Positions 1 through 62,248 of a stretch of 62,248 bases of DNA are shown here, piece after piece (position 1 is the first letter of the stretch; every line of letters begins with the position of its first letter). The position numbers were made by a program, and so were the translations under genes. The notes below the pieces were generated by a model. The model was given only the letters and a program-made list of their open reading frames with translations, did not search any database and was not told where the DNA came from. This stretch comes from Acidobacteriota bacterium. Lineage in GTDB: Bacteria > Actinomycetota > Acidimicrobiia > ATN3. The stretch spans positions 1 through 62,248 of the forward strand of contig QEUQ01000014.1 of assembly GCA_003577105.1 (NCBI GenBank), written 5' to 3'.

Positions 1-48
1 GTACAAGTGACCGTCCTCGCGCGCCCGGAAACAGGAGCGAGGCAGTGA
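1..48 (+). CDS. possible 3' end of an upstream gene (partial)
   Basis: The first frame is open from the window edge for 15 codons (VQVTVLARPETGARQ) and ends in TGA. The peptide could be the C-terminal end of a gene that starts outside the window. Nothing in it is diagnostic, other frames are also open here, and the call rests only on position. The following 160 bases hold no gene I can support. Confidence 0.2.
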   Translation, partial: VQVTVLARPETGARQ

Positions 49-194
49 GAGAATCGATACGAAGAGCCGCTACGACTGTCAGAAGTCAGACGCTACTGGC
101 GGGGTGGTTAGTGTCGGATTGGAGGGACGAGACTCCGGGACCGAGGCCCTTGAAAAAAGAAGGGACTGCGAGGCGCGGGCAATTTGCACAGTGC

Positions 195-200
195 TAGGGT
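195..200 (+). promoter_or_regulatory. -10 hexamer TAGGGT for the coiled-coil protein gene
   Basis: TAGGGT lies exactly 10 bases before the ATG at 211. No Shine-Dalgarno sequence separates them, so the transcript would be leaderless or nearly so. The same hexamer with the same 10-base spacing occurs before the nitroreductase gene (55415-55420). No convincing -35 element is visible. Confidence 0.5.
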
Positions 201-210
201 TCTCGGTCCC

Positions 211-507
211 ATGCGCCACTCAAGCCTCACCAGGCGAATCAGTGACCTTAATAATCAGATCAAGTCGTACCGGACCGAGCTCGGGATCACCGAAGAACAG
301 CTCTTGGTTCTCCAGGACCAGCGTGACGACGCTAAGACTCGCGCAATCGTATCCGAGACCCCGCTTGCCAGCCGGGAATATCAAGAAGCCGAGAGGACAT
401 ATAGCCGCTTCAAGTCCTACCGTGACGAACTTCGTGAGAAGATTGACGAGCTCGTGGAGGCACAGGACAAGCTCCTCGAGAAGCTTGCAGCAGCGAAGGA
501 CGACTAG
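211..507 (+). CDS. small coiled-coil protein, function unknown
   Basis: The 98-residue product is almost entirely charged heptad-like helix, rich in Glu, Lys, Arg and Gln, with no signal peptide, membrane segment or enzymatic motif. I do not recognise the family; a structural or scaffold role would be inference. ATG 211 is preferred over an in-frame TTG at 184 because a TAGGGT -10 hexamer ends 10 bases before it. The stop is 14 bases before the ANTAR regulator gene, so the two are probably co-transcribed and may be functionally linked. The reverse strand also has an open frame here, which I regard as a shadow. Confidence 0.7.
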   Translation: MRHSSLTRRISDLNNQIKSYRTELGITEEQLLVLQDQRDDAKTRAIVSETPLASREYQEAERTYSRFKSYRDELREKIDELVEAQDKLLEKLAAAKDD

Positions 508-521
508 GAAACGGAGCCAAC

Positions 522-1109
522 TTGACCAGGCCGCGTGTACTTCTGGCCGAGGACGAAGCAATTATCAGGCTCGATCTGCGTGAGACCCTTGAAGAAGAGG
601 GCTATGAAATCGTTGCCGAAACCGGCCGAGGCGACGAAGTCGCAGACCTGGTTGACGAGTGCAACCCGGAGGTCGTGATCCTAGACGTGAAGATGCCCGG
701 CGAAGATGGCATCTCAGTTGCCCGAAAGCTTGCAGCTGAGCGCAAGGCCGCGGTCTTGATACTTACGGCTTTCAGTCAAAGGGAGCTCATCGAGCAGGCC
801 CGTGACGCAGGCGCACTTGCATATCTAGTGAAGCCCTTCCAGCGAGCAGACCTTGTTCCGGCGATCGAGCTTGCCCTTGCCCGCCACAGGGAGATGCGAT
901 CGCTAGAGGAAGAAGTCGGTGGGCTTGAACGGCAACTCGAATCGCGCAAACTCGTCGACAGGGCCAAGGGCGTCATCATGGATCGACACCACCTCAAGGA
1001 GGCCGATGCTTTCCGGCTCATTCAGCGCACCGCGATGGAGCGGCGGCTGACAATGGGGCGGGTCGCCGAGTTGATAATCGACGGCTCAATTGAGGTCCCA
1101 GCCGAGTAA
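522..1109 (+). CDS. pdtaR: ANTAR-domain response regulator (PdtaR type)
   Basis: The 195-residue protein has an N-terminal CheY-like receiver domain (about 4-122) with the acidic pair at D11, phosphoacceptor D55 in LDVKMPG, switch T82 and K104 before proline. A short coiled linker leads to a C-terminal ANTAR RNA-binding domain (about 135-190, with AKGVIMDR and AFRLIQRTAM). ANTAR proteins bind paired hairpins in mRNA and promote antitermination, and in mycobacteria the close homologue PdtaR acts with the kinase PdtaS. The start is TTG 522 with CGGAG upstream. No partner kinase is adjacent; the orphan kinase at 17.4-19.2 kb is one candidate. The gene lies about 14 kb from polA, in line with its neighbourhood in mycobacteria. 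Confidence 0.92.
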   Translation: MTRPRVLLAEDEAIIRLDLRETLEEEGYEIVAETGRGDEVADLVDECNPEVVILDVKMPGEDGISVARKLAAERKAAVLILTAFSQRELIEQARDAGALAYLVKPFQRADLVPAIELALARHREMRSLEEEVGGLERQLESRKLVDRAKGVIMDRHHLKEADAFRLIQRTAMERRLTMGRVAELIIDGSIEVPAE

Positions 1110-1121
1110 GCGCGTCGACTC

Positions 1122-1892
1122 TCAGTACGCGTAAAGGTTGCCGTACGGCCTCTTCGAGAACGGATAGAGTTTGGCAATCAAGCCGTCTTCAAGCATCTGC
1201 CTCAGGTCTTCCGGATCACCCCCGAAGTTCTCGCAATACGAGTCGATGTGGGGCATGAGCATGTCTATGTCATCTTGATCGACATCTGCAAAGCCGACTT
1301 CTTTGCCTACCTGCCAGTCCTCGATCGGCTGACGAATGAACATCAATCCGCCATGCATGCCAGTTCCGCAGTAGTTCCCGACTACCGACTCGTTTGCAGC
1401 TACATCTAAGCCGAGCACGCACAGCACGCCGCCCGCCATGTATTCGCCGAGGAAGTTTCCTGCTCGTCCGCCAACGATCATGACCGGGACTTTCTCACCG
1501 AACTCCTTCATGTGGATCCCGACCCGGTACCCGACGGAACCTCTGATGAAGAGCTTGCCGCCGCGCATTCCGTATCCAAGAACGTCGCCGGCGTTTCCGT
1601 GAATCACTACGGTTCCCGAGTTCATGGTGTTAGCCGAGCCGTCTTGGACGTTGCCCTTGCAGACGATGGTGGGGCCATCCATGAAGACCGCAAGGTCGTT
1701 CCCCGGAACGCCGTCTATCTCAAGGCGGGCCTCGGAAACTAGGCCCGCGCCAATGAAGCGCTGCCCGTTGACTCCCTCTAGCTTGATCTGATTTGCGCCG
1801 GACTCGAGCGCCTCGCGAATCAGTTCATTGAGCTGTCTGTAGTGAACGCCGGACGCGTCAATTACGGTCGCTTCAGCGAGATTGGCCGGCAA
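1122..1892 (-). CDS. glutamate synthase GXGXG domain protein (GltB3 type)
   Basis: The 256-residue protein is the free-standing C-terminal beta-helix domain of the glutamate synthase large subunit, rich in repeated G-x-x-G-x-G turns (HGNAGDVLGYGMRGG, GGRAGNFLGEYMAGG). In archaeal-type split enzymes it associates with the glutaminase (GltB1) and FMN synthase (GltB2) parts. The other pieces lie upstream on the same strand at 3.2-7.8 kb, but this gene is separated from them by a lipoprotein gene and by an opposite-strand metalloprotease gene, so it needs its own promoter. The start is TTG 1892, supported by GGGAGG 8 bases upstream. It is convergent with the ANTAR regulator, 12 bases apart. Confidence 0.9.
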   Translation of the reverse strand: MPANLAEATVIDASGVHYRQLNELIREALESGANQIKLEGVNGQRFIGAGLVSEARLEIDGVPGNDLAVFMDGPTIVCKGNVQDGSANTMNSGTVVIHGNAGDVLGYGMRGGKLFIRGSVGYRVGIHMKEFGEKVPVMIVGGRAGNFLGEYMAGGVLCVLGLDVAANESVVGNYCGTGMHGGLMFIRQPIEDWQVGKEVGFADVDQDDIDMLMPHIDSYCENFGGDPEDLRQMLEDGLIAKLYPFSKRPYGNLYAY

Positions 1893-2038
1893 GAGCTGAT
1901 CCTCCCGATGCCTGGGGGTCGAATTCGTGCAATTCTACAGTGTCTTGGAGCCAAGGACCCACGCAAAATGCGAGGTAGAAGTGGCGATCACGCATTGCCG
2001 AGCACAATCCCGACCGTGCTGAGAACAGGACTCGCGCC

Positions 2039-2425
2039 GTGAGAGTGGCCGTCTCCGAGGCCGAGTTCGAGGCCATGGTCAGGGACGCGCTCGACGCGGT
2101 TCCCGATGAATTCATCGATCAACTCGAGAACGTCGCGATTTCTGTGGAGGACTATCCGGATCGCGACGACTTGATCGCAGTTGGGCTCGATCCCGAGACG
2201 GACTTTGACGACCTGCTCGGCCTATACGTGGGATATCCCAAGATCGACCAAGGGCATTGGGACCTCGTAATGCCCGACAAGATTTCGATCTACCGGCACG
2301 CCTTGTGCGACCACGCAAGTGATCTTGAGGACCTGGCCACTCAGGTCAAGAAGACCGTTCTGCATGAACTTGGGCACTACTTCGGTTTATCGGATGAGCG
2401 TCTCGGCGAACTTGGCTGGCACTAA
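2039..2425 (+). CDS. small zincin-like metallopeptidase
   Basis: The 128-residue protein belongs to the short metallopeptidase family common in Actinomycetota. The zinc motif lies almost at the C-terminus: H109-E110-L-G-H113, with D119 as a possible third ligand, in HELGHYFGLSDERL. The N-terminal two thirds are acidic and include the family-typical LLGLYVGYP segment. No signal peptide is present, so it should be cytoplasmic. The substrate is unknown. GTG 2039 is used as the start. It is divergent from the gltB3-type gene and convergent with the lipoprotein gene, which puts it inside the glutamate synthase cluster without any obvious functional link. Confidence 0.82.
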   Translation: MRVAVSEAEFEAMVRDALDAVPDEFIDQLENVAISVEDYPDRDDLIAVGLDPETDFDDLLGLYVGYPKIDQGHWDLVMPDKISIYRHALCDHASDLEDLATQVKKTVLHELGHYFGLSDERLGELGWH

Positions 2426-2458
2426 CGCCCTTTGGTTTTAGCGAGTCTCGCGATCGGC

Positions 2459-3241
2459 TCAGCGCGGAGCCGCCGCGACCTCGTCAAAGCAGGCCGCAGT
2501 CGAGCCGCTGACCCACAGGCCAACCATGCCAGTCGGAATCACCTCGGTCGAACCGCGGGCAACGGAGACGTCGTCGATGAACAATTCGACTTCGCCGCCA
2601 AATGCTCGAACCCTCAGCAGATGCCACTGACCCGCACCCAGATCGAAACTACCGGAGGCGATCGTAGCCGTCGCCCTCGGCCGAATCCGCAGCAGTTCCG
2701 CGCGCTGGTCGTCTGCCGAAATGCGCCCTAGATATAGATCGTCACCGGCACGAACACTAAAGGCCAGTCCCGCGCTTGCCCCAGGAGTCAGCGCGCTCAG
2801 CGCTACATAGGCGGAAAGATCGACGTTTGCAAAGTAGGCGCCATCGGCAATGGCGATGTCGCCCTTGCGCTGGCGGCCCTTCTCAACTTCATAAGGTGAC
2901 GAGACGCTGGTTTGCGATGGCTCGTGACACAAGGACTGGTAGTAGCGGGGTGACGGATACCGGCGATCGATGCTCCATTTCCCGCCGTATCCGGTGAACT
3001 CGGCCGGCTCGGCGGTGTCAGTCTCAGTCTCGAAGAGCCAGAGCCGCGGTGGCGCCATTGGAATCGGATTCGCCGGGACTACCGGGTCGGGAGCCTCTCC
3101 CAGACCGACCTCGGCGGCCGAATTCGACTCTCGCTCGGGCGACCGGCAGCCCGCAATGCCTAGCAGGGTTGCCATCATCAGTAAGCAGACAATGCACATC
3201 CGACTCAATTTGGTGCGGCTTGAGCCGGGCTGGTGTGACAC
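2459..3241 (-). CDS. lipoprotein with a LamG/DUF1080-like beta-sandwich domain
   Basis: The 260-residue product has a hydrophobic signal segment ending in a lipobox (LGIAGC, Cys near residue 32), so it should be lipid-anchored on the outside of the membrane. A proline-rich linker follows, then a concanavalin-like beta-sandwich domain (about 75-260) of the kind seen in LamG or 3-keto-disaccharide hydrolase-like proteins (GQWHLLRVRAFGGEVELFIDD). GTG 3241 lies 3 bases after the gltB2 stop, which favours translational coupling; ATG 3199 with GAGTCGG upstream is an alternative and would keep the signal. Carbohydrate binding is inferred from the fold only. Its place inside a glutamate synthase operon is unexplained. 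Confidence 0.72.
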   Translation of the reverse strand: MSHQPGSSRTKLSRMCIVCLLMMATLLGIAGCRSPERESNSAAEVGLGEAPDPVVPANPIPMAPPRLWLFETETDTAEPAEFTGYGGKWSIDRRYPSPRYYQSLCHEPSQTSVSSPYEVEKGRQRKGDIAIADGAYFANVDLSAYVALSALTPGASAGLAFSVRAGDDLYLGRISADDQRAELLRIRPRATATIASGSFDLGAGQWHLLRVRAFGGEVELFIDDVSVARGSTEVIPTGMVGLWVSGSTAACFDEVAAAPR

Positions 3242-3244
3242 GCG

Positions 3245-3508
3245 TTACTGTCCGGCCGGCTTCACCCCGAGAATTTCGCAAGTCTGGGCATCGAGGTCTA
3301 TCGCGCGCAGCCGCTCCCTGTTACCCCGGAGCGACTCAATGGCGTTCACCCCGAGAGAGCCCATGAATTCCTTTATCTCGCGCGACCATCCGCGCAGAAG
3401 GTTCGAACAGCGTTCCGCGCCCCAGTCCGGGGGGATCCGATCAACGAGGTAGGGCACCTGCGTGGTGATCCCCCATGAGCACTTGCCTGTGTAGCACTTC
3501 TGGCAGAG
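3245..3508 (-). pseudogene. frameshifted C-terminal continuation of gltB2
   Basis: This reading frame encodes LCQKCYTGKCSWGITTQVPY and then about 65 further residues, ending in ILGVKPAGQ. This is the expected C-terminus of a glutamate synthase FMN domain, including the cysteine cluster. It is displaced by frame from the main gltB2 frame, with the switch at about 3508-3513. Relative to family members, the usual stretch between GADAV and the cysteine cluster is also about 9 residues short. A small deletion (about 28 bases) or a sequencing or assembly error would both explain it. It is not an independent gene. Confidence 0.75.
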
Positions 3509-4794
3509 GGTGCAACAACTGCGTCTGCGCCAAGTGCGATTGCCTTGACGGCATCGGCCGAGGAGCGCAGCGATCCGCCCGCAATGATCGAGGCCAGGTG
3601 GCGAATTCCCTCAGCCCTGAGGCGATCGTCAACAGTGGCAATGGCGATTTCAATGGGGAGACCAATGTGATCGCGGATCATCGTCGGTGCCGCGCCGGTG
3701 CCGCCGCGATACCCGTCGAGAAAGACCCAGTCCGCACCTGCCCTGACAATCCCGGAGGCGATGGCTGCGACGTTGTGCACCGCCGCGATCTTGACTCCCA
3801 CCGGCTTGTAAGAAGTTGCTTCCTTGATCGCGTAGATCAGCTGGCGAAGGTCCTCGATCGAATAGATGTCGTGGTGCGGGGCCGGACTGATCGCGTCGGC
3901 GCCGATTGGAATCCCTCGGGTCGTGCTGACGTGTTCGTCGACCTTCTCGCCGGGCAGGTGGCCACCAATGCCGGGCTTTGCTCCTTGTCCGACCTTGATC
4001 TCAGCGGCTACGCCTCGGTTCAGGTAGTCGGGATCAATGCCCATTCGGCCAGAGGCAATCTGGACGATAATCGCGTCCTGAAGAGGAAATAGGTCTCGGT
4101 GGAGGCCACCCTCACCCGTGTTCATAAAGGTGCCGTGTTCATGGGCGGCCATCGCCAGTGACTTGTGGACGTTCAGGCTGACTGCTCCGTAGGACATCGC
4201 TGCCCACATCACAGGGATCTCCATGACGAGGGGCTCTTCTGTGCGGGCCCTGAGGCGGAAGTGGGCATCGTCGGTCCTGTCCACCTCGACCATGTCGGGG
4301 TGGCGTCCGAGGAATGTCCGGAGTTCCATCGGCTCTCTCAGTGGGTCTATCGACGGGTTGGTCACCTGGCACGCGTCGAGCATCAAGTGGTCGAAGATGG
4401 TTGGCAGCGGCTTGTCGTAGCCCATTGCCGTGAGCAGCACTCCACCGGAGGCCGCTTGCTTCCAGACGTTGTCGCGGTTGAAGGCCGTCCAGTGTGCGTT
4501 CTCGCGGTAGGTTGTCTCGTTGCGCTTGATGGTTATGGCTTGGGGCGGGCAGTAAATGACGCAGCGCTGGCAGGCCGTGCACTTGGCGTGCTCGGGGATC
4601 GGGCCGTCATCAAAGGTGAAGTCAAAGACGTCCCAGCCGCACTCGACCACACAATCTCCGCACTTGGTGCAGCTGTCGTCTATTACAACTTTGAATTCGG
4701 GCGGTAGCTTGGCTTCCGGTTTGTGACCGACGGTGAGTACACGTCGGCGCTTGGATTTCACATCAAGAGTCATTGCATTTGTCCGTTCATGCAC
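3373..4794 (-). CDS. glutamate synthase FMN domain with N-terminal ferredoxin domain (GltB2 type), frameshifted
   Basis: This is the synthase core that uses FMN to reduce the 2-iminoglutarate formed from 2-oxoglutarate and ammonia. Residues 40-90 form a 2x[4Fe-4S] ferredoxin domain (C42, C45, C48, C52 and C72, C75, C78, C82). Residues about 100-430 form the FMN-binding TIM barrel, with GQGAKPGIGGHLPG and VFLDGYRGGTGAAP. After GADAVVA the frame runs into about 40 non-homologous residues and stops at 3373, while the true C-terminus continues in the next frame (3245-3508). As read, the C-terminal cysteine cluster is lost and the enzyme would be defective. The start is GTG 4794, 3 bases after the GltD-like gene; ATG 4773 is possible. 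An internal sequence error cannot be excluded. Confidence 0.88.
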   Translation of the reverse strand: MHERTNAMTLDVKSKRRRVLTVGHKPEAKLPPEFKVVIDDSCTKCGDCVVECGWDVFDFTFDDGPIPEHAKCTACQRCVIYCPPQAITIKRNETTYRENAHWTAFNRDNVWKQAASGGVLLTAMGYDKPLPTIFDHLMLDACQVTNPSIDPLREPMELRTFLGRHPDMVEVDRTDDAHFRLRARTEEPLVMEIPVMWAAMSYGAVSLNVHKSLAMAAHEHGTFMNTGEGGLHRDLFPLQDAIIVQIASGRMGIDPDYLNRGVAAEIKVGQGAKPGIGGHLPGEKVDEHVSTTRGIPIGADAISPAPHHDIYSIEDLRQLIYAIKEATSYKPVGVKIAAVHNVAAIASGIVRAGADWVFLDGYRGGTGAAPTMIRDHIGLPIEIAIATVDDRLRAEGIRHLASIIAGGSLRSSADAVKAIALGADAVVAPSARSATQASAHGGSPRRCPTSLIGSPRTGARNAVRTFCADGRAR

Positions 4795-4797
4795 ATC

Positions 4798-6639
4798 TCA
4801 TTTAGCCGTCCGCAGCAGGACGGGCTGAGGCTGCACGTAGTAGTCCTTCATCACCAACGTTCCGGTTGGGCAGTGGGTTGCGCAAAGGCCACATCGAATA
4901 CAGGCGTCATCGTCAATTAGGATTGACGCGCTGTCACCGGGCGAGGACGCGGGCAGGACATCGTTATCTGGCATCCCGCGACGGGGAAACATGATCTCTT
5001 TCGGATCCACCAGTGAACCGTCCGGGCGGAGCAGGTCGATCGTGTCCTTTGGGCAAACTTCGACACACGCGCCGCAGACCACGCACGGCGACTCGGTCTG
5101 GCTCACCTGAATGTGGCAGAAGTAGCACCGTTGAGCTTGTTCGATGGCCATTTCGGGGGAGTATCCGACTTCCACCTCAGTCGTGAAGTCATCGCGTTCG
5201 GCGACCGGAATTACCGGCTCTTCCTCGCGAGGCATTTCGTAGACATGCATCTCGCGCTTGTACCCGCGAAGGGTCGATGACTCGAGTGTCTTTTCGAGTG
5301 GGTTCGTGCCGCCAAGGAAGCGATGGATTCCCTCGGCAGCCCGGTGCGCATCAGCCACGGCCTCGATGACACTGGCTGCACCTAGGGCGAAGTCGCCGGC
5401 AGCGAAAAGGCCCTGGTGGGAAGTCATGCCGGTATCCGGCGCCACTTTGATTCCGCCCCAGCGCGTCAGTTCGAGCTCGATGTCAATCCACGACAGGTCA
5501 GGTTCCTGGCTGATGGCCGCAATGACAATGTCGCACTCGATTTCAAAGTCGGAACCCTCAATAGCCATGGGGCGGCGGCGCCCTGAGGCGTCTGGGACTC
5601 CGAGGCGGTTGCGTACGCACTTCAGCGCGCGGACAGCGCCGTTGTCGTCTTTCGATACCTCAAGTGGAGATGCCAGTAGTACCAACCCGACACCCTCGAC
5701 CTGGGCTTCGTGGATCTCTTCGGGAGTCGATGGCATTTCGTCCATGCCGCGCCGGTAAACCATTTGGACTTCAGATGCGCCTAGGCGCACGGCAGAACGC
5801 ACGCAGTCAACGGCCGTGAATCCGCCACCGATGACAGCAACCCGCTTGCCAGTGAGATCGAGGTTGCCCCCGTGCTCTCGAGCTTCTTCGGGCGCGTCGG
5901 AGGTCAAGTTGATCTTCTCCATGAACCAGAGCCCTGGATAGACGCCTTGCGCGTCTTCACCCGGGATATCGAGTCGCATGGGCTTCTGACATCCCGCTGA
6001 GACGAGAACTGCGTGATGCATGCCGAGAAGTCTTGAGAGTGGAATGTCACCGCCGATCTTCACGCCGCACTGGATCTTCACGCCGTAGTCGAGCAGGTCA
6101 GCAATTTCGGCCTCGACGATGTCGCGCGGGAGCCGGTAGGCAGGAATTCCGGCGACGAGCATGCCGCCGGGCATTGGCAGGGATTCGTAGACCGTCACGG
6201 CATGCCCGAGAAGGGCCAGGTCTTGCGCGGCGGCGAGCCCGGCGGGACCGGCACCCACAATGCCCACGCTCATGCCGTTGGGCGGTTGAGGCTCGGGCAT
6301 CATCATGCGCCAGCGGTCGCTCTTGAAGTCTGATGAGGCTCGCTTCAGCGCGCGAATTGCTACGGGTTCATCATCGTCAGCCCGCCGGCAGGCAACCTCG
6401 CACGGGCGGGTGCACACCCTTCCGAGTACACCGGGAACGACGTTGTAGATCTTGTTCAGAGCGTACGCCTCGTCGAAGCGTCCCTCTGAAACGAGCCAGA
6501 TGTACCTTCGGGCATCGGTGTGAGCCGGACACGCTGCCTGGCACTTGACCTGCTCTTCTATATAGTCGGGAGCAATCTCCACCAGGCCGAGCTCGTCTTC
6601 TTGCTCAATCGACGGGGTCGGCAGCTCAATGCTCGTCAT
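4798..6639 (-). CDS. gltD: GltD-like NAD(P)H:acceptor flavoprotein with Fe-S domains
   Basis: The 613-residue protein is the electron-input subunit of an archaeal-type glutamate synthase. An N-terminal cysteine region (C33, C37, C76, C80, C84) is typical of the GltD/DPD family and carries [4Fe-4S] clusters. A FAD-binding GAGPAG motif lies at 129-134 and an NAD(P)-binding GGGFTA motif at 271-276. From about residue 500 an added ferredoxin domain carries two CxxCxxC...CP motifs (CVVCGACVEVCP and CIRCGLCATHCP). Electrons probably run from NAD(P)H via FAD and clusters to GltB2. It overlaps the gltB1 stop by 4 bases (ATGA) and is followed 3 bases later by gltB2, so the three are one operon. Confidence 0.92.
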   Translation of the reverse strand: MTSIELPTPSIEQEDELGLVEIAPDYIEEQVKCQAACPAHTDARRYIWLVSEGRFDEAYALNKIYNVVPGVLGRVCTRPCEVACRRADDDEPVAIRALKRASSDFKSDRWRMMMPEPQPPNGMSVGIVGAGPAGLAAAQDLALLGHAVTVYESLPMPGGMLVAGIPAYRLPRDIVEAEIADLLDYGVKIQCGVKIGGDIPLSRLLGMHHAVLVSAGCQKPMRLDIPGEDAQGVYPGLWFMEKINLTSDAPEEAREHGGNLDLTGKRVAVIGGGFTAVDCVRSAVRLGASEVQMVYRRGMDEMPSTPEEIHEAQVEGVGLVLLASPLEVSKDDNGAVRALKCVRNRLGVPDASGRRRPMAIEGSDFEIECDIVIAAISQEPDLSWIDIELELTRWGGIKVAPDTGMTSHQGLFAAGDFALGAASVIEAVADAHRAAEGIHRFLGGTNPLEKTLESSTLRGYKREMHVYEMPREEEPVIPVAERDDFTTEVEVGYSPEMAIEQAQRCYFCHIQVSQTESPCVVCGACVEVCPKDTIDLLRPDGSLVDPKEIMFPRRGMPDNDVLPASSPGDSASILIDDDACIRCGLCATHCPTGTLVMKDYYVQPQPVLLRTAK

Positions 6640-7838
6640 GGCGATGCGCTCACCTCCTCGGTGACCGAAAGGCCCTCACTCGCACCGGCGGCCTGACCTT
6701 CGCCCGATGACAGCTCTGATCCACCGTCCGCAGCGTAGTAGCGCGCTATGACAGGTTCACCGGCCTCGGGGTGCCATGAGCGGTCTGGCTCCGGGCAAAT
6801 AGCGCGGATCGCTGACTCCTCGCTCGAGACGAAGACCTTGTCGCCATGTTCTGCCGCCGTTAGGGGCCGCAACTTGATTCGGTCATTGAGCGCGCAGAAG
6901 CCATCGGCGAATCCAAGGATGATTGCAAACGGTCCGTTGGCGGCGGCCGGCCCGTAGGTGCGCCGGAGTGCAGTCATGAGGGCGCCGTCTTCGGAAGACA
7001 TTCTTGCGATGTCGCTCCAAAACGGTGGCGCTACCACCTTGCATGCCAGCTCCAGGGGTAGCCCGTGCCTGCGAAGTAGCAAGTCGTAGATATATGCGAC
7101 CACTTCGGTGTCTGTGCCGAGGGTGCAGAGGTACCCGTGCATCTCGAGGTATCGCTTGTTGATTCCGTAGCTGGTTATCTCGCCGTTGTGAACGATCGAG
7201 TATTCCAAGATGCAGAACGGGTGGGCACCTCCCCACCATCCCGGCGTGTTTGTGGGAAAGCGGCCATGCCCAATCCAGCACGATGCCTCGTACTCATCGA
7301 GCCGGTAGAAGTCCCCGACATCGCGCGGAAATCCCTTCGCCTTGAATGCGGCCATGTTGCGCCCCGAGGAGAAAACATATGCGCCGTCTATCTCCGAGTT
7401 GATCTCCATGACAATGCCGACCACAAGGTCGTCTGGGTTCTGGCCGTCAGCGAGGTCGTCCTCGCGAAATTCACAGAAATACCTGTGGAGCAGGGGGGCG
7501 TCGGTGATTCCGGCTACGGTACGTGTAGGTATGGCCTCAGCGTGATCGACTTCGAAGCGGGCACGGAGAAACTCCTCGCAGATCGCGCGTGCCCCCTCGT
7601 CGTTGTACATAAGATGAAAGGCGTAGTGGTTGGGATGCTCGGGATAGAGGCCGTAAACCGCATAGCCGCCGCCGAGGCCGTTGGAACGCTCATCCATGCA
7701 GGCCATGGCGTCGATGATGTCCTGCCCGGGCCAGCGCTTTCCCGCGCGGTCGATCACGCCAAAAAGCCCGCACCCGCCGTGTATCTTGAACGGCGATTCC
7801 TCTCTGAAATTGCGCGCGTCGAAGCCAGCTCGCGTCAT
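6636..7838 (-). CDS. glutamate synthase glutaminase domain protein (GltB1 type)
   Basis: The 400-residue protein is a class II glutamine amidotransferase (Ntn hydrolase) supplying ammonia from glutamine. The likely catalytic nucleophile is C23 in HGGCGLFGV, so a 22-residue propeptide must be removed to free it, as in other glutamate synthases. Family motifs include GHGRFPTNT and VHNGEITSY. The acidic and small-residue C-terminal 30 residues look like a tail. ATG 7838 has AAAGGGG 12 bases upstream. It is the first gene of the operon gltB1-gltD-gltB2 and is preceded by a leader of about 94 bases containing a terminator-like hairpin (7892-7921). Confidence 0.92.
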   Translation of the reverse strand: MTRAGFDARNFREESPFKIHGGCGLFGVIDRAGKRWPGQDIIDAMACMDERSNGLGGGYAVYGLYPEHPNHYAFHLMYNDEGARAICEEFLRARFEVDHAEAIPTRTVAGITDAPLLHRYFCEFREDDLADGQNPDDLVVGIVMEINSEIDGAYVFSSGRNMAAFKAKGFPRDVGDFYRLDEYEASCWIGHGRFPTNTPGWWGGAHPFCILEYSIVHNGEITSYGINKRYLEMHGYLCTLGTDTEVVAYIYDLLLRRHGLPLELACKVVAPPFWSDIARMSSEDGALMTALRRTYGPAAANGPFAIILGFADGFCALNDRIKLRPLTAAEHGDKVFVSSEESAIRAICPEPDRSWHPEAGEPVIARYYAADGGSELSSGEGQAAGASEGLSVTEEVSASP

Positions 7839-7860
7839 TGCGTTGTTTTACCCCTTTGGA

Positions 7861-7882
7861 CTGGGCACCGATCCGTGCCCGG
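7861..7882 (-). promoter_or_regulatory. second leader hairpin able to pair with the terminator arms
   Basis: On the minus strand, GGGCAC (7880-7875) and GTGCCC (7868-7863) can form a 6-bp hairpin. The same sequences can instead pair with the upstream terminator: CCGGGCAC (7882-7875) is perfectly complementary to GTGCCCGG (7911-7904), and TGCCCAG (7867-7861) to CTGGGCA (7919-7913), giving a nested 15-bp alternative fold. It ends just before the ribosome-binding site at 7857-7851. Any switching role is inference from complementarity. Confidence 0.45.
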
Positions 7883-7891
7883 TGTTGTGGC

Positions 7892-7921
7892 AAAAAAAAT
7901 AGCCCGGGCACTTGCCCAGGC
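7892..7921 (-). terminator. intrinsic-terminator-like hairpin in the gltB1 leader
   Basis: Read on the minus strand, GCCTGGGC, a 4-base loop (AAGT) and GCCCGGGC form an 8-bp GC-rich stem with one G-U pair, followed by TA and eight T residues. This is a textbook intrinsic terminator. No minus-strand gene lies upstream to be terminated, because the neighbour is divergent. It sits about 10 bases after the predicted transcription start of the glutamate synthase operon, so attenuation is the natural reading. Confidence 0.75.
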
Positions 7922-7938
7922 GTCGTTGCCGGACCAAA

Positions 7939-7967
7939 AATCTAGGCTGTAGCGAGCGAATTGTCAA
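7939..7967 (-). promoter_or_regulatory. sigma70-type promoter of the glutamate synthase operon
   Basis: On the minus strand a perfect TTGACA -35 (7967-7962) is followed after 17 bases by a TAGATT -10 (7944-7939). Transcription should start near 7932, giving a leader of about 94 bases before gltB1. It is the best -35/-10 pair seen in the window. Its -10 shares two base pairs with a plus-strand TAGGCT at 7943-7948. Confidence 0.75.
7943..7948 (+). promoter_or_regulatory. candidate -10 hexamer TAGGCT for the ABC transporter operon
   Basis: TAGGCT lies 26 bases before the ATG at 7975 and overlaps the -10 of the opposing glutamate synthase promoter. No clear -35 is seen at the right distance. If used, the two promoters could not be fully occupied at once. 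Confidence 0.35.
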
Positions 7968-7974
7968 CTGAAAT

Positions 7975-8733
7975 ATGAACAATACTGAGTTGGTGCGAGT
8001 CGCCGGGGCATCTAAGAGCTTCGGACCTCAAGTCGTGCTGAGCGAGTGCGACCTGGTCGTCAACCAGGGAGAATTCGTGGCAATCCTCGGGCGTTCGGGC
8101 TCGGGAAAATCGACATTGATCAACTTGATCGGCGGCTTGGAGCGACCGGACGCCGGCGAGATCCACGTTGACGGATTTCGCGTCGACAGGATGAGCGAGT
8201 CACGACTCGCCCGGTTTCGCCGGCGGCGAATCGCGTTTGTCTTTCAGTCGTTCAACCTCCTGCCGCACCTGACGGCAGTCGAGAACGTGACCCTCGCAGC
8301 TAGGCTAAATCGCACAGGGGGGCGGCGGGCCGCTGAGGCTTTGCTTGACCAGCTCGGCGTGGCCCATGTCATGGGGAAGCGGCCCGGGCAGCTATCGGGG
8401 GGCGAGCAGCAACGAGTCGCGATCGCGCGGGCGGCGGTAGCGCGACCGAAACTGCTGCTCGCAGATGAGCCGACAGGCAGCCTCGATTCGACGTCTGCCA
8501 AGGCAGTTATCGAATTGCTGACAATGGTCCATAGCGGGGAGATGACGATAGTCACCGTTACCCACGCCGCAGATGTCGCGGAGTCGGCATCGAGGGTCGT
8601 GACCATTAGTGACGGAGTGATAGCCCATGACAACGAGCGCAATTCTTCTCCGGTCGGCCATGACGTGGAGAACGGCACCCGCGAAGCGGGCAAACGAGAC
8701 GCACAGCGAGACGCACAAGAGGAAGACCGGTAG
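7975..8733 (+). CDS. ABC transporter ATP-binding protein (LolD/MacB type)
   Basis: The 252-residue ATPase has Walker A GRSGSGKST (39-47), Q-loop Q91, signature LSGGEQQR (140-147), Walker B LLLADEPTGSLD with E165, and H-loop H197. It belongs to the lipoprotein-release/macrolide-export class that powers FtsX-type permeases, which act as mechanotransmitters rather than classic importers. The C-terminal 35 residues are polar and unstructured. The adaptor gene starts at the base after its stop. No permease follows on this strand; the only FtsX-type permease nearby is the opposite-strand gene at 11769-14063, which is the likely partner. Confidence 0.93.
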   Translation: MNNTELVRVAGASKSFGPQVVLSECDLVVNQGEFVAILGRSGSGKSTLINLIGGLERPDAGEIHVDGFRVDRMSESRLARFRRRRIAFVFQSFNLLPHLTAVENVTLAARLNRTGGRRAAEALLDQLGVAHVMGKRPGQLSGGEQQRVAIARAAVARPKLLLADEPTGSLDSTSAKAVIELLTMVHSGEMTIVTVTHAADVAESASRVVTISDGVIAHDNERNSSPVGHDVENGTREAGKRDAQRDAQEEDR

Positions 8734-10023
8734 ATGAACAACACAGTCGAGAAGCGCCGTAGTCACAGCCACTCTCGGTGGCTCGCAGGTGCGCTGACGC
8801 TGACCTTCGCGCTGATGGCATCTTGCTTCGGTGGCGGCTCGAAGGCCGAGACACTCATCGCTGAATTTGTACGGGGGCAGGTGGTTGTTACTGCCTCGGG
8901 GACCCTCGAGGCGAGTCGTTCGGTGCGAATTGCCCCGCAGGTTTCAGGGAAGGTGACCGAGATACTCGTCTCCGATGGCGAGCATGTCGAAACAGATCAG
9001 CTCCTATTCAAGCTAGACCCTGCTCCGTACCAGAAAGCCGCGGACGAAGCTCGCGGCCGAGCGAGTAGCGCGAGAGCCGCGGTAGCTGCCTTGGGGATTT
9101 CAGGATCGGCATCTGGAGGAGGAATGGCGGCCGGAGCTAACACACGGGCGGTAATCGAGTCGGGCAAGGCAGTGACGCCGCCCGTGATTGAAGTGACCCC
9201 GCCAGCCTCAGTGACTGTCGTGAGTCCTGCTATGCCAAGTGCGGCGTTGCTTGCTGCTCAGGAAGAAGACGCGCGGGCATTGGTGTCTCAGGTTCAGGGT
9301 GCAATGACAGCGGAATTCAAGAGGCGGGTTACGCCGCTGGTGGCAGGCGCGCTGGCTCAGGCTACAGCGGCCGACGTTGAGGCCGAGAAGGCCGAGGAAG
9401 CCGTAGATGAGACCGAGGTGCGCGCATCCATGCCAGGGGTGGTCAGCTTTTTACCCCTTCCGTCGGCGGCCGACGCGGCCTCCGGGGGTGGGGGTGAGCG
9501 CCTCTCGGTCGGACGTGTCATATCGGCCGGACAGCCCGTCGTCGCTATCTACGACCTTGCTGAGCCTGTCGCGCGGGCCAAGGTGCCGGAATCGGAGATT
9601 GCAAGGATCAAGCTTGACCAGCCCGGCATCGTGAAACTTACCGCGTTCGCCGGCAAGCAGATCAGCGCCAAGGTGAGCAGGGTCTCGCTTGAGGCAGGGC
9701 GGAGCGAGCTGGGCGCCATTGCCTATCAGGTGGACCTCAAGCTCGCCGAGGGCGACTTGCCAGGCTGGAGACCCGGCATGAGTGCATCCGTGGAAATCAT
9801 CGTTGAGGAGATCGAGAAAGTCGTTGAGGTGCCGGCTGCCGCGGTGTTCACCCGCGGGACCGACGACTACGTATATGTGGTTGACGACGGAACTGCCCGT
9901 GCCGTCAAGGTGGAGACAGCTCGCGGAGCGGCGGGCAAACTGCTGATCAGGACGGGCCTAAAGCCGGGTGACAAGGTCGTGGTCTCGAGAATTGAAAAGA
10001 TCTCAGAGGGATCCAGGGTGTAG
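8734..10023 (+). CDS. MacA/HlyD-type periplasmic adaptor lipoprotein
   Basis: The 429-residue protein begins with a basic stretch and a hydrophobic segment ending in LMAS-C31, a plausible lipobox. A biotinyl-lipoyl-like domain (GTLEASRSVRIAPQVSGKVTEILVSDGEHV) follows, then an Ala-rich segment with a low-complexity Pro/Val insert (about 130-180), a beta-barrel domain and a C-terminal membrane-proximal domain (AVFTRGTDDYVYVVDDG). Such adaptors couple an ABC permease to substrate outside the membrane. In a monoderm there is no outer-membrane channel, so it may act as a substrate-binding or sensing arm. It directly abuts the ATPase gene. Confidence 0.87.
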   Translation: MNNTVEKRRSHSHSRWLAGALTLTFALMASCFGGGSKAETLIAEFVRGQVVVTASGTLEASRSVRIAPQVSGKVTEILVSDGEHVETDQLLFKLDPAPYQKAADEARGRASSARAAVAALGISGSASGGGMAAGANTRAVIESGKAVTPPVIEVTPPASVTVVSPAMPSAALLAAQEEDARALVSQVQGAMTAEFKRRVTPLVAGALAQATAADVEAEKAEEAVDETEVRASMPGVVSFLPLPSAADAASGGGGERLSVGRVISAGQPVVAIYDLAEPVARAKVPESEIARIKLDQPGIVKLTAFAGKQISAKVSRVSLEAGRSELGAIAYQVDLKLAEGDLPGWRPGMSASVEIIVEEIEKVVEVPAAAVFTRGTDDYVYVVDDGTARAVKVETARGAAGKLLIRTGLKPGDKVVVSRIEKISEGSRV

Positions 10024-10025
10024 TG

Positions 10026-11345
10026 ATGAGCGGCAGGATCGAATCCGATGAGCCCGATTTAGCCACTGGCGCACAAGCTGGTTCCGGGCAATCTCCTCCT
10101 GCTCTGATGCGCAAGATCGCCGCGGCGATTGTCGCGGCGCTCGCGGTAGTGACTCTTCTCGCTGCGACCGTCGGAGTATGGGCGCATCGGACCCTCCTCG
10201 ATACCGATACCTATGTTGAAACGGTTGCCCCACTTGCTAGGGATCCCGCGTTCATCGAGGCGGTGGCAACCCGCCTGACGGTCGAGGTTGTTGATCTACT
10301 CGAGATCGAACGCCGGGTCAGCGAGGCATTGCCGAGGGAATACTCGCTTCTGTCGATACCCATTACTGAGGCCGCTCGAAGTCAGCTGAAACAGCTTCTG
10401 ATTAGAGCGATGGAGACTGAGCAGTTCGCGAAGGTATGGGAGAGTGCCAATCGCCTTGCTCATCAGACAGTTGTAGCGATCCTCCGAAACGAGGCGCGAT
10501 ACCTCGATACAGCAGGTGGGGAGGTAAAAGTCGACCTCGTGCTGCTCGGCGCGGATGTCATCAGAGAGCTTGGCAAGCGAATTGCGTTCGTCGGCGACCG
10601 GCTTTCGGTACCGCGCATTGATTCAGACACCTCACCGGCGGAGGTGAGGCGGATCCTTGGTGAGAGTATCGGGCGCCCGATCCCAGAAGATTTCGGGCAA
10701 GTGACAATCTTTCGAAGCGACCAACTCGAATCTGCTCAGCGCGCAGTATCCGCGTTTGATCAGGTAGTTGTCGCGCTGGTGATTCTCACGGCAATTCTCT
10801 ATCTGGGCGCAATCGCAATCTCGACACGACGCCTGAGGATGCTCTCAATCCTTGGAATCTCGGCGGTCTTGGCCTCGGTGGTGGCGCAGGCAGTCCTGCG
10901 CGACTTGCAGTCATCGGTGGCCGAATCCATTGCTGACCCCGAATTGCGGACGGCGGTTGTCGCAGGCGTTTCGGCCTTTGTAGGGAGTCTGGATACTTAC
11001 GTCGAGCTGGTCTTGATTGGCGGGATCTTGGCAATCACGGTCGCGTTTCTGGCCAGCGCCAATTCCGTCGCCGTCGCGGCGCGAATCCGGGTGGCCGGCG
11101 TCTTCGGCAAGGTCTCCGATGGCGGGTTGGACTTTTCGAACTCAGAATCTCGAGCGCTGAAATGGATTGCGGCCAATAAGTCCTACCTGCAAATCGCCGG
11201 TGTCGCGATCGTTGTAGTCGCCGCACTTGTTTTTAGGCCATCGGCTATTGTGCTGCTGATCCTTCTCTTAATCCTCGGCATATATGAGTTCGTATTGGCA
11301 CTGATCGACGCGGCTACCGAAGGAAATCGCAATGGTTCTAGCTGA
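10026..11345 (+). CDS. multi-pass membrane protein, function unknown
   Basis: The product of about 439 residues has a first membrane helix near residues 30-53, a long probably extracytoplasmic region (about 55-240) rich in charged helix, and further helices near 245-265, 275-300, 325-350 and 395-425. Proteins of this layout are widespread in Actinomycetota without a known role; I do not recognise a named family. The adaptor stop (TAG 10021-10023) overlaps an in-frame GTG at 10023, and ATG 10026 follows immediately, so translation is probably coupled. It may form part of the export complex encoded by the preceding genes. Confidence 0.75.
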   Translation: MSGRIESDEPDLATGAQAGSGQSPPALMRKIAAAIVAALAVVTLLAATVGVWAHRTLLDTDTYVETVAPLARDPAFIEAVATRLTVEVVDLLEIERRVSEALPREYSLLSIPITEAARSQLKQLLIRAMETEQFAKVWESANRLAHQTVVAILRNEARYLDTAGGEVKVDLVLLGADVIRELGKRIAFVGDRLSVPRIDSDTSPAEVRRILGESIGRPIPEDFGQVTIFRSDQLESAQRAVSAFDQVVVALVILTAILYLGAIAISTRRLRMLSILGISAVLASVVAQAVLRDLQSSVAESIADPELRTAVVAGVSAFVGSLDTYVELVLIGGILAITVAFLASANSVAVAARIRVAGVFGKVSDGGLDFSNSESRALKWIAANKSYLQIAGVAIVVVAALVFRPSAIVLLILLLILGIYEFVLALIDAATEGNRNGSS

Positions 11346-11724
11346 AATCACTTTCGGCCACATCATCTGGTCGATGATTTGGTTCTTCTTCCTCTTCATG
11401 TTCATCTGGATCTTCATTGGCGTGATTGCCGATTTGTTCAGGGATCACGAGATTTCAGGTTTCGGAAAAGCGGCCTGGGTGGTGTTTCTGATCATCTTTC
11501 CCTTCCTCGGCACGCTGATTTACCTCATATTCAGGGGCGGAGGCATGGCCGCGCGGAGTGCAAGAGCGCAGTCTGAGGCACAGCGGCAGTTCAACGAGTA
11601 CATTCGTGAGCAGGCGGGCGACGCAAGTCCCGCCGCAGAGATCGAGAGGCTCGCCGCTCTGCGTGATAACGGTACGATCGACGATTCCGAATACGAGAAG
11701 CTCAAAGCCAAAGTCGTCGGCTGA
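11332..11724 (+). CDS. membrane protein with C-terminal SHOCT domain
   Basis: The 130-residue protein has two membrane helices (about 10-35 and 45-68, with FLIIFPFLGTLIYLIFRGGGMA, resembling the PLDc N-terminal membrane module) and a C-terminal SHOCT motif (about 100-130, EIERLAALRDNGTIDDSEYEK). SHOCT is a short helical oligomerisation module. The gene overlaps the previous one by 14 bases and ends the plus-strand operon. It is convergent with the permease gene. No enzymatic residue is visible; a scaffolding role is inference. Confidence 0.85.
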   Translation: MVLAEITFGHIIWSMIWFFFLFMFIWIFIGVIADLFRDHEISGFGKAAWVVFLIIFPFLGTLIYLIFRGGGMAARSARAQSEAQRQFNEYIREQAGDASPAAEIERLAALRDNGTIDDSEYEKLKAKVVG

Positions 11725-11768
11725 CGTGACGGGCCGGCAGAAATTCGATCGGTGGCCGGCGAGTCTTC

Positions 11769-14063
11769 CTAGTCCTCTCTGAGCGCCGAGGCTGGTCGCT
11801 TCAGAGCCAGGCGCAGCGACATCACCGCGCCAATGGCGCATCCTGTTAAGACGGTGATCGTGATGATCAGGTTCTGAGGGGCTTGCCCGACCATCTCCGC
11901 ACCCGTGACGCCCAATGACTTGAGGATCGAGCCGAAGACCAGCCCTGTAAGTACACGCGAGAGCGGGATTGCAGCGAGGCCGGCGAGCAGGCCGAGGAGG
12001 CCACCGTAGAGGGCAAAGCCGGCAAGGAGAGTGGTGGTCGAGCCGCCGATTGTCTTGACGATTGTCATCTCCTTGGCGAATTCTCGCAGCGTCAGGAGCA
12101 TGATCAGGACGAGCGCGAGAATTCCCGTCGCCATGACGACTATCGAGGAGGCAGTCATGGCCAATGTCAGCGGGCGCGTGATGGCGTTCGTGTCGACTCC
12201 AGAGCCGCGGGCTTCGACGTTTCCGTTTGAGAGGGTGAAGATCGAATGCGCCACGGAGTCCGGGTCCGATTCGGGATCAACGCGGACCATGAACGAATTG
12301 AGCCGGGGCGCAATCCCAAGTCCGAGTAATGTCTCAACGGAAATCTCGCCGACATCACCCATTCCCCTGAGGCCTCGGATCACGCCGACAATCTCAACGC
12401 TCGCGGGTACGCCTCCGATCTCGAGGTGAACTGTGTCGCCGAGTCTCGCCCCAATTCGCTGGAGGGCGCCTGGTCCAAGGAGTATCTCGCCGGTGCGCGC
12501 AATGGGCCTTCCTTCGAAGATCGCGGGGCGGTGCAGATCCTGGGAAATCTCAAACGCCTCGAACCAGTACGACTTGCCTGCCTGATCTCTCACCTGGGGT
12601 ACCCCGTAGCGAGGCGCAGCCGCCGCGACGCTGGGAACTGAGCGCATCAGCTCTTGGATTCCCTCATAGGAGATCCCACTACCCGACGCAGTGAGGTCGA
12701 AATTGTCGCCCGAGAAATTAGAGGAGAGATTCTCTGAAAAGGACTTTGCCCCGGTTGCGCCAAGGATTACCGAGAGCGTCGCGGCCACAGCGAGTATTGC
12801 CATGATCGCTCTAGCCGGCCGGCGAGTCAGAAAGCCCGCGCCAATCGAGGCCACCGGGCGGGACATGATTGGGGCCGGGGGAGTGAGTCTTCTGGTTCTC
12901 AGAACCGGAGCCTTGCGCAGTGCCGCTGCAGTCCTAATTCTCGCAGCGGCCAGAGACGGGTAGATCGAGAAGAGCGCCGCGATCATTAGGACAGTGGTTG
13001 CCATGCCGGTGACCCAAGCGATGTCAAAGCGCGGCTCGGAAATCCCGTCGACGAGTTCGGCAGCCCAGGTTGCGATCGCCTTGTGTGTGGCGAGTCCGAC
13101 AAGAGCTCCGAAAATGACACCGGCAAGCGCAACGGCAAGTGAGCGAATCAGCATTTGCGCGGCGATGTTCACCGGCGTGTGCCCGATTGCCTTCAAGATG
13201 GCTATCTCGCGAGATTCCTCGACGACCGAGGCCTGCTGGAGCATTGCCACCAGAAGAGCCGCGCCGATTGTCGCCAGCATTGCGACGCCCGCCACAAATC
13301 GTTCGATCACCGTCGAGAGGCTCGCTCGGAACTCCCTGTATTCGGGAGTCGTCAGCCCTTCGTAGACCACGAAGCCGCTCGCCTCGACGTCATCAATCAC
13401 TCGCTGCTTGTTTCCCGCTCCGATCGGAGTCGTGGACTTCACAAGTAGTCGTTCAGGTCTCGGTGCCACGCCGAGCGCCGCAGCGGTGGCCGGCGACGCA
13501 TACAGCGTCGCAGGCCGAAATAGCGGATAGGGCCCTTTTGACGGATCGCTCACAGTCCCAATTACGCGAGCCTCGAGTGCGCGATTGCCCAGATCAACTC
13601 TGGCCATGTCGCCGATTCTTATGCCGGCCTCCGAGGCGAGGCGGTCCTCAAGAATCACGGCCGGCTCGCCGGGAACTGCAAGCGCGCGAATCTCGGTGCT
13701 ACCCGACCGAGGTATCAGTTGCCAGAACTTCGGTGACTCCTCCATTACCTGTAGGGAGATACGAATCGAGCTTGACTTCAGCGCGAGGCGGGTTCCTCCC
13801 GGGATCGCGCAGCGCACTTCCGCCGAATATGAGGGAGGAAGATGAGCTGCTTGGGCTTGTGCCGAGGCGCAGGAGCTGCCTCCCACCCAGAGGCTCATGT
13901 CGGCCCCGTTCTGGCGCTCATATGTGGAATCGAATGCCGCCTTCGTTGACGACGAAAAGATGGAGCCGGCCATTACGAGGGTCGCAGCCACCGAGAACGC
14001 GGCGAACAAGAGGAGCGCCCTGCCCGGATTGCGGATCGCTCCGGAGAGGCCGAGGGGCATCAT
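11769..14063 (-). CDS. MacB/FtsX-type ABC transporter permease
   Basis: The 764-residue protein is a duplicated FtsX-type permease: an N-terminal helix (about 15-35), a large extracytoplasmic domain, a three-helix FtsX unit (about 255-370), then a second helix-extracytoplasmic domain-FtsX unit (helices near 415-435, 640-665, 685-710 and 725-750). This topology belongs to macrolide, peptide or lipoprotein export and mechanotransmission systems. It lacks an ATPase domain and probably uses the ATPase at 7975-8733. It starts 12 bases downstream of a DtxR-type repressor gene on the same strand, so the two should be co-transcribed, which hints at metal-linked control. Confidence 0.9.
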   Translation of the reverse strand: MMPLGLSGAIRNPGRALLLFAAFSVAATLVMAGSIFSSSTKAAFDSTYERQNGADMSLWVGGSSCASAQAQAAHLPPSYSAEVRCAIPGGTRLALKSSSIRISLQVMEESPKFWQLIPRSGSTEIRALAVPGEPAVILEDRLASEAGIRIGDMARVDLGNRALEARVIGTVSDPSKGPYPLFRPATLYASPATAAALGVAPRPERLLVKSTTPIGAGNKQRVIDDVEASGFVVYEGLTTPEYREFRASLSTVIERFVAGVAMLATIGAALLVAMLQQASVVEESREIAILKAIGHTPVNIAAQMLIRSLAVALAGVIFGALVGLATHKAIATWAAELVDGISEPRFDIAWVTGMATTVLMIAALFSIYPSLAAARIRTAAALRKAPVLRTRRLTPPAPIMSRPVASIGAGFLTRRPARAIMAILAVAATLSVILGATGAKSFSENLSSNFSGDNFDLTASGSGISYEGIQELMRSVPSVAAAAPRYGVPQVRDQAGKSYWFEAFEISQDLHRPAIFEGRPIARTGEILLGPGALQRIGARLGDTVHLEIGGVPASVEIVGVIRGLRGMGDVGEISVETLLGLGIAPRLNSFMVRVDPESDPDSVAHSIFTLSNGNVEARGSGVDTNAITRPLTLAMTASSIVVMATGILALVLIMLLTLREFAKEMTIVKTIGGSTTTLLAGFALYGGLLGLLAGLAAIPLSRVLTGLVFGSILKSLGVTGAEMVGQAPQNLIITITVLTGCAIGAVMSLRLALKRPASALRED

Positions 14064-14075
14064 CGTCGAAGCCTG

Positions 14076-14735
14076 CTACGAGATCGCGACGTAAAGGTTC
14101 TCAGAGATCTCTGCACCGATGGCCACGGTGGCGCCATCGGATCGGAGCACCAACGTTCCGTCAGGGGAGACCTGCGCAACCACAAATGGCGCGCCCGGCC
14201 TAACGCCATTGTCATCGAGGAAGCGAACCAGCGCGAGGTCAACCTCGATGGTCTCGGTGATGCGTTCAATTGTCACGCTGTCACCCGAGCTCGCTCGGGA
14301 CAGAGGAATGAGATCATTTCGCGGCACGCCCAAGCCGGGTATCGGATTGCCGTGAGGGCAAGTCGCGGGTTCTCCGAGGACCTCGACCAGCCGGGCCTCG
14401 ACTGCATCGCTTATTACGTGCTCCCAGCGAGCTGCCTCCTCGTGGACCATATGCCACTCAAGTCCGAGAATGTCGGTCAGGAGCCTCTCGGCCAGCCTGT
14501 GCCGGCGAACCACCGACTCTGCCCGTCTGCGTCCATCGGCCGTGAGCTCAATCTCGCGGTTCTCGCCGACCGTTACCAACCCGGCCTGCTCGAGCCTCTT
14601 GAGCATGGCCGAGACGGAAGGTGCCGAGTAGCCAAGGCGCTCTGCGAGGCGTGCTTGAATCACGGCGATGCCGTCCTCTTGCATCTCCCTGATTGTCGAG
14701 AGGTATTCCTCTTCGGGCGGGTGATATCCATGCAT
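14076..14735 (-). CDS. DtxR/IdeR/MntR-family metal-dependent repressor
   Basis: The 219-residue protein has an N-terminal winged helix (about 8-65, RLAERLGYSAPSVSAMLKRLEQAGLV), a metal-binding dimerisation domain (RHRLAERLLTDILGLEWHMVHEEAARWEHV, then CPHGNPIPG, which supplies the conserved Cys/His region) and a C-terminal FeoA/SH3-like domain. Family members bind DNA when loaded with Fe(II) or Mn(II). ATG 14735 follows a TAGAAT -10 hexamer by 7 bases, so the transcript is probably leaderless. It is divergent from polA and shares an operon with the permease. Metal specificity cannot be told from sequence alone. Confidence 0.92.
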   Translation of the reverse strand: MHGYHPPEEEYLSTIREMQEDGIAVIQARLAERLGYSAPSVSAMLKRLEQAGLVTVGENREIELTADGRRRAESVVRRHRLAERLLTDILGLEWHMVHEEAARWEHVISDAVEARLVEVLGEPATCPHGNPIPGLGVPRNDLIPLSRASSGDSVTIERITETIEVDLALVRFLDDNGVRPGAPFVVAQVSPDGTLVLRSDGATVAIGAEISENLYVAIS

Positions 14736-14742
14736 GAGTTGG

Positions 14743-14748
14743 ATTCTA
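14743..14748 (-). promoter_or_regulatory. -10 hexamer TAGAAT for the DtxR-family gene
   Basis: TAGAAT on the minus strand ends 7 bases before ATG 14735 with no Shine-Dalgarno sequence between them, the pattern of a leaderless mRNA. The polA promoter lies only about 35 bases away on the other strand, so a repressor bound here could affect both. Confidence 0.5.
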
Positions 14749-14781
14749 GGGTGATCGGGTGCCGGGCGATGCCATGCCACC

Positions 14782-14787
14782 TACAAT
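14782..14787 (+). promoter_or_regulatory. -10 hexamer TACAAT for polA
   Basis: TACAAT ends 8 bases before ATG 14796, consistent with a leaderless polA mRNA. No strong -35 is visible 17 bases upstream. Confidence 0.5.
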
Positions 14788-14795
14788 CGGCGCCT

Positions 14796-17450
14796 ATGGG
14801 AAAACTGATGCTTCTCGACGGCCACTCGCTCGCATATCGAGCCTTCTTCGCGCTGCCGCCGGATTTGACTTCGGAGTCGGGCCAGGTGACCAACGCGGTA
14901 TACGGCTTCACGTCAATGCTGCTGAAAGCAATTGACGATCAGCGACCTACGGGGATTTGCGTTTGCTTCGACAAGTCCGACCGCACATTTCGAAATGATG
15001 AGTACGAGGACTACAAGGCGGGCAGAGCAGAGACGCCCGACTCGTTCCGCTCGCAGGAACCGCTCATCCATGAGGTGCTGGACGCTCTGCGAATTCCTCA
15101 GGTAGACATCGAGGGCTTCGAGGCGGACGACATCATTGCGACGCTGGCAACCCAAGCCGCAGCAGACGGCGAAGATGTTGTCATCGTCACCGGCGACCGC
15201 GACACATTCCAGCTTGTCGAGGATCCCCACATAAGAGTCATGTACAACAAGCGAGGGATCAGCGACGTCGCTTTCTACGACGAGGCCGGCATCAAAGAGC
15301 GATACGGGGTGTCTCCGAAGCAGTACATCGACTATGCGGCGATGCGCGGGGATTCGTCGGACAACTTGCCTGGGGTGAAGGGGGTTGGTGAGAAGACGGC
15401 GGCGAAACTGCTCGGCGAGTACGCAGACATTGAAGGGATTTACTCAAACCTGGATCGCCTCACGCCCAAGCTGCGAGAGAACTTGGAGACCTCGCGGGAT
15501 CAGGTCGAGCTGAACCGGCGATTGACCCGGCTTGTGCGCGACGTACCCCTCGACCTCACCTGGGGCGATTGTGTACAAGGTGAATGGGATCGCGAGGAGG
15601 TCCGCAAGCTCTTCAACTCGCTCTCTTTTCGGACACTGCTGGAGCGAGCCATGAAGCAGCTTCCCGCAGCCGGTGCCGAGTCCGCACCTGCAGGTGAGCC
15701 CGAGGCACTCGATGTCGAAGTTGTCCCCGTCACGAGCGGGAAGGCGCTCTCAGAGTGGCTCGACGCGAGTACCAGCTCTGACGGAATTGCGATCGTTGCG
15801 GCAGGCGACTCGGGGCGGCTTGAAGGGCTGGCGGTGGCCTGCGGGCCAGCAAGCGCAGCCTGGATCGCATCCAAAGACGTTTGGGAATCTCAGGCCTTGA
15901 GAGTCTGGCTCGCTGACGAGCACAAGCCAAAGCTCGGCCACCGGATAGTAGAGGCCCTCCGCCTTCTTGACTTTCCGGAGATCAACGGGATTGCCGGTGA
16001 CACGGCAGTGGCTGCCTATCTCCTAGATCCGGCGGAGTCGAAATACCTGCTCGATGAGATCGCCCTGAGATATCTCGGCATAGAGGTGATCTCGGCTGAT
16101 GCCGGAAGCGCCGAACCTCAAGGCATGCTTTCACTTGACTCCTCTGGCATGGAGGTGGCCGGCAGGTCGGCCGCGGCGATTACCGCGCTAGCGCCGGAGC
16201 TGTCGCTCAGGCTCGAGAATCGTGGGCTAAGCGAGCTTTACTGCGATATCGAACTGCCACTCGTAGGGGTGCTGGCGCGCATGGAAAGAGCGGGGGTACG
16301 CCTCGATCTCGACTACATCGAGGAGCTAGCGGAGACATTTCGGGATCGTTGCCGCCAATACGAGGCCGAGATTCATCGGCTGGCGGGGGAAGAATTCAAC
16401 GTCAATTCCACCCCGCAGTTGCGTGAAATCCTCTTTGAGAAGCTAGGGCTGCCACCTACCAAGAAGGTCAAGACTGGGTACTCCACTGATGCGGCGAGCC
16501 TGGAGGCAATCAGAGACCGGCATCCAATTGTTGAGGCGCTGCTGGCTTATAGGGAGGTCGAGAAGCTGCGCTCGACGGTTGACGGCTTCACGCCCCTCGT
16601 TGCAGAGGACGGTCGCCTTCACCCCAGGTACAACCAGACCGCTGCAGCCACCGGTCGGATCTCGTCGGAGAGCCCCAATGTGCAAAACGTGCCGGTCCGC
16701 ACTGAAATCGGCCGCCAGATTCGCAAGGCCTTTGTCGCCGAGTCAGGCTGGTCCCTCTGCGCGGCTGACTACAACCAAATCGAGCTCAGAGTCCTTGCTC
16801 ACATTTCACAGGACCCCGGACTCCTAGAAGCCTTCAGGGCGGGACGCGATGTGCATCAGGCGACTGCCGCCATGGTCTTCGGGGTTGACCTCGATGATGT
16901 CAACGACGAAATGCGCCGCCAGGCCAAGATGGTCAATTACGGACTTTCCTATGGGCTCGAGGCGTTTGGCCTTGCGCAACGGCTCGGGATCGGCAACTCA
17001 GAGGCTCAAGTTTTGATGGATTCGTACTTCGAGAAGTTCCCGGGGGTGCGCGAGTACATGGATTCAACCGTCGCCCGCGCGACTGCGGAGGGCTTCACGG
17101 AGACAATCTTTGGCCGGCGCAGATACCTGCCGGAGTTGGAGCACCGGTCGTACCAAGTTCGCAAGATGGGAGAGCGTATGGCCATGAACGCACCCATTCA
17201 AGGAACGGCCGCGGACATTATCAAGGTGGCGATGATCAGGGTCGATGCCGAGCTCTCGAGACGTGGTTTGGAATCAAGGCAAGTTTTGCAGGTCCATGAC
17301 GAACTGGTAATCGAGGTTGCTCCAGGCGAGGGAGACGAGATTCCCGAGCTACTGCGGGCCATCATGGAGGGCGCCGCTGATCTCGATGTTCCTCTCAAGG
17401 TGGATGTGGGAGTCGGCTCAGACTGGGATGCAGCGAAGTCCGGCAAGTAG
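14796..17450 (+). CDS. polA: DNA polymerase I
   Basis: The 884-residue enzyme fills gaps after excision repair and removes RNA primers. It has a 5'-3' exonuclease domain (about 1-290: LLDGHSLAYRAFFALP, FEADDIIATLA, RGDSSDNLPGVKGVGEKTA), a central exonuclease-like domain and a C-terminal polymerase domain (DYNQIELRVLAHIS, RRQAKMVNYGLSYGLEAFG, QVHDELVIEV). The central domain has lost the DxE pair of an active proofreading exonuclease (IAIVAAGDSG at the expected position), as in other Actinomycetota. The upstream frame is open much further, but only ATG 14796 agrees with family N-termini and lies 8 bases after a TACAAT hexamer. Confidence 0.97.
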   Translation: MGKLMLLDGHSLAYRAFFALPPDLTSESGQVTNAVYGFTSMLLKAIDDQRPTGICVCFDKSDRTFRNDEYEDYKAGRAETPDSFRSQEPLIHEVLDALRIPQVDIEGFEADDIIATLATQAAADGEDVVIVTGDRDTFQLVEDPHIRVMYNKRGISDVAFYDEAGIKERYGVSPKQYIDYAAMRGDSSDNLPGVKGVGEKTAAKLLGEYADIEGIYSNLDRLTPKLRENLETSRDQVELNRRLTRLVRDVPLDLTWGDCVQGEWDREEVRKLFNSLSFRTLLERAMKQLPAAGAESAPAGEPEALDVEVVPVTSGKALSEWLDASTSSDGIAIVAAGDSGRLEGLAVACGPASAAWIASKDVWESQALRVWLADEHKPKLGHRIVEALRLLDFPEINGIAGDTAVAAYLLDPAESKYLLDEIALRYLGIEVISADAGSAEPQGMLSLDSSGMEVAGRSAAAITALAPELSLRLENRGLSELYCDIELPLVGVLARMERAGVRLDLDYIEELAETFRDRCRQYEAEIHRLAGEEFNVNSTPQLREILFEKLGLPPTKKVKTGYSTDAASLEAIRDRHPIVEALLAYREVEKLRSTVDGFTPLVAEDGRLHPRYNQTAAATGRISSESPNVQNVPVRTEIGRQIRKAFVAESGWSLCAADYNQIELRVLAHISQDPGLLEAFRAGRDVHQATAAMVFGVDLDDVNDEMRRQAKMVNYGLSYGLEAFGLAQRLGIGNSEAQVLMDSYFEKFPGVREYMDSTVARATAEGFTETIFGRRRYLPELEHRSYQVRKMGERMAMNAPIQGTAADIIKVAMIRVDAELSRRGLESRQVLQVHDELVIEVAPGEGDEIPELLRAIMEGAADLDVPLKVDVGVGSDWDAAKSGK

Positions 17451-17453
17451 CGG

Positions 17454-19178
17454 CTACGTCGTAGCTGGAATTTCGTCTGAGATGGATTGCGACTCGCCAG
17501 GGGCGATTGGGATTGTCATTTGAATTGTCGTGCCGGCAGCCGCGCTTGACGTGATCTCCAGCGCTCCGCCGATCATCTCCATGATGTGTTGCATAGAGGC
17601 GATGCCGAAGCGATCACGCGATATCAAGCCGGTGACTTGCTCGGTGTCAAAGCCGCGACCGTTGTCGGAAATGGTTATGCGCATTCCCTCGTCATCTCCG
17701 ACAAGCCCTACGTCGATACGGGTCGCCCGCGCATGGCGAATTGCGTTTGCAAGCGCCTCTTGCGCGACCCGGTAGAGCATCCGCTCAGCCGCTTCAGGGG
17801 GCCTGACTGTGATATCGCTCTCAAACGAAAATCGGATCCCCTCGCTCGCAGCCGCCTGCTGCCGCGTGTAGTCACGCAGCGCCTTTTCAATACCTCGCTC
17901 GCTCAAAGTTGGTGGCAGGAGCTTGGTCATGGTCTGGCGCAGACGATTGATTTCGTTGAATAGCTGGTGCTTCATCGCGCGAAGAGCTCGCCTGGCGCCA
18001 TCGATTTCGCCAGACTCGAGGAGGTCGTCGCTGAAATCGATTTCGAATGTGAGTGCGGTCAGAGACTGAATAGGACCGTCATGAAGGTCGCCGGCGAGAT
18101 TAGCCCGTTGATCTTCAGACGCCGTAACGACTTCGCTCAACAAGGCGGACCTGCGTTGGTTGCTGTCCTCGAGTGAGCTGTTGAGATCAGCCCCTTCAAC
18201 GGCGAGGCCCGTGTTCTCTGCGGCGAGCCTGAGCCCATTTCTCAGGATCCGAGACGGTGCTGTCGGAGTGCACAAAGCTATCGCTCCGCGGTTCGAGCCG
18301 CGACCACCAAAGGGCGCGATGGTGCAGAAGTTTCCAGATCGCTCTGAGGCCAGCGAGTCGATGGACTTGAGCGAGTGCGCGATGGTCTCACCGAAGTGCC
18401 GGTTTGTGGCCGCGGGGCCTGTCGAACCCACTGGATCAAGCTCAAGGATCTCGCCTTGCTCATCGACGACCCTCAGATACCTGTTGTCGCTGAGTACAAC
18501 GAGAGCCTTGCTGTCTGCGCCACACGTTCGTGAGGCGAGCGATCTCACGGACTCTGCGACTTCGCGGGCGATGGCTTCTGGCTGATGATCGCCCGCAATT
18601 CGGGTGGACAAAGCGAGAAGGTCCGATTCCTGCTCCAGTGCAATCTTGTGACTGAGGATCAGCTGCGCAAGTGCGCCGGCAATTCCCCCCGTCACCAATA
18701 TGGGTATCGGCGCTCGCGTGAGAACCAACTTGGCTGTGTCGGCAGGCAGCTCCATAAGCGACATCCCCGCGAGCAGGCCGCACCCGAGGGCTCCAGCAAA
18801 TGCAGCTGGCCGAACGAAGGCGATTCTGCGGCCTTCATATAGCGAGCGCAAGAGGACGCCTGGGAAGTAGACGCCGAGGGTGCTCTCAGGAACTGGGGCT
18901 GTCGCAGTCAAAGTGGCGAGGAGCACGAAGTCGACGGCAAGGTCGAACCACCGTGCTCTCATCGCCCGAAGGCGAATTGTCCACCAGACGGCAATCGCGC
19001 TCAGCGCGCCAAGTTGAATGAGCAACCTGTCCGCGAAGAGTTCGCGTTGCTGAGGCAAGACGCCGACCGCGGTCACCAAGAGCGCTGTATACGTAATCGC
19101 GATCAGAAACGTCCTCGCGCGCCTAGTGATATCAGGCGGCTGGGTCACCTCCGTGCGGGATATGACAGTGACGCTCAT
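17454..19178 (-). CDS. sensor histidine kinase, NarL/DegS type (orphan)
   Basis: The 574-residue kinase has about six membrane helices in residues 20-180, a GAF-like region (about 190-335), a HisKA_3 dimerisation domain with phosphoacceptor H366 (LAGDLHDGPIQSLTAL) and an HATPase domain (EALANAIRHA for the N box, DNGRGFD for the G box, GIASMQHIMEMIGG). ATG 19178 has GAGGAGAA 11 bases upstream and is preferred over GTG 19217. No response regulator gene lies alongside. Its stop is 3 bases from the polA stop on the opposite strand. The stimulus is unknown; a partner elsewhere must be assumed, possibly the ANTAR regulator, which in mycobacteria uses a different kinase class. Confidence 0.92.
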   Translation of the reverse strand: MSVTVISRTEVTQPPDITRRARTFLIAITYTALLVTAVGVLPQQRELFADRLLIQLGALSAIAVWWTIRLRAMRARWFDLAVDFVLLATLTATAPVPESTLGVYFPGVLLRSLYEGRRIAFVRPAAFAGALGCGLLAGMSLMELPADTAKLVLTRAPIPILVTGGIAGALAQLILSHKIALEQESDLLALSTRIAGDHQPEAIAREVAESVRSLASRTCGADSKALVVLSDNRYLRVVDEQGEILELDPVGSTGPAATNRHFGETIAHSLKSIDSLASERSGNFCTIAPFGGRGSNRGAIALCTPTAPSRILRNGLRLAAENTGLAVEGADLNSSLEDSNQRRSALLSEVVTASEDQRANLAGDLHDGPIQSLTALTFEIDFSDDLLESGEIDGARRALRAMKHQLFNEINRLRQTMTKLLPPTLSERGIEKALRDYTRQQAAASEGIRFSFESDITVRPPEAAERMLYRVAQEALANAIRHARATRIDVGLVGDDEGMRITISDNGRGFDTEQVTGLISRDRFGIASMQHIMEMIGGALEITSSAAAGTTIQMTIPIAPGESQSISDEIPATT

Positions 19179-19305
19179 GTCGAGCCGGCTTCTCCTCGAT
19201 CGGGAAAATGTCTGCACTCTCTATATCGGGCGCAAGCCTGAGAATCTCCATGACGCGAAGGAACTATTTCTCACGATTCACCTGGTACTTAGGTACTCAG
19301 TGACC

Positions 19306-20058
19306 CTAGACGTCGAGGAGACGCGACGCCGCTAGGCCGAGCAAATAACCTGCGCCGGCGGAACCGGAGCCAATCAATATCAGTTCGATTGCGCTTCTGA
19401 TTGTTGAGAGCTTGGCGAGTCGGGCTTTGACGACTCCGAGTGCCCCCAGTCCGGCCACGGCGGTGGTAATCGAGATGACTAGCGGAGCGAGTCCGGACCC
19501 GAAAAGAAATGGAATCAGCGGGATTATCGATAACAAGAAGAATGTCCCGCCCATGACGGCGGCGTCTCTGGCGGCTGAACCGCCACGGTCTCGAGTCAGG
19601 CCAAGCTCAAAGGCCAGGAGCATCTCAATCATGAGGTCTCGGTGGTGACCGACGGTTTCGGCGACGGCGAATGATTCGTCGTCTGTCATGCCCCGGCTTT
19701 GAAATACCGCCATCAGCTCTTGTTTCTCGCTCTCGGGGTGCTCCTCGATCTCGCGAATTTCGTGCTCCACTTCCGCCTGGGCTACCTGAGCCGTGGCCTT
19801 TGATGAAGTGAATGCTCCGGCCGCCATCGAGATCGTGCCGCCGAGGGCCGCGATCAATCCTGCGAGCAGGACGATGTCGCCGCTGACGCCAGAAGCCGCG
19901 ATACCCGCAACCACTGTCGCCGTGGTCACCAGGCCGTCTTGGCCACCGAAGACAACCTCGCGGATGTTCGTGAGGCGATCCATGCGTTCTCGCTCTTCGG
20001 CCAGATGGTCAAGGACCTTCTGCATCTCGGGGCTGAGTGGCTCAGTTCGTTCCGGCAT
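19306..20058 (-). CDS. VIT1/CCC1-family membrane transporter
   Basis: The 250-residue protein matches the vacuolar iron transporter family that moves Fe(II) or Mn(II) out of the cytoplasm. It has paired helices near residues 35-85 (REVVFGGQDGLVTTATVVAG and GLIAALGGTISMAAGAF), an acidic helical insert (about 85-150, EVEHEIREIEEHPESEKQEL) that in relatives binds metal, and three C-terminal helices. ATG 20058 has GAAGGAA upstream. It is transcribed divergently from rpsA. A DtxR-type regulator lies 5 kb away, but no operator is recognisable here. Confidence 0.88.
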   Translation of the reverse strand: MPERTEPLSPEMQKVLDHLAEERERMDRLTNIREVVFGGQDGLVTTATVVAGIAASGVSGDIVLLAGLIAALGGTISMAAGAFTSSKATAQVAQAEVEHEIREIEEHPESEKQELMAVFQSRGMTDDESFAVAETVGHHRDLMIEMLLAFELGLTRDRGGSAARDAAVMGGTFFLLSIIPLIPFLFGSGLAPLVISITTAVAGLGALGVVKARLAKLSTIRSAIELILIGSGSAGAGYLLGLAASRLLDV

Positions 20059-20310
20059 CTCTACGGTCAATTCCTTCGGCGCGCGGCATGGCCACGTCGT
20101 TTGTTCGTATTGGGTAGTCGCGCACATCGCACTGGCACGGTATTTGGCGCACGCATCATGCTACGATCACCTGTCTGCCACTTTCGTGTTGTTTACATGG
20201 CTCATCGCGGGTCTGGCGCCCGTAGAACAGGCCGTGTTCGCCGAGAAGTGGACGCCCGTGGAATTCCACAGGTACCTATCCGACCAATTACTCAGAACCG
20301 AGATCCCAAG
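20059..20310 (+). other. divergent promoter region and rpsA leader
   Basis: These 252 bases separate the VIT1/CCC1-type gene from rpsA. A TACGAT hexamer at 20162-20167 on the plus strand could be a -10 for rpsA, giving a leader of about 140 bases; no good -35 is present. S1 mRNAs are often autoregulated in bacteria, but I see no specific motif. The open reading frame across this region continues upstream of rpsA without a plausible earlier start. Confidence 0.4.
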
Positions 20311-22002
20311 ATGTCCGACGATACCGTCACCGAGCCAGGCTCGGAGGCAACCACGGCTGCTGAGACTCCGCCCGAAGGAATCGAAGCAACCACCACTACT
20401 AGCTCAGCACCGGCGAGTGCTGGAGCAAGCGAAATCCCAGAGCCACCGGCAACGCCTGTTTTGGATCCCACGGCGGGCGCTTCGGCCGAACCTAAGCCCG
20501 ATTACAAGCCACGCGAGCAAGTGACCGTTGATGACGTGGGCATGGAAGATCTCGAGGCAGAAATCGCGGCCACGATTAGCGAGTTCGACGAGGGCGACAT
20601 AGTCGAGGGCACGATTGTTCGAGTTGAACGCGACGAGGCGCTGCTTGACATCGGTTTTAAGTCCGAAGGTGTCATTCCCGCAAAGGAACTCTCGATTCGT
20701 CAAGACGTCGATCCGTCAGAGATCGTCTCGGTCGGTGATCACGTTGAGGCCCTCGTACTCCAGAAGGAAGACAAAGACGGCCGGCTCATTCTGTCGAAGA
20801 AGCGAGCACAGTACGAGCGAGCCTGGGGCAACATCGAGAAGGTCAAGGATTCCGGCGGTGTCGTCAAGGGTCCGGTGATCGAGGTCGTCAAGGGTGGCTT
20901 GATCGTGGACATCGGTTTGCGAGGGTTCCTGCCCGCGAGCCTCGTCGAACTTCGCCGAGTGCGCGACCTCTTGCCCTATGTCGGGCGTGAGCTCGAGTGC
21001 AAGATCATCGAGCTCGACAAGAACCGCAACAATGTGGTGCTCTCACGCAGGGCTTGGCTCGAGGAGACTCAGAAGGAGCAAAGGGAGGACTTCCTTCACA
21101 ACCTCAAGCCGGGAGAGAGGCGCAAGGGCGTTGTCTCCTCGGTTGTGAACTTCGGGGCCTTCATTGATCTGGGGGGTATGGACGGGCTAGTCCACGTATC
21201 GGAACTTTCCTGGAAGCACGTCGACCATCCTGGCACTGTTGTGCAAGTTGGTGACGAGGTCGATGTCGAGGTACTCGAGGTTGACCTGAGCCGGGAGCGG
21301 ATTAGCCTCTCACTAAAGGCAACGCAGGAAGACCCATGGGAGGCCTTTGCTCGCGAGTATGGCGACGGGCAAATCATCGAGGGCAATGTCACCAAGCTGG
21401 TGCCATTTGGAGCTTTCATTTCTGTTGCGGACGGCATCGAAGGGCTCGTGCATATTTCAGAGATGGCCGAGTACCACGTCGAGCAGCCACAGCAAGTGGT
21501 GAGCATCGGGCAGAAGGTTTCTGTGAAGGTAATCGACGTCGATCTGAATCGGCGGAGAATCAGCCTTTCCATGAAGCAGACTGGTGTCGAGCAGGGTGTG
21601 GCGACGCTTGCCCCTGGTGCAGCGCCATATGGAGCCGCCCAGCTTTCCGAAGAGAGCAGGGCGGATCTCGAGCGTCTCAAGGCAAGCCTCGCCGAGGACG
21701 CGGGCGAGACAGGAGAAACCGCCGAAGAATCTTCTATCGAGCCGGCAGCGGATCAGCCCAAAGATGAGGCTGCAGAGGTGTCCACTGAGCCTGCGGCAGA
21801 GGTCTCCGCATCGGTTGCAGAAGTTGCGGAGCCCGAGGCGGTTGAGCAAGCCGAGCCCGAGGAGGTTTCCGCCCCCGCCGAGCCAGCAGAGGAGATTGGG
21901 GAGCTGCTATCTGACGGCGACTCAGCCGAGGACAGTCTCGAGTCGATCATGGCCGACATGAAAGAGAAGGGCATCGGCCAGGGCCCACCGCAGGGCGGCT
22001 GA
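20311..22002 (+). CDS. rpsA: 30S ribosomal protein S1
   Basis: The 563-residue protein carries four S1 (OB-fold) RNA-binding domains between about residues 90 and 440 (EGDIVEGTIVRVERDEALLD, KGPVIEVVKGGLIVDIGLRG, KGVVSSVVNFGAFIDLGGMD, EGNVTKLVPFGAFISVADGI). It is flanked by an acidic Thr/Ala-rich N-terminal extension of about 85 residues and an Ala/Glu-rich low-complexity C-terminal tail (about 450-540). Four domains are usual for Actinomycetota, against six in enterobacteria. ATG 20311 is the first start consistent with the family. In a genome with many leaderless transcripts its main role may be on leadered mRNAs. coaE follows after 46 bases. Confidence 0.95.
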   Translation: MSDDTVTEPGSEATTAAETPPEGIEATTTTSSAPASAGASEIPEPPATPVLDPTAGASAEPKPDYKPREQVTVDDVGMEDLEAEIAATISEFDEGDIVEGTIVRVERDEALLDIGFKSEGVIPAKELSIRQDVDPSEIVSVGDHVEALVLQKEDKDGRLILSKKRAQYERAWGNIEKVKDSGGVVKGPVIEVVKGGLIVDIGLRGFLPASLVELRRVRDLLPYVGRELECKIIELDKNRNNVVLSRRAWLEETQKEQREDFLHNLKPGERRKGVVSSVVNFGAFIDLGGMDGLVHVSELSWKHVDHPGTVVQVGDEVDVEVLEVDLSRERISLSLKATQEDPWEAFAREYGDGQIIEGNVTKLVPFGAFISVADGIEGLVHISEMAEYHVEQPQQVVSIGQKVSVKVIDVDLNRRRISLSMKQTGVEQGVATLAPGAAPYGAAQLSEESRADLERLKASLAEDAGETGETAEESSIEPAADQPKDEAAEVSTEPAAEVSASVAEVAEPEAVEQAEPEEVSAPAEPAEEIGELLSDGDSAEDSLESIMADMKEKGIGQGPPQGG

Positions 22003-22048
22003 CCCCGATTCACTATTCGAAAGGCACCGGAGGAGCCGCGCGGGAGTC

Positions 22049-22660
22049 ATGTATCTCGTTGCACTGACGGGCGGCATCGGCTCTGGTAAGAGCACCGTTG
22101 CCGCCAGACTCGTCGAGCTTGGTGCGATTTTGATTGATGCTGACGCGATCGCCCGCGAAGTCGTTGAGCCGGGCACGCCCGGGCTGGCAGCGGTAGTGGA
22201 ACGCTTTGGGTCTGAGATTCTCGATGATCGAGGCAGCCTCGACCGAGATGCGCTTGCAGCGATTGTCTTCGCGGATTCTGAGGCCAGAAAGGATTTGGAA
22301 GCGATTACGCATCCGCTGATTGGCACGGTGATGGCAGAGCGGATGAGCAAGTACGCCGCAACTGACAAGGTCGTTCTTCTCGACGTGCCGTTGCTCGTGG
22401 AGGGGGGTAGGTCGGACTTCAATTCAATGGTCTTGGTCGCCACGCGTCCCGACACTCAGGTGCGGCGTTTGGTCGAGCTAAGGGGAATGACCGAAGACGA
22501 TGCCCGCGCGCGGATCGCTGCCCAGGCATCCCTCGAGGAGAAGCTCGCCCGCGCTGATCATGTGATTTGGAACGAGTCGACCCTCGATGAGCTGAAATTG
22601 AGGACCGATGAGGTATGGGACGAACTCATCGCCGAGGCGCGGGCTGCTGCGAATGAGTGA
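22049..22660 (+). CDS. coaE: dephospho-CoA kinase
   Basis: The 203-residue enzyme phosphorylates dephospho-CoA in the last step of coenzyme A synthesis. It shows the P-loop GGIGSGKST (8-16), the family motif DADAIAREVV, THPLIG, and the VPLLVEGG motif. Unlike many actinobacterial versions, it has no C-terminal UPF0157/GrpB extension. It follows rpsA as in mycobacteria and overlaps the next gene by 8 bases. Confidence 0.95.
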   Translation: MYLVALTGGIGSGKSTVAARLVELGAILIDADAIAREVVEPGTPGLAAVVERFGSEILDDRGSLDRDALAAIVFADSEARKDLEAITHPLIGTVMAERMSKYAATDKVVLLDVPLLVEGGRSDFNSMVLVATRPDTQVRRLVELRGMTEDDARARIAAQASLEEKLARADHVIWNESTLDELKLRTDEVWDELIAEARAAANE

Positions 22661-23387
22661 GGTAATACTCGCCGGACCTCCCGAGTGGGTCTTTTTCGAT
22701 GTGGGCGAGACGCTGATCCGGCCGTGGCCGTCATTTGCCGGCGCAATTGTGGAGATTTGTGCATCTGAAGGCGTCGAGCTCAGCGACGATGAAGCTCACG
22801 CAGTCGCGGATGCGCGGCTGAGGAAGTTTCTCGATTTCGTTCGCGAACTTGAGGGAGGTTCCTTTTCCGACGACCCGAAACGCTCGCGAAATTTCTGGAC
22901 CAAGTTCTATCAGGGTTTCCTTGGCGAGATGGGTATGGAGCCAGACCTTGCTGCGCACCTTTCCACCGTTATCTATGACGAGATGACTCAGCCACACCGG
23001 TACCGGGTCTTCGATGATGCCAAGCCCCTCATGGATCTGCTGGCTGCTCGCGGAATCAAGATGGCGGTTGTCTCGAACTGGGAGGCGTTTCTTGATGACA
23101 TGCTCGATGGGCTGGGTATCGGGCACCACTTTGAGGTGAGAGCAATCTCGGGAATCGAGGGAATTGAGAAGCCAAACCCTGAAATCTTCCGCCGTGCCCT
23201 GGAGAGGGCTGGTGCTCATCCGAGCACGGTGGTACACATCGGCGACGACCCCAGGTCTGATGCCGAGCCTGCCTCGGGCCTCGGCATGGGAGCAATCATT
23301 ATCGATAGGCGCAACAGACACCCTGAGCGCGAATGGCCAACTGTCGAATCACTCTCAGAGGTACCGGCCCTTCTGGGCCTCGAATGA
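22653..23387 (+). CDS. HAD-superfamily hydrolase, REG-2/YfnB-like
   Basis: The 244-residue protein has HAD motif I as FFDVGETLI: the nucleophile Asp is present but the usual second Asp is Gly, as in several REG-2-like HADs. Later motifs are VVSNWE (motif II), KPNPEIFRRALERAG (motif III lysine) and HIGDDPRSDAEPA (motif IV). A helical cap lies between motifs I and II. The substrate is unknown. ATG 22653 lies inside the coaE stop region (8-base overlap), indicating translational coupling with coaE. It is convergent with the methyltransferase gene, 7 bases away. Confidence 0.87.
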   Translation: MSEVILAGPPEWVFFDVGETLIRPWPSFAGAIVEICASEGVELSDDEAHAVADARLRKFLDFVRELEGGSFSDDPKRSRNFWTKFYQGFLGEMGMEPDLAAHLSTVIYDEMTQPHRYRVFDDAKPLMDLLAARGIKMAVVSNWEAFLDDMLDGLGIGHHFEVRAISGIEGIEKPNPEIFRRALERAGAHPSTVVHIGDDPRSDAEPASGLGMGAIIIDRRNRHPEREWPTVESLSEVPALLGLE

Positions 23388-23394
23388 GTCCTGA

Positions 23395-24081
23395 TTAGTG
23401 ATACCTGGAGAGAACAAGCATCTCATCGGCGCCCTGCTGGAACTCGTAGTCAACCTGCCGGACCTCAGACGAAATCCCGAGGCCATCGAGCCTTGTTCTC
23501 AAGTCATTCAGATATGGGTACCGTGCCATCTCAAATGAGAGCAAGGGGAATATCCGCACATCTCCCGAGGTGACTCGCGCTAGCTCAGCGAGAGTCTCGT
23601 AGTGGAAGTCTTCATCGAGCCGGTCCGCATATGTGAAGAGGAAGTGAGATGAGAGCGTTAGTCCAAATGTGCCATCTGCAAAGGGCAGGTGCGGCAGGCG
23701 GGCGCAAACGTAGGAGCCTTCGGCCGCGGCGAAGTGGGTACGAAATGTCTCGTGGGCCGACGTGCGCCTTGCCATGTGGTCAACGGGCGACTCAAACCAG
23801 CTCCATGTGAAATTACCGGGGTTCTCGACAATGTAGGCATTGCCCTTGGCGGAATCGGCAGCGCTCACTGTGAAGAGTTCGCTTCTCTGCAGCGAGTACG
23901 CCGTATCTGCACAGATCACCTTTGCGCCCCACCTACCGGCGTCCGCGGCGAACGAGGCAGCTCCCGCTGGGCAGTCGAGAATTGCCATTCCCGCGAGTTG
24001 GCGCTCATCGAGGGCGAACATGGCCAAGTATTCGGCGAATGACCGGCATGTAACGAGATAGTCGGTGAATTCGGTAGCCAT
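23395..24081 (-). CDS. class I SAM-dependent methyltransferase-like protein
   Basis: The 228-residue protein has a Rossmann-type SAM-binding start (MAILDCPAGAASFAADAGRWGAKVICAD, where GxGxG is relaxed to CPAGAASF) and a later LPHLPFADGTFGLTLSSHFLFTYADRLD segment typical of methyltransferase type 11 proteins. The substrate is not evident. No Shine-Dalgarno sequence is obvious before ATG 24081. It is divergent from uvrB with about 100 bases between them and stands alone on its strand. Confidence 0.8.
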   Translation of the reverse strand: MATEFTDYLVTCRSFAEYLAMFALDERQLAGMAILDCPAGAASFAADAGRWGAKVICADTAYSLQRSELFTVSAADSAKGNAYIVENPGNFTWSWFESPVDHMARRTSAHETFRTHFAAAEGSYVCARLPHLPFADGTFGLTLSSHFLFTYADRLDEDFHYETLAELARVTSGDVRIFPLLSFEMARYPYLNDLRTRLDGLGISSEVRQVDYEFQQGADEMLVLSRYH

Positions 24082-24172
24082 GAGGGTGGCATTGAATCCC
24101 GCTGCGCCAGACGGCGCAACGGATTTCGCGTGGAGTGCAAAGCCCCCGTGAGAAGGGAGGGCTGATCGCCGC

Positions 24173-24178
24173 TACGAT
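24173..24178 (+). promoter_or_regulatory. -10 hexamer TACGAT for uvrB
   Basis: TACGAT ends 6 bases before ATG 24185, consistent with a leaderless transcript. No LexA/SOS-type palindrome is recognisable nearby. Confidence 0.45.
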
Positions 24179-24184
24179 TCATGC

Positions 24185-26203
24185 ATGTCCGGCTTCAAGA
24201 TATCTGCTGATTTCGAGCCCGCGGGAGACCAGCCGGCCGCAATCGAGGCATTGGCCGACAGCTTGAATTGCGGAGAGCGATTTCAGACTCTGTTGGGAAT
24301 CACCGGGTCTGGCAAGTCGTTTACCGCCGCTCATGTAATAGCTGAGGTAGAGCGGCCGACGCTTGTCATCGCGCCCAACAAGAGTCTTGCCGCACAGCTG
24401 GCAAACGAGCTGCGCGAGTTCTTTCCTAAGAACCGAGTCGAGTACTTCGTCAGCTATTACGACTACTACCAGCCTGAGGCATACATACCTTCTTCGGACA
24501 CATACATCGAGAAGGACAGCTCCATCAACGATGAGATCGACCGGCTCAGGCACTCGGCGACCGCCGCCGTCCTGCATCGCAGGGACACGATCGTTGTCGC
24601 CTCGGTTTCATGCATCTACGGCCTTGGCTCTCCCGAGGAGTACGGGGAGCAGATGGTCTACCTTCAGCGCGGCAAGGAAATTGACCGCGACGCGTTGCTG
24701 CGGCGTCTGATTGAGATCCAGTACTCGCGCAATGATGCGAACTTGGTTCGGGGCAAGTTCCGCGTGCGGGGCGACACGCTCGAGATCTTTCCAGCTTATG
24801 ACGACACTGCTTTGCGTATTGAGCTCTTCGGTGATGAGGTCGATCGGATAATCCGGCTGGACCCCGTTACCGGCGAGGTAATTGCAGAGCACGACGATGC
24901 ACAAGTGTTTCCGGCATCACACTTCGTCACGACCGAAGAGAAGATGGCCCGCGCCATTGACGCCATAAAGGTCGAGTTGCGAGATCGCCTGAAGGAGTTG
25001 GAGTCGCAGGGAAAGCTGCTTGAGTCGCAGCGCTTACGCATGCGGACAACGCATGATATTGAGATGCTGACCGAGATCGGATTTTGCAGCGGGATTGAGA
25101 ACTACAGCCGGCACCTGGATGGCCGCGAGCCAGGTAGTGCTCCGTTCACGCTTCTCGATTACTTCCCGGACGATTTTCTCGTGGTGATTGACGAGTCGCA
25201 CGTGACAGTGCCTCAACTTCACGGCCAATACGAGGGAGACAGAACCCGCAAGGAGACCCTTGTCGAACACGGCTTCAGGCTTCCGTCGGCGCTCGACAAC
25301 CGACCCCTCAAGTTTGACGAGTTCCTCGAGCGAGTTGGGCAAGTGCTCTTTCTTTCGGCGACGCCTGGGCCCTGGGAGCGAGAGCACTCCGGGAGAGTCG
25401 TCGAGCAGATTGTGCGACCCACCGGACTTGTCGACCCAGAAGTTGTGGTCAGACCAACCGACGGTCAGATTGACGACCTGCTAAATGAAATTCGGGAGCG
25501 AGTCGAGGACGAGCACCGTGTGCTGGTAACGACTCTGACCAAGAAGATGGCAGAGGATCTGACCGACTATCTCCTAGAAATGGGCGTCCGGGTCAGGTAC
25601 TTGCACTCTGATATCGACACCGTCGAGCGCATTGAAATCTTGAGGGACTTGCGACTCGGTGAATTCGATGTCTTGGTCGGTATCAACCTGTTGCGTGAGG
25701 GTCTCGATCTGCCGGAGGTATCGCTGGTAGCGATTCTCGATGCCGATAAGGAAGGCTTCTTGCGCTCCGAGACGAGTTTAATTCAAACAATTGGCCGGGC
25801 GGCCCGCAACGTCAACGGCGAAGTGATCATGTATGCGGACAACATAACCGGCTCGATGCGGCGCGCGATTTCCGAGACGCAGCGTCGCCGCGAACGCCAG
25901 CTTGAATACAACACTGAGCATGGCATCGACCCGCAGACAATCCAGAAACGTGTGACAGACATCCTTGAGCTGATAAGGGGTCCGGGCTCCAAGCAGGCAC
26001 CAACGCCAAAGAAGCGCCGTCGCGATCTTGCTCCCGAAATTCTCGAGCTACCCCACGACGAGCTAATGCGTCTGATATCGGCACTCGAGGAGGAAATGCA
26101 TGATGCGGCGAGCAACTTGCGCTTCGAAGAGGCAGCGCGTTTGCGCGATGAAATCCACGATTTGCGTCGGGAATTAAGGGATGTGAGCCGCGCGCTCAGC
26201 TAG
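24185..26203 (+). CDS. uvrB: excinuclease ABC subunit B
   Basis: The 672-residue damage-verifying helicase of nucleotide excision repair has Walker A GITGSGKS (near residue 40), the beta-hairpin motif [12 protein letters not shown], helicase motifs through [40 protein letters not shown], and a C-terminal UVR domain (about 630-665) that contacts UvrC. ATG 24185 follows a TACGAT hexamer by 6 bases; an ATG 4 bases earlier is out of frame. It lies between coaE and uvrA as in mycobacteria, with extra genes inserted. Its 3' end overlaps the convergent effector-binding gene by 8 bases. Confidence 0.97.
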
Positions 26204-26666
26204 TCGGCTCGATCGGGAAGAAGATCCCGGTCCTCCAATTCTCGGGGTCTTTCTCCTCCATCGGGTCCGTGAGATAGATCTCCCAGGGGGCGCCCGCAGG
26301 TCGGTAACCGTTAGCTTGAATCCAATCCGTGATCGCGTCGTAGGCCGCTCCGATACCCTCAAAAGGACCGACGTGAAGTGTGGTTGCGTGGAGTCCAGCC
26401 GGAAGCTCTGAGTTGACGATTCCTCCGGCTTCCGGCAGTTCCTGGTCCACCGGAACTGCCGCTTCGAGTTCGATTTCGTCCGATCCGTAGGTGAGGTAGC
26501 GGGTGAGTGGTCCCCCGACAGGTGTTACGCCATAGGCCGAGGCGTGGACGAAGAGGCGGGGGAGCGCCTGACCGACCTCGTCACCGATCGTTTCTGGGTT
26601 TGCCGTGATCCTCAGGGCGATCAGGTGCTGTGCGGGAATCTCCCGTGTCTCGATCTCGTATTCCAT
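26196..26666 (-). CDS. GyrI/AraC effector-binding domain protein
   Basis: The 156-residue protein matches the SOUL/GyrI-like small-molecule-binding fold: [20 protein letters not shown] at the start, a central repeat ([30 protein letters not shown]) and the terminal [12 protein letters not shown]...FFPI signature. It has no DNA-binding domain, so it is a free-standing effector-binding protein. The ligand is unknown; in relatives these domains bind hydrophobic cations. ATG 26666 has GAAGGA and GGAG upstream. Its start lies within the end of the preceding membrane protein gene. Confidence 0.85.
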
Positions 26667-27042
26667 GACTCCGGTCCTTCTCGGGTTCCGGAATCGTACC
26701 GTCACGAAGATCGGCCGAGAAATGGGTGTGTACGTGATGCGAGAAGTGCCGGATCGTGAATACCAGCCCTGCGACGGGGGCGGCGACGAGTATCAGCGGC
26801 AGAACTCCGATCACAACTGACGCGATACCGGTGAGGCTGCCATGCCCGCGCGCGGCTGAGGCTCCAAGGGCGAAGATCGCATATGGGATTCCTCCGACGA
26901 GGATTGTCCAGGCCGCGACGATCACGATTCCTGCTCCGGCGGACGCGGGGCGGCGCACGATCCGGCGAGTCATCAGTCCGGCTGACACGACGCCGAGCGC
27001 TACTGAGATGGAAATCAGCCCTGCCAGCTGGTTGGGAGTCAC
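26581..27042 (-). CDS. small three-helix membrane protein
   Basis: The predicted 153-residue product has three strong membrane helices (about 6-26, 38-62 and 72-95), followed by a His-rich and charged tail of about 55 residues. The tail overlaps the next gene's start by 86 bases on the same strand, which is unusual and may mean that the true gene is shorter or frameshifted near 26.66 kb. GTG 27042 is used; no clear ribosome-binding site is seen. It lies 28 bases after the DUF4097-like gene, so the three minus-strand genes look like one operon. I do not recognise a family. Confidence 0.6.
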   Translation of the reverse strand: MTPNQLAGLISISVALGVVSAGLMTRRIVRRPASAGAGIVIVAAWTILVGGIPYAIFALGASAARGHGSLTGIASVVIGVLPLILVAAPVAGLVFTIRHFSHHVHTHFSADLRDGTIPEPEKDRSHGIRDRDTGDSRTAPDRPEDHGKPRNDR

Positions 27043-27070
27043 TCGGAAATCGATCTGACGCGAATCTCAA

Positions 27071-27859
27071 TCAGAGTCCGGTCACCCTTACGCGTCCGGA
27101 TTGGGAGCGAGCTGTGATGGACCGAGATGAGTTCTGGTCGTCTTCGAGTCCCGTCACAGTGACCTTGGCCGAGGAGCTCGAGAGCGCGAGCTTGTAGCTC
27201 GATGAAGGTACTGCCAGATCTAGCGCGCCGGCAGTTGAGGCAACGTCGAGCGTCGTAGGGATTGACTTGAACGAGACATCAATCGAGCCAGATTCGCTCC
27301 TTCCTACCAGCCTTTCCGTCGCCAAAGCGTCGGCCTTGATGCTTCCGGAAATCGTCTCGATCTCGAGGCTTTCTCCGGCGAGGCGCTCGACAGCAATGCT
27401 TCCTGAAGTGGATGAGAGTCGAGCGGAAGCAGCGAAGTTGCGGACCGTCACGTCTCCGCTGCTAGTGGTCACATCTAGTGAAGCGGTCGCCGGGACTTCG
27501 ATCTCGTGATCGACATTGCATCCCAGCGCCGGAACTCCACAACGAGATCTGATCATCAGTACCCCGTTCTCGAGAATTGCGGAGGTCTCGGGCTTGCGAA
27601 ACATCTGGCGAATTGAGCGTGAAATCATTGCACCGGAACGAACACTGCTGGAGATTGAGACGCTCCCGGTGTCCACGTCGATGACCACCCTTCTTACGAC
27701 GCCTGTCAGGACTTGCTCATCGCTCGTGTCGGTGTGGTTCGGAGCCGTACTGAAGGCGAGGAAAGCCCCGGTCATGAGCATGACAAACGCAATGGCAACC
27801 AGCACGACGGTCGGCTCTCGTCGGCCCGTCGCCTTCGATGTCTGCGAGTCGTCTGTCAT
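27071..27859 (-). CDS. membrane-anchored DUF4097-like beta-helix protein
   Basis: The 262-residue protein has a single N-terminal membrane anchor (about 18-38) followed by a Ser/Thr-rich repeated beta-strand domain (TTSSGDVTVRNFAASARLSS, TSGSIAVERLAG, SESGSIDVSFKSI, TAGALDLAVPSSS). This is the stacked-strand pattern of DUF4097/adhesin-like domains exposed on the cell surface. ATG 27859 has GAAGGAAG upstream and a TAGGCT hexamer further upstream. In Firmicutes and Actinobacteria such genes often follow PspC or membrane stress regulators; none is seen here. Confidence 0.82.
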   Translation of the reverse strand: MTDDSQTSKATGRREPTVVLVAIAFVMLMTGAFLAFSTAPNHTDTSDEQVLTGVVRRVVIDVDTGSVSISSSVRSGAMISRSIRQMFRKPETSAILENGVLMIRSRCGVPALGCNVDHEIEVPATASLDVTTSSGDVTVRNFAASARLSSTSGSIAVERLAGESLEIETISGSIKADALATERLVGRSESGSIDVSFKSIPTTLDVASTAGALDLAVPSSSYKLALSSSSAKVTVTGLEDDQNSSRSITARSQSGRVRVTGL

Positions 27860-27958
27860 CCGGAACTTCCTTCGAGGCGAATTCTCGCTTGAAAGCCTAG
27901 GTCATGACGGCGTCGAGCGGCACCTCCCTCGGTATGCTTTGGTGAGATTGGAGGTACC

Positions 27959-29155
27959 TTGAGCGGCCACGTTGTCATTGATCCCGGACGGGCGCGTCCC
28001 CAGCAATACGGGGTGGCGATCTACAACGCGAATCTTCTGAATGCCATTTCTGAGATTGCACCCCAGGACATTCAGGTTGAGCAGTTGGCTCTGGCAGATC
28101 CCGCCGAAATGATTCCGGGATGGCAAATCCCCGCGTCGAACTTGAAGTACAGGCGGATGCCCGTGATGCGCCTTCTTGCCGGTATCGCGGGCGCGATCTG
28201 GAGGCCGTCGCTCGACTTCATCGTGGCCGGGCGCCACGGGATCTACCACGCGCTAATCGCAACCGAGGCACTAGCCATTGATCCCTCTCGCAGGCTGGTG
28301 TCGGTTCACGATGCATCGTTGTTTAGGGATGACATAGCGGACGAGTTCAGCAGCGAGACCCGGGTCGAATGCAGACAAACTCTGGAGTCGTCCGCAGGAG
28401 TCGTGACAGTCTCGGAGTTCTCAAGGCGAGAATTGCTCGAGCACCTCGATCTAGACGAGAGCCGGATAGCCGTGGTGCCGGGGGGAGTGGACCACATGCG
28501 CTTCTTCCCGAGGAGCGAGGAGGAAGTAACGGCCGTCAGGAACCGGTATGGACTGCCCAATAGATATGTGATTTCGGTGGCTGGCGGAATCCCGCGCAAG
28601 CGCCTCGGTGACGTCGAGGCGATGGCCGACAAGCTCTGGAAAAAGGATCGCATTGAGACAGTCGTCGTGGGATCTGGTCGCGGGTCGCGCCCGGGTGCAA
28701 AGCGTCTTGGCTTTGTCCCCAGGGAGCACTTGCCGGCGCTGTACACAGGAGCGGTCGCCTTCATTTCGATGTCGGAATATGAGGGCTTTGGGCTTGCACC
28801 CCTTGAGTCCGTTGCCTGTGGAACTCCTGTAATAGCCGCCAGAGCTGACGCGATCGTCGAAGTTCTCGGTGACGTTGCAAGTTTCGTGGAGGTTGGCGAC
28901 GTCGATGGAGCCTCAAAGGCAGTGGAGAAAGTTACGGAGAAGCGAGCTCGGAGAAAGCGCGTTCAGGCGGGGTTGGAGCTTGCTCAGAACTTCAGGTGGG
29001 AAGAGACCGCGCAAAAGATGCTCTGCGTCTACAGATCGATGATGAGCGGGGAGGCAATATCGACCGCAAGTTCTCAGCGAATCGCAGCGGGGCTTTCGAT
29101 AGGCGATGCGGTCGAGGCGGGGGAGTCAGAAGTCGAGGCCGAGCCGGCCAAGTAG
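27959..29155 (+). CDS. GT4-family glycosyltransferase
   Basis: The 398-residue protein is a GT-B fold glycosyltransferase: an N-terminal domain with GVAIYNANLLNAI, a central VTVSEFSRREL, then the C-terminal nucleotide-sugar domain with SVAGGIPRKRLGD, LGFVPREHLPALYTGAVAFI and the E-x7-E motif in SEYEGFGLAPLESVACGTPVIA. It retains the retaining-GT4 glutamates. TTG 27959 has GGAGGT 4 bases upstream. It overlaps gatD tail to tail by 30 bases. The acceptor is unknown; a cell-wall or surface glycan is likely in view of the neighbouring envelope genes. Confidence 0.87.
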   Translation: MSGHVVIDPGRARPQQYGVAIYNANLLNAISEIAPQDIQVEQLALADPAEMIPGWQIPASNLKYRRMPVMRLLAGIAGAIWRPSLDFIVAGRHGIYHALIATEALAIDPSRRLVSVHDASLFRDDIADEFSSETRVECRQTLESSAGVVTVSEFSRRELLEHLDLDESRIAVVPGGVDHMRFFPRSEEEVTAVRNRYGLPNRYVISVAGGIPRKRLGDVEAMADKLWKKDRIETVVVGSGRGSRPGAKRLGFVPREHLPALYTGAVAFISMSEYEGFGLAPLESVACGTPVIAARADAIVEVLGDVASFVEVGDVDGASKAVEKVTEKRARRKRVQAGLELAQNFRWEETAQKMLCVYRSMMSGEAISTASSQRIAAGLSIGDAVEAGESEVEAEPAK

Positions 29156-29935
29156 CGACTTCTTTCGCGAGTCTTGATTTGCGGCCACAGTGCGCGCGTC
29201 AAGTTCAAGGCGGTCATCTAAGGGAGCGAGCTCCACTGTCGCCGATCCCTCTCGACGCTCGAGCGCAGCTCTAATCAGTGCATCTGCCAGGCCCGGATTC
29301 TGCGGAAGCACCGGCCCATGGAGGTACGTCCCAAAGCAATTCTTCAGTCTGCAACCCTCCGTTCGGTCTTCGCCGTTGTTCCCGTAACCTCGTAGCACGA
29401 CTCCGAGCGGCTCACCCCCTTCGAGAATCGTGGTTCGTCCGCCGTGATTCTCAAAGCCCACAAGTATTCCGCCGTACTCGCTCGCGGCCTCGACTTCGAT
29501 TGGTCCAACGAGGCGACCTGGGCCATTTTCGGTCCTTACCGGCAAGACTCCGAGACCGTCGAGGAGGGAGCCATCGGCGGTTCTATAGCTCTGCCCCAAG
29601 AACTGGTAGCCGCCGCAAACCGCAAGCATCGCGAGCCCGTCATCGACAGCCTCTGCTAAGGCTCCCGCGCGCATTCCGGCTAGCTCGGCGGCGACTGCCT
29701 CCTGGTCGCGATCGGCTCCGCCCCCGAGGAAGACAACGTCCCAGTCCGCGGGTGCGAAGTCATCGCCTGATTGAACCTCGACGACTTCGACCGGGATCGA
29801 GCGCCATTCGCAGCGACGCCTGAGAGCGAGCACGTTTCCCTGATCGCCATATAGACCCATGGCTCCGGGGAACAAGTGGGCGATTCGCAACACCTCTGCT
29901 GAAGATGCGGCGCCGGAGTCTCGAACACCAACCAT
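29126..29935 (-). CDS. gatD: lipid II isoglutaminyl synthase, glutamine amidotransferase subunit
   Basis: The 269-residue protein is a CobB/CobQ-like class I amidotransferase with nucleophile C107 (AVCGGYQFLG) and H206 (GTYLHGPVLPQNP). With MurT it amidates the alpha-carboxyl of D-glutamate in the peptidoglycan stem, using glutamine. ATG 29935 overlaps the murT stop as TGATG, a typical coupled pair; an in-frame TTG precedes it. Such pairs are typical of Actinomycetota and Firmicutes and support a monoderm envelope. Confidence 0.93.
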   Translation of the reverse strand: MVGVRDSGAASSAEVLRIAHLFPGAMGLYGDQGNVLALRRRCEWRSIPVEVVEVQSGDDFAPADWDVVFLGGGADRDQEAVAAELAGMRAGALAEAVDDGLAMLAVCGGYQFLGQSYRTADGSLLDGLGVLPVRTENGPGRLVGPIEVEAASEYGGILVGFENHGGRTTILEGGEPLGVVLRGYGNNGEDRTEGCRLKNCFGTYLHGPVLPQNPGLADALIRAALERREGSATVELAPLDDRLELDARTVAANQDSRKKSLLGRLGLDF

Positions 29936-31338
29936 CAATGGATCCGGGGGGCGAGTTGACGTTTGACCAGTTCGGCGCGGAGTTCGCGCATCGCTGTATA
30001 GGTGAGCAGGGCACTCATCGCGCTGCCGCGAGGAGTGCGCGCCACCGCGGCGCGAAGAGCGGGGTAGAGATCCTTCTCGACTTCGACGGAGTCAGTAGGC
30101 CAGCCGTCGTACTTGAGCCTAAGTGCCACCGAACTAGCGCGTGTGCCAGACGCCACGAAAGGGTGCCCGGCACCGATGATTCCTGCAAAGTCAACATCCC
30201 AGATCCACGAAACATCGCGTCCGTCCGCAGTCTTGTCGTTCAGGCCAAAAAGAACTGGAGGCAACTCCGACGTTCGAGAAGCGAGACGTTCGGATTCAGC
30301 GACCATGAGGAGGCTTCCGGTGAGAGCCGCCGGGTTCTTCGAGAGCAGCAAGCGGACCGCCCGGCCATCGAGTTCGATTGGCTCCGCGCGCCCGTAAGCG
30401 GTGCGGCTCTCTGCTAGGGCCTTTGCGACCGTGGAGAGGCTGACCCCGAGCTCAGAGGCGGCGGCGCAGGCCGCCAGCGCGTTGGCCGCGTTGTGAAGAC
30501 CGGGCAAGCGCAGTGAGAAGGTGTCCATGCCGTTTGGTGTCTCGACAGCAAGCTCGAATCCGTCAAATCCGGCGCTCTTGGCCTTGATAAGCCGATAGTC
30601 GGGATCCGGTCTCGCCCATCCGCACCCCGTGCAGCGGTAGTCGCCTCCACCGATTGAGAGAGTCCGGCCGTATTCCAACGGCTCCTCACAAAATGGGCAC
30701 CAGGACGCGTCTGACGGAGGCCGCTGAGGCGCGGGATCCTCGACCTCGAGCCCAAAGAAGCGAACGGCAGTTCGCGGGGGAGCATCAGGAGATTTGATCC
30801 ATCCGAGAGCGGCCACGCGGGGATCATCAGCGTTGAGGATTAGACGAGTTGACGGCCCAAGGCCATCGAGCATTTCGCGCCATTTGGTCATTAGCGCATC
30901 GATTTCGCCATAGCGGTCAAGCTGGTCGCGGCTGAGGTTCAAGAGCACAAGTGCCTCTGGCGGCCGTGCCTCCACAATCTTGAGCAGCGCCGCCTCGTCT
31001 GCTTCCAACGCGGCATCGATCGCATCGCCCGCCGTCAACAACGCGCTCGCAAGTCCGGTTGTCAGATTTGCACCAGCCGTATTTGAAATCGGATTTGTGC
31101 CGTCGCCGCGCAAGCACGCGGTTATCAACGAGGCTGTCGTCGTCTTTCCGTTGGTGCCCGAGACGTATGCCACGCGTCCATCAATGCGTCTGAGCATGGC
31201 GCGCAGCGCGCTCGGGTCCACACCCAACGCAAGGCGTCCGGGGAGATTGGTGCCGCGATCCGGATCGATCAACTTCAAGGCGCGCCTAGCTGCGCGTCCA
31301 GTGGAGATCGCCAGTTGAGTGCGGAATGTGTCCGACAT
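29935..31338 (-). CDS. murT: lipid II isoglutaminyl synthase, MurT subunit
   Basis: The 467-residue Mur-ligase-like protein activates the D-glutamate carboxyl of lipid II. It has the ATP motif SGTNGKTTT (60-68), a four-cysteine zinc ribbon inserted in the central domain (C214, C217, C236, C239) as in known MurT proteins, the [13 protein letters not shown] hinge and a C-terminal DUF1727 domain ending in [17 protein letters not shown] 31338 is chosen; the frame is open further upstream but without family similarity. A GACAAT sequence 7 bases upstream could be a weak -10 of a leaderless promoter. Confidence 0.94.
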
Positions 31339-31402
31339 GGGTCCGATTGTCGCAGCCCGGGACGGGTCATGCCCAGCGTTCGAGAACTGCCTTGCCGTCA
31401 CC

Positions 31403-31408
31403 TACAAT
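31403..31408 (+). promoter_or_regulatory. -10 hexamer TACAAT for uvrA
   Basis: TACAAT lies 30 bases before the TTG start, in a context (CACCTACAATCG) almost identical to that of the polA promoter (CACCTACAATCG at 14778-14789). Unlike polA, uvrA has a short leader with its own ribosome-binding site. Confidence 0.5.
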
Positions 31409-31438
31409 CGAAGGTTCACGTCTGGCAGGAGTATCTCG

Positions 31439-34336
31439 TTGGCAAGTGACCGAATCGTCATCAAAGGGGCCCGGGAGCACAACCTCAAGGACATCGCGCT
31501 CGATCTTCCGCGCGACCAGTTGATCGTCTTCACGGGCATTTCGGGATCAGGCAAGTCAAGTCTGGCGTTCGACACGATCTACGCCGAGGGGCAGCGGCGC
31601 TATGTGGAATCGCTCTCTTCTTATGCGCGGCAGTTTCTCGGGCAAATGGACAAGCCGGATGTCGATTTCATAGAGGGCCTGTCGCCGGCAATCTCAATTG
31701 ATCAGAAGTCCACGTCGCGGAATCCTCGATCGACTGTCGGGACGATTACGGAGGTCTACGACTATCTGAGACTCCTCTTCGCTCGGATAGGAACGCCACA
31801 TTGCCCTGAGTGCGGAAGGCCGATTGAGAGGCAGACACCTGAACAGATAGTTGACCGAATCATGACCCTGCCCGAGGGGACGCGCTTTCAGGTCCTTGCT
31901 CCGGTGGTGCGGGGCCGAAAGGGCGAATACGAGGGATTGCTAGGCGATCTTGCGCGGCAGGGGTTCTCACGGGCGCGAGTTGACGGCGAGTTGGTCGATC
32001 TAGTGGAGAAGATCCGCTTGGATCGATATTTCAATCACACAATCGAGGTGATCGTGGATCGTCTGGTCGCGAAGGCCAGCATTCAACGCCGCCTGACGGA
32101 GTCGATCGAGACGGCCCTTGGTCTGGCAGAAGGTGTCGCCGAGATCGAGATCATTCCTCAAGACGGAGAGGGAGATATCGAGACACGCCTGACCTTCAGC
32201 CAGCACCTCGCCTGCAGCCATTGCGGCCTCTCTTTTGATGAGCTCGCACCACGAAATTTCTCCTTCAACTCTCCTTACGGAGCGTGTGAAGCGTGCGCCG
32301 GACTCGGAACCCGCCACGAGGTCGATCCCGAGCTGGTTGTTCCCGACGTGACTCTGGCGGTGAGCGAGGGTGCGATTCACCCGTGGGCCGGCAGGCGTGG
32401 CGAGTACTTTCCAAAGCTCCTCGAGTCGGTTGCCGAGACCTACAGATTCGATCCTGACACGCCGTTTTCGCGCCTCAAGAAGGCACAGAAGGAGATGTTG
32501 CTCTACGGGTCATCTCAGAAACAGGTTCACGTCAAGTACAAGAACCGCTATGGGCGGCTTCGGTCATATCGGACTGAATTCGAAGGCGTGATTCCGTGGC
32601 TAGAGCGGCGGCATTCGGAGGCGGACAGCGACTGGTTGAGGGAGCAGATCGAGAACTACATGCGTCTCGTGCCATGCAATAGCTGCCAAGGAGCCCGCCT
32701 GCGCCCCGAGAGCCGGGCAGTGAGGATCGCGGGCGAGAACATCGCCGATGTCTGCGCGAAGTCCATTGCGGTGCTTGCGTCATGGCTCGGCGCGCTGGAC
32801 CTGAGCGAGCGAGAAAGGCTCATCGCGGAGCGCGTCGTGAAGGAGATCAAAGAGCGCGTTAGTTTCCTTCTTGATGTTGGCCTCGACTACCTGACGCTCA
32901 ACAGATCCGCGGGGTCGCTCGCCGGGGGGGAGGCACAACGAATTCGGTTGGCCACTCAGATCGGGAGTGGCCTTGTCGGCGTGCTCTACATATTGGATGA
33001 GCCGTCGATCGGTCTGCACCAGCGGGACAACAAGCGCCTCATCGAGACTCTCGTTCGCCTCCGGGATCTCGGCAACACGTTGATCGTCGTTGAGCACGAC
33101 GAAGAGACAATCCAATCCGCCGACTACGTTGTCGACATCGGTCCGGGAGCCGGAGAGCATGGTGGCGAGGTAGTCGTAGCGGGATCAGTCGAAGAGCTCA
33201 AGGAGTCTCCCAACTCGATCACCGGCGCATATCTGAGTGGCCGTAGGGAAATCCCGGTGCCCCCAAAGCGGCGCGAGCCCGGTGAAGGGTGGCTTGAGGT
33301 CGAAGGCGCCCGTGAGCACAATCTCAAGGAAATCGACGTGAAGATCCCGCTGGGGTGCTTTGTCTGCGTGACCGGAGTATCGGGCTCGGGGAAATCTACG
33401 CTTGTGAACGAGATTGTCCACAAGGCCCTGATGGCAGAGATCTATGACTCGAAGGTGCTTCCGGGGAAGTTCAAGCGGATCGTGGGGGAAGAGTCGATCG
33501 ACAAAGTAATTGCGATCGATCAGAGCCCAATCGGACGCACACCTCGGTCAAATCCAGCGACCTACACGGGAGTCTTTGACCACATCCGGAAGCTTTTCAG
33601 TCAGACGCAAGAGGCGAAGGTTCGCGGCTACCAGCCTGGCAGATTCAGCTTCAACGTAAGAGGCGGGCGCTGCGAGGCATGTTCGGGTGACGGAACCATC
33701 AAGATCGAAATGCACTTTCTTCCCGACGTCTATGTTCCGTGCGAGATCTGCAAGGGGCGTCGGTACAACCGCGACACTCTCGAAGTTGCCTTCAAGGGGC
33801 GTGACATCGCTGAGATCCTCGACATGTCCGTCGAGGAGGCAAACGCGTTCTTCGCGAACCAGCCGCCGATTGCCCGGCATATGCAGACCCTTCTCGACGT
33901 CGGGCTTGGCTACGTCAGACTCGGTCAGCCTGCTCCGACCCTTTCGGGAGGGGAGGCTCAGCGAGTCAAGCTTGCTTCGGAACTGGCAAAACGGGCCACC
34001 GGGCGGACTTTCTACATCTTGGATGAGCCGACCACCGGACTGCATTTCGAAGATATAAGCAAACTGCTTGGCGTGCTCGGAAGACTGGTTGATGGCGGCA
34101 ACACGGTGCTCGTCATCGAGCACAACTTGGACGTAATCAAGACGGCCGACTGGCTGATCGATCTTGGCCCCGAGGGGGGTGACCGAGGTGGTGAAGTTGT
34201 GGCTGCCGGCACTCCAGAAGAGGTAGCCGGCCACGGCAAGTCCCATACTGGCCAATTTCTCGCGCCGATACTTTCCGGGGTAGGGCGCACCGGATCCGGA
34301 TCAAAGCCTGTCAGGCGACGTCGAAGCTCTCGATGA
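31439..34336 (+). CDS. uvrA: excinuclease ABC subunit A
   Basis: The 965-residue damage-recognition ATPase has two ABC modules (P-loops [13 protein letters not shown] and [13 protein letters not shown]; signatures [18 protein letters not shown] and [16 protein letters not shown]) and zinc-binding cysteine clusters ([19 protein letters not shown]...CEAC and [20 protein letters not shown]...CEIC). TTG 31439 has GGCAGGAG 8 bases upstream; the frame is open further but without homology. It is divergent from murT, and its 3' end overlaps a convergent anchored-protein gene by 26 bases. Confidence 0.97.
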
Positions 34337-34901
34337 CCTGGCGAACGAGGTCATCTGCGCCTTGCATCTCGGCATCGAAGAGGCCCCAGACAACGATGAC
34401 GCGGTCTTGCACGACACCGAGCATGCGGACCTGCTTGACATTGGTTCCCGCGATCTCTCCGCTGCCAGTGGTAAGTCGATATCCCGCGACCTCGGCGCTC
34501 TCAGCGGTGAGCTCCGGCAGAATCTCGTTGAGGATTTCTTCGACTGTGTCGATTGCGTCAGCCCGCTCCAAGCCATTTGTCGAGACTGAACCGACTCCAA
34601 TTTGTGGCAGGCGAGAAACGGAGTCTCGCGGCCTGACGGTGCCCCACAGGTTTTGTGACGATCCGGGGTCCATACGCCAGTGCTGAGGAACCTCCACCGT
34701 CAGGCCGTCAGGACCGCGAAATCTCCGATCACCGACCGGAATCAAAGGCGGGGCGCCCTCGGGAGTGCGAGAGCCTGTGGGGGCCTGGGAAGTCTTACCC
34801 TTACCAAGAAGGAGTCCAGCTCCGACGGTGGAGAGTGCCAACAAGAGTGCACCCGCAACGAAGCGAGCGCGGCGACTGGATCGTGAACGCATGAGGGTCA
34901 T
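34311..34901 (-). CDS. membrane-anchored protein, function unknown
   Basis: The 196-residue product has a basic N-terminus and one membrane helix (about 14-34), so the rest should be outside the cell. The soluble part begins with a linker rich in Pro and Thr, then a domain (about 60-196) with [18 protein letters not shown] and alternating strands and helices, resembling PsbP-like folds. I do not recognise a named family. ATG 34901 has GGAGG 4 bases upstream. It overlaps the uvrA 3' end by 26 bases in convergent orientation. Confidence 0.7.
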
Positions 34902-35135
34902 GCTTCCTCCTCAATGTGATGGGGGAAGCTCAAACTTGAAGGGGAAGCGAATTACCAGTCCGATCGGCCCAATCGGTCGAGGGGGCCGTGTGATGCTGGA
35001 GCCGGAGGAGTCTCGCAGCCGGCGCCTGCATGATCAAGCAATTCAAGCGTGGTATTGAGCGATATGCGCGATCGCCGCGGTAGGAAGGTGCTCAGGCTCC
35101 GCGCCCAAGACGCGCCGTTCCCAACAGATTGAGCT
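34902..35135. other. intergenic region without a recognised feature
   Basis: These 234 bases separate the anchored-protein gene from the nadA stop, both on the minus strand. The region should hold the promoter of the anchored-protein gene, but no convincing -35/-10 pair stands out. Two short plus-strand peptide frames (from about 34993 and 35030) lack ribosome-binding sites and were not accepted. No RNA gene was recognised. Confidence 0.5.
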
Positions 35136-36230
35136 CTAGGTGATAGAGAGCATTCTTTCGAGCGCAACTCGCGCGTCGGCGGCCGTAGTGGGGTCCACGA
35201 CGATCTGGTTGATGGCGTCGCCTCGTACGAGTGCGTCGAGGCACCAAGCGAGGTGAGCTGCATCGATCCTGAACATCGTCGAGCATGGGCAGACAATCGG
35301 GTCTAGCGATTCAACGATCTTTCCCTGCTCCGCGAATTCAGTGCTCATGCGGGAAACGAGGTGAATCTCGGTGCCAACGCCCCAGATGCTGCCCGGATCG
35401 GCTTCGCCGATGATCTTCTTGATGCCCTCTGTCGAACCGATTTGGTCGGCCATCTCGACGACTTCATTCGCGCATTCCGGATGAACAATCACCTGACCAC
35501 CCGGGTGGCGCTCCCTGAAATCGGCGACCATCTGCGGAGTGAATCTTTGATGTACTGAGCAGTGCCCTTTCCAGAGGACAATGGTCGCTTCCTTGATCGA
35601 GCGCTCGTCTAGGCCGCCATTGGGAAGGCGCGGATTCCATAGGGCCTCGTCGGTCAGTCCCATTGCCCGTGCTGTATTGCGCCCAAGGTGCTGATCGGGA
35701 ATGAATAGCACTTTGTCACCGCGGGAGAGCGCCCACTCGAGTACTGCTCTGCAGTTCGAGGAGGTGCAGACAGCGCCACCGTTGCGACCTACGAACGCCT
35801 TGATCGCTGCCGACGAATTCATATAGGTAATTGGGACAACCCGGCTGATATCGGTCGTGTTCTCAATGACCTCCCAGCACTCTTCGACCTCTTCGATAGC
35901 AGCCATGTCGGCCATCGAGCAGCCGGCGTTCAAGTCGGGCAATATCACCGACTGATCGGCCCGGGTCAGGATGTCCGCAGACTCGGCCATGAAATGGACA
36001 CCGAGGAAGACGATCCATTTCACGCTTGGATTCTTGGCCGCATACTGAGCGAGCTTGAAGGAGTCGCCGGTCGCGTCGGCCCATCGATAGACCTCTTCTC
36101 GCTGGTAGTGGTGCCCGAGAAGGATCAAGTCCTCGCCCAGCTGCTCGCGCGCAGCCTTGATCCAAGATTGAAGTGTGTCCTCACTTGCTTCGCGATAGCG
36201 CGTAGGCAGTGTCGGCTGCAGGCGCAGCAT
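35136..36230 (-). CDS. nadA: quinolinate synthase
   Basis: The 364-residue enzyme condenses iminoaspartate with dihydroxyacetone phosphate to quinolinate for NAD synthesis. The [4Fe-4S] ligands are visible as C104 (LNAGCSMAD), the Cys of HPEC and the first Cys of CPCSTM. Other family motifs are GHHYQREEV, VPITYMNSSA, CTSSNC and FIPDQHLGRN. ATG 36230 has GGAGG 6 bases upstream; an earlier in-frame GTG at 36341 lacks one. nadB and nadC are not adjacent. It is divergent from uvrC. Confidence 0.95.
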   Translation of the reverse strand: MLRLQPTLPTRYREASEDTLQSWIKAAREQLGEDLILLGHHYQREEVYRWADATGDSFKLAQYAAKNPSVKWIVFLGVHFMAESADILTRADQSVILPDLNAGCSMADMAAIEEVEECWEVIENTTDISRVVPITYMNSSAAIKAFVGRNGGAVCTSSNCRAVLEWALSRGDKVLFIPDQHLGRNTARAMGLTDEALWNPRLPNGGLDERSIKEATIVLWKGHCSVHQRFTPQMVADFRERHPGGQVIVHPECANEVVEMADQIGSTEGIKKIIGEADPGSIWGVGTEIHLVSRMSTEFAEQGKIVESLDPIVCPCSTMFRIDAAHLAWCLDALVRGDAINQIVVDPTTAADARVALERMLSIT

Positions 36231-36342
36231 GGCGACCTCCACGAGTTCGCAGCCTCGAAATGGCCGGTGGGGCGCCTGGCTCGCTGCCCACGGGGATGGC
36301 GGCCTCGAGACCAAATGTATCCGCCGAGTCAGCGTCGACATT

Positions 36343-36358
36343 GGGCCACAGATGGCCC
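36343..36358. repeat. inverted repeat GGGCCA-CAGA-TGGCCC between nadA and uvrC
   Basis: A perfect 6-bp inverted repeat with a 4-base spacer (GGGCCACAGATGGCCC) lies 113 bases upstream of nadA and 114 bases upstream of uvrC. TTGACA is found next to it on the minus strand (nadA direction). It could be an operator or an RNA hairpin in the nadA leader. The rest of the 241-base gap (36231-36471) shows a TACTTT hexamer at 36428-36433 as a possible uvrC -10. Confidence 0.35.
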
Positions 36359-36471
36359 TGTCAATCGCTTGCTCGTTGCCAGGGCGGTCAACAACTGAAG
36401 GATATCAGCCTTCATCGCTAAACAACCTACTTTTTGGCCCGTCAATTCCGTGCTCGAGGCGTGAGAAGATC

Positions 36472-38472
36472 ATGGGAATGTTGAAACGACCGGCACCGAG
36501 CGAAATCCCGGAGCAGCCGGGCGCGTACCTCTTCAGAGACGCAAGCGGCGATGTCATTTACGCTGGTAAGGCGAAGTCGCTTCGCAAGCGCATCGCCTCA
36601 TATTTCGCCAAAGCGCTCCCGAGCCGGACCATGCGGATGATGTCGGAGGCCGAGTCCCTCGATTGGATGATCGCAAAGAACGAAGCCGAGGCGATTCTCC
36701 TCGAATTCAATCTGATCAAGGAGCACAGGCCGCGCTTCAACGTCCTGCTCAAAGATGACAAGAGCTTTCCGTTCCTGGCCGTAACGATGGGGGAGGAATG
36801 GCCCCGCCCGGCGGTCATGCGCGGAAGGCTCAGAAAAGGCGTCCGGTACTTCGGGCCGTACGCCCACACCCACGCGATTCGAGAGACTCTCGACTCGCTT
36901 CTGAGGACATTCCCCCTCAGAACTTGCTCGAATTCCAAACTCAAGTCTCACGCAGTGCTCGGCAAGCCATGCCTCTACTTTCACATCGAACGCTGTGCTG
37001 GACCCTGTGTAGGGGCTGTCACCAACAGCGAATATCTTGGGCTGGTTGACGATTTCTGCAAGTTCCTCGACGGAGACGATCGCGATGTAACAAGGCGGCT
37101 CGAGTCGGAGATGGCCGAGGCGTCGAAGAGGCTGGAGTTTGAGGTTGCCGCGCGCAAGAGAGATGAGCTGGCATCGATCCGAAAGGTGATCGAGCGCCAA
37201 CAGGCCATCTCAGCGCGCTCAGAGAACTTCGACGCGATCGCCGTAGCCGACGACGAAATCGATGTGAGCATTCAAGTCTTCTCAGTTCGGAGGGGCAGGC
37301 TCGTGGGGCGGCGGGGTTATCTCGTTGAGAAGGCTGAAGATCTCAGCCGCGCTGACTTGATCGCCACCCTCCTCGAACAGGTTTATGGCTATGCGGAGCC
37401 AAGCTCGAATCCCGCATCGGAGAAGGAGCAGGCGAGGCCGATACATGTGCCCCGTCAGATTCTGGTTGAAGACGAACCAGCCGGCATAGAGGCTTGTGAG
37501 GCATTTCTCGCCTCGTTGCGCGGCGGCTCAACAGAGATCAAGGTCCCCCAGCGGGGAGAGAAGCGGGAGTTTATGGCAACGGTTCGTCAAAACGCCATTG
37601 ACGCTCTCGCACGCCACAAGCTCCGTCGCTCGGCTGATCACGGATCTCGATCTCGGGCCCTCGCGTCACTGCAAGATTCACTCGGACTCCCTGAGGCTCC
37701 ACTCAGGATTGAGTGCTACGACATCTCCAACACAGGAGGAGACGAAATCGTCGCCTCGATGGTGGTACTCGAGGACGGGCTTCCCAAGCCTCGCGACTAT
37801 CGACGCTTCAAGATTCGCGAGCAGTCCGGACAGGACGATTACGCGGCGATGGCCGAAGTGATTAGGCGCCGGTTCACTGCCTACATCGAGGAGATGCAAA
37901 ATTCTGGAGACTCCGAGCCGGCAGAGGGAACGGGGTCTACTGCGAGGAGCACACCCAAGCCGAAGAAGTTCGCGTACCGGCCAAGTCTGGTGTTGATCGA
38001 TGGCGGCCCAGGGCAGCTGAATGCGGCTACTGGAGTCCTCGACGAGCTCGGTATTGAAGGTATAGCCGTGGCCGGCCTGGCCAAGCGGTTCGAGGAGGTC
38101 TATCTTCCCGGCCAAGCCGAGCCAGTGCGAATCGAGCGCGGCTCGACGGCGTTGCACATCCTCCAAAGAGTCAGAGACGAGGCGCATCGCTTCGCCATCT
38201 CGTACCATCGGAAATTGCGTGGCAAGAAAATGACGAGATCGGCGCTCGATGGAATTGCTGGGGTTGGGGATGTTAGGAAGAAGCAGTTGATGAGGCAGTT
38301 CGGGTCGGTAAAGCGACTCAAAGAGGCGACCCTCGAAGAGATCAAGGCCGTACCAGGGGTGCCTGAGTCGGTCGCGACGGCGATCCACGAGGCCCTCTCC
38401 AGTGGCAGCTCGGAAATGAACGCCGCCGATCAGGGCGCGAAGGAAGTGGGGGAAGGTTCAGATGAACAGTGA
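36472..38472 (+). CDS. uvrC: excinuclease ABC subunit C
   Basis: The 666-residue dual-incision nuclease has an N-terminal GIY-YIG domain (GAYLFRDASGDVIYAGKAKSL), a cysteine-containing linker (HIERCAGPCVG), a UVR domain (about 200-235), an RNase H-like endonuclease domain (CYDISNTGGDEIVASMVVLEDG, VLIDGGPGQLNA) and a C-terminal helix-hairpin-helix pair (ALDGIAGVGDVRKKQLMRQFGS). ATG 36472 begins the family-like N-terminus; ATG 36478 is possible. It overlaps rapZ by 11 bases, forming the operon uvrC-rapZ-yvcK seen across Actinomycetota. Confidence 0.96.
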   Translation: MGMLKRPAPSEIPEQPGAYLFRDASGDVIYAGKAKSLRKRIASYFAKALPSRTMRMMSEAESLDWMIAKNEAEAILLEFNLIKEHRPRFNVLLKDDKSFPFLAVTMGEEWPRPAVMRGRLRKGVRYFGPYAHTHAIRETLDSLLRTFPLRTCSNSKLKSHAVLGKPCLYFHIERCAGPCVGAVTNSEYLGLVDDFCKFLDGDDRDVTRRLESEMAEASKRLEFEVAARKRDELASIRKVIERQQAISARSENFDAIAVADDEIDVSIQVFSVRRGRLVGRRGYLVEKAEDLSRADLIATLLEQVYGYAEPSSNPASEKEQARPIHVPRQILVEDEPAGIEACEAFLASLRGGSTEIKVPQRGEKREFMATVRQNAIDALARHKLRRSADHGSRSRALASLQDSLGLPEAPLRIECYDISNTGGDEIVASMVVLEDGLPKPRDYRRFKIREQSGQDDYAAMAEVIRRRFTAYIEEMQNSGDSEPAEGTGSTARSTPKPKKFAYRPSLVLIDGGPGQLNAATGVLDELGIEGIAVAGLAKRFEEVYLPGQAEPVRIERGSTALHILQRVRDEAHRFAISYHRKLRGKKMTRSALDGIAGVGDVRKKQLMRQFGSVKRLKEATLEEIKAVPGVPESVATAIHEALSSGSSEMNAADQGAKEVGEGSDEQ

Positions 38473-39388
38473 GGCTCATCCGCGCGAGCTCACCATTGTC
38501 ACCGGCATGTCGGGTGCGGGTCGATCGACAGCTGCCAAGTGCCTCGAGGACCTCGGCTTCTTTGTCATCGACAATCTGCCGCCATCTTTGATCCCAAAAG
38601 TCGTTGAGCTAGGTGTCACTGGCACAAGCCCAAGTGCCCGAATGGCACTCGTCACCGACGTGCGAGGCGGCGTCTATTTTGAGGAGCTGGCGCAAGCTCT
38701 AGACGACTTGACTGCATCGCGGACGCCGTATCACGTCCTCTTCCTGGACGCCACACCAGAAGCCCTGGTTCGCCGCTTTGAGGAGGTGCGAAGGCCGCAT
38801 CCGCTGAGCCCGTCGGAGAGGGTGATCGATGCGATAGCGAGGGAGCGCCAGATGCTCGATGAGCTGAGAGCGCGCGCTGATGTGGTGATCGACACTTCGG
38901 ATTTGAACGTACACGAGTTGCGACGGGAGATCCGAGAGGTCTTCGGTGACTTGGAAGGGCCCCCGGGACTACAGGTGTCAGTTGTCTCGTTTGGCTACAA
39001 GCACGGCATACCGATCGACTCGGACCTGGTATTTGACGTTCGCTTCCTTCCAAATCCTCACTGGGTCGACGACCTGCGGCCCTTGACCGGACATGATGAT
39101 CCAGTTCGCGACTACGTCATGGGCAACACAGCCACGACTGATTTCATCGAGCGGCTCGCATCGTTCATGGGCTACCTGATGCCTGCATTCGTCGAAGAAG
39201 GCAAGGCTCATCTGACCATCTCGATCGGGTGCACGGGGGGGCGCCACAGGTCAGTAGTGATCAGCGAAGAAGTGGCTTTGATTCTTGCCGCTGGGGGATA
39301 CAACGTTCGAGTTCGCCACCGAGACATTGCCCGAGCCCCAAAGCCCGGCAGTGCGGAGTCAGATTGGAGCCGTCCGCCGTTTGAGTAG
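38462..39388 (+). CDS. rapZ: RNase adapter / nucleotide-binding protein RapZ
   Basis: The 308-residue P-loop protein has GMSGAGRSTA (near residue 18), VIDNLPPSLI, the DVRGG motif, RRPHPLSP, and the conserved C-terminal domain with FGYKHGIP, DVRFLPNPHW, LTISIGCTGGRHRSV. In enterobacteria RapZ controls glucosamine-6-phosphate synthase through small RNAs; in Actinomycetota the role is less clear. It overlaps uvrC by 11 bases and yvcK by 8, so the three are co-translated. Confidence 0.95.
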   Translation: MNSEAHPRELTIVTGMSGAGRSTAAKCLEDLGFFVIDNLPPSLIPKVVELGVTGTSPSARMALVTDVRGGVYFEELAQALDDLTASRTPYHVLFLDATPEALVRRFEEVRRPHPLSPSERVIDAIARERQMLDELRARADVVIDTSDLNVHELRREIREVFGDLEGPPGLQVSVVSFGYKHGIPIDSDLVFDVRFLPNPHWVDDLRPLTGHDDPVRDYVMGNTATTDFIERLASFMGYLMPAFVEEGKAHLTISIGCTGGRHRSVVISEEVALILAAGGYNVRVRHRDIARAPKPGSAESDWSRPPFE

Positions 39389-40286
39389 AGATGCCGGACC
39401 CGCCGTAGTAGCAATCGGTGGGGGAAACGGCCTTGCCAGCGCGCTCAGGGCCGCGCGCCTATATGCATCGAGCGTGACAGCCGTTGTGAGCGTTGCCGAC
39501 GACGGTGGCTCTTCGGGGCGCTTGGTGTCGGAGCTGGAGATCCTTCCCCCTGGAGATATGCGTAAGTGTCTGGTCGCGCTGGCAGCTGACGGAAGTCCTT
39601 GGGCCGAGGCCCTTGATTACCGCTTCGATAGCGGCGAATTGAAGGGCCACTCGCTCGGAAACTTGATCTTGGCCGGGCTTGCTGACGTGAGAGGCGGTTT
39701 TCCTGAGGCGCTCACGACGGTTGAGACGCTTCTCGAATGTGAGGGCAGGGTCTTTCCCGCAACTACCGATCGGGTCAGTCTTGTGGCCAAGACGAGTCGC
39801 GGCCGGATCGTTGGGCAGGTTGCGATTGCCAACGCGGGAACTCCAATTCATGAGGTGAGGTTGGAGCCATCTGCACCTCGAGCACATCCCGCCGCGCTTG
39901 AGGCAATTGCGGAATGTGACCAAATCATCCTCGGACCTGGCTCCTTATATACGAGTGTTCTTCCACCGCTAGTCGTACCCGAGATCAGAGACGCGGTCAT
40001 GAGTGCCCGGGCTCACAGAGTTTATGTCTGCAACTTGGTAGCTCAACCAGGCGAGACCGACGGCTTGGACGCGGGCAGTCATGCGAAGGCACTGATAGAT
40101 CATGGGATCAGCTTCGAGACGATGATCTATGACGACGGCGGCAACCCTGGGGGTGTGGCCCCAGAAGGCATTGACGAGTCGCTCTATGCGGTGGTCGGGG
40201 CACAGCTTGCAGGCGAGTCAAACCCGGCTCGACACAGCCCGGAGGTTCTGGCTGCTCTTCTGGCCGATGAGATTCTCAGGCGTTAG
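39381..40286 (+). CDS. yvcK: gluconeogenesis factor / UDP-sugar-binding YvcK (CofD-like) protein
   Basis: The 301-residue protein has the family motifs VVAIGGGNGLASALRA near the N-terminus, SVADDGGSSGRL, PPGDMRKCLVALA, KGHSLGNLILAGL and ILGPGSLYTSVLPPL. YvcK proteins bind UDP-sugars and affect carbon flux and cell-wall synthesis. TTG 39381 with GGAG 10 bases upstream is chosen; GTG 39351 and an earlier frame extension are alternatives. In most Actinomycetota whiA follows directly, but here the next gene is gap, 36 bases on. Confidence 0.93.
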   Translation: MSRDAGPAVVAIGGGNGLASALRAARLYASSVTAVVSVADDGGSSGRLVSELEILPPGDMRKCLVALAADGSPWAEALDYRFDSGELKGHSLGNLILAGLADVRGGFPEALTTVETLLECEGRVFPATTDRVSLVAKTSRGRIVGQVAIANAGTPIHEVRLEPSAPRAHPAALEAIAECDQIILGPGSLYTSVLPPLVVPEIRDAVMSARAHRVYVCNLVAQPGETDGLDAGSHAKALIDHGISFETMIYDDGGNPGGVAPEGIDESLYAVVGAQLAGESNPARHSPEVLAALLADEILRR

Positions 40287-40295
40287 TCTCAGTAG

Positions 40296-41318
<1,023 letters not shown>

Positions 41319-41352
41319 GCGGACCGGTTGCGGATCCGAGTACATCGACGCT

Positions 41353-42564
41353 ATGAGCGACGCACTCCCGGCAATCGAGGATCTCGATCTCTCTCGTAGA
41401 GATGGCCGGCCCTGCCGCGTTTTCCTGCGTGCGGACTACAACGTGCCGCTTGAGGACGGGGAGATCACCGATGACCACAGGATCGCGGCGACTCTGCCTA
41501 CATTGGAGCGGCTTGGCTCAGATGTAGTCGTAGTCGTCGGTGCACATCTCGGGCGCCCCAAGGGCAAGCGCGTCGAGGAGCTGTCTCTCGCGCCGGTTGC
41601 GAAACATTTAGAGGAGCTCATCGACCGCCCGGTGAAGTTGGCGAGCGACGTGGCGGGGCCGGGCGCGCAGTCATGTGTGGCCGAGGCGGCCCCAGGTGAC
41701 GTTGTGATGCTTGAGAATCTGAGGTTTGAGGCCGGCGAAGAGAGCAACGATCGGGAGTTCGCCCATTCGCTGGCGAGCCTCGCAGATGTCTATGTAAACG
41801 AGGGATTCGGCGTCTCACATAGGGCACACGCGTCGACGGTGGGTGTGGCCCGCCTTCTTCCGGGGGCGGCTGGACTGCTGTGCAGGCAAGAGGTTGAGGT
41901 TCTCGGTGGCTTGCTTGAAAGCCCCAGGCGGCCCTTTGTTGCGGTCCTTGGCGGAGCCAAAGTCTCTGACAAGATCGGTGTCGTATCAGCCCTGCTTGAC
42001 AAGGTCGATGCGCTGCTCATTGGGGGAGGCATGAGTTTCAGTTTCCTTGGGGCTCAGGGATTCGAAGTTGGGGACTCATTGGTCGAGCCCGAGTCATTTG
42101 AGACTGTGCAGGAAGCGTTGACGAAGGCAGAAGAAGCTGGCAAAGACATTTACCTTCCGACAGACGTTGTGATCGCCGATGACTTCGCCGAGTCAGCGAA
42201 GCACAAGATCGTCGGTGCGGGAGGGATTTCGTCGGGCTGGCGAGGCCTTGATATCGGCCCCGAGACCGTGAAGCGATACAGCTCGGTGCTTGCCGGAGCG
42301 GGCAGCATCTTGTGGAACGGACCCATGGGCGTATTTGAGTGGCCGGCGTTTGAGGCCGGCACGCGAGGGATCGCCGAGGCAATTGCGGAATCGCCGGGCT
42401 ACAGCGTGGTCGGTGGTGGAGACTCGGGCGCGGCGGTTGCCAAGTTCGGCCTCTCCGATCAGGTCGACTACTTATCGACGGGCGGCGGGGCTTCGTTGGA
42501 ATTCATCGAGTTCGGGGATCTGCCCGGTTTGAGGGCACTGCGTGAAGGAGTGACGGGTGGCTGA
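41353..42564 (+). CDS. pgk: phosphoglycerate kinase
   Basis: The 403-residue glycolytic kinase shows RADYNVPLEDGEITDDHRI, HLGRPKG, ENLRFEAGEE, VNEGFGVSHRAHAST, VAVLGGAKVSDKIGVV and the nucleotide-site WNGPMGVFEWPAF and GGGDSGAAV. The gap from gap is 34 bases; tpiA overlaps its stop by 8 bases. The length is normal for the family. Confidence 0.97.
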   Translation: MSDALPAIEDLDLSRRDGRPCRVFLRADYNVPLEDGEITDDHRIAATLPTLERLGSDVVVVVGAHLGRPKGKRVEELSLAPVAKHLEELIDRPVKLASDVAGPGAQSCVAEAAPGDVVMLENLRFEAGEESNDREFAHSLASLADVYVNEGFGVSHRAHASTVGVARLLPGAAGLLCRQEVEVLGGLLESPRRPFVAVLGGAKVSDKIGVVSALLDKVDALLIGGGMSFSFLGAQGFEVGDSLVEPESFETVQEALTKAEEAGKDIYLPTDVVIADDFAESAKHKIVGAGGISSGWRGLDIGPETVKRYSSVLAGAGSILWNGPMGVFEWPAFEAGTRGIAEAIAESPGYSVVGGGDSGAAVAKFGLSDQVDYLSTGGGASLEFIEFGDLPGLRALREGVTGG

Positions 42565-43330
42565 GGCGCGCAAGCCGATAATCGCCGGCAACTGGAAGAT
42601 GAATCACACGCATCTTGACGCGATACAGGTTGTGCAGAAGCTGGACTACCAGTTGCGACCGGAGGACTATCGAGCCGTGGAGGTGGTTGTCTGTCCGGCC
42701 TTCACGGCGTTGCGGAGCATTCAGACTCTTATTGACGGTGACAAGCTCGAGGTTGGGCTTGGCGCGCAGAACCTTTGGTATGAGGATCAGGGTGCCTTCA
42801 CCGGGGAAATCTCGGGGCCAATGCTCGCCAAGCTCAATGTGGACTATGTGATCGTCGGACATTCGGAGCGTCGGCAGATCTTCGGCGAGACCGATGAGGT
42901 TGTGAACAAGAAGGTAAAGGCCGTATATCGCAACGGGATGAAACCGATCCTATGTGTGGGAGAGACCCTCGAAGAAAGAGATGCAGGCGAAACAGAGGCG
43001 AAGGTTCGAAGCCAAGTCAAGGAAGCCCTGAAGGGGGTCGGTCAGGATCAAGCTGAAGCCCTGGTAGTTGCCTATGAGCCAATCTGGGCTATCGGGACTG
43101 GACGTAACGCCACACCCGAGGATGCCGACGAGACCACCGGACAGATCAGAGACGAGCTGCGCACCAAGTACGGAGATCTTGCTGATTCAATTCGAATTCA
43201 GTACGGCGGGAGTGTCAAGCCTGGCAACATCGCAGACCTGATGGCCAAGCCGAATATCGACGGGGCCCTGGTCGGAGGTGCAAGCCTTGATCCCGATGAG
43301 TTCGCCCGGGTTATTCGATATCGGATCTGA
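42557..43330 (+). CDS. tpiA: triosephosphate isomerase
   Basis: The 257-residue TIM-barrel enzyme interconverts dihydroxyacetone phosphate and glyceraldehyde 3-phosphate. Family motifs are NWKMN near residue 12, VIVGHSERR (catalytic His), VAYEPIWAIGTG (catalytic Glu) and IQYGGSVKPGN. GTG 42557 overlaps the pgk stop by 8 bases, so translation is coupled. Confidence 0.97.
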   Translation: MAEARKPIIAGNWKMNHTHLDAIQVVQKLDYQLRPEDYRAVEVVVCPAFTALRSIQTLIDGDKLEVGLGAQNLWYEDQGAFTGEISGPMLAKLNVDYVIVGHSERRQIFGETDEVVNKKVKAVYRNGMKPILCVGETLEERDAGETEAKVRSQVKEALKGVGQDQAEALVVAYEPIWAIGTGRNATPEDADETTGQIRDELRTKYGDLADSIRIQYGGSVKPGNIADLMAKPNIDGALVGGASLDPDEFARVIRYRI

Positions 43331-43343
43331 CGGACCCAGCAGC

Positions 43344-43349
43344 TATACT
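43344..43349 (+). promoter_or_regulatory. -10 hexamer TATACT upstream of secG
   Basis: TATACT lies 39 bases before the secG start, just after the tpiA stop. It is a strong -10 match without a clear -35 and could give secG and the downstream tRNA an independent transcript. Confidence 0.45.
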
Positions 43350-43388
43350 TTTCTGCCCGTCTGATTCGGCACCTATCCGGAGTATCAG

Positions 43389-43625
43389 TTGCTCAAGGCA
43401 GTCCTGGTGACCATTCACGTTATTGCGTGTTTGCTGTTGATCGTCTTCATCTTGCTTCATGCAGGCAGGGGAGGTGGGCTGTCAGACATGTTCGGAGGAA
43501 GCGCGCCGAGCACCCTCGGAGGTTCCACGGTGGTTGAGAAGAATCTTGACCGACTGACGGTGGTAACCGGGGTGGTGACGTTCATAACTTCAATGGCACT
43601 CGTCTTCGTCTTCAATCAGATCTGA
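43389..43625 (+). CDS. secG: preprotein translocase subunit SecG
   Basis: The 78-residue protein has two membrane helices (about 5-25 and 55-76) joined by the conserved cytoplasmic loop HAGRGGGLSDMFGGSAPSTLGG. SecG assists SecYE-dependent export. TTG 43389 has CGGAG upstream. Its place after tpiA matches the actinobacterial order. Confidence 0.94.
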   Translation: MLKAVLVTIHVIACLLLIVFILLHAGRGGGLSDMFGGSAPSTLGGSTVVEKNLDRLTVVTGVVTFITSMALVFVFNQI

Positions 43626-43688
43626 GTGCAGGGTTTCGCGGGTGCAGCGACCGGCCGCGTACGGTCCAATGAGTCGGAGCACCAACAA

Positions 43689-43774
43689 GTCGGAGTGGCG
43701 GAATATGGCAGACGCGCTAGGTTGAGGGCCTAGTCCGGGTTAACCGGGTGGGGGTTCAAATCCCCCCTCCGACA
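43689..43774 (+). tRNA. tRNA-Leu (anticodon GAG)
   Basis: The 86-base class II tRNA has acceptor arms GTCGGAG (43689-43695) and CTCCGAC (43767-43773) with discriminator A, anticodon stem CTAGG/CCTAG and loop TTGAGGG with anticodon GAG at 43724-43726, a long variable arm, and a T arm with GGTTCAAATCC. CCA is not encoded. It reads CUC and CUU leucine codons. It directly follows secG, as in other Actinomycetota. Confidence 0.95.
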
Positions 43775-43873
43775 CAAATTTCAACTGGTCAATGGGTAGA
43801 GGCGCTGTCTGCGCTCTCAATTTCCGGATGTGCCATCAGGGCCATTCCCGAGGAATGAATTGACCACGGAATC

Positions 43874-44632
43874 ATGTTGTGGAACATGACGTCTTACGGG
43901 CCCGGATGGCAACTGGAGGATCAATTGACGCAGGCAATAACGCCCGACACCACGCTTGGGGAGATCGTTACCCAACGCCCCGAACTGGCCCGCGAACTGG
44001 AAAAGCGATCTCTGGACTACTGCTGCGGCGGTAAACGCAGCCTTGCCGAAGCCTGCTCGGCTGAAGGGCTCGATGCGACTTCAGTCGCAGAGGAACTCAG
44101 CTCACTTGAGACTGCAGGCCCCGCGGATTGGGGAGAAATGGGCTTGGCTGAGCTCGCAGACCACATCGAGAATGTCCACCACAGCTACGTCCTCGAGGAA
44201 TTGCCGAGATTGAGCGCTCTCGCTTCGAAGGTCAACTCTGTTCACGGTGACCGGCATGCGGAGCTTGCTGACGTGGAGCGAATCTGGTCTCGACTGCGAA
44301 GCGACCTCGAGACGCATCTTGGCAAGGAGGAGGAGATTCTCTTCCCGATGATTCACCAACTCGTCGAAGCAAGCGGACCACTCGATTTCCACTGCGGAAG
44401 CCTCCAGAACCCCATTCGCGTAATGCTCATGGAGCACGACGACGCGGGGGAAATGCTGGCCGAGTTGAGGCGATTGACAGGTGACTTCACGCCGCCGGGA
44501 GATGCGTGCGAGAGCTACAAGGCCCTATATGCAGGGCTCGAGGAGTTCGAAAAAGACCTTCACATGCACATCCACAAGGAGAGCAATCTCCTATTTCCTG
44601 GAGTGATAGAGCTCGAGGAGTCAATGGACTGA
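43874..44632 (+). CDS. RIC/YtfE-family di-iron iron-sulfur cluster repair protein
   Basis: The product of about 252 residues has an N-terminal ScdA domain with the CC pair C50-C51 (SLDYCCGGKRSLAEAC) and a C-terminal hemerythrin-like four-helix bundle whose His/Glu ligands lie in ENVHHSYVLEELPRL, HLGKEEEILFPMIH, LMEHDDAGEML and HMHIHKESNLLFPGV. RIC proteins repair iron-sulfur clusters damaged by nitric oxide or peroxide. ATG 43874 and ATG 43886 are both possible starts, and neither has a clear ribosome-binding site. The copper-export genes follow after 44 bases, so a shared stress response is plausible. Confidence 0.9.
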   Translation: MLWNMTSYGPGWQLEDQLTQAITPDTTLGEIVTQRPELARELEKRSLDYCCGGKRSLAEACSAEGLDATSVAEELSSLETAGPADWGEMGLAELADHIENVHHSYVLEELPRLSALASKVNSVHGDRHAELADVERIWSRLRSDLETHLGKEEEILFPMIHQLVEASGPLDFHCGSLQNPIRVMLMEHDDAGEMLAELRRLTGDFTPPGDACESYKALYAGLEEFEKDLHMHIHKESNLLFPGVIELEESMD

Positions 44633-44676
44633 TGCCCCAATAGACTGAGGCCCGAATCAGCCCGGAGGCTCGTTCA

Positions 44677-44829
44677 ATGTCAAACGCAGCGTTGCGCATG
44701 GGAGCGTTTCTGCTCGTGCTGGTGCTCCTTTTCGGACTCGGTTTTGGAGCTGGCAAGCTGTCGAGCGTGACCCCTCGAGGGGTCGAGGTTCACGAAGACA
44801 TGCCTTCAGGTCACGGACAAATGCCTTGA
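44677..44829 (+). CDS. 50-residue membrane peptide with Met/His tail, upstream of the copper ATPase
   Basis: The product has one membrane helix (about 8-28: GAFLLVLVLLFGLGFGAG) and a C-terminal extracytoplasmic tail with HEDMPSGHGQMP, whose Met and His residues could bind copper. ATG 44677 has GGAGG 8 bases upstream. The stop overlaps the copA start (TTGA), so translation is coupled. Similar short peptides occur next to copper ATPases in Actinomycetota, but I cannot name a family. A role in handing on or sensing Cu(I) outside the membrane is inference. Confidence 0.8.
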   Translation: MSNAALRMGAFLLVLVLLFGLGFGAGKLSSVTPRGVEVHEDMPSGHGQMP

Positions 44830-47060
44830 GCGCTCAGGCCACGGCGCCCGCCATCAGCGACGGCCAAGATGTCTCGCTTGAGTTAGAGGGCATGACCTGC
44901 GCTTCGTGCGCGGCACGCATCGAGAAAAAGCTCAACAAGCTTGACGGCGTAGAGGCCGCAGTGAATTTCGCAACTGAACGCGCTGATGTCCATTTTGATG
45001 CCTCGAGAGCATCCGTGGATGACTTGATTGCCGCGGTCGAATCAGCAGGCTACGGCGCGAAGCTGCCGGAGCCCGATAGAGGTAAGACCGATGATTCAGA
45101 TCCGATTGCCGACCTGAGGCGGAGACTCGTGATCGCTGCGGCGCTAGCGACACCGGTGATGCTGGTGTCGATGCTTCCGGCGCTGCAGTTTCCATACTGG
45201 CAGTGGGCCGCCGGCCTGCTGACGTTGCCCGTCGTCGCTTGGTGCGCGCTTCCATTTCACCAGGCAGCGTGGGTGAACTTAAAGCACGGCTCCGCATCGA
45301 TGGACACCCTCATTTCAATGGGGGTGCTCGTCGCCTGGATCTACTCGCTGATTTCAGTTCTCTTTCGGGGAGCCGGGGGGGCAGACATGAAGATGCGCTT
45401 CACCCTTGGCACCGCCTCAGAACATGCCGAGGTCTATTTCGAGGTCGCGGCGGCCGTGACGACACTCATCCTGCTTGGGCGTTATTTCGAGGCCCGGGCG
45501 AAGCGCCGCGCGGGGGACGCGATCAAGTCGCTCATGGAGCTTGGGGCCAAGGAGGCATCCCTTCTTGAAGACGGCGTTGAGCGAAAGGTGCCAGTTGATG
45601 AGCTGCGGCCGGGCGATGTATTCGTAGTTCGGCCGGGCGAGAAGATCGCTACCGATGGTGTCGTGACCGACGGAGTTTCAGCTGTCGATATGTCCATAAT
45701 CACCGGCGAAAGCGTTCCTGTGGATGTCAAAGAGGGCTCTGAGGTTGTAGGGGCGACAATCAACAAGAGCGGAAGGCTCCTAGTGCGAGCCTCGAAAGTC
45801 GGCGCAGACACGGCGCTCTCCCAGATCGCGCGAATGGTGACGGACGCTCAAGCGGGGAAGGCTCCAGTCCAAAGACTCGCGGATCGAATCTCGGGCGTCT
45901 TTGTCCCGATCGTAATTGCCCTGTCGGTGGGGACACTTGGCTTCTGGCTCGGCACTGGGTCCTCACCTGGCTTCGCGTTTACCGCGGCCGTTGCGGTGTT
46001 GATCATCGCTTGCCCGTGCGCACTGGGTCTGGCGACGCCGACTGCGCTGATGGTGGGAACCGGACGAGGGGCCCGCATGGGCATCTTGATCAAGGGCCCC
46101 GAGATCCTCGAGTCGACCCGCAAGGTCGACACGATCGTCCTCGACAAGACGGGGACGGTGACGACCGGGGCTATGTCGCTAGAAAGAGTCGTTACTGATG
46201 GGGTCAGCGAAGATGACGCACTGAGGCTAGTCGGGGCAGCTGAAGACGGCTCGGAGCATCCGATTGCCCGTGCGATTGCTGACGCTGCCCGCGAGCGCGT
46301 CGGGGTATTGCCCGGCGTCGACGCCTTTGAGAACCGAGAGGGACTCGGTATCAGGGCCGAGGTCGATGGGAGGGAGGTACTTGTCGGCCGCAGAGCGATG
46401 GTAGGGGAGAAGATCCCTCAAGCTCTTGACGAGGCGCTGGCTGAGGCAGAACTTGCAGGTAAGACCCCGGTGCTAGCCGCATGGGACGGCAAGGTTCGAA
46501 GCATATTCGTAGTTGCGGATTCGCCGAAACCAAGTAGCGAATCCGCGATTTCTGCGCTGAAGGGACTCGGCCTTGAACCAATCCTGCTTACGGGGGACAA
46601 CAGGCGGACTGCCGAGGCCGTGGCGTCGCAAGTTGGTATCGACCGGGTCAAGGCCGAGGTGATGCCCGATGAGAAAGCTGCCGTGATCGGGGAGCTTCAA
46701 TCCGAAGGCAGGGTTGTGGCAATGGTCGGAGATGGTGTCAATGACGCGCCGGCACTTGCTTCGGCCGACTTGGGACTCGCGATAGGCACCGGCACAGATG
46801 TGGCCATCGAGGCCTCCGACCTCACCCTCGTCTCAGGAGACCTTCGAGCCGCGGCAGATGCAATTCGGCTCTCACGACGAACCCTGGCAACAATCAAAGG
46901 GAACCTCTTCTGGGCTTTCGCGTATAACGTCGCTGCCATACCTCTCGCGATGACGGGGTATCTGAGCCCGATAATCGCGTCGCTGGCGATGGGGTTCTCA
47001 AGCGTCTTCGTCGTATCGAATAGCCTGAGGCTTAGGCGCTTCCAGCCGAGCCGGAAATAG
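44826..47060 (+). CDS. copA: CopA-type Cu(I)-exporting P1B-ATPase
   Basis: The 744-residue ATPase has one N-terminal heavy-metal-associated domain (MTCASC, C25 and C28), eight membrane helices, the actuator motif TGES, the CPC metal-binding motif in ACPCALGLATPTAL, phosphorylation Asp in DKTGT, the HP motif (SEHPIARAI), TGDNRRTAEA and GDGVNDAPAL. The terminal helices with YNVAAIPLA and MGFSSVFVVSNSLRL match the Cu(I) subclass. TTG 44826 overlaps the stop of the small peptide gene. No CsoR gene or CsoR-type operator was found nearby. Confidence 0.95.
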   Translation: MSAQATAPAISDGQDVSLELEGMTCASCAARIEKKLNKLDGVEAAVNFATERADVHFDASRASVDDLIAAVESAGYGAKLPEPDRGKTDDSDPIADLRRRLVIAAALATPVMLVSMLPALQFPYWQWAAGLLTLPVVAWCALPFHQAAWVNLKHGSASMDTLISMGVLVAWIYSLISVLFRGAGGADMKMRFTLGTASEHAEVYFEVAAAVTTLILLGRYFEARAKRRAGDAIKSLMELGAKEASLLEDGVERKVPVDELRPGDVFVVRPGEKIATDGVVTDGVSAVDMSIITGESVPVDVKEGSEVVGATINKSGRLLVRASKVGADTALSQIARMVTDAQAGKAPVQRLADRISGVFVPIVIALSVGTLGFWLGTGSSPGFAFTAAVAVLIIACPCALGLATPTALMVGTGRGARMGILIKGPEILESTRKVDTIVLDKTGTVTTGAMSLERVVTDGVSEDDALRLVGAAEDGSEHPIARAIADAARERVGVLPGVDAFENREGLGIRAEVDGREVLVGRRAMVGEKIPQALDEALAEAELAGKTPVLAAWDGKVRSIFVVADSPKPSSESAISALKGLGLEPILLTGDNRRTAEAVASQVGIDRVKAEVMPDEKAAVIGELQSEGRVVAMVGDGVNDAPALASADLGLAIGTGTDVAIEASDLTLVSGDLRAAADAIRLSRRTLATIKGNLFWAFAYNVAAIPLAMTGYLSPIIASLAMGFSSVFVVSNSLRLRRFQPSRK

Positions 47061-47093
47061 CGCCGATGTCCTCGGCCTAAGGCAGCAGGGCCG

Positions 47094-47735
47094 CTACCCT
47101 CGGGCTTCTCTGAGCATCAGCCAATACGGTGGACCGTTCTTGACGCTGACTGTCTCAGTGACTTCGAACCCGAAACGGCTGTAGTAAGTGAGATTCGTTT
47201 CCTTGCTGGTCTCCAGATAAACGGGCAATCCACCTGAGTCCGCTTGCTCACAAACATTTCCCAGGAGTGAGGATCCGTGACCGCCCCGCTGGACTGAGGG
47301 ATCAACCCCTAGGACTTCTACATAGAGATGAGGCATGCCCTTGGGGTGCTTGGACTGAAGCAGGAAGAGCGCCCGCAGCGACCGGGGAATGGAACTTGGC
47401 GGAAGGTGCCCGAGCGCGCCCAGCAGCGAAAGGTATGCGGTGTTCGGTGGTGGAAAGGTCCCTTCGGGATACCAAATGCAAACCCCTGCACCCTCGCCGG
47501 TGATGTTTACGTTGCCCGAATTGCGCATAGCTGTGCGAATGGCAGTTGCGTGAAGCCATCGAAGGGCCCGCCGGCGCCCAGAGAGCGATGGAAAGAGGTG
47601 AAGAAAGGCGGGATCTTCTTCAAATGCTGCGACTAGAGCATCTAAGACTCGCGACGCGTCTGAGGCTTCATAGTCTCTAAGTCCAGTGCTGTTGATCTCC
47701 ATTTGCAGCGTGAATCCTTCGTCAGTTCGAGGCAT
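47094..47735 (-). CDS. GNAT-family N-acetyltransferase
   Basis: The product of about 213 residues has the GNAT core: an N-terminal RDYEASDASRVLDALVAAF, then LYVEVLGVDPSVQRGGHGSSLLGNV, in which the acetyl-CoA loop Q-R-G-G-H-G is clear, and YYSRFGFEV. The C-terminal layout resembles puromycin-acetyltransferase-like enzymes. ATG 47735 overlaps the upstream hydrolase gene by 14 bases; ATG 47702 with GAAGGA upstream is an alternative. Substrate unknown. Confidence 0.87.
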   Translation of the reverse strand: MPRTDEGFTLQMEINSTGLRDYEASDASRVLDALVAAFEEDPAFLHLFPSLSGRRRALRWLHATAIRTAMRNSGNVNITGEGAGVCIWYPEGTFPPPNTAYLSLLGALGHLPPSSIPRSLRALFLLQSKHPKGMPHLYVEVLGVDPSVQRGGHGSSLLGNVCEQADSGGLPVYLETSKETNLTYYSRFGFEVTETVSVKNGPPYWLMLREARG

Positions 47736-48615
47736 TGACGTGGTCCGCCGAGTCGGACTCAACTCCCTCGGCGAACTCGATCAACAGGCGGGCGATGCGG
47801 GCCGGGCGTTCGAGTGGAGCCGAATGCCCCATCCTCTCGAGTATGACCAGCCGTGCCGAACGAATTGAGGCCGCAAGGTCAATTGATGCTTCCAACGGAA
47901 CCATCGCGTCGGCCTCCCCGGCAACGACCAGAGTAGGTGCTGTAACGAGCGGAAGCGTCGCCTGAAGATCCTCGGCCGCCTCGATCATAGAGCGTGCCTC
48001 GCGGACGTAGGTCTTCCAGACGCGCGGGGGCTCGACAGAGCGCCGGATCATTTCTGACACAGCTTGACTGCTCGGCGCTGGTTTCGAGGCGGAAGCGAGA
48101 TGCGCGAGTACTTCCGGAGCAAGTGTCGCGAGGAGCCGCAGCAGGAAGAAGCTGAAGGCGCCTCCGAGCAGCGGAAAAGCGGTGACGAAATCTGACGGAA
48201 GAATCGCAAGCGGAGATCCAATGCTGGCGAGAAGGGCGAGCCCTCTCACGAGGCCAGGGCGCATCGCTGCGAGTGAGATCGCAACTCCGCCGGCGTGCGA
48301 GTAGCCCACTACGATCGCGCCTTCAGGGGCCTCTGACTCGATCAGCGCTCCAATCGCGCGCGCATTACCGGCAATCGAGGCCGCGACGGGAGATGCCGGT
48401 CCAGAGGAACCGTACCCTGGCCTGTCGACGAGGATGATTCTCCAGTCGCCGCGGATGTGGGTGACGAGTTGATCCCAGTCGTGGCGAGTGCCGGGGCTGC
48501 CATGAAGCAGGACTATCGCCGGCCGGGGACCGTACGCACCTGCCTCTCCGACTAGCCTCTCTGACCAGGCAATCCGGGATCCATAGAAGACTGCCTTGTG
48601 TTCCCGAGTGATCAT
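47722..48615 (-). CDS. alpha/beta hydrolase
   Basis: The 297-residue protein has the fold's oxyanion motif LLHGSPGTRHDW, the RPGYGSSG segment, the nucleophile elbow GYSHAGG, the acid Asp in GEADAMVP and the catalytic His in RMGHSAPLERP. It is an esterase, lipase or related hydrolase of unknown substrate. A central helical cap (about 140-200) is hydrophobic. ATG 48615 follows a TAGCAT hexamer (48627-48622) by 6 bases, suggesting a leaderless transcript; an in-frame TTG at 48621 is less likely. It is in an operon with the GNAT gene. Confidence 0.88.
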   Translation of the reverse strand: MITREHKAVFYGSRIAWSERLVGEAGAYGPRPAIVLLHGSPGTRHDWDQLVTHIRGDWRIILVDRPGYGSSGPASPVAASIAGNARAIGALIESEAPEGAIVVGYSHAGGVAISLAAMRPGLVRGLALLASIGSPLAILPSDFVTAFPLLGGAFSFFLLRLLATLAPEVLAHLASASKPAPSSQAVSEMIRRSVEPPRVWKTYVREARSMIEAAEDLQATLPLVTAPTLVVAGEADAMVPLEASIDLAASIRSARLVILERMGHSAPLERPARIARLLIEFAEGVESDSADHVNASN

Positions 48616-48673
48616 CACCAAATGCTATTGCATCGTCTTCGCTCTGTCGGAGCCGGTAATCCGAGGCGTGTGG

Positions 48674-49303
48674 TTACTCCGACTGCTCGCGGGCCTTCTG
48701 CTCGCTCGAGCCTTCCTTTCGAGCCTTGCGTAGGTGGACGAAAACAGGAATCACCGAGAGAGCGACAATCACAACTACGACTATCTCGAGGTTCTCGCCA
48801 ATCCAGGGGAATGTCTGGCCGAGAAAGTACCCGAGCAAGGTGATTCCAATGCCCCAGAGCGCTCCACCGACGATGTTGAATGCGATGAATCGGCGGTATT
48901 TCATCTCGGCCGCACCGGCGACGATGGGAGCCATGGTGCGCACAATTGGTATGAAGCGCGCTATCACGATTGTCTTGCCGCCATGGCGCTCGTAGAACTC
49001 AGTGGCTCTTCGAAGGTGCTCTTGTTTGAAGAATCGGGAGTCTTCACGTCGATAGAGGGACGCGCCGGCCCGTTTGCCGAAGGCATAGCCAACTGAATCA
49101 CCGGCAACGGCTGCCAAGAAAGCCACCGCGACAAGCGGGACAATTGGAAGATCGCCTCGCGATGCAAAGAGCCCGGCCGTGAAGAGAAGGCTATCGCCAG
49201 GAAAGAACATGCCTACTAGCAACCCAGACTCGGCGAAGACGACGAAGCCGATGCCAACGAGGCCGAATGTGGTCAGCAACCAGTGGGTGAAGGACTCCAG
49301 CAT
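48674..49303 (-). CDS. DedA-family membrane protein
   Basis: The 209-residue protein has the DedA/SNARE-associated signature FxxR-FxP-xxR (ARFIPIVRTMAPIVAGAAEM), FAESGLLVGMFFPGDSLLF, and GYAFGKRAG. DedA proteins act as polyprenyl-phosphate or phospholipid scramblases. ATG 49303 follows a TAAAGT hexamer (49316-49311) by 7 bases, a leaderless pattern. The charged C-terminal tail (HLRKARKEGSSEQKA) is cytoplasmic. Confidence 0.92.
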   Translation of the reverse strand: MLESFTHWLLTTFGLVGIGFVVFAESGLLVGMFFPGDSLLFTAGLFASRGDLPIVPLVAVAFLAAVAGDSVGYAFGKRAGASLYRREDSRFFKQEHLRRATEFYERHGGKTIVIARFIPIVRTMAPIVAGAAEMKYRRFIAFNIVGGALWGIGITLLGYFLGQTFPWIGENLEIVVVVIVALSVIPVFVHLRKARKEGSSEQKAREQSE

Positions 49304-49327
49304 GGGCGGGACTTTACAGAGGCTGAG

Positions 49328-50254
49328 TTACCGGGGCCAGAATCGCATCCAACTTCGGACGATGAGTGGGGAATTCGAATCTACCACCGCAGCGCCGAAC
49401 GCCCTAGCGTCGCCGCCGGCATTGAACGCGTTTGCGGCGCAGGTCATGGGCTCGATGCAGAAGCCCTCGGGAGGGGTGTACAAGCAGACACACGAAGCGT
49501 TCGTCGAGGCGGAGATCTCGATTCGCAGATCATGCCACTCGACTGCTATCGGCCAGATCGGATTGGCATAGACCTGGTCAAGCCGACGGTCATCAAGCGT
49601 TGGGCTTTCGGTGAGATCCGAGGAATCGTGGACACGAACCAGGCGGCCCGTGGGTATCAGCTCCTCATCAGTCTCGAAATACTCCGAGGACTTCACCTCA
49701 ACTCTTGGATTCCCGCCTCGCCTCGAGAACCAGGGATGCCACCCGGCCCCCGCCGGGAAGCGCTGACCGGGTTCGGCGTGGATCTCGAGCGTGAGCGCAA
49801 GCACGTTCTCGCTGACTTCGACCGATTGGCGCACCTTGCCCCGCCAGGGCCACGCCTCACCCAGCGGGTACTCAAGGTCAGCCTCACGCTCGGAGCTGCT
49901 CACGACCGTCCACGGTTCTGCAAACGCAGTCCCGTGTATTGCCGAGCTCCCGAAATTTGCCGGGAGGGTGAAGGAATTGCCCTCGAAGGAGAAGCGGCCG
50001 TCGGCAATTCTCCCCGGCCACGGCGCCATGGGGTAGCAGCCCCACTGAAGCGAGCCGGTGTCACTTGACCCCGGACCCTCGATGCCGGAGGAGGTGATGG
50101 TACGAGCTCGAGCTCGTGACTCCCAGAGCTTCTTGTCAATCAGGAGATCAGGAAACGAGGCGCATTGGCGGTGTCTGATTTGGCTGATGCGCCCGCCAAT
50201 AGCCGGAGTCAGCTCAACCTCGAGCTCCGCGGCCCTGAGCTTGATTTGGTCCAC
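49328..50254 (-). CDS. aldose 1-epimerase-like protein
   Basis: The 308-residue protein is a galactose-mutarotase-type beta-sandwich: ELEVELTPAIGGRISQI, QWGCYPMAPWPGRIADGRF, the catalytic-His segment SSAIHGTAF, AGAGWHPWF and a terminal acidic motif (CIEPMTCAANAFN) supplying the Glu. It should interconvert alpha and beta sugar anomers or bind a hexose-6-phosphate. GTG 50254 is chosen because GAGGAG lies 6 bases upstream; the frame is open a little further. It is divergent from the crotonase gene. Confidence 0.88.
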   Translation of the reverse strand: MDQIKLRAAELEVELTPAIGGRISQIRHRQCASFPDLLIDKKLWESRARARTITSSGIEGPGSSDTGSLQWGCYPMAPWPGRIADGRFSFEGNSFTLPANFGSSAIHGTAFAEPWTVVSSSEREADLEYPLGEAWPWRGKVRQSVEVSENVLALTLEIHAEPGQRFPAGAGWHPWFSRRGGNPRVEVKSSEYFETDEELIPTGRLVRVHDSSDLTESPTLDDRRLDQVYANPIWPIAVEWHDLRIEISASTNASCVCLYTPPEGFCIEPMTCAANAFNAGGDARAFGAAVVDSNSPLIVRSWMRFWPR

Positions 50255-50328
50255 CCTCTTCTCCTCGTGGTGGCGCAAGTTGCCGCCTCTGTCAAAGAAT
50301 TGCATCTTCTCGCGATTGGAGGAGCGGC

Positions 50329-51090
50329 GTGAGTATTCGAATCGAAGACGATGGGCCCGTTAGGACTGTGATCATCAACCGGCCCGAAGTGCGCAACGCG
50401 GTTGACCGGACAACGGCAGACTCGCTTGCCGAGGCTTTTCGAGAGTTCGAGAGCGACGATGTGGCGCGAGTCGCTGTTCTCTGGGGCGATGGAGGGAATT
50501 TTTGCTCGGGCGCCGACCTGAAGGCGATCGCCTCCGGCAATGGCAATCGAGTAGCGCCAGACGGTGACGGTCCGATGGGCCCGACTCGCATGCTGCTGAG
50601 CAAGCCGGTAATCGCAGCAGTTGCCGGACACGCGGTCGCGGGTGGCCTTGAACTTGCAGTCTGGTGCGATCTGAGGGTCGCCGAGAAGGATGCCATCTTT
50701 GGCGTGTACTGCAGGCGTTGGGGAGTCCCTCTAGTCGATGGCGGCACGGTGCGGTTGACCCGGCTGATCGGGCTCTCTCGGGCTCTGGACATGATCCTGA
50801 CCGGTCGCGGAGTTGGTGCCGATGAGGCAGCCGAGATGGGGCTCGCCAATCGGGTTGTCGAGACCGGCAAGGCGCGGGAGGCCGCGGAGGAGCTGGCGCA
50901 CGACATCAGCGGTTTTCCCCAGCTTTGCATGCGCAATGACAGACTCTCCGCTTACACGCAGTTCAGCATGGACATCGAGCAGGCGTTACTGAATGAGACG
51001 CGGCTTGGTCTTGAGACGCTCTCATCAGGAGAAACCCTTGAGGGTGCTTCTAGATTCATCTCCGGCGAGGGGCGGCACGGCCAATTCTGA
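50329..51090 (+). CDS. enoyl-CoA hydratase/isomerase (crotonase) family protein
   Basis: The 253-residue protein has the crotonase core: INRPEVRNAVDRTTA, the oxyanion-hole segments NFCSGADLKAIA and AGHAVAGGLELAVWCDLRVA, and VPLVDGGTVRLTRLIG. The usual catalytic Glu pair is not clearly present at both positions, so hydratase activity is uncertain. GTG 50329 has GGAGGAG upstream. It stands alone on its strand before the citrate synthase gene. Confidence 0.88.
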   Translation: MSIRIEDDGPVRTVIINRPEVRNAVDRTTADSLAEAFREFESDDVARVAVLWGDGGNFCSGADLKAIASGNGNRVAPDGDGPMGPTRMLLSKPVIAAVAGHAVAGGLELAVWCDLRVAEKDAIFGVYCRRWGVPLVDGGTVRLTRLIGLSRALDMILTGRGVGADEAAEMGLANRVVETGKAREAAEELAHDISGFPQLCMRNDRLSAYTQFSMDIEQALLNETRLGLETLSSGETLEGASRFISGEGRHGQF

Positions 51091-51197
51091 TTGGTCAATC
51101 GCCCCCGGTTGTGTTCCGTGAGTTGTTGGGTACCGGAGCCCATCTTGGCCAGACCGTATTGGCGACTCCGGGCTCTCTTGGAAGTGGTGGCGCAACG

Positions 51198-51203
51198 TAT
51201 ACT
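51198..51203 (+). promoter_or_regulatory. -10 hexamer TATACT of the CBS-citrate synthase gene
   Basis: TATACT is followed about 7 bases later by the expected start site and a leader of about 50 bases. The -35 region is weak (CTCTTGG). An inverted repeat (51209-51228) begins at the predicted start site. Confidence 0.5.
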
Positions 51204-51208
51204 GCCTG

Positions 51209-51228
51209 ACTGCCTTCGCTTAGGCAGT
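51209..51228 (+). repeat. 7-bp inverted repeat at the citrate synthase transcription start
   Basis: ACTGCCT (51209-51215) and AGGCAGT (51222-51228) form a perfect 7-bp inverted repeat around a 6-base loop. A further direct copy of ACTGCCT lies at 51201-51207, overlapping the -10. The arrangement suits a repressor operator or a 5' RNA hairpin. No T tract follows, so it is not a terminator. Confidence 0.5.
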
Positions 51229-51258
51229 TCCTGACTAATTCTTGAAAGTGAGTTGCTG

Positions 51259-52803
51259 ATGGCAGACGGCGCGAAATTGCGGACCGTCGCAGACGTGATG
51301 AGTTATCCCGTAGTCACCGCTACGGCAACGGACACCATTGCTGATGTTGCAGAGAGAATGGTGCAACACCAGGTTGGAGCGGTGGTCGTCGTCGAGGAAA
51401 CGCGACCAGTCGGGATCTTTACTGAGCGTGACAACGTCAGGTTTGCCGCATCCGGCGCAGATCCCGCGGCAACCAAGGTGACGGAATGGATGACGGAAAA
51501 CCCCGACACAGTCGAGCCTGACGTCGAGGTGGTCGAAGCATTCAAGTCCCTTGCGGAGCGAAAGTACCGGCACATTCCGGTTGTGAAAGACGGCGAGCTA
51601 GTCGGGATTGTCTCAATGCGAGACATCATCAAGATCAGCTTGATCATGCCGATTGAACAGCCAGGTACCGCCGTTCCGAAAGGACTTGAAGGGGTCGTTG
51701 TCGCTGAGACGACCATAGGCGACGTTCGTGGTCTGGAAGGCTTCTACCACTATCGCCAGTACAACGCCGTAGATCTCGCCGAGAAGCGGACACTCGAGGA
51801 CGTGTGGCACCTGATCTACCGGGGCTACCTGCCTTCGGCCGCTGAGCGAAAAGACTTTGCAGACGAGATAGCGCCATTACGCGTAGTACCAGAAGAGGTC
51901 AAAGAACTTCTCCCTTCGATCGCCAAGAGCAGGGAGCACTTCGTTCCACTCGACGCGCTTAGAACGGCATATTCATTCACCGCGTCCGTGCTTGATTTTC
52001 GGCCATGGCTGGACATCGAGCCTGACGAATTGGTCGCGAACGGGATGCGAACCTGCGCGGTGATTCCGACTCTCTTGGTTGCGCTTTACCGCCTCAACAA
52101 GGGGCTTGAGCCAATCGATCCCAGCCCTGACCTGGGATATGCGGCCAACTACCTCTACATGATGACGGGCGAGGTACCGACTCCAGAGTACGCGAGGGCA
52201 ATCGAGCAGTACCTGGTCTCGACGATTGACCACGGATTCAATTCCTCAACGTTCACCGCGCGGGTGATTACTTCTACCGGCGCTGACTTGGGTTCCGCGG
52301 TCGTCGGCGCCATAGGTGCGCTCTCCGGACCGCTTCATGGCGGCGCTCCGAGCAGGGCCCTAGACATGCTCGACGCAATCGGTGAGCCGGGAAATGCCGA
52401 TGAGTGGCTCAGAAATGCGATCAGCGGCGGTGAGCGTTTGATGGGCTTCGGTCATCGGGTTTACAAGACCGATGATCCGAGATCCCTGATGTTGCGGGGA
52501 GTTGCGGAGCGGCTCGGTGGTGACAGGGTTGATTTCGCGAAGCACGTCGAGAAGCGCGCGGTCGAGATACTTGCTGAGTTGAAGCCGGACAGGAAGCTCT
52601 ATGCCAACGTGGAGTTCTACGCCGGAGTCGTGATGGACATGTGTGGCGTCCCGAGGGAGATGTTCACTCCGACTTTCGCCTCGAGCCGAGTCATCGGATG
52701 GACTGCTCACATAATCGAGCAAGCCGGCGACAACAGACTGATTCGCCCTGGAGCGCTGTACAGCGGTCCGGAGCCGCCCCAGCCGGTGCCAGACCTCGCT
52801 TAG
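51259..52803 (+). CDS. citrate synthase with N-terminal CBS-domain pair
   Basis: The 514-residue protein is a fusion. Residues about 5-130 are two CBS domains (TVADVMSYPVVTATATDTIADVAERM; VTEWMTENPDTVEPDVEVVEAFKSLAERKYRHIPVV), a module that usually binds adenine nucleotides. Residues about 140-510 are citrate synthase (VVVAETTIGDVRGLEG, SLSGPLHGG-type LSGPLHGGAPSRAL, MGFGHRVYKTDDPR, VEFYAGVVMDMCGVP, ASSRVIGWTAHIIEQ). The enzyme condenses oxaloacetate and acetyl-CoA; a methylcitrate role cannot be excluded. The CBS part suggests energy-charge control of entry to the citric acid cycle. ATG 51259 is chosen; an in-frame TTG precedes it by 6 bases. Confidence 0.93.
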   Translation: MADGAKLRTVADVMSYPVVTATATDTIADVAERMVQHQVGAVVVVEETRPVGIFTERDNVRFAASGADPAATKVTEWMTENPDTVEPDVEVVEAFKSLAERKYRHIPVVKDGELVGIVSMRDIIKISLIMPIEQPGTAVPKGLEGVVVAETTIGDVRGLEGFYHYRQYNAVDLAEKRTLEDVWHLIYRGYLPSAAERKDFADEIAPLRVVPEEVKELLPSIAKSREHFVPLDALRTAYSFTASVLDFRPWLDIEPDELVANGMRTCAVIPTLLVALYRLNKGLEPIDPSPDLGYAANYLYMMTGEVPTPEYARAIEQYLVSTIDHGFNSSTFTARVITSTGADLGSAVVGAIGALSGPLHGGAPSRALDMLDAIGEPGNADEWLRNAISGGERLMGFGHRVYKTDDPRSLMLRGVAERLGGDRVDFAKHVEKRAVEILAELKPDRKLYANVEFYAGVVMDMCGVPREMFTPTFASSRVIGWTAHIIEQAGDNRLIRPGALYSGPEPPQPVPDLA

Positions 52804-52818
52804 GTCAGGGCACAATTA

Positions 52819-53349
52819 TCAGTCCTCGACTAACCGAAGTCCCGAGGCGTAGCGAATCCCGAGGTCGCGGTTGAATGTGTACGCCACGCGGGCGCCAAGT
52901 TCAGGATAGTCGCCATCGGCTGGCCCGATCACAAGGGCTGGCACTCCGCTAACAAAGACGTTCGACGGAATCTCCGCGTTTCCCGGCACCAAGGAGTGCG
53001 CGGCTACCACGGAGCCCGAACCTACGCTGGCGCCGTCGAGAACGGTCGCTCCGTTGGCTACGGTGGAGTCATCTCCGAGATTCGCTCCATGAATCAGGCA
53101 TAGGTGGGCAATCGTCACTCTGGAGCCGATGATTGTAGGGAAGTCAGGTGGGCCGTGGATCACGCTGCCATCTTGAACATTTGTCTCGCTTCCAATCACG
53201 ATCGGAGAGAAGTCCGCTCTTACAACTGCTCCAAACCACACGGACGAGCCAGGGCCGATCGTCACGTCGCCGATCACAGAAGCCGTTGGCGCAACGAACG
53301 CCGAGGGATCAATGGAGGGGTACTTGCCCTCAAGTTCGTATATGGGCAA
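52819..53349 (-). CDS. gamma-carbonic anhydrase-like hexapeptide-repeat protein
   Basis: The 176-residue protein is a left-handed beta-helix of hexapeptide repeats (VIGDVTIGPGSSVWFGAVVRAD, GSETNVQDGSVIHG, TIAHLCLIHGANLGDDS). The His residues in SVIHG, IAHL and LIHG match the zinc ligands of the gamma-carbonic anhydrase/YrdA family. TTG 53349 with AGGAG 11 bases upstream overlaps nothing and lies 8 bases after the xseB stop. Frame extension further upstream is antisense-like and not supported. It is the last gene of a nitroreductase-xseA-xseB-gammaCA operon. Confidence 0.88.
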   Translation of the reverse strand: MPIYELEGKYPSIDPSAFVAPTASVIGDVTIGPGSSVWFGAVVRADFSPIVIGSETNVQDGSVIHGPPDFPTIIGSRVTIAHLCLIHGANLGDDSTVANGATVLDGASVGSGSVVAAHSLVPGNAEIPSNVFVSGVPALVIGPADGDYPELGARVAYTFNRDLGIRYASGLRLVED

Positions 53350-53357
53350 TTTGAAAA

Positions 53358-53594
53358 CTACTCCTGCTCGTGTTCTTGGAGTCTCTGTGCTATCTCGTCG
53401 AGGCGGTTTCGACAATGTTGGTGTAGACGCTGCCCCTCCTCCCAGAGCCCAAAGGCCTCGTCTAGACCGGCCGAGTCGGCCTGAAGTTCGGCCACGAGCG
53501 ATTCGAGACGGTCGAGCGCCTCTTCAAAGGTGAGTACCGAGATTTCCTCGTCGGTCATTGCCTTGCGCTTCGCGGGTTTCTTCTTTTCCGCCAA
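53358..53594 (-). CDS. xseB: exodeoxyribonuclease VII small subunit
   Basis: The 78-residue protein has the family core LTFEEALDRLESLVAELQ...LDEAFGLWEEGQRLHQHCRNRLDEIAQRL, an all-helical small subunit that binds the XseA C-terminus. The Lys-rich N-terminus is variable. It follows xseA after 18 bases. Confidence 0.93.
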   Translation of the reverse strand: MAEKKKPAKRKAMTDEEISVLTFEEALDRLESLVAELQADSAGLDEAFGLWEEGQRLHQHCRNRLDEIAQRLQEHEQE

Positions 53595-53612
53595 GATGGC
53601 GACCTCCTTGCT

Positions 53613-54830
53613 CTAGGGCCGTGGCCCTTTCGAAATTGCGGCGAGACTCCCTCGAGCAAGGGAGATTTCAAGTTCCGTGTCAGCAGGAGCCTCCTGAGCC
53701 TCAGTAACTAGGGCGCCATCTTCAGTTCGGACAACTGCATATCCACGGCGAAGAACTGAGGCCGGGTCGAGGGCCTCGAGCTGCTTCAGCAATGCCTCGC
53801 AAACGGCCGATGACGACTTGTGACGATCCTTCAAGACCCTGGAGGGGTCAGCAAGCTTTAGGCGTTGTCGTAGCGACTCGAGAACGCGCCTGGGGCTGAA
53901 TGCCGTGACTTGTGCGCCGAGAGTCTTAACTCGTCCGTAGGCAAGCTCGACGCGTGAAGAGAGCGCTCTCTCTACCTCGTCGAGAGCGCCGTCGGCCATT
54001 TCGGAAAGCTCGGATCTGCTAGGTATAACCTCAATGCCGGCCCTCGTTGGGGTAGAGCACCTGAGATCTGCTACGAAGTCGGAAAGCGGCGCGTCAGCCT
54101 CATGGCCGATTGCAGAGACCACTGGTGTTGAAGCGGCAGCGATGGCGCGGCACAGCTGCTCGTCATTGAAGGGGAGAAGGTCGTCAAAACTGCCACCGCC
54201 CCTGGCAATGATGACGACCTCGACGCGAGGGTCTCGATCGAGTTCATTCAGGGCGTCAATCAGCTGTGCTGCAGCAGATGCTCCAGAGACAAGCGATTCG
54301 CGCCAGACGATTGGATAGCCGGGAAAGCGAGTAGCTCGGGCGGCCTCGATATCGCGCTTGACCGCCGCGTCGGTTCCGCAAATCACTCCAATCGCCTTCG
54401 GGAGGAATGGAATTTCCTGCTTGCGCTCCTCTGAGAAGAGTCCGTCAGATTCGAGCCTGCGTCTCACGGCCTCGATCTTGGCGAGGATCGCACCCTCGCC
54501 GGCAAGCGTCAGCTTGCGGGCCGTAACGGAGATCTCACCCTTCGGGGGATAGAAATCAAGCGATCCCTCAACTACGACATTGTCACCGCGATCGAAGATG
54601 TGGTTTCGGGCGGTGGATGCCCACATCTTTACCTTGATCAGCGCCTTCTCTCCGGCGAGATCGAAGTATTTGTGCCCGCGCGCGGACGTGAAGATGCTCT
54701 GGATCTCGCCCTGCACCGCGATCGGCTCGAATTCGTCGACGACCCCCTTGATTCCAAAGCAAAGTTCGTCAACCGTATATATGGTTGCCCCCGCCACCTC
54801 CGAGTCATCTCGCGAACCGGAATCGCTCAA
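53613..54830 (-). CDS. xseA: exodeoxyribonuclease VII large subunit
   Basis: The 405-residue protein has an N-terminal OB-fold (IYTVDELCFGIKGVVDEFEPI, VQGEIQSIFTSARGHKYFDLA) and the catalytic core (IGVICGTDAAVKRDI, IIARGGGSFDDLLPFNDE, STPVVSAIGHEADAPLSDFVADLRCSTPTRA). It degrades single-stranded DNA together with XseB. TTG 54830 lies 1 base after the upstream nitroreductase stop and fits the family N-terminus; a longer frame exists but would overlap that gene by more than 100 bases and looks non-homologous. Confidence 0.93.
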   Translation of the reverse strand: MSDSGSRDDSEVAGATIYTVDELCFGIKGVVDEFEPIAVQGEIQSIFTSARGHKYFDLAGEKALIKVKMWASTARNHIFDRGDNVVVEGSLDFYPPKGEISVTARKLTLAGEGAILAKIEAVRRRLESDGLFSEERKQEIPFLPKAIGVICGTDAAVKRDIEAARATRFPGYPIVWRESLVSGASAAAQLIDALNELDRDPRVEVVIIARGGGSFDDLLPFNDEQLCRAIAAASTPVVSAIGHEADAPLSDFVADLRCSTPTRAGIEVIPSRSELSEMADGALDEVERALSSRVELAYGRVKTLGAQVTAFSPRRVLESLRQRLKLADPSRVLKDRHKSSSAVCEALLKQLEALDPASVLRRGYAVVRTEDGALVTEAQEAPADTELEISLARGSLAAISKGPRP

Positions 54831-54831
54831 G

Positions 54832-55404
54832 TCAGTCCCACCACTCGACAAACTCGAAGGCGCGAGGCCTCGCGGCCGGCTCACCGCTGGTTTCGCTGTC
54901 GGTCCCAAGGTAGATGAATCCGACGATTTCATCGCTTTCGTCAATGCCGAGCGCACCCTTGACAACAGGATCGCGAGCGGCCTCCCCGGTGCGCCACATA
55001 GTTCCGTATCCGAGTGAAGTGGCCGCGATCAAGAGGTTTTGAACTGCGCATCCAACTGCGAGAAGTTGCTCGTCGCGCGGGGCCTTGATGTCTTCCGAAA
55101 AGACGGCGCAGGCAATCACAACGATTGGCGCCCGCTCCAGCTTTGTCCGCTCGGTCTTGAGAGCTTCTTCGGTCGTGGTCCTCCCGGCACGCAAGTCTTG
55201 AGCCCTCAACGCCTCAACGAGCACTTCGGCGAAGCGATTCCGCGATTCACCTTGGAGGACAAAGAACCTCCAAGGCCGATGTGTTCGGTGGTCGGGGGCG
55301 GCCATTGCTGCGCTGAACATGATCCGAAGGTCATCTTCAGTCGGGGCCGGATCGTGGAGGCGCTTAACTGAGCGGCGGCGCGCGATAGCTTCGATGGCAT
55401 CCAT
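54832..55404 (-). CDS. nitroreductase-family FMN protein (YdjA-like)
   Basis: The 190-residue protein has the short nitroreductase layout: AIARRRSVKRLHDPAPT with the FMN-phosphate Arg pair, FSAAMAAPDHRTHRPWRFFV, GCAVQNLLIAATSLGYGTMWRTGEAA, and FIYLGTD. It should reduce nitro or quinone compounds with NAD(P)H. ATG 55404 follows a TAGGGT hexamer by 10 bases. It is the first gene of the operon with xseA, xseB and the gamma-carbonic anhydrase gene. Confidence 0.9.
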   Translation of the reverse strand: MDAIEAIARRRSVKRLHDPAPTEDDLRIMFSAAMAAPDHRTHRPWRFFVLQGESRNRFAEVLVEALRAQDLRAGRTTTEEALKTERTKLERAPIVVIACAVFSEDIKAPRDEQLLAVGCAVQNLLIAATSLGYGTMWRTGEAARDPVVKGALGIDESDEIVGFIYLGTDSETSGEPAARPRAFEFVEWWD

Positions 55405-55414
55405 TGAAATTCGA

Positions 55415-55420
55415 ACCCTA
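55415..55420 (-). promoter_or_regulatory. -10 hexamer TAGGGT for the nitroreductase operon
   Basis: TAGGGT on the minus strand ends exactly 10 bases before ATG 55404, matching the hexamer and spacing of the first gene in the window. No Shine-Dalgarno sequence is present, so a leaderless transcript is likely. Confidence 0.5.
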
Positions 55421-55471
55421 ATCGCTGATGCGGGCGGGATGCACTTGCATTAGCCCGCTCGGCTCAGGGCG

Positions 55472-56005
55472 CTACTTGGCCTGGATAGCGTTCCACTCGC
55501 TGATCTTGGCGTTGAACTCGGTCGCGATTGCGTTGACCTTTGCGATCGCCTCGTTGTAGGCGGTTGCGTCATTCTTCTTGCCTGCCTCTACGGCTGACTT
55601 TGCGGCCGTCACCCAGCGTTCAGCAGTCGAGATCAGCTGGTTAGCGACATTCTGAGGTTGCCCTTTTAGTTTGGCGGCCTGATCCTTCATTTCGGTGATC
55701 TTCTGCTGAATCTGAGTGAAGATTGGTTCCGTTGCGGTGCCGATTGCTGCGGTGTCGCCCTTTGTGGCGGCATCGTTCATTGCATCGAGCAAGCTGTTCG
55801 TGAGCTTCGTATATTCCTCACCGGTCGCTGTGAACTTGTTGCGATCTGCAACAGTGAAGATTCCTTCGCCCTCTGGCGCACAGGCCCCTAGCGATATTGC
55901 GATAAGAGCGAAGGCGACGAAGGCCATCGCGACTCGGCGCCAGCTCAAATGAGCGGGACTCACTGCTAGATCGCGCGTAGCCGTGCCGTTGACAGAGCCT
56001 GACAT
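55472..56005 (-). CDS. lipoprotein, helical, function unknown
   Basis: The 177-residue product has a signal segment (about 24-41) ending in the lipobox ISLGAC, then an Ala/Lys/Thr-rich helical domain (about 55-177) without Cys. It would be lipid-anchored outside the membrane. ATG 56005 has GGAGG upstream. A similar composition of polar helices is seen in the coiled-coil membrane protein at 61161-61823. No known family was recognised. Confidence 0.82.
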   Translation of the reverse strand: MSGSVNGTATRDLAVSPAHLSWRRVAMAFVAFALIAISLGACAPEGEGIFTVADRNKFTATGEEYTKLTNSLLDAMNDAATKGDTAAIGTATEPIFTQIQQKITEMKDQAAKLKGQPQNVANQLISTAERWVTAAKSAVEAGKKNDATAYNEAIAKVNAIATEFNAKISEWNAIQAK

Positions 56006-56090
56006 GTGGAACCTCCGCAGTAAGTGGCTTTCCTGGTTAGCCGAACCTGCGGCAGATCATATGGTGCAGTCAGGGCCTCGAGGGGGAATC

Positions 56091-56681
56091 TCAGTAGTAG
56101 GGATTGGCTCCAGCACCGTGATCCGTTACGTCGATGACCTCTTCGATCTCCGGGATTTCCTCTTGAATAGCCGTGGCAATGCCTTCGCTCAGGGTCACGC
56201 GAGCCATGCCGCAGCCTTGGCATCCGCCTCCGAGGCGAAGATGCGCGACGCTGCCCTCCACCTTCACGAGGTCAGCACGGCCACCGTGTGACGCAATGCT
56301 CGGGTTTATCTGCCGCTCAAGGAGTTCGTGGACTCGGCGGGCGAGATCGCCTCCGATGAAGTCCCAAACATCGTTTGGATTGTCGATGATCAAGCCGCCA
56401 TTTGGCTCGTCGGAGAGATCGAGGACCGAGCCCTTCAGCTTCTCGGCGGTATCTGAGATCACCATGACCGACAGTTCGCCCTTTTCGAAGACCGTGTCGT
56501 CTTCTCGAGCCGCGTCGAGCGGAGCGAAGGACATGTCATATACAAAATCACCGCCGGCCACCCCGACGATTTCTACCCGCAGCGCGGCGCCGGACTTTTC
56601 GGAATCTTCTTGGACTTTGAGGATGCGCTCCATCGCGGGCGGCGTAATCTCGAGTACCGCAGTCCCGGTCTCGCTCGTCAT
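56091..56681 (-). CDS. nfuA: NfuA-like iron-sulfur cluster carrier
   Basis: The 196-residue protein has an N-terminal degenerate A-type (IscA-like) domain (about 10-100, lacking the three Cys) and a C-terminal NifU-like domain (about 110-196) with the cluster-binding CxxC in LGGGCQGCGMARVTL. NfuA carries [4Fe-4S] clusters to client enzymes and protects them under stress. Likely clients here include NadA, the ferredoxin-type glutamate synthase and KorAB. AGAGGTG lies upstream of ATG 56681. Confidence 0.92.
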   Translation of the reverse strand: MTSETGTAVLEITPPAMERILKVQEDSEKSGAALRVEIVGVAGGDFVYDMSFAPLDAAREDDTVFEKGELSVMVISDTAEKLKGSVLDLSDEPNGGLIIDNPNDVWDFIGGDLARRVHELLERQINPSIASHGGRADLVKVEGSVAHLRLGGGCQGCGMARVTLSEGIATAIQEEIPEIEEVIDVTDHGAGANPYY

Positions 56682-56853
56682 CTTGGGTTCACCTCTTCAC
56701 CTCTGGGCTCCTCAAGGCACCTCAAGGCACATTTGCAAGTGCGTGCTCGTGTGCGCCTCGCGGCCTCAATTTCTACCGTCAATACCGTGAATATAGCGCA
56801 TCCACGACGATGTGACTGTGGGGCAGGTCACAACTAGCCGCGGGCTGTCAATC
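56682..56853 (-). promoter_or_regulatory. nfuA upstream region with tandem 10-mer
   Basis: On the minus strand a TATATT hexamer (56795-56790) could be the nfuA -10, giving a leader of about 100 bases. The leader contains a perfect tandem duplication of a 10-mer (GTGCCTTGAG twice, 56730-56711) about 30 bases before the start. No -35 or known regulator site is evident. Confidence 0.4.
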
Positions 56854-57948
56854 TCAGGTTCCGTGGAGTGACTTGATGCCTGACTCGTCGGCAATATGAA
56901 TTCCCATATTCGCGAGAACTCCCACAAGTGCACCGATCTGGTCGAAGCCTTCGCCGACAGTGCCGCCACCGAGAAAGCGTGCCTGTATGCCCTCAATGAT
57001 GATTGCCAGCTTGAAATAGGCCAGGACTACATAGAAGTCGAGATAGGTCAAGTCAAACCCGCTCAGTTTGGCGTACTCGGCGATGGCCTGCTCCCTGCTC
57101 AAAAAACCTGGCAGTGCTGTGATCGCAATGGAGGAAATTCCAGGGGCGCTCACCTTCGAGGCGGGAGAGCCATCTGACCAGTACATGATCAGCATGCCGA
57201 GATCCGCAAGGGGATCCCCTAGTGTCGCCATCTCCCAGTCGAGGACGCCAATTATCTTCCCGGCGTTGTCGAGGACGGTGTTGTCCAGTCTGTAGTCGCC
57301 GTGAACGATGCCCTCGGGTGTAACGGGCGGAACCGAGCGAGCGAGGCGGGCGGCAAGCTCATCTAGTTCAGGAAGATCGCGGGTCTTCGACTTCTCTAGT
57401 TGCTTAACCCATCGGCTGACCTGTCTCTCGGCAAAGCCCTTGGGTTTGCCGAAGTCAGCGAGCCCGACACTTGTTGCCTCGGTGAGATGCAACTTGACGA
57501 GAGTTTCTATGAGATCGCGGGAGACGCGCTCACACACCTTTTCGCTGTAGCGGCGTTCGAACTCGGCAAGGTCAGAGGCGACGAATCCATCGATGAAGCT
57601 CATCACATAAAAGGGCCTGTCGAGAATGTTTGGGTCCTCGCAGTACGCAAGGGGCTCAGGGACGGGGTAACCCGTCGGGTGCAGAGCTGACATGACGCGG
57701 AACTCTCGAGCCATGTCGTGGGCGGTCGGTAGTACGTGGGAGAGCGGAGGTCGTCTGAGCACCCAAGTTCGCGCCGGACGACCGGCGCTGCCGGCTGACC
57801 CGGATTCCGGTGATTCCGAGATTGCGTAAGTGATGTTGGAGCGACCATGCCCGATCACCCGTGCCGTTATCGAGTCCACTTCCGCCACGTGTTCTCTAAA
57901 CCAGGGGAGCAGGACTTCGAGATCAAGCCCGGGCGGATTGTCAGCCAT
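56854..57948 (-). CDS. APH-family phosphotransferase (acyl-CoA-associated type)
   Basis: The 364-residue kinase-like protein has ITARVIGHGRSNITYAI (nucleotide loop), WVLRRPPLSHVLPTAHDMAREFRVM (Lys replaced by Arg in the usual position), GIVHGDYRLDNTVLD (catalytic loop) and IGVLDWEMATLGDPLADLG (metal-binding Asp). This matches the ACAD10/11-associated group that phosphorylates hydroxyacyl-CoA or related hydroxy compounds. AAGGAGAA precedes ATG 57948 by 7 bases. It lies 31 bases after the ThDP enzyme gene and should be co-transcribed with it. Confidence 0.9.
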   Translation of the reverse strand: MADNPPGLDLEVLLPWFREHVAEVDSITARVIGHGRSNITYAISESPESGSAGSAGRPARTWVLRRPPLSHVLPTAHDMAREFRVMSALHPTGYPVPEPLAYCEDPNILDRPFYVMSFIDGFVASDLAEFERRYSEKVCERVSRDLIETLVKLHLTEATSVGLADFGKPKGFAERQVSRWVKQLEKSKTRDLPELDELAARLARSVPPVTPEGIVHGDYRLDNTVLDNAGKIIGVLDWEMATLGDPLADLGMLIMYWSDGSPASKVSAPGISSIAITALPGFLSREQAIAEYAKLSGFDLTYLDFYVVLAYFKLAIIIEGIQARFLGGGTVGEGFDQIGALVGVLANMGIHIADESGIKSLHGT

Positions 57949-57979
57949 TTGGAATTCTCCTTGACGGAACTTGCCGGCT

Positions 57980-59641
57980 TTAGAGTCCCAGCATTGCGGC
58001 GGTCGCCGGTGAATATACGGTGGGATCGACGGTTACGTTGATGCATGAGGCCTTGCCGGAGGCGAGCGCCCTCTCGATTGCCGGCCTGATCTCCTCGGCC
58101 TCGGTGACCAACTCGCCGTACCCGCCTAGCCCGGCGATCATGTCGTGATATGGCCGGGCGCCAAGCTCTGTCGCGATCAAGTCCTCATAGCCAAACTGGA
58201 GGCCTTGCCCGTGCTTGGACATTCCCCACGCTGAATCGTTCGCGATTACACAGATGAACGGGAGGTTGTGGCGGAGCGCGGTGTCGAACTCCATCGCATT
58301 CAGTCCGAATGAGCCGTCGCCCTGCATCAGGAAGACGGGGTGCTCCGGTCTTGCAGCCTTCGCGGCGATTGCGAACGGGATCCCAACCCCAAGGCAACCG
58401 AAATATGCGTTAGTCCCGAGGACCTGACCGGGGCCACGAGCCTCGTATCCGGCCATAGCCCACACCATTGAGTCCCCGCCGTCCGCGACAAGCGTGGCTT
58501 CTGGTCCGGACAGCTCATTAATTGCGCGCACGATCGATAGGGGGTGAATCGGATTGCCGGTCTCGGTAGCTTGTGCGAAAAACGCCGTCCTTGCGGCCTC
58601 GCCAGCCGAACGGAGTTGGTCGCGCCATGCGGAGCGAGCCGCCGAAACCCCACCCGACCAGCCATTTGCCAGCTGGCGGCAGAAGACAGCTGCGTCGGCG
58701 ACGATGTTTATCTCACCAGGGGTATTTCGTCTCGTCTCACCCGCGTCGACGTCTACGCGAATGAGGGTCTTGTTCGCGAACATCTTGCCGTCCATGAGGG
58801 TGAATCCCAAGCGAGTACCGAGGCAGATCACGAGATCTGCCGAGAGCGCCATGCCGAACGCGCTTCCAAGCGGAAATGTCGGGCCAAAGCACCATTCGTC
58901 GTCATCGGGTATCTCGCCTCTGCCCGCATTGGTGGTGAAGACGGGGATTCCGACGGTCTCGGCGAGTCTGCTGAGCTCAGCGCCCGCCCCGGCCCAGTGC
59001 GACCCGCTGCCGGCGATGATCACCGGCCGCTCGGCGCCCTCAACTAGCTTCGCGACCTCAGCGATCGCGTCGGGGTCAGCCCCGGGGGGGGAGGGCGGGT
59101 CGTACGAGTAGCTCGGTACTTTGCTCCCGTCTACGGGCTTCATCAGTACGTCAAGTGGTACCTCTAGATACACCGGACCCGGCCTGCCGTTGCGAGCCTC
59201 GGCGAGAGCCATCGCCGCGTATTGCCCCGCCCTCTCCGGCGTCGTGCAAACCCGGGCCCACTTTGTTATCGGCTTGACCATAGGCAGCTGCGCCATGTCC
59301 TGAAGAGTCCATGTGTCGTCTCCGGATAGCGGACTCGAACCGGAGAGACAAAGCATTGGGCTGGCCGCCATGGTGGCGTTTGCCAGTCCGGTCACAGCGT
59401 CGGTAATGCCGGGCCCCGCGGTTACCGCGCATACGCCCGTCTGCCCGGTTGCGAGAGACCAGCCCTCCGCCATGTGAGCCGCGGCTTGTTCATGGCGCGT
59501 GTCAATTACGCGTATGCCCTCTTTGGCGCATCCATAGAGAATCGGATCGATGTGCCCACCGTGAAGGCAAAAAACCGTGTCGACACCCGAGGATGCGAGT
59601 GTCTGGCCGATGAGCCTGCCGCCGTCAAACCTGTCGTACAT
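57980..59641 (-). CDS. thiamine-diphosphate-dependent enzyme (acetolactate synthase/2-hydroxyacyl-CoA lyase-like)
   Basis: The 553-residue enzyme has the three-domain ThDP fold: an N-terminal PYR domain with catalytic E51 (DTRHEQAAAHMAEG), a central domain with VIIAGSGSHWAGA, and a C-terminal PP domain with the ThDP/Mg motif (LMQGDGSFGLNAMEFDTALRH...NDSAWG). The distribution of motifs is nearer to acetolactate-synthase-like and oxalyl-CoA decarboxylase/2-hydroxyacyl-CoA lyase enzymes than to biosynthetic IlvB, and no IlvN partner is adjacent. The neighbouring acyl-type phosphotransferase supports an acyl-CoA role, but this is inference. Confidence 0.87.
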   Translation of the reverse strand: MYDRFDGGRLIGQTLASSGVDTVFCLHGGHIDPILYGCAKEGIRVIDTRHEQAAAHMAEGWSLATGQTGVCAVTAGPGITDAVTGLANATMAASPMLCLSGSSPLSGDDTWTLQDMAQLPMVKPITKWARVCTTPERAGQYAAMALAEARNGRPGPVYLEVPLDVLMKPVDGSKVPSYSYDPPSPPGADPDAIAEVAKLVEGAERPVIIAGSGSHWAGAGAELSRLAETVGIPVFTTNAGRGEIPDDDEWCFGPTFPLGSAFGMALSADLVICLGTRLGFTLMDGKMFANKTLIRVDVDAGETRRNTPGEINIVADAAVFCRQLANGWSGGVSAARSAWRDQLRSAGEAARTAFFAQATETGNPIHPLSIVRAINELSGPEATLVADGGDSMVWAMAGYEARGPGQVLGTNAYFGCLGVGIPFAIAAKAARPEHPVFLMQGDGSFGLNAMEFDTALRHNLPFICVIANDSAWGMSKHGQGLQFGYEDLIATELGARPYHDMIAGLGGYGELVTEAEEIRPAIERALASGKASCINVTVDPTVYSPATAAMLGL

Positions 59642-59682
59642 TTCTTCACTCCCGCCCTGGCAGTCTTGGGTGCGGGTTGAAC

Positions 59683-61164
59683 TTACTCGATAGGTTCCTG
59701 TTCGAGCAGATCTCGGAAGAATTCCTCATCTTCGAGAAGGGAGACATCGGAAAGGAACATCTTGCCGTAGCGCTCGAAGTAGAGAAGTTGCTTGCCGATG
59801 AGGAACGTGCCGCGATCGAAATCACTTCCGGTTCCGCCGTGGTCGGCTGCGATGTTCCGAACCTTGCGAATGTTGCGCCAACTACGGATGACCTGAGCCG
59901 GAGACTGGCGCGAGATCCGTTCGGCCTGAGCTTCACCGAGCTTGTCTTGCGGCCCCATGAACATCGTCGCGAGGCTCACCTGCCCAAATGGCTGCGTTAG
60001 AAGAGGTTCGATTTGCTGACGGATCAAGTCGGTCATTTCAGACTCGGTGAGGCCGAGGCTTTCGACAACGCCCGCTCCGTAGATGGTCCTTAGGTGATTG
60101 GCGATCTTCTCCCAGGCCGACTCGTCTCCAAGTGCTGCCTCGATCACCCAGCGCATGAACTGATGAGCGTCGGGAGATAGCCGCCCGACAATTCCCCAGT
60201 CGATGACACCCATTCGCCCGTCGCGCAGCAGCATCAAGTTGCCGGCGTGGACATCGCCGTGAAAAGTGCCATTCCTGATTGTCGTTATGAACCACGCCTT
60301 GACTACTTCCTCGACAATCGGTCGCGGGTCGACATCGAATTCCTCGATGCCCGACAGGTCGTCTATCGGAACGCCATCAAGGAACTCCATCGTTAGGATG
60401 TGCCGGCCCGAGAACTCCTCGTACGGTTCGGGGATTACCACGTAGGGCAGATGCACCCGCTCCATCATTCGCCGATGGTGGAGCATGGTCCGCATCTCGT
60501 TTCGGAAATCCATCTCTTCGGCGACTTGCTCACGAAAGCCTTCGAGCAGCTGCAGCAGTGGACCAGCGAGGCCGACTCCGATCTGGCGCGCTAACAGCGT
60601 GAAGATCGGTTCCATCAAGTCCAAGTCGGCCGCTACCGTTGATTCAATTCCGGGGCGCAGGACCTTGACCGCGACTTGCCGTCCGTCGAAAAGCACTGCC
60701 TTGTGAACTACCGCTATCGAGGCGGCCGCAATCGGCTCCGGGGAGAATTCGGGATAGATCTCCTCGAGCGGGCGGCCTAGATCGCGTTCGACGATCTTAC
60801 GGATCTTCCAGAATGGCACCGGTGGCCCTGCATCTAGGCAGGTTCGGAACTCCTCGGCCACGTCCTCGCCGAAGACTCCCGGGGAGGAGCTCAAAAGCTG
60901 GCCAAACTTGACGTAGGTTGCCCCGAGTTCCTCAAAGGACTTGCGAAGGGGGCGAATTCCCGCCTTCTCCGGCAATTCCTTTCGCAACAATTTCTTAGCG
61001 AATATCGGTGCGAAATTGCGGCCGACCACCCTCGCTGTCTGAAGTGCGCGGCGTCTTAGTTGAGTGTTGTCAAGGTCGGGAAGGTCGATCGGGACCGGCA
61101 GGGGGTACCCACCGGTCCCGAGGGCGATGGAAGCTCCCACTCCTTGGGGAAGAAGCTGACTCAA
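59683..61164 (-). CDS. ABC1/UbiB-family atypical kinase
   Basis: The 493-residue protein has the family motifs KFGQLLSSSPGVF (KxGQ), AAASIAVVHKAVLFDG (the Ala-rich loop), QVAVKVLRPG (Lys), FHGDVHAGNLMLL and GVIDWGIVGRL. ABC1/UbiB proteins are ATPases or kinases linked to isoprenoid quinone or lipid metabolism; in this genome a menaquinone-related role is conceivable. No C-terminal membrane helix pair is clear. Its start overlaps the stop of the coiled-coil membrane protein gene by 4 bases. Confidence 0.92.
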   Translation of the reverse strand: MSQLLPQGVGASIALGTGGYPLPVPIDLPDLDNTQLRRRALQTARVVGRNFAPIFAKKLLRKELPEKAGIRPLRKSFEELGATYVKFGQLLSSSPGVFGEDVAEEFRTCLDAGPPVPFWKIRKIVERDLGRPLEEIYPEFSPEPIAAASIAVVHKAVLFDGRQVAVKVLRPGIESTVAADLDLMEPIFTLLARQIGVGLAGPLLQLLEGFREQVAEEMDFRNEMRTMLHHRRMMERVHLPYVVIPEPYEEFSGRHILTMEFLDGVPIDDLSGIEEFDVDPRPIVEEVVKAWFITTIRNGTFHGDVHAGNLMLLRDGRMGVIDWGIVGRLSPDAHQFMRWVIEAALGDESAWEKIANHLRTIYGAGVVESLGLTESEMTDLIRQQIEPLLTQPFGQVSLATMFMGPQDKLGEAQAERISRQSPAQVIRSWRNIRKVRNIAADHGGTGSDFDRGTFLIGKQLLYFERYGKMFLSDVSLLEDEEFFRDLLEQEPIE

Positions 61165-61823
61165 ATCTTGCCGATCGTCTTCTCAAACTGAGCGGCAAGC
61201 TCGTCGTACTTGGCCAGCTGGGCCTTGAGGAGCTCAATGTTTTTGTTCGCTTGGTTGATTGCCGCGTTTGCCCCCGAAATGTCATTGGCGTTGAACCGTG
61301 CGACAACATTGTTGAACTCGGCGATGATCTGGTTCATCTCCTTGGCTGCCTGCAGCGTGGTCGCGTACATCTGCTCCATGAGGTCCTTGGACTTGCTCAG
61401 CGTGCTTTGCTGATCTTTGGTGAGCCCCTTGGCCTCTTCGAGCTCTTTGTTGAGCGACTTGATCTCCGCCTCAAGTTGAGAGACTCGGGCCTGCGTCTCT
61501 TGTAGTTGGCTCTGACGCTTGTCTGCGGTGGACTTGAGGGAGATCGCCCACCCGAATCCGCCAAGAGTTGTGATCAGCAGGATGACTGCGAGAATCCACG
61601 GGAGCGCAGAACTTTTCTTCTGGACCGGAGCAACCGGAGGGTAGGCGGGAGTTTGCCCTGCATACTCGGGGCCGCCGTAGGCCGGGTCTTGGGGGGCCTG
61701 AACCTGTCCGTAGGAGCCTTGGGGGGCGCCCGGCGCACCATATCCGCCGGACTGATCTGGGGGAGTGCCCGTGCCTGGTGGCGGAGGATACATACCCGGT
61801 GGCTGGTTGGCATCTGCAGTCAT
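61161..61823 (-). CDS. membrane protein with Pro/Gly/Tyr-rich N-terminus and coiled coil
   Basis: The 220-residue product has a low-complexity cytoplasmic N-terminus (about 1-65, rich in Pro, Gly, Gln and Tyr: MYPPPPGTGTPPDQSGGYG), one membrane helix (about 72-94, ALPWILAVILLITTLGGFGW) and a long extracytoplasmic coiled coil (about 100-215, QLQETQARVSQLEAEIKSLN). ATG 61823 has AGGAG 6 bases upstream; the frame is open further but that part is not protein-like. It is coupled to the ABC1/UbiB kinase gene. Family unknown. Confidence 0.82.
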   Translation of the reverse strand: MTADANQPPGMYPPPPGTGTPPDQSGGYGAPGAPQGSYGQVQAPQDPAYGGPEYAGQTPAYPPVAPVQKKSSALPWILAVILLITTLGGFGWAISLKSTADKRQSQLQETQARVSQLEAEIKSLNKELEEAKGLTKDQQSTLSKSKDLMEQMYATTLQAAKEMNQIIAEFNNVVARFNANDISGANAAINQANKNIELLKAQLAKYDELAAQFEKTIGKI

Positions 61824-61919
61824 TGCAACTCCTAGCTCGGCTGCTCGTGGGTCATGACTATATTCCTGGGCGCCGGAGCCATTCCCACCTCGTGTTTCGA
61901 TGTTTGGCGCCAGCGGCGC

Positions 61920-61925
61920 TATTAT
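61920..61925 (+). promoter_or_regulatory. -10 hexamer TATTAT for korA
   Basis: TATTAT lies 46 bases before the korA ATG. A TTCGAT is 18 bases upstream of it and may be a weak -35. The region is shared with the divergent coiled-coil membrane protein gene, whose own TATAGT hexamer is at 61862-61857 on the minus strand. Confidence 0.4.
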
Positions 61926-61971
61926 CGGCGCGACACGCAATTGAACCACCGATACGGCAAAGCTGGAGGAA

Positions 61972-62248
61972 ATGACAACTTCCGAGGTGGCAGAAGTCGC
62001 CGAACAGCCGGTAGAGGTTCACGACGTAGTAATCCGATTTGCCGGTGACTCTGGCGACGGAATGCAGCTCACGGGTACAAGATTCATGTCTGTATCCGCA
62101 GTCGTCGGGAATGACCTCTCCACCCTTCCCAACTTTCCTGCAGAGATCAGAGCGCCCGCCGGTACATTGGCCGGTGTATCTGCGTTTCAGCTCCACTTCT
62201 CGGATTTCGACATCACTACGCCAGGGGATCAGCCTGGTGTGCTGGTTG
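61972..62248 (+). CDS. korA: 2-oxoacid:ferredoxin oxidoreductase subunit alpha, 5' end
   Basis: The 92 codons seen up to the window edge encode the start of the gamma/alpha fused subunit: [20 protein letters not shown], then [32 protein letters not shown], which is typical of KorA of 2-oxoglutarate:ferredoxin oxidoreductase. The enzyme converts 2-oxoglutarate and CoA to succinyl-CoA with reduced ferredoxin. GGAGGA precedes ATG 61972. The gene is cut by the window; korB is expected downstream. Its presence suggests ferredoxin-linked 2-oxoglutarate oxidation rather than only a dehydrogenase complex. Confidence 0.93.

Follow-up and report, generated by a model that had tools for sequence, protein, structure and literature searches.

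Why an intrinsic terminator should stand between a promoter and the first gene of a glutamate synthase operon is the question raised by the gltB1 leader in the 62,248-nt stretch of DNA analysed here (the window). The upstream neighbour, an ABC transporter gene at 7975, is divergent, so the terminator ends no gene. The preliminary description had made this point, proposing premature termination under some condition, and terminators at the same position in sister genome G001 and in many other split-gltB1 operons, with a covarying stem, lend such attenuation good support.

Promoter, terminator and hexaloop hairpin of the gltB1 leader

The gltB1 gene is preceded on the minus strand by a sigma-70 type promoter (Table 1). 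This promoter had been called perfect, which applies to its -35 hexamer (TTGACA, 7967-7962) and not to its -10 hexamer (TAGATT, 7944-7939), placed after a 17-nt spacer. Transcription is predicted to start at about 7930-7935, leaving 0-5 nt ahead of a hairpin closed by a hexaloop. The GC-rich hairpin and eight T residues reported downstream of the promoter were confirmed: the hairpin (7921-7902) has 8 pairs, 7 of them G-C, and the U8 tract lies at 7899-7892. This is the sole strong U-tract terminator within the window. A scan of the window with Rfam at gathering score matched a tRNA (43689-43774) and found no riboswitch, T-box or other leader family, in agreement with the earlier statement that no known riboswitch is present. 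The folding z-score of the whole leader was unremarkable (-1.39), and the stability of the fold alone is thus no argument for a regulatory structure.

The preliminary description, which reported no antiterminator, had overlooked both the hexaloop and an ANTAR gene: an antiterminator hairpin does precede the terminator and matches what is expected of an ANTAR target. In the fold predicted for the first 27 nt of the transcript, seven pairs enclose the hexaloop AACGAC (7927-7922), which has both A at position 1 and G at position 4 (A1/G4, or A..G); with a start a few bases 3' of 7934 the outer pairs would be gone and three to five would be left. The 3' arm of this hairpin is the start of the terminator 5' arm, the common segment being 7921-7914. 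An A1/G4 hexaloop overlapping a terminator is the hallmark of ANTAR targets (PMC3369931). At the gltB1 leader such a loop is carried on a stem of at least three pairs (GGC-AACGAC-GCC), the hairpin overlaps the terminator 5' arm and, on paper, excludes it, and the genome has exactly one ANTAR gene, adjacent to the operon. The window holds this one A1/G4 hexaloop-terminator site, and among 300 first-order Markov copies of it none combined an equally strong terminator with an A..G hexaloop.

Table 1. Features of the gltB1 leader, the split glutamate synthase operon and the neighbouring regulator gene
Feature	Position	Strand	Basis
Sigma-70 type promoter TTGACA-N17-TAGATT	7939..7967	-	10/12 consensus matches
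Antiterminator hairpin GUCCGGC-[AACGAC]-GCC-u-GGGC	7914..7934	-	Fold prediction, -8.7 kcal/mol (first 22 nt); leader alignment
Intrinsic terminator GCCUGGGC-AAGU-GCCCGGGC, UA, U8	7892..7921	-	Predicted -16.1 kcal/mol; stem covaries
Downstream hairpin, can pair with terminator arms	7861..7882	-	Sequence; window-specific
Probable ribosome-binding site AAAGGGG of gltB1	7851..7857	-	Sequence
gltB1, glutamine amidotransferase class II subunit of split glutamate synthase	6636..7838	-	Pfam PF00310; relatives about 50-68% identity
gltD-like NAD(P)H oxidoreductase with Fe-S domains	4798..6639	-	Pfam
gltB2, FMN-binding glutamate synthase domain	3373..4794	-	Pfam PF01645
gltB3, GXGXG domain	1122..1892	-	Pfam PF01493
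ANTAR response regulator, PdtaR/EutV-like	522..1109	+	Pfam PF00072 and PF03861

Conservation and specificity of the hexaloop-terminator arrangement

A search of the closest 148 genomes for gltB1 gave one true relative, and the comparison was therefore extended to the phylum and beyond; all related sequences are genomic, many of them metagenome assemblies. G001, the only other genome of the same order in the comparison, has the operon gltB1-gltD-gltB2-gltB3 with a single ANTAR gene convergent at its end, so that both members of the order carry one ANTAR gene per genome, adjoining the glutamate synthase operon. Its leader repeats the arrangement: a promoter (TTGATG-17-TAGCAT) is followed by the hexaloop hairpin GGGC-AAAGGC-GCCC and the terminator CGCCCGAGCC-UAGAC-GGCUCGGGCG with U6.

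Terminators were located blind to loops at about 140 split-gltB1 loci. An A..G hexaloop over the 5' arm was present at 30 of the 43 terminators just upstream of gltB1, whereas 43 of 729 elsewhere (about 6%) had one (Fisher p = 5e-24, a value that is too small because genomes of one family are related; kinship lies within families f40 and f53, and a few sites entered the count twice). Each of the other 15 combinations at loop positions 1 and 4 was seen at only 0-1 of the 43 leaders. When sites were picked by A and G alone, at least three consecutive pairs enclosed the loop in 28/38 leader sites vs 53/406 elsewhere. The hexaloop-positive leaders come from at least 10 lineages (f1, f2, f40, f53, f81, f96, L035, L058, L071 and L107). 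An ANTAR gene was present in 51 of the 70 genomes with split gltB1, namely in 22/23 of those with the gltB1-leader hexaloop vs 29/47 of those without; the lone hexaloop genome lacking one is 84% complete. Within the phylum set about 19 loci have an ANTAR gene linked to split gltB, and such linkage was also seen in Bacillota and Elusimicrobiota.

Covariation, proposed earlier as a check on the leader stems, was found in one of the two. Pairing in the terminator stem is 98.8% among 12 Actinomycetota leaders; 4 of the 7 pairs of this stem show double changes, and its covariation score was matched by 0 of 500 shuffles. The inner hexaloop stem is invariant in the same alignment (GGC-AANGNN-GCC), and its three pairs thus give no covariation. 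Across lineages this stem has C-G or U-G, then mostly G-C (some A-U), then a variable pair.

Two models were built. R1 had the window and G001 in its training set and is for this reason not counted as independent support for either. In eleven genomes its top site, usually the sole one, was the gltB1 leader. In the window's own genome its sites L216 and L218 were rejected as lacking a proper hexaloop; since 150 of 1423 candidates were scored there, weak further sites may have escaped. The held-out model R2, trained on other families without the window and G001, ranked the G001 leader first among the 148 class genomes (25.1 bits, E 1.8e-3). It gave the window's own leader 13.7 bits (E 0.073 in 78 kb), which is not significant alone, and the identity of this leader consequently rests on its position, its loop, the sister genome and the gene neighbourhood. 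In small genomes of the class R2 gave weak hits that resembled coding sequence more than leaders, and these were set aside.

The proposed ANTAR regulator and a model for attenuation

The ANTAR gene, the only one in the genome, faces the final gene of the operon in convergent orientation. Its product resembles Rv1626/PdtaR of M. tuberculosis (PDB 1s8n, E 2.7e-64), the closest solved homologue, and EutV (6wsh, E 2.1e-37); it has the receiver Asp (D in VVILDVKMP) and an ANTAR domain with the RNA-contact residues. The RNA contacts of EutV include R142, K143, K147, K149, E160, Y164 and M172 (PMC8934654). At these positions the window protein, like Rv1626, has R, K, R, K, E, F and M: R142, K143, K149, E160 and M172 are kept, K147 is replaced by R and Y164 by F (an alignment that assumes a two-residue offset between the chain and the published numbering). 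One PdtaS-like HisKA_2 kinase gene lies elsewhere in the genome, a further likeness to the PdtaS/PdtaR pair. In the window genome two other genes, a lipoprotein-like gene (2459-3241, minus strand) and a Zincin_1 metallopeptidase gene (2039-2425, plus strand), occupy the interval 1893-3372 between gltB2 and gltB3. Because gltB3 is split from gltB2 here and the operon is apparently intact in G001, gltB3 may need its own promoter; the separation of gltB3 from the operon counts against the ANTAR model set out below. Further along the window, a DtxR/MntR-type metalloregulator gene (14076-14780) adjoins an FtsX-type permease gene (11769-14063).

Taken as a whole, the leader is very probably a transcription attenuator relieved by a phosphorylated dimer of the ANTAR protein whose gene lies at the operon's far end. 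RNA polymerase would begin at about 7932, and in the default state the RNA it makes would fold into the GC-rich terminator, so that transcription stops at U8 before gltB1; in the predicted refolding, the hexaloop hairpin gives way to the terminator once the 3' arm is made. Once phosphorylated by a histidine kinase, for which the genome's single PdtaS-like HisKA_2 enzyme is the probable candidate, the ANTAR protein would dimerise and hold the hexaloop hairpin with which the RNA begins. Since the GCC.GGGC segment of this hairpin also belongs to the terminator 5' arm, the terminator would be unable to form and gltB1-gltD-gltB2 would be transcribed. We infer the binding, the phosphorylation and the direction of control from EutV and PdtaR.

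The model has a close counterpart in the E. faecalis eut system (PMC3369931, PMC8934654), where the A1/G4 hexaloop hairpin likewise shares a segment with the terminator 5' arm and EutV is a response regulator with a C-terminal ANTAR domain. Unlike the eut leaders, which have two hexaloops, both needed in vivo (eutP; PMC3369931), the gltB1 leader has one, at the 5' end of the transcript, and its target is a glutamate synthase operon. In Desulfotomaculum reducens, ANTAR targets have been predicted at glutamate synthase genes (Ramesh et al. 2012, PMC3369931); target pathway and regulator class are the same there, but those sites belong to Bacillota and were found with a dual-hairpin search model, whereas the window leader is actinomycetotal and single-looped. 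A survey of actinobacterial ANTAR targets accepted dual stem-loops alone (Mehta and Ramesh 2021, PMC8164766), and glutamate synthase is not mentioned in its text. Its RNAs come from the same phylum and have A1/G4 hexaloops; many of its sites lie at ribosome-binding sites or start codons and few have terminators, in contrast to the window site, which overlaps a terminator.

Alternative explanations, single hexaloops and ammonium assimilation

Control of translation was suggested by the preliminary description, which saw sequences complementary to both terminator arms downstream. The stretches CCGGGCAC (7882-7875) and GUGCCCAG (7868-7861) are indeed present and their 8-bp and 7-bp complementarity is real; in addition, structure predictions place the final G bases of the ribosome-binding site in pairs with the U-tract region, so that the downstream hairpin and U-tract/GGGG pairing could hide the start site and the nested pairing could act as a switch. 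The complementary pair chiefly folds on itself, however (GGGCAC-GGAUCG-GUGCCC, 7880-7863). Access to the ribosome-binding site is predicted to be nearly equal with antiterminator or terminator formed, and the G001 leader, with about 20 nt from U-tract to ATG, has no counterpart of the downstream hairpin. An action of the nested pairing on translation or RNA stability is thus not supported, and we give this explanation little likelihood. The same hairpin occurs once in the genome, which ruled it out as a repeated operator. An attenuator of another class, a riboswitch or the target of another protein, in which the A/G loop is a coincidence, would be in keeping with the empty Rfam scan if the element is undescribed, and with the background of such loops at other terminators; against the specificity for the loop class, the conservation in G001 and the ANTAR linkage, it is very improbable. 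With a strong terminator about 40 nt from the promoter, the leader could also specify a short transcript, a small RNA gene, with gltB1 read from another promoter. We found no second promoter in the roughly 54 nt between the U-tract and the gltB1 ATG at 7838, and the arrangement recurs at gltB1 in many genomes, which makes this last proposal scarcely credible.

The remaining alternative accepts ANTAR control and supposes a canonical attenuator with two hexaloops, the first having been overlooked because transcription starts further upstream or its loop is degenerate. The ANTAR attenuators studied experimentally have two loops (PMC3369931), as do many relatives of the gltB1 leader (family f40, L035 and Coriobacteriia-type loci), and a very weak candidate, GU-AAAGCG-AU, precedes the loop of G001. 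Yet no second A..G hexaloop with at least three pairs was found upstream in the window or G001 leader, where the predicted start in the window leaves hardly any room. The f53 leaders, whose TTGACA-type promoters are mostly perfect (12/12), have the loop 20-22 nt past the -10 box, a distance too short to fit another loop before it; the window loop starts 8 nt past this box. We consider an overlooked first loop unlikely. Since the tandem pair of hexaloops that defines the classic ANTAR target is lacking, the gltB1 leader is assigned to a single-hexaloop variant and not to the classic type.

Single hexaloops were seen in the window, G001, f53, f81, f96, L058 and L071, and at L107, L158 and L169 the candidate second loops fall on the promoter itself. 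The structure of EutV with RNA led to the conclusion that an ANTAR dimer binds a single hexaloop at any one time; the minimal motif was redefined as one hexaloop, the extent of its natural use being left as a question (PMC8934654). On balance we favour the view that minimal ANTAR attenuators are widespread, one hexaloop hairpin at or within about 20 nt of the 5' end and overlapping the terminator being sufficient. They would occur at glutamate synthase operons of Actinomycetota (f1, f2, f53, f81, f96) and also of Clostridia and Elusimicrobiota, often with one regulator and one target per genome, and would have been missed because published searches required two loops. Since each of these leaders has by nature one loop, together with a consensus promoter and a single obvious regulator, they make the sufficiency of one hexaloop directly testable, and they bear both on the one-dimer, one-hexaloop conclusion (PMC8934654) and on the eut genetics that call for two.

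In other phyla, similar sites were seen ahead of glnA, amtB, a P-II gene and an ANTAR gene (genes named from translations); hexaloop-terminator leaders precede genes for glutamine synthetase, an ammonium transporter, P-II and an ANTAR protein at L046 (2247, 4554), L068 (653, 3945, 6343), L071 (10022) and L164 (5956). The one extra R1 match in the eleven genomes, outside the training set, L244 (G450:C9:6374-6433), has a single hexaloop and a terminator-like hairpin with a poor U-tract; it precedes a second glutamate synthase-like FMN-domain gene in G450, judged by eye from the translation. At the Coriobacteriia-type loci L036, L039, L089, L145 and L146 a dual-hexaloop attenuator lies before an HdrB-like gene upstream of gltB1, a position which suggests that a heterodisulfide-reductase-like module forms one unit with glutamate synthase.

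The leaders at L046, L068, L071 and L164 make it likely that ANTAR proteins control a regulon for ammonium assimilation in Bacillota and in part of the Actinomycetota. In the organism of the window, the switch for ammonia assimilation is probably an RNA-binding protein that works through one loop in place of the usual two. In little-known Actinomycetota, the lone PdtaR-like ANTAR protein would thereby gain a target and a pathway, ammonium assimilation, and the comparisons suggest that the link known in Bacillota between ANTAR proteins and glutamate synthase extends to a GS/GOGAT/ammonium-transport network over several phyla.
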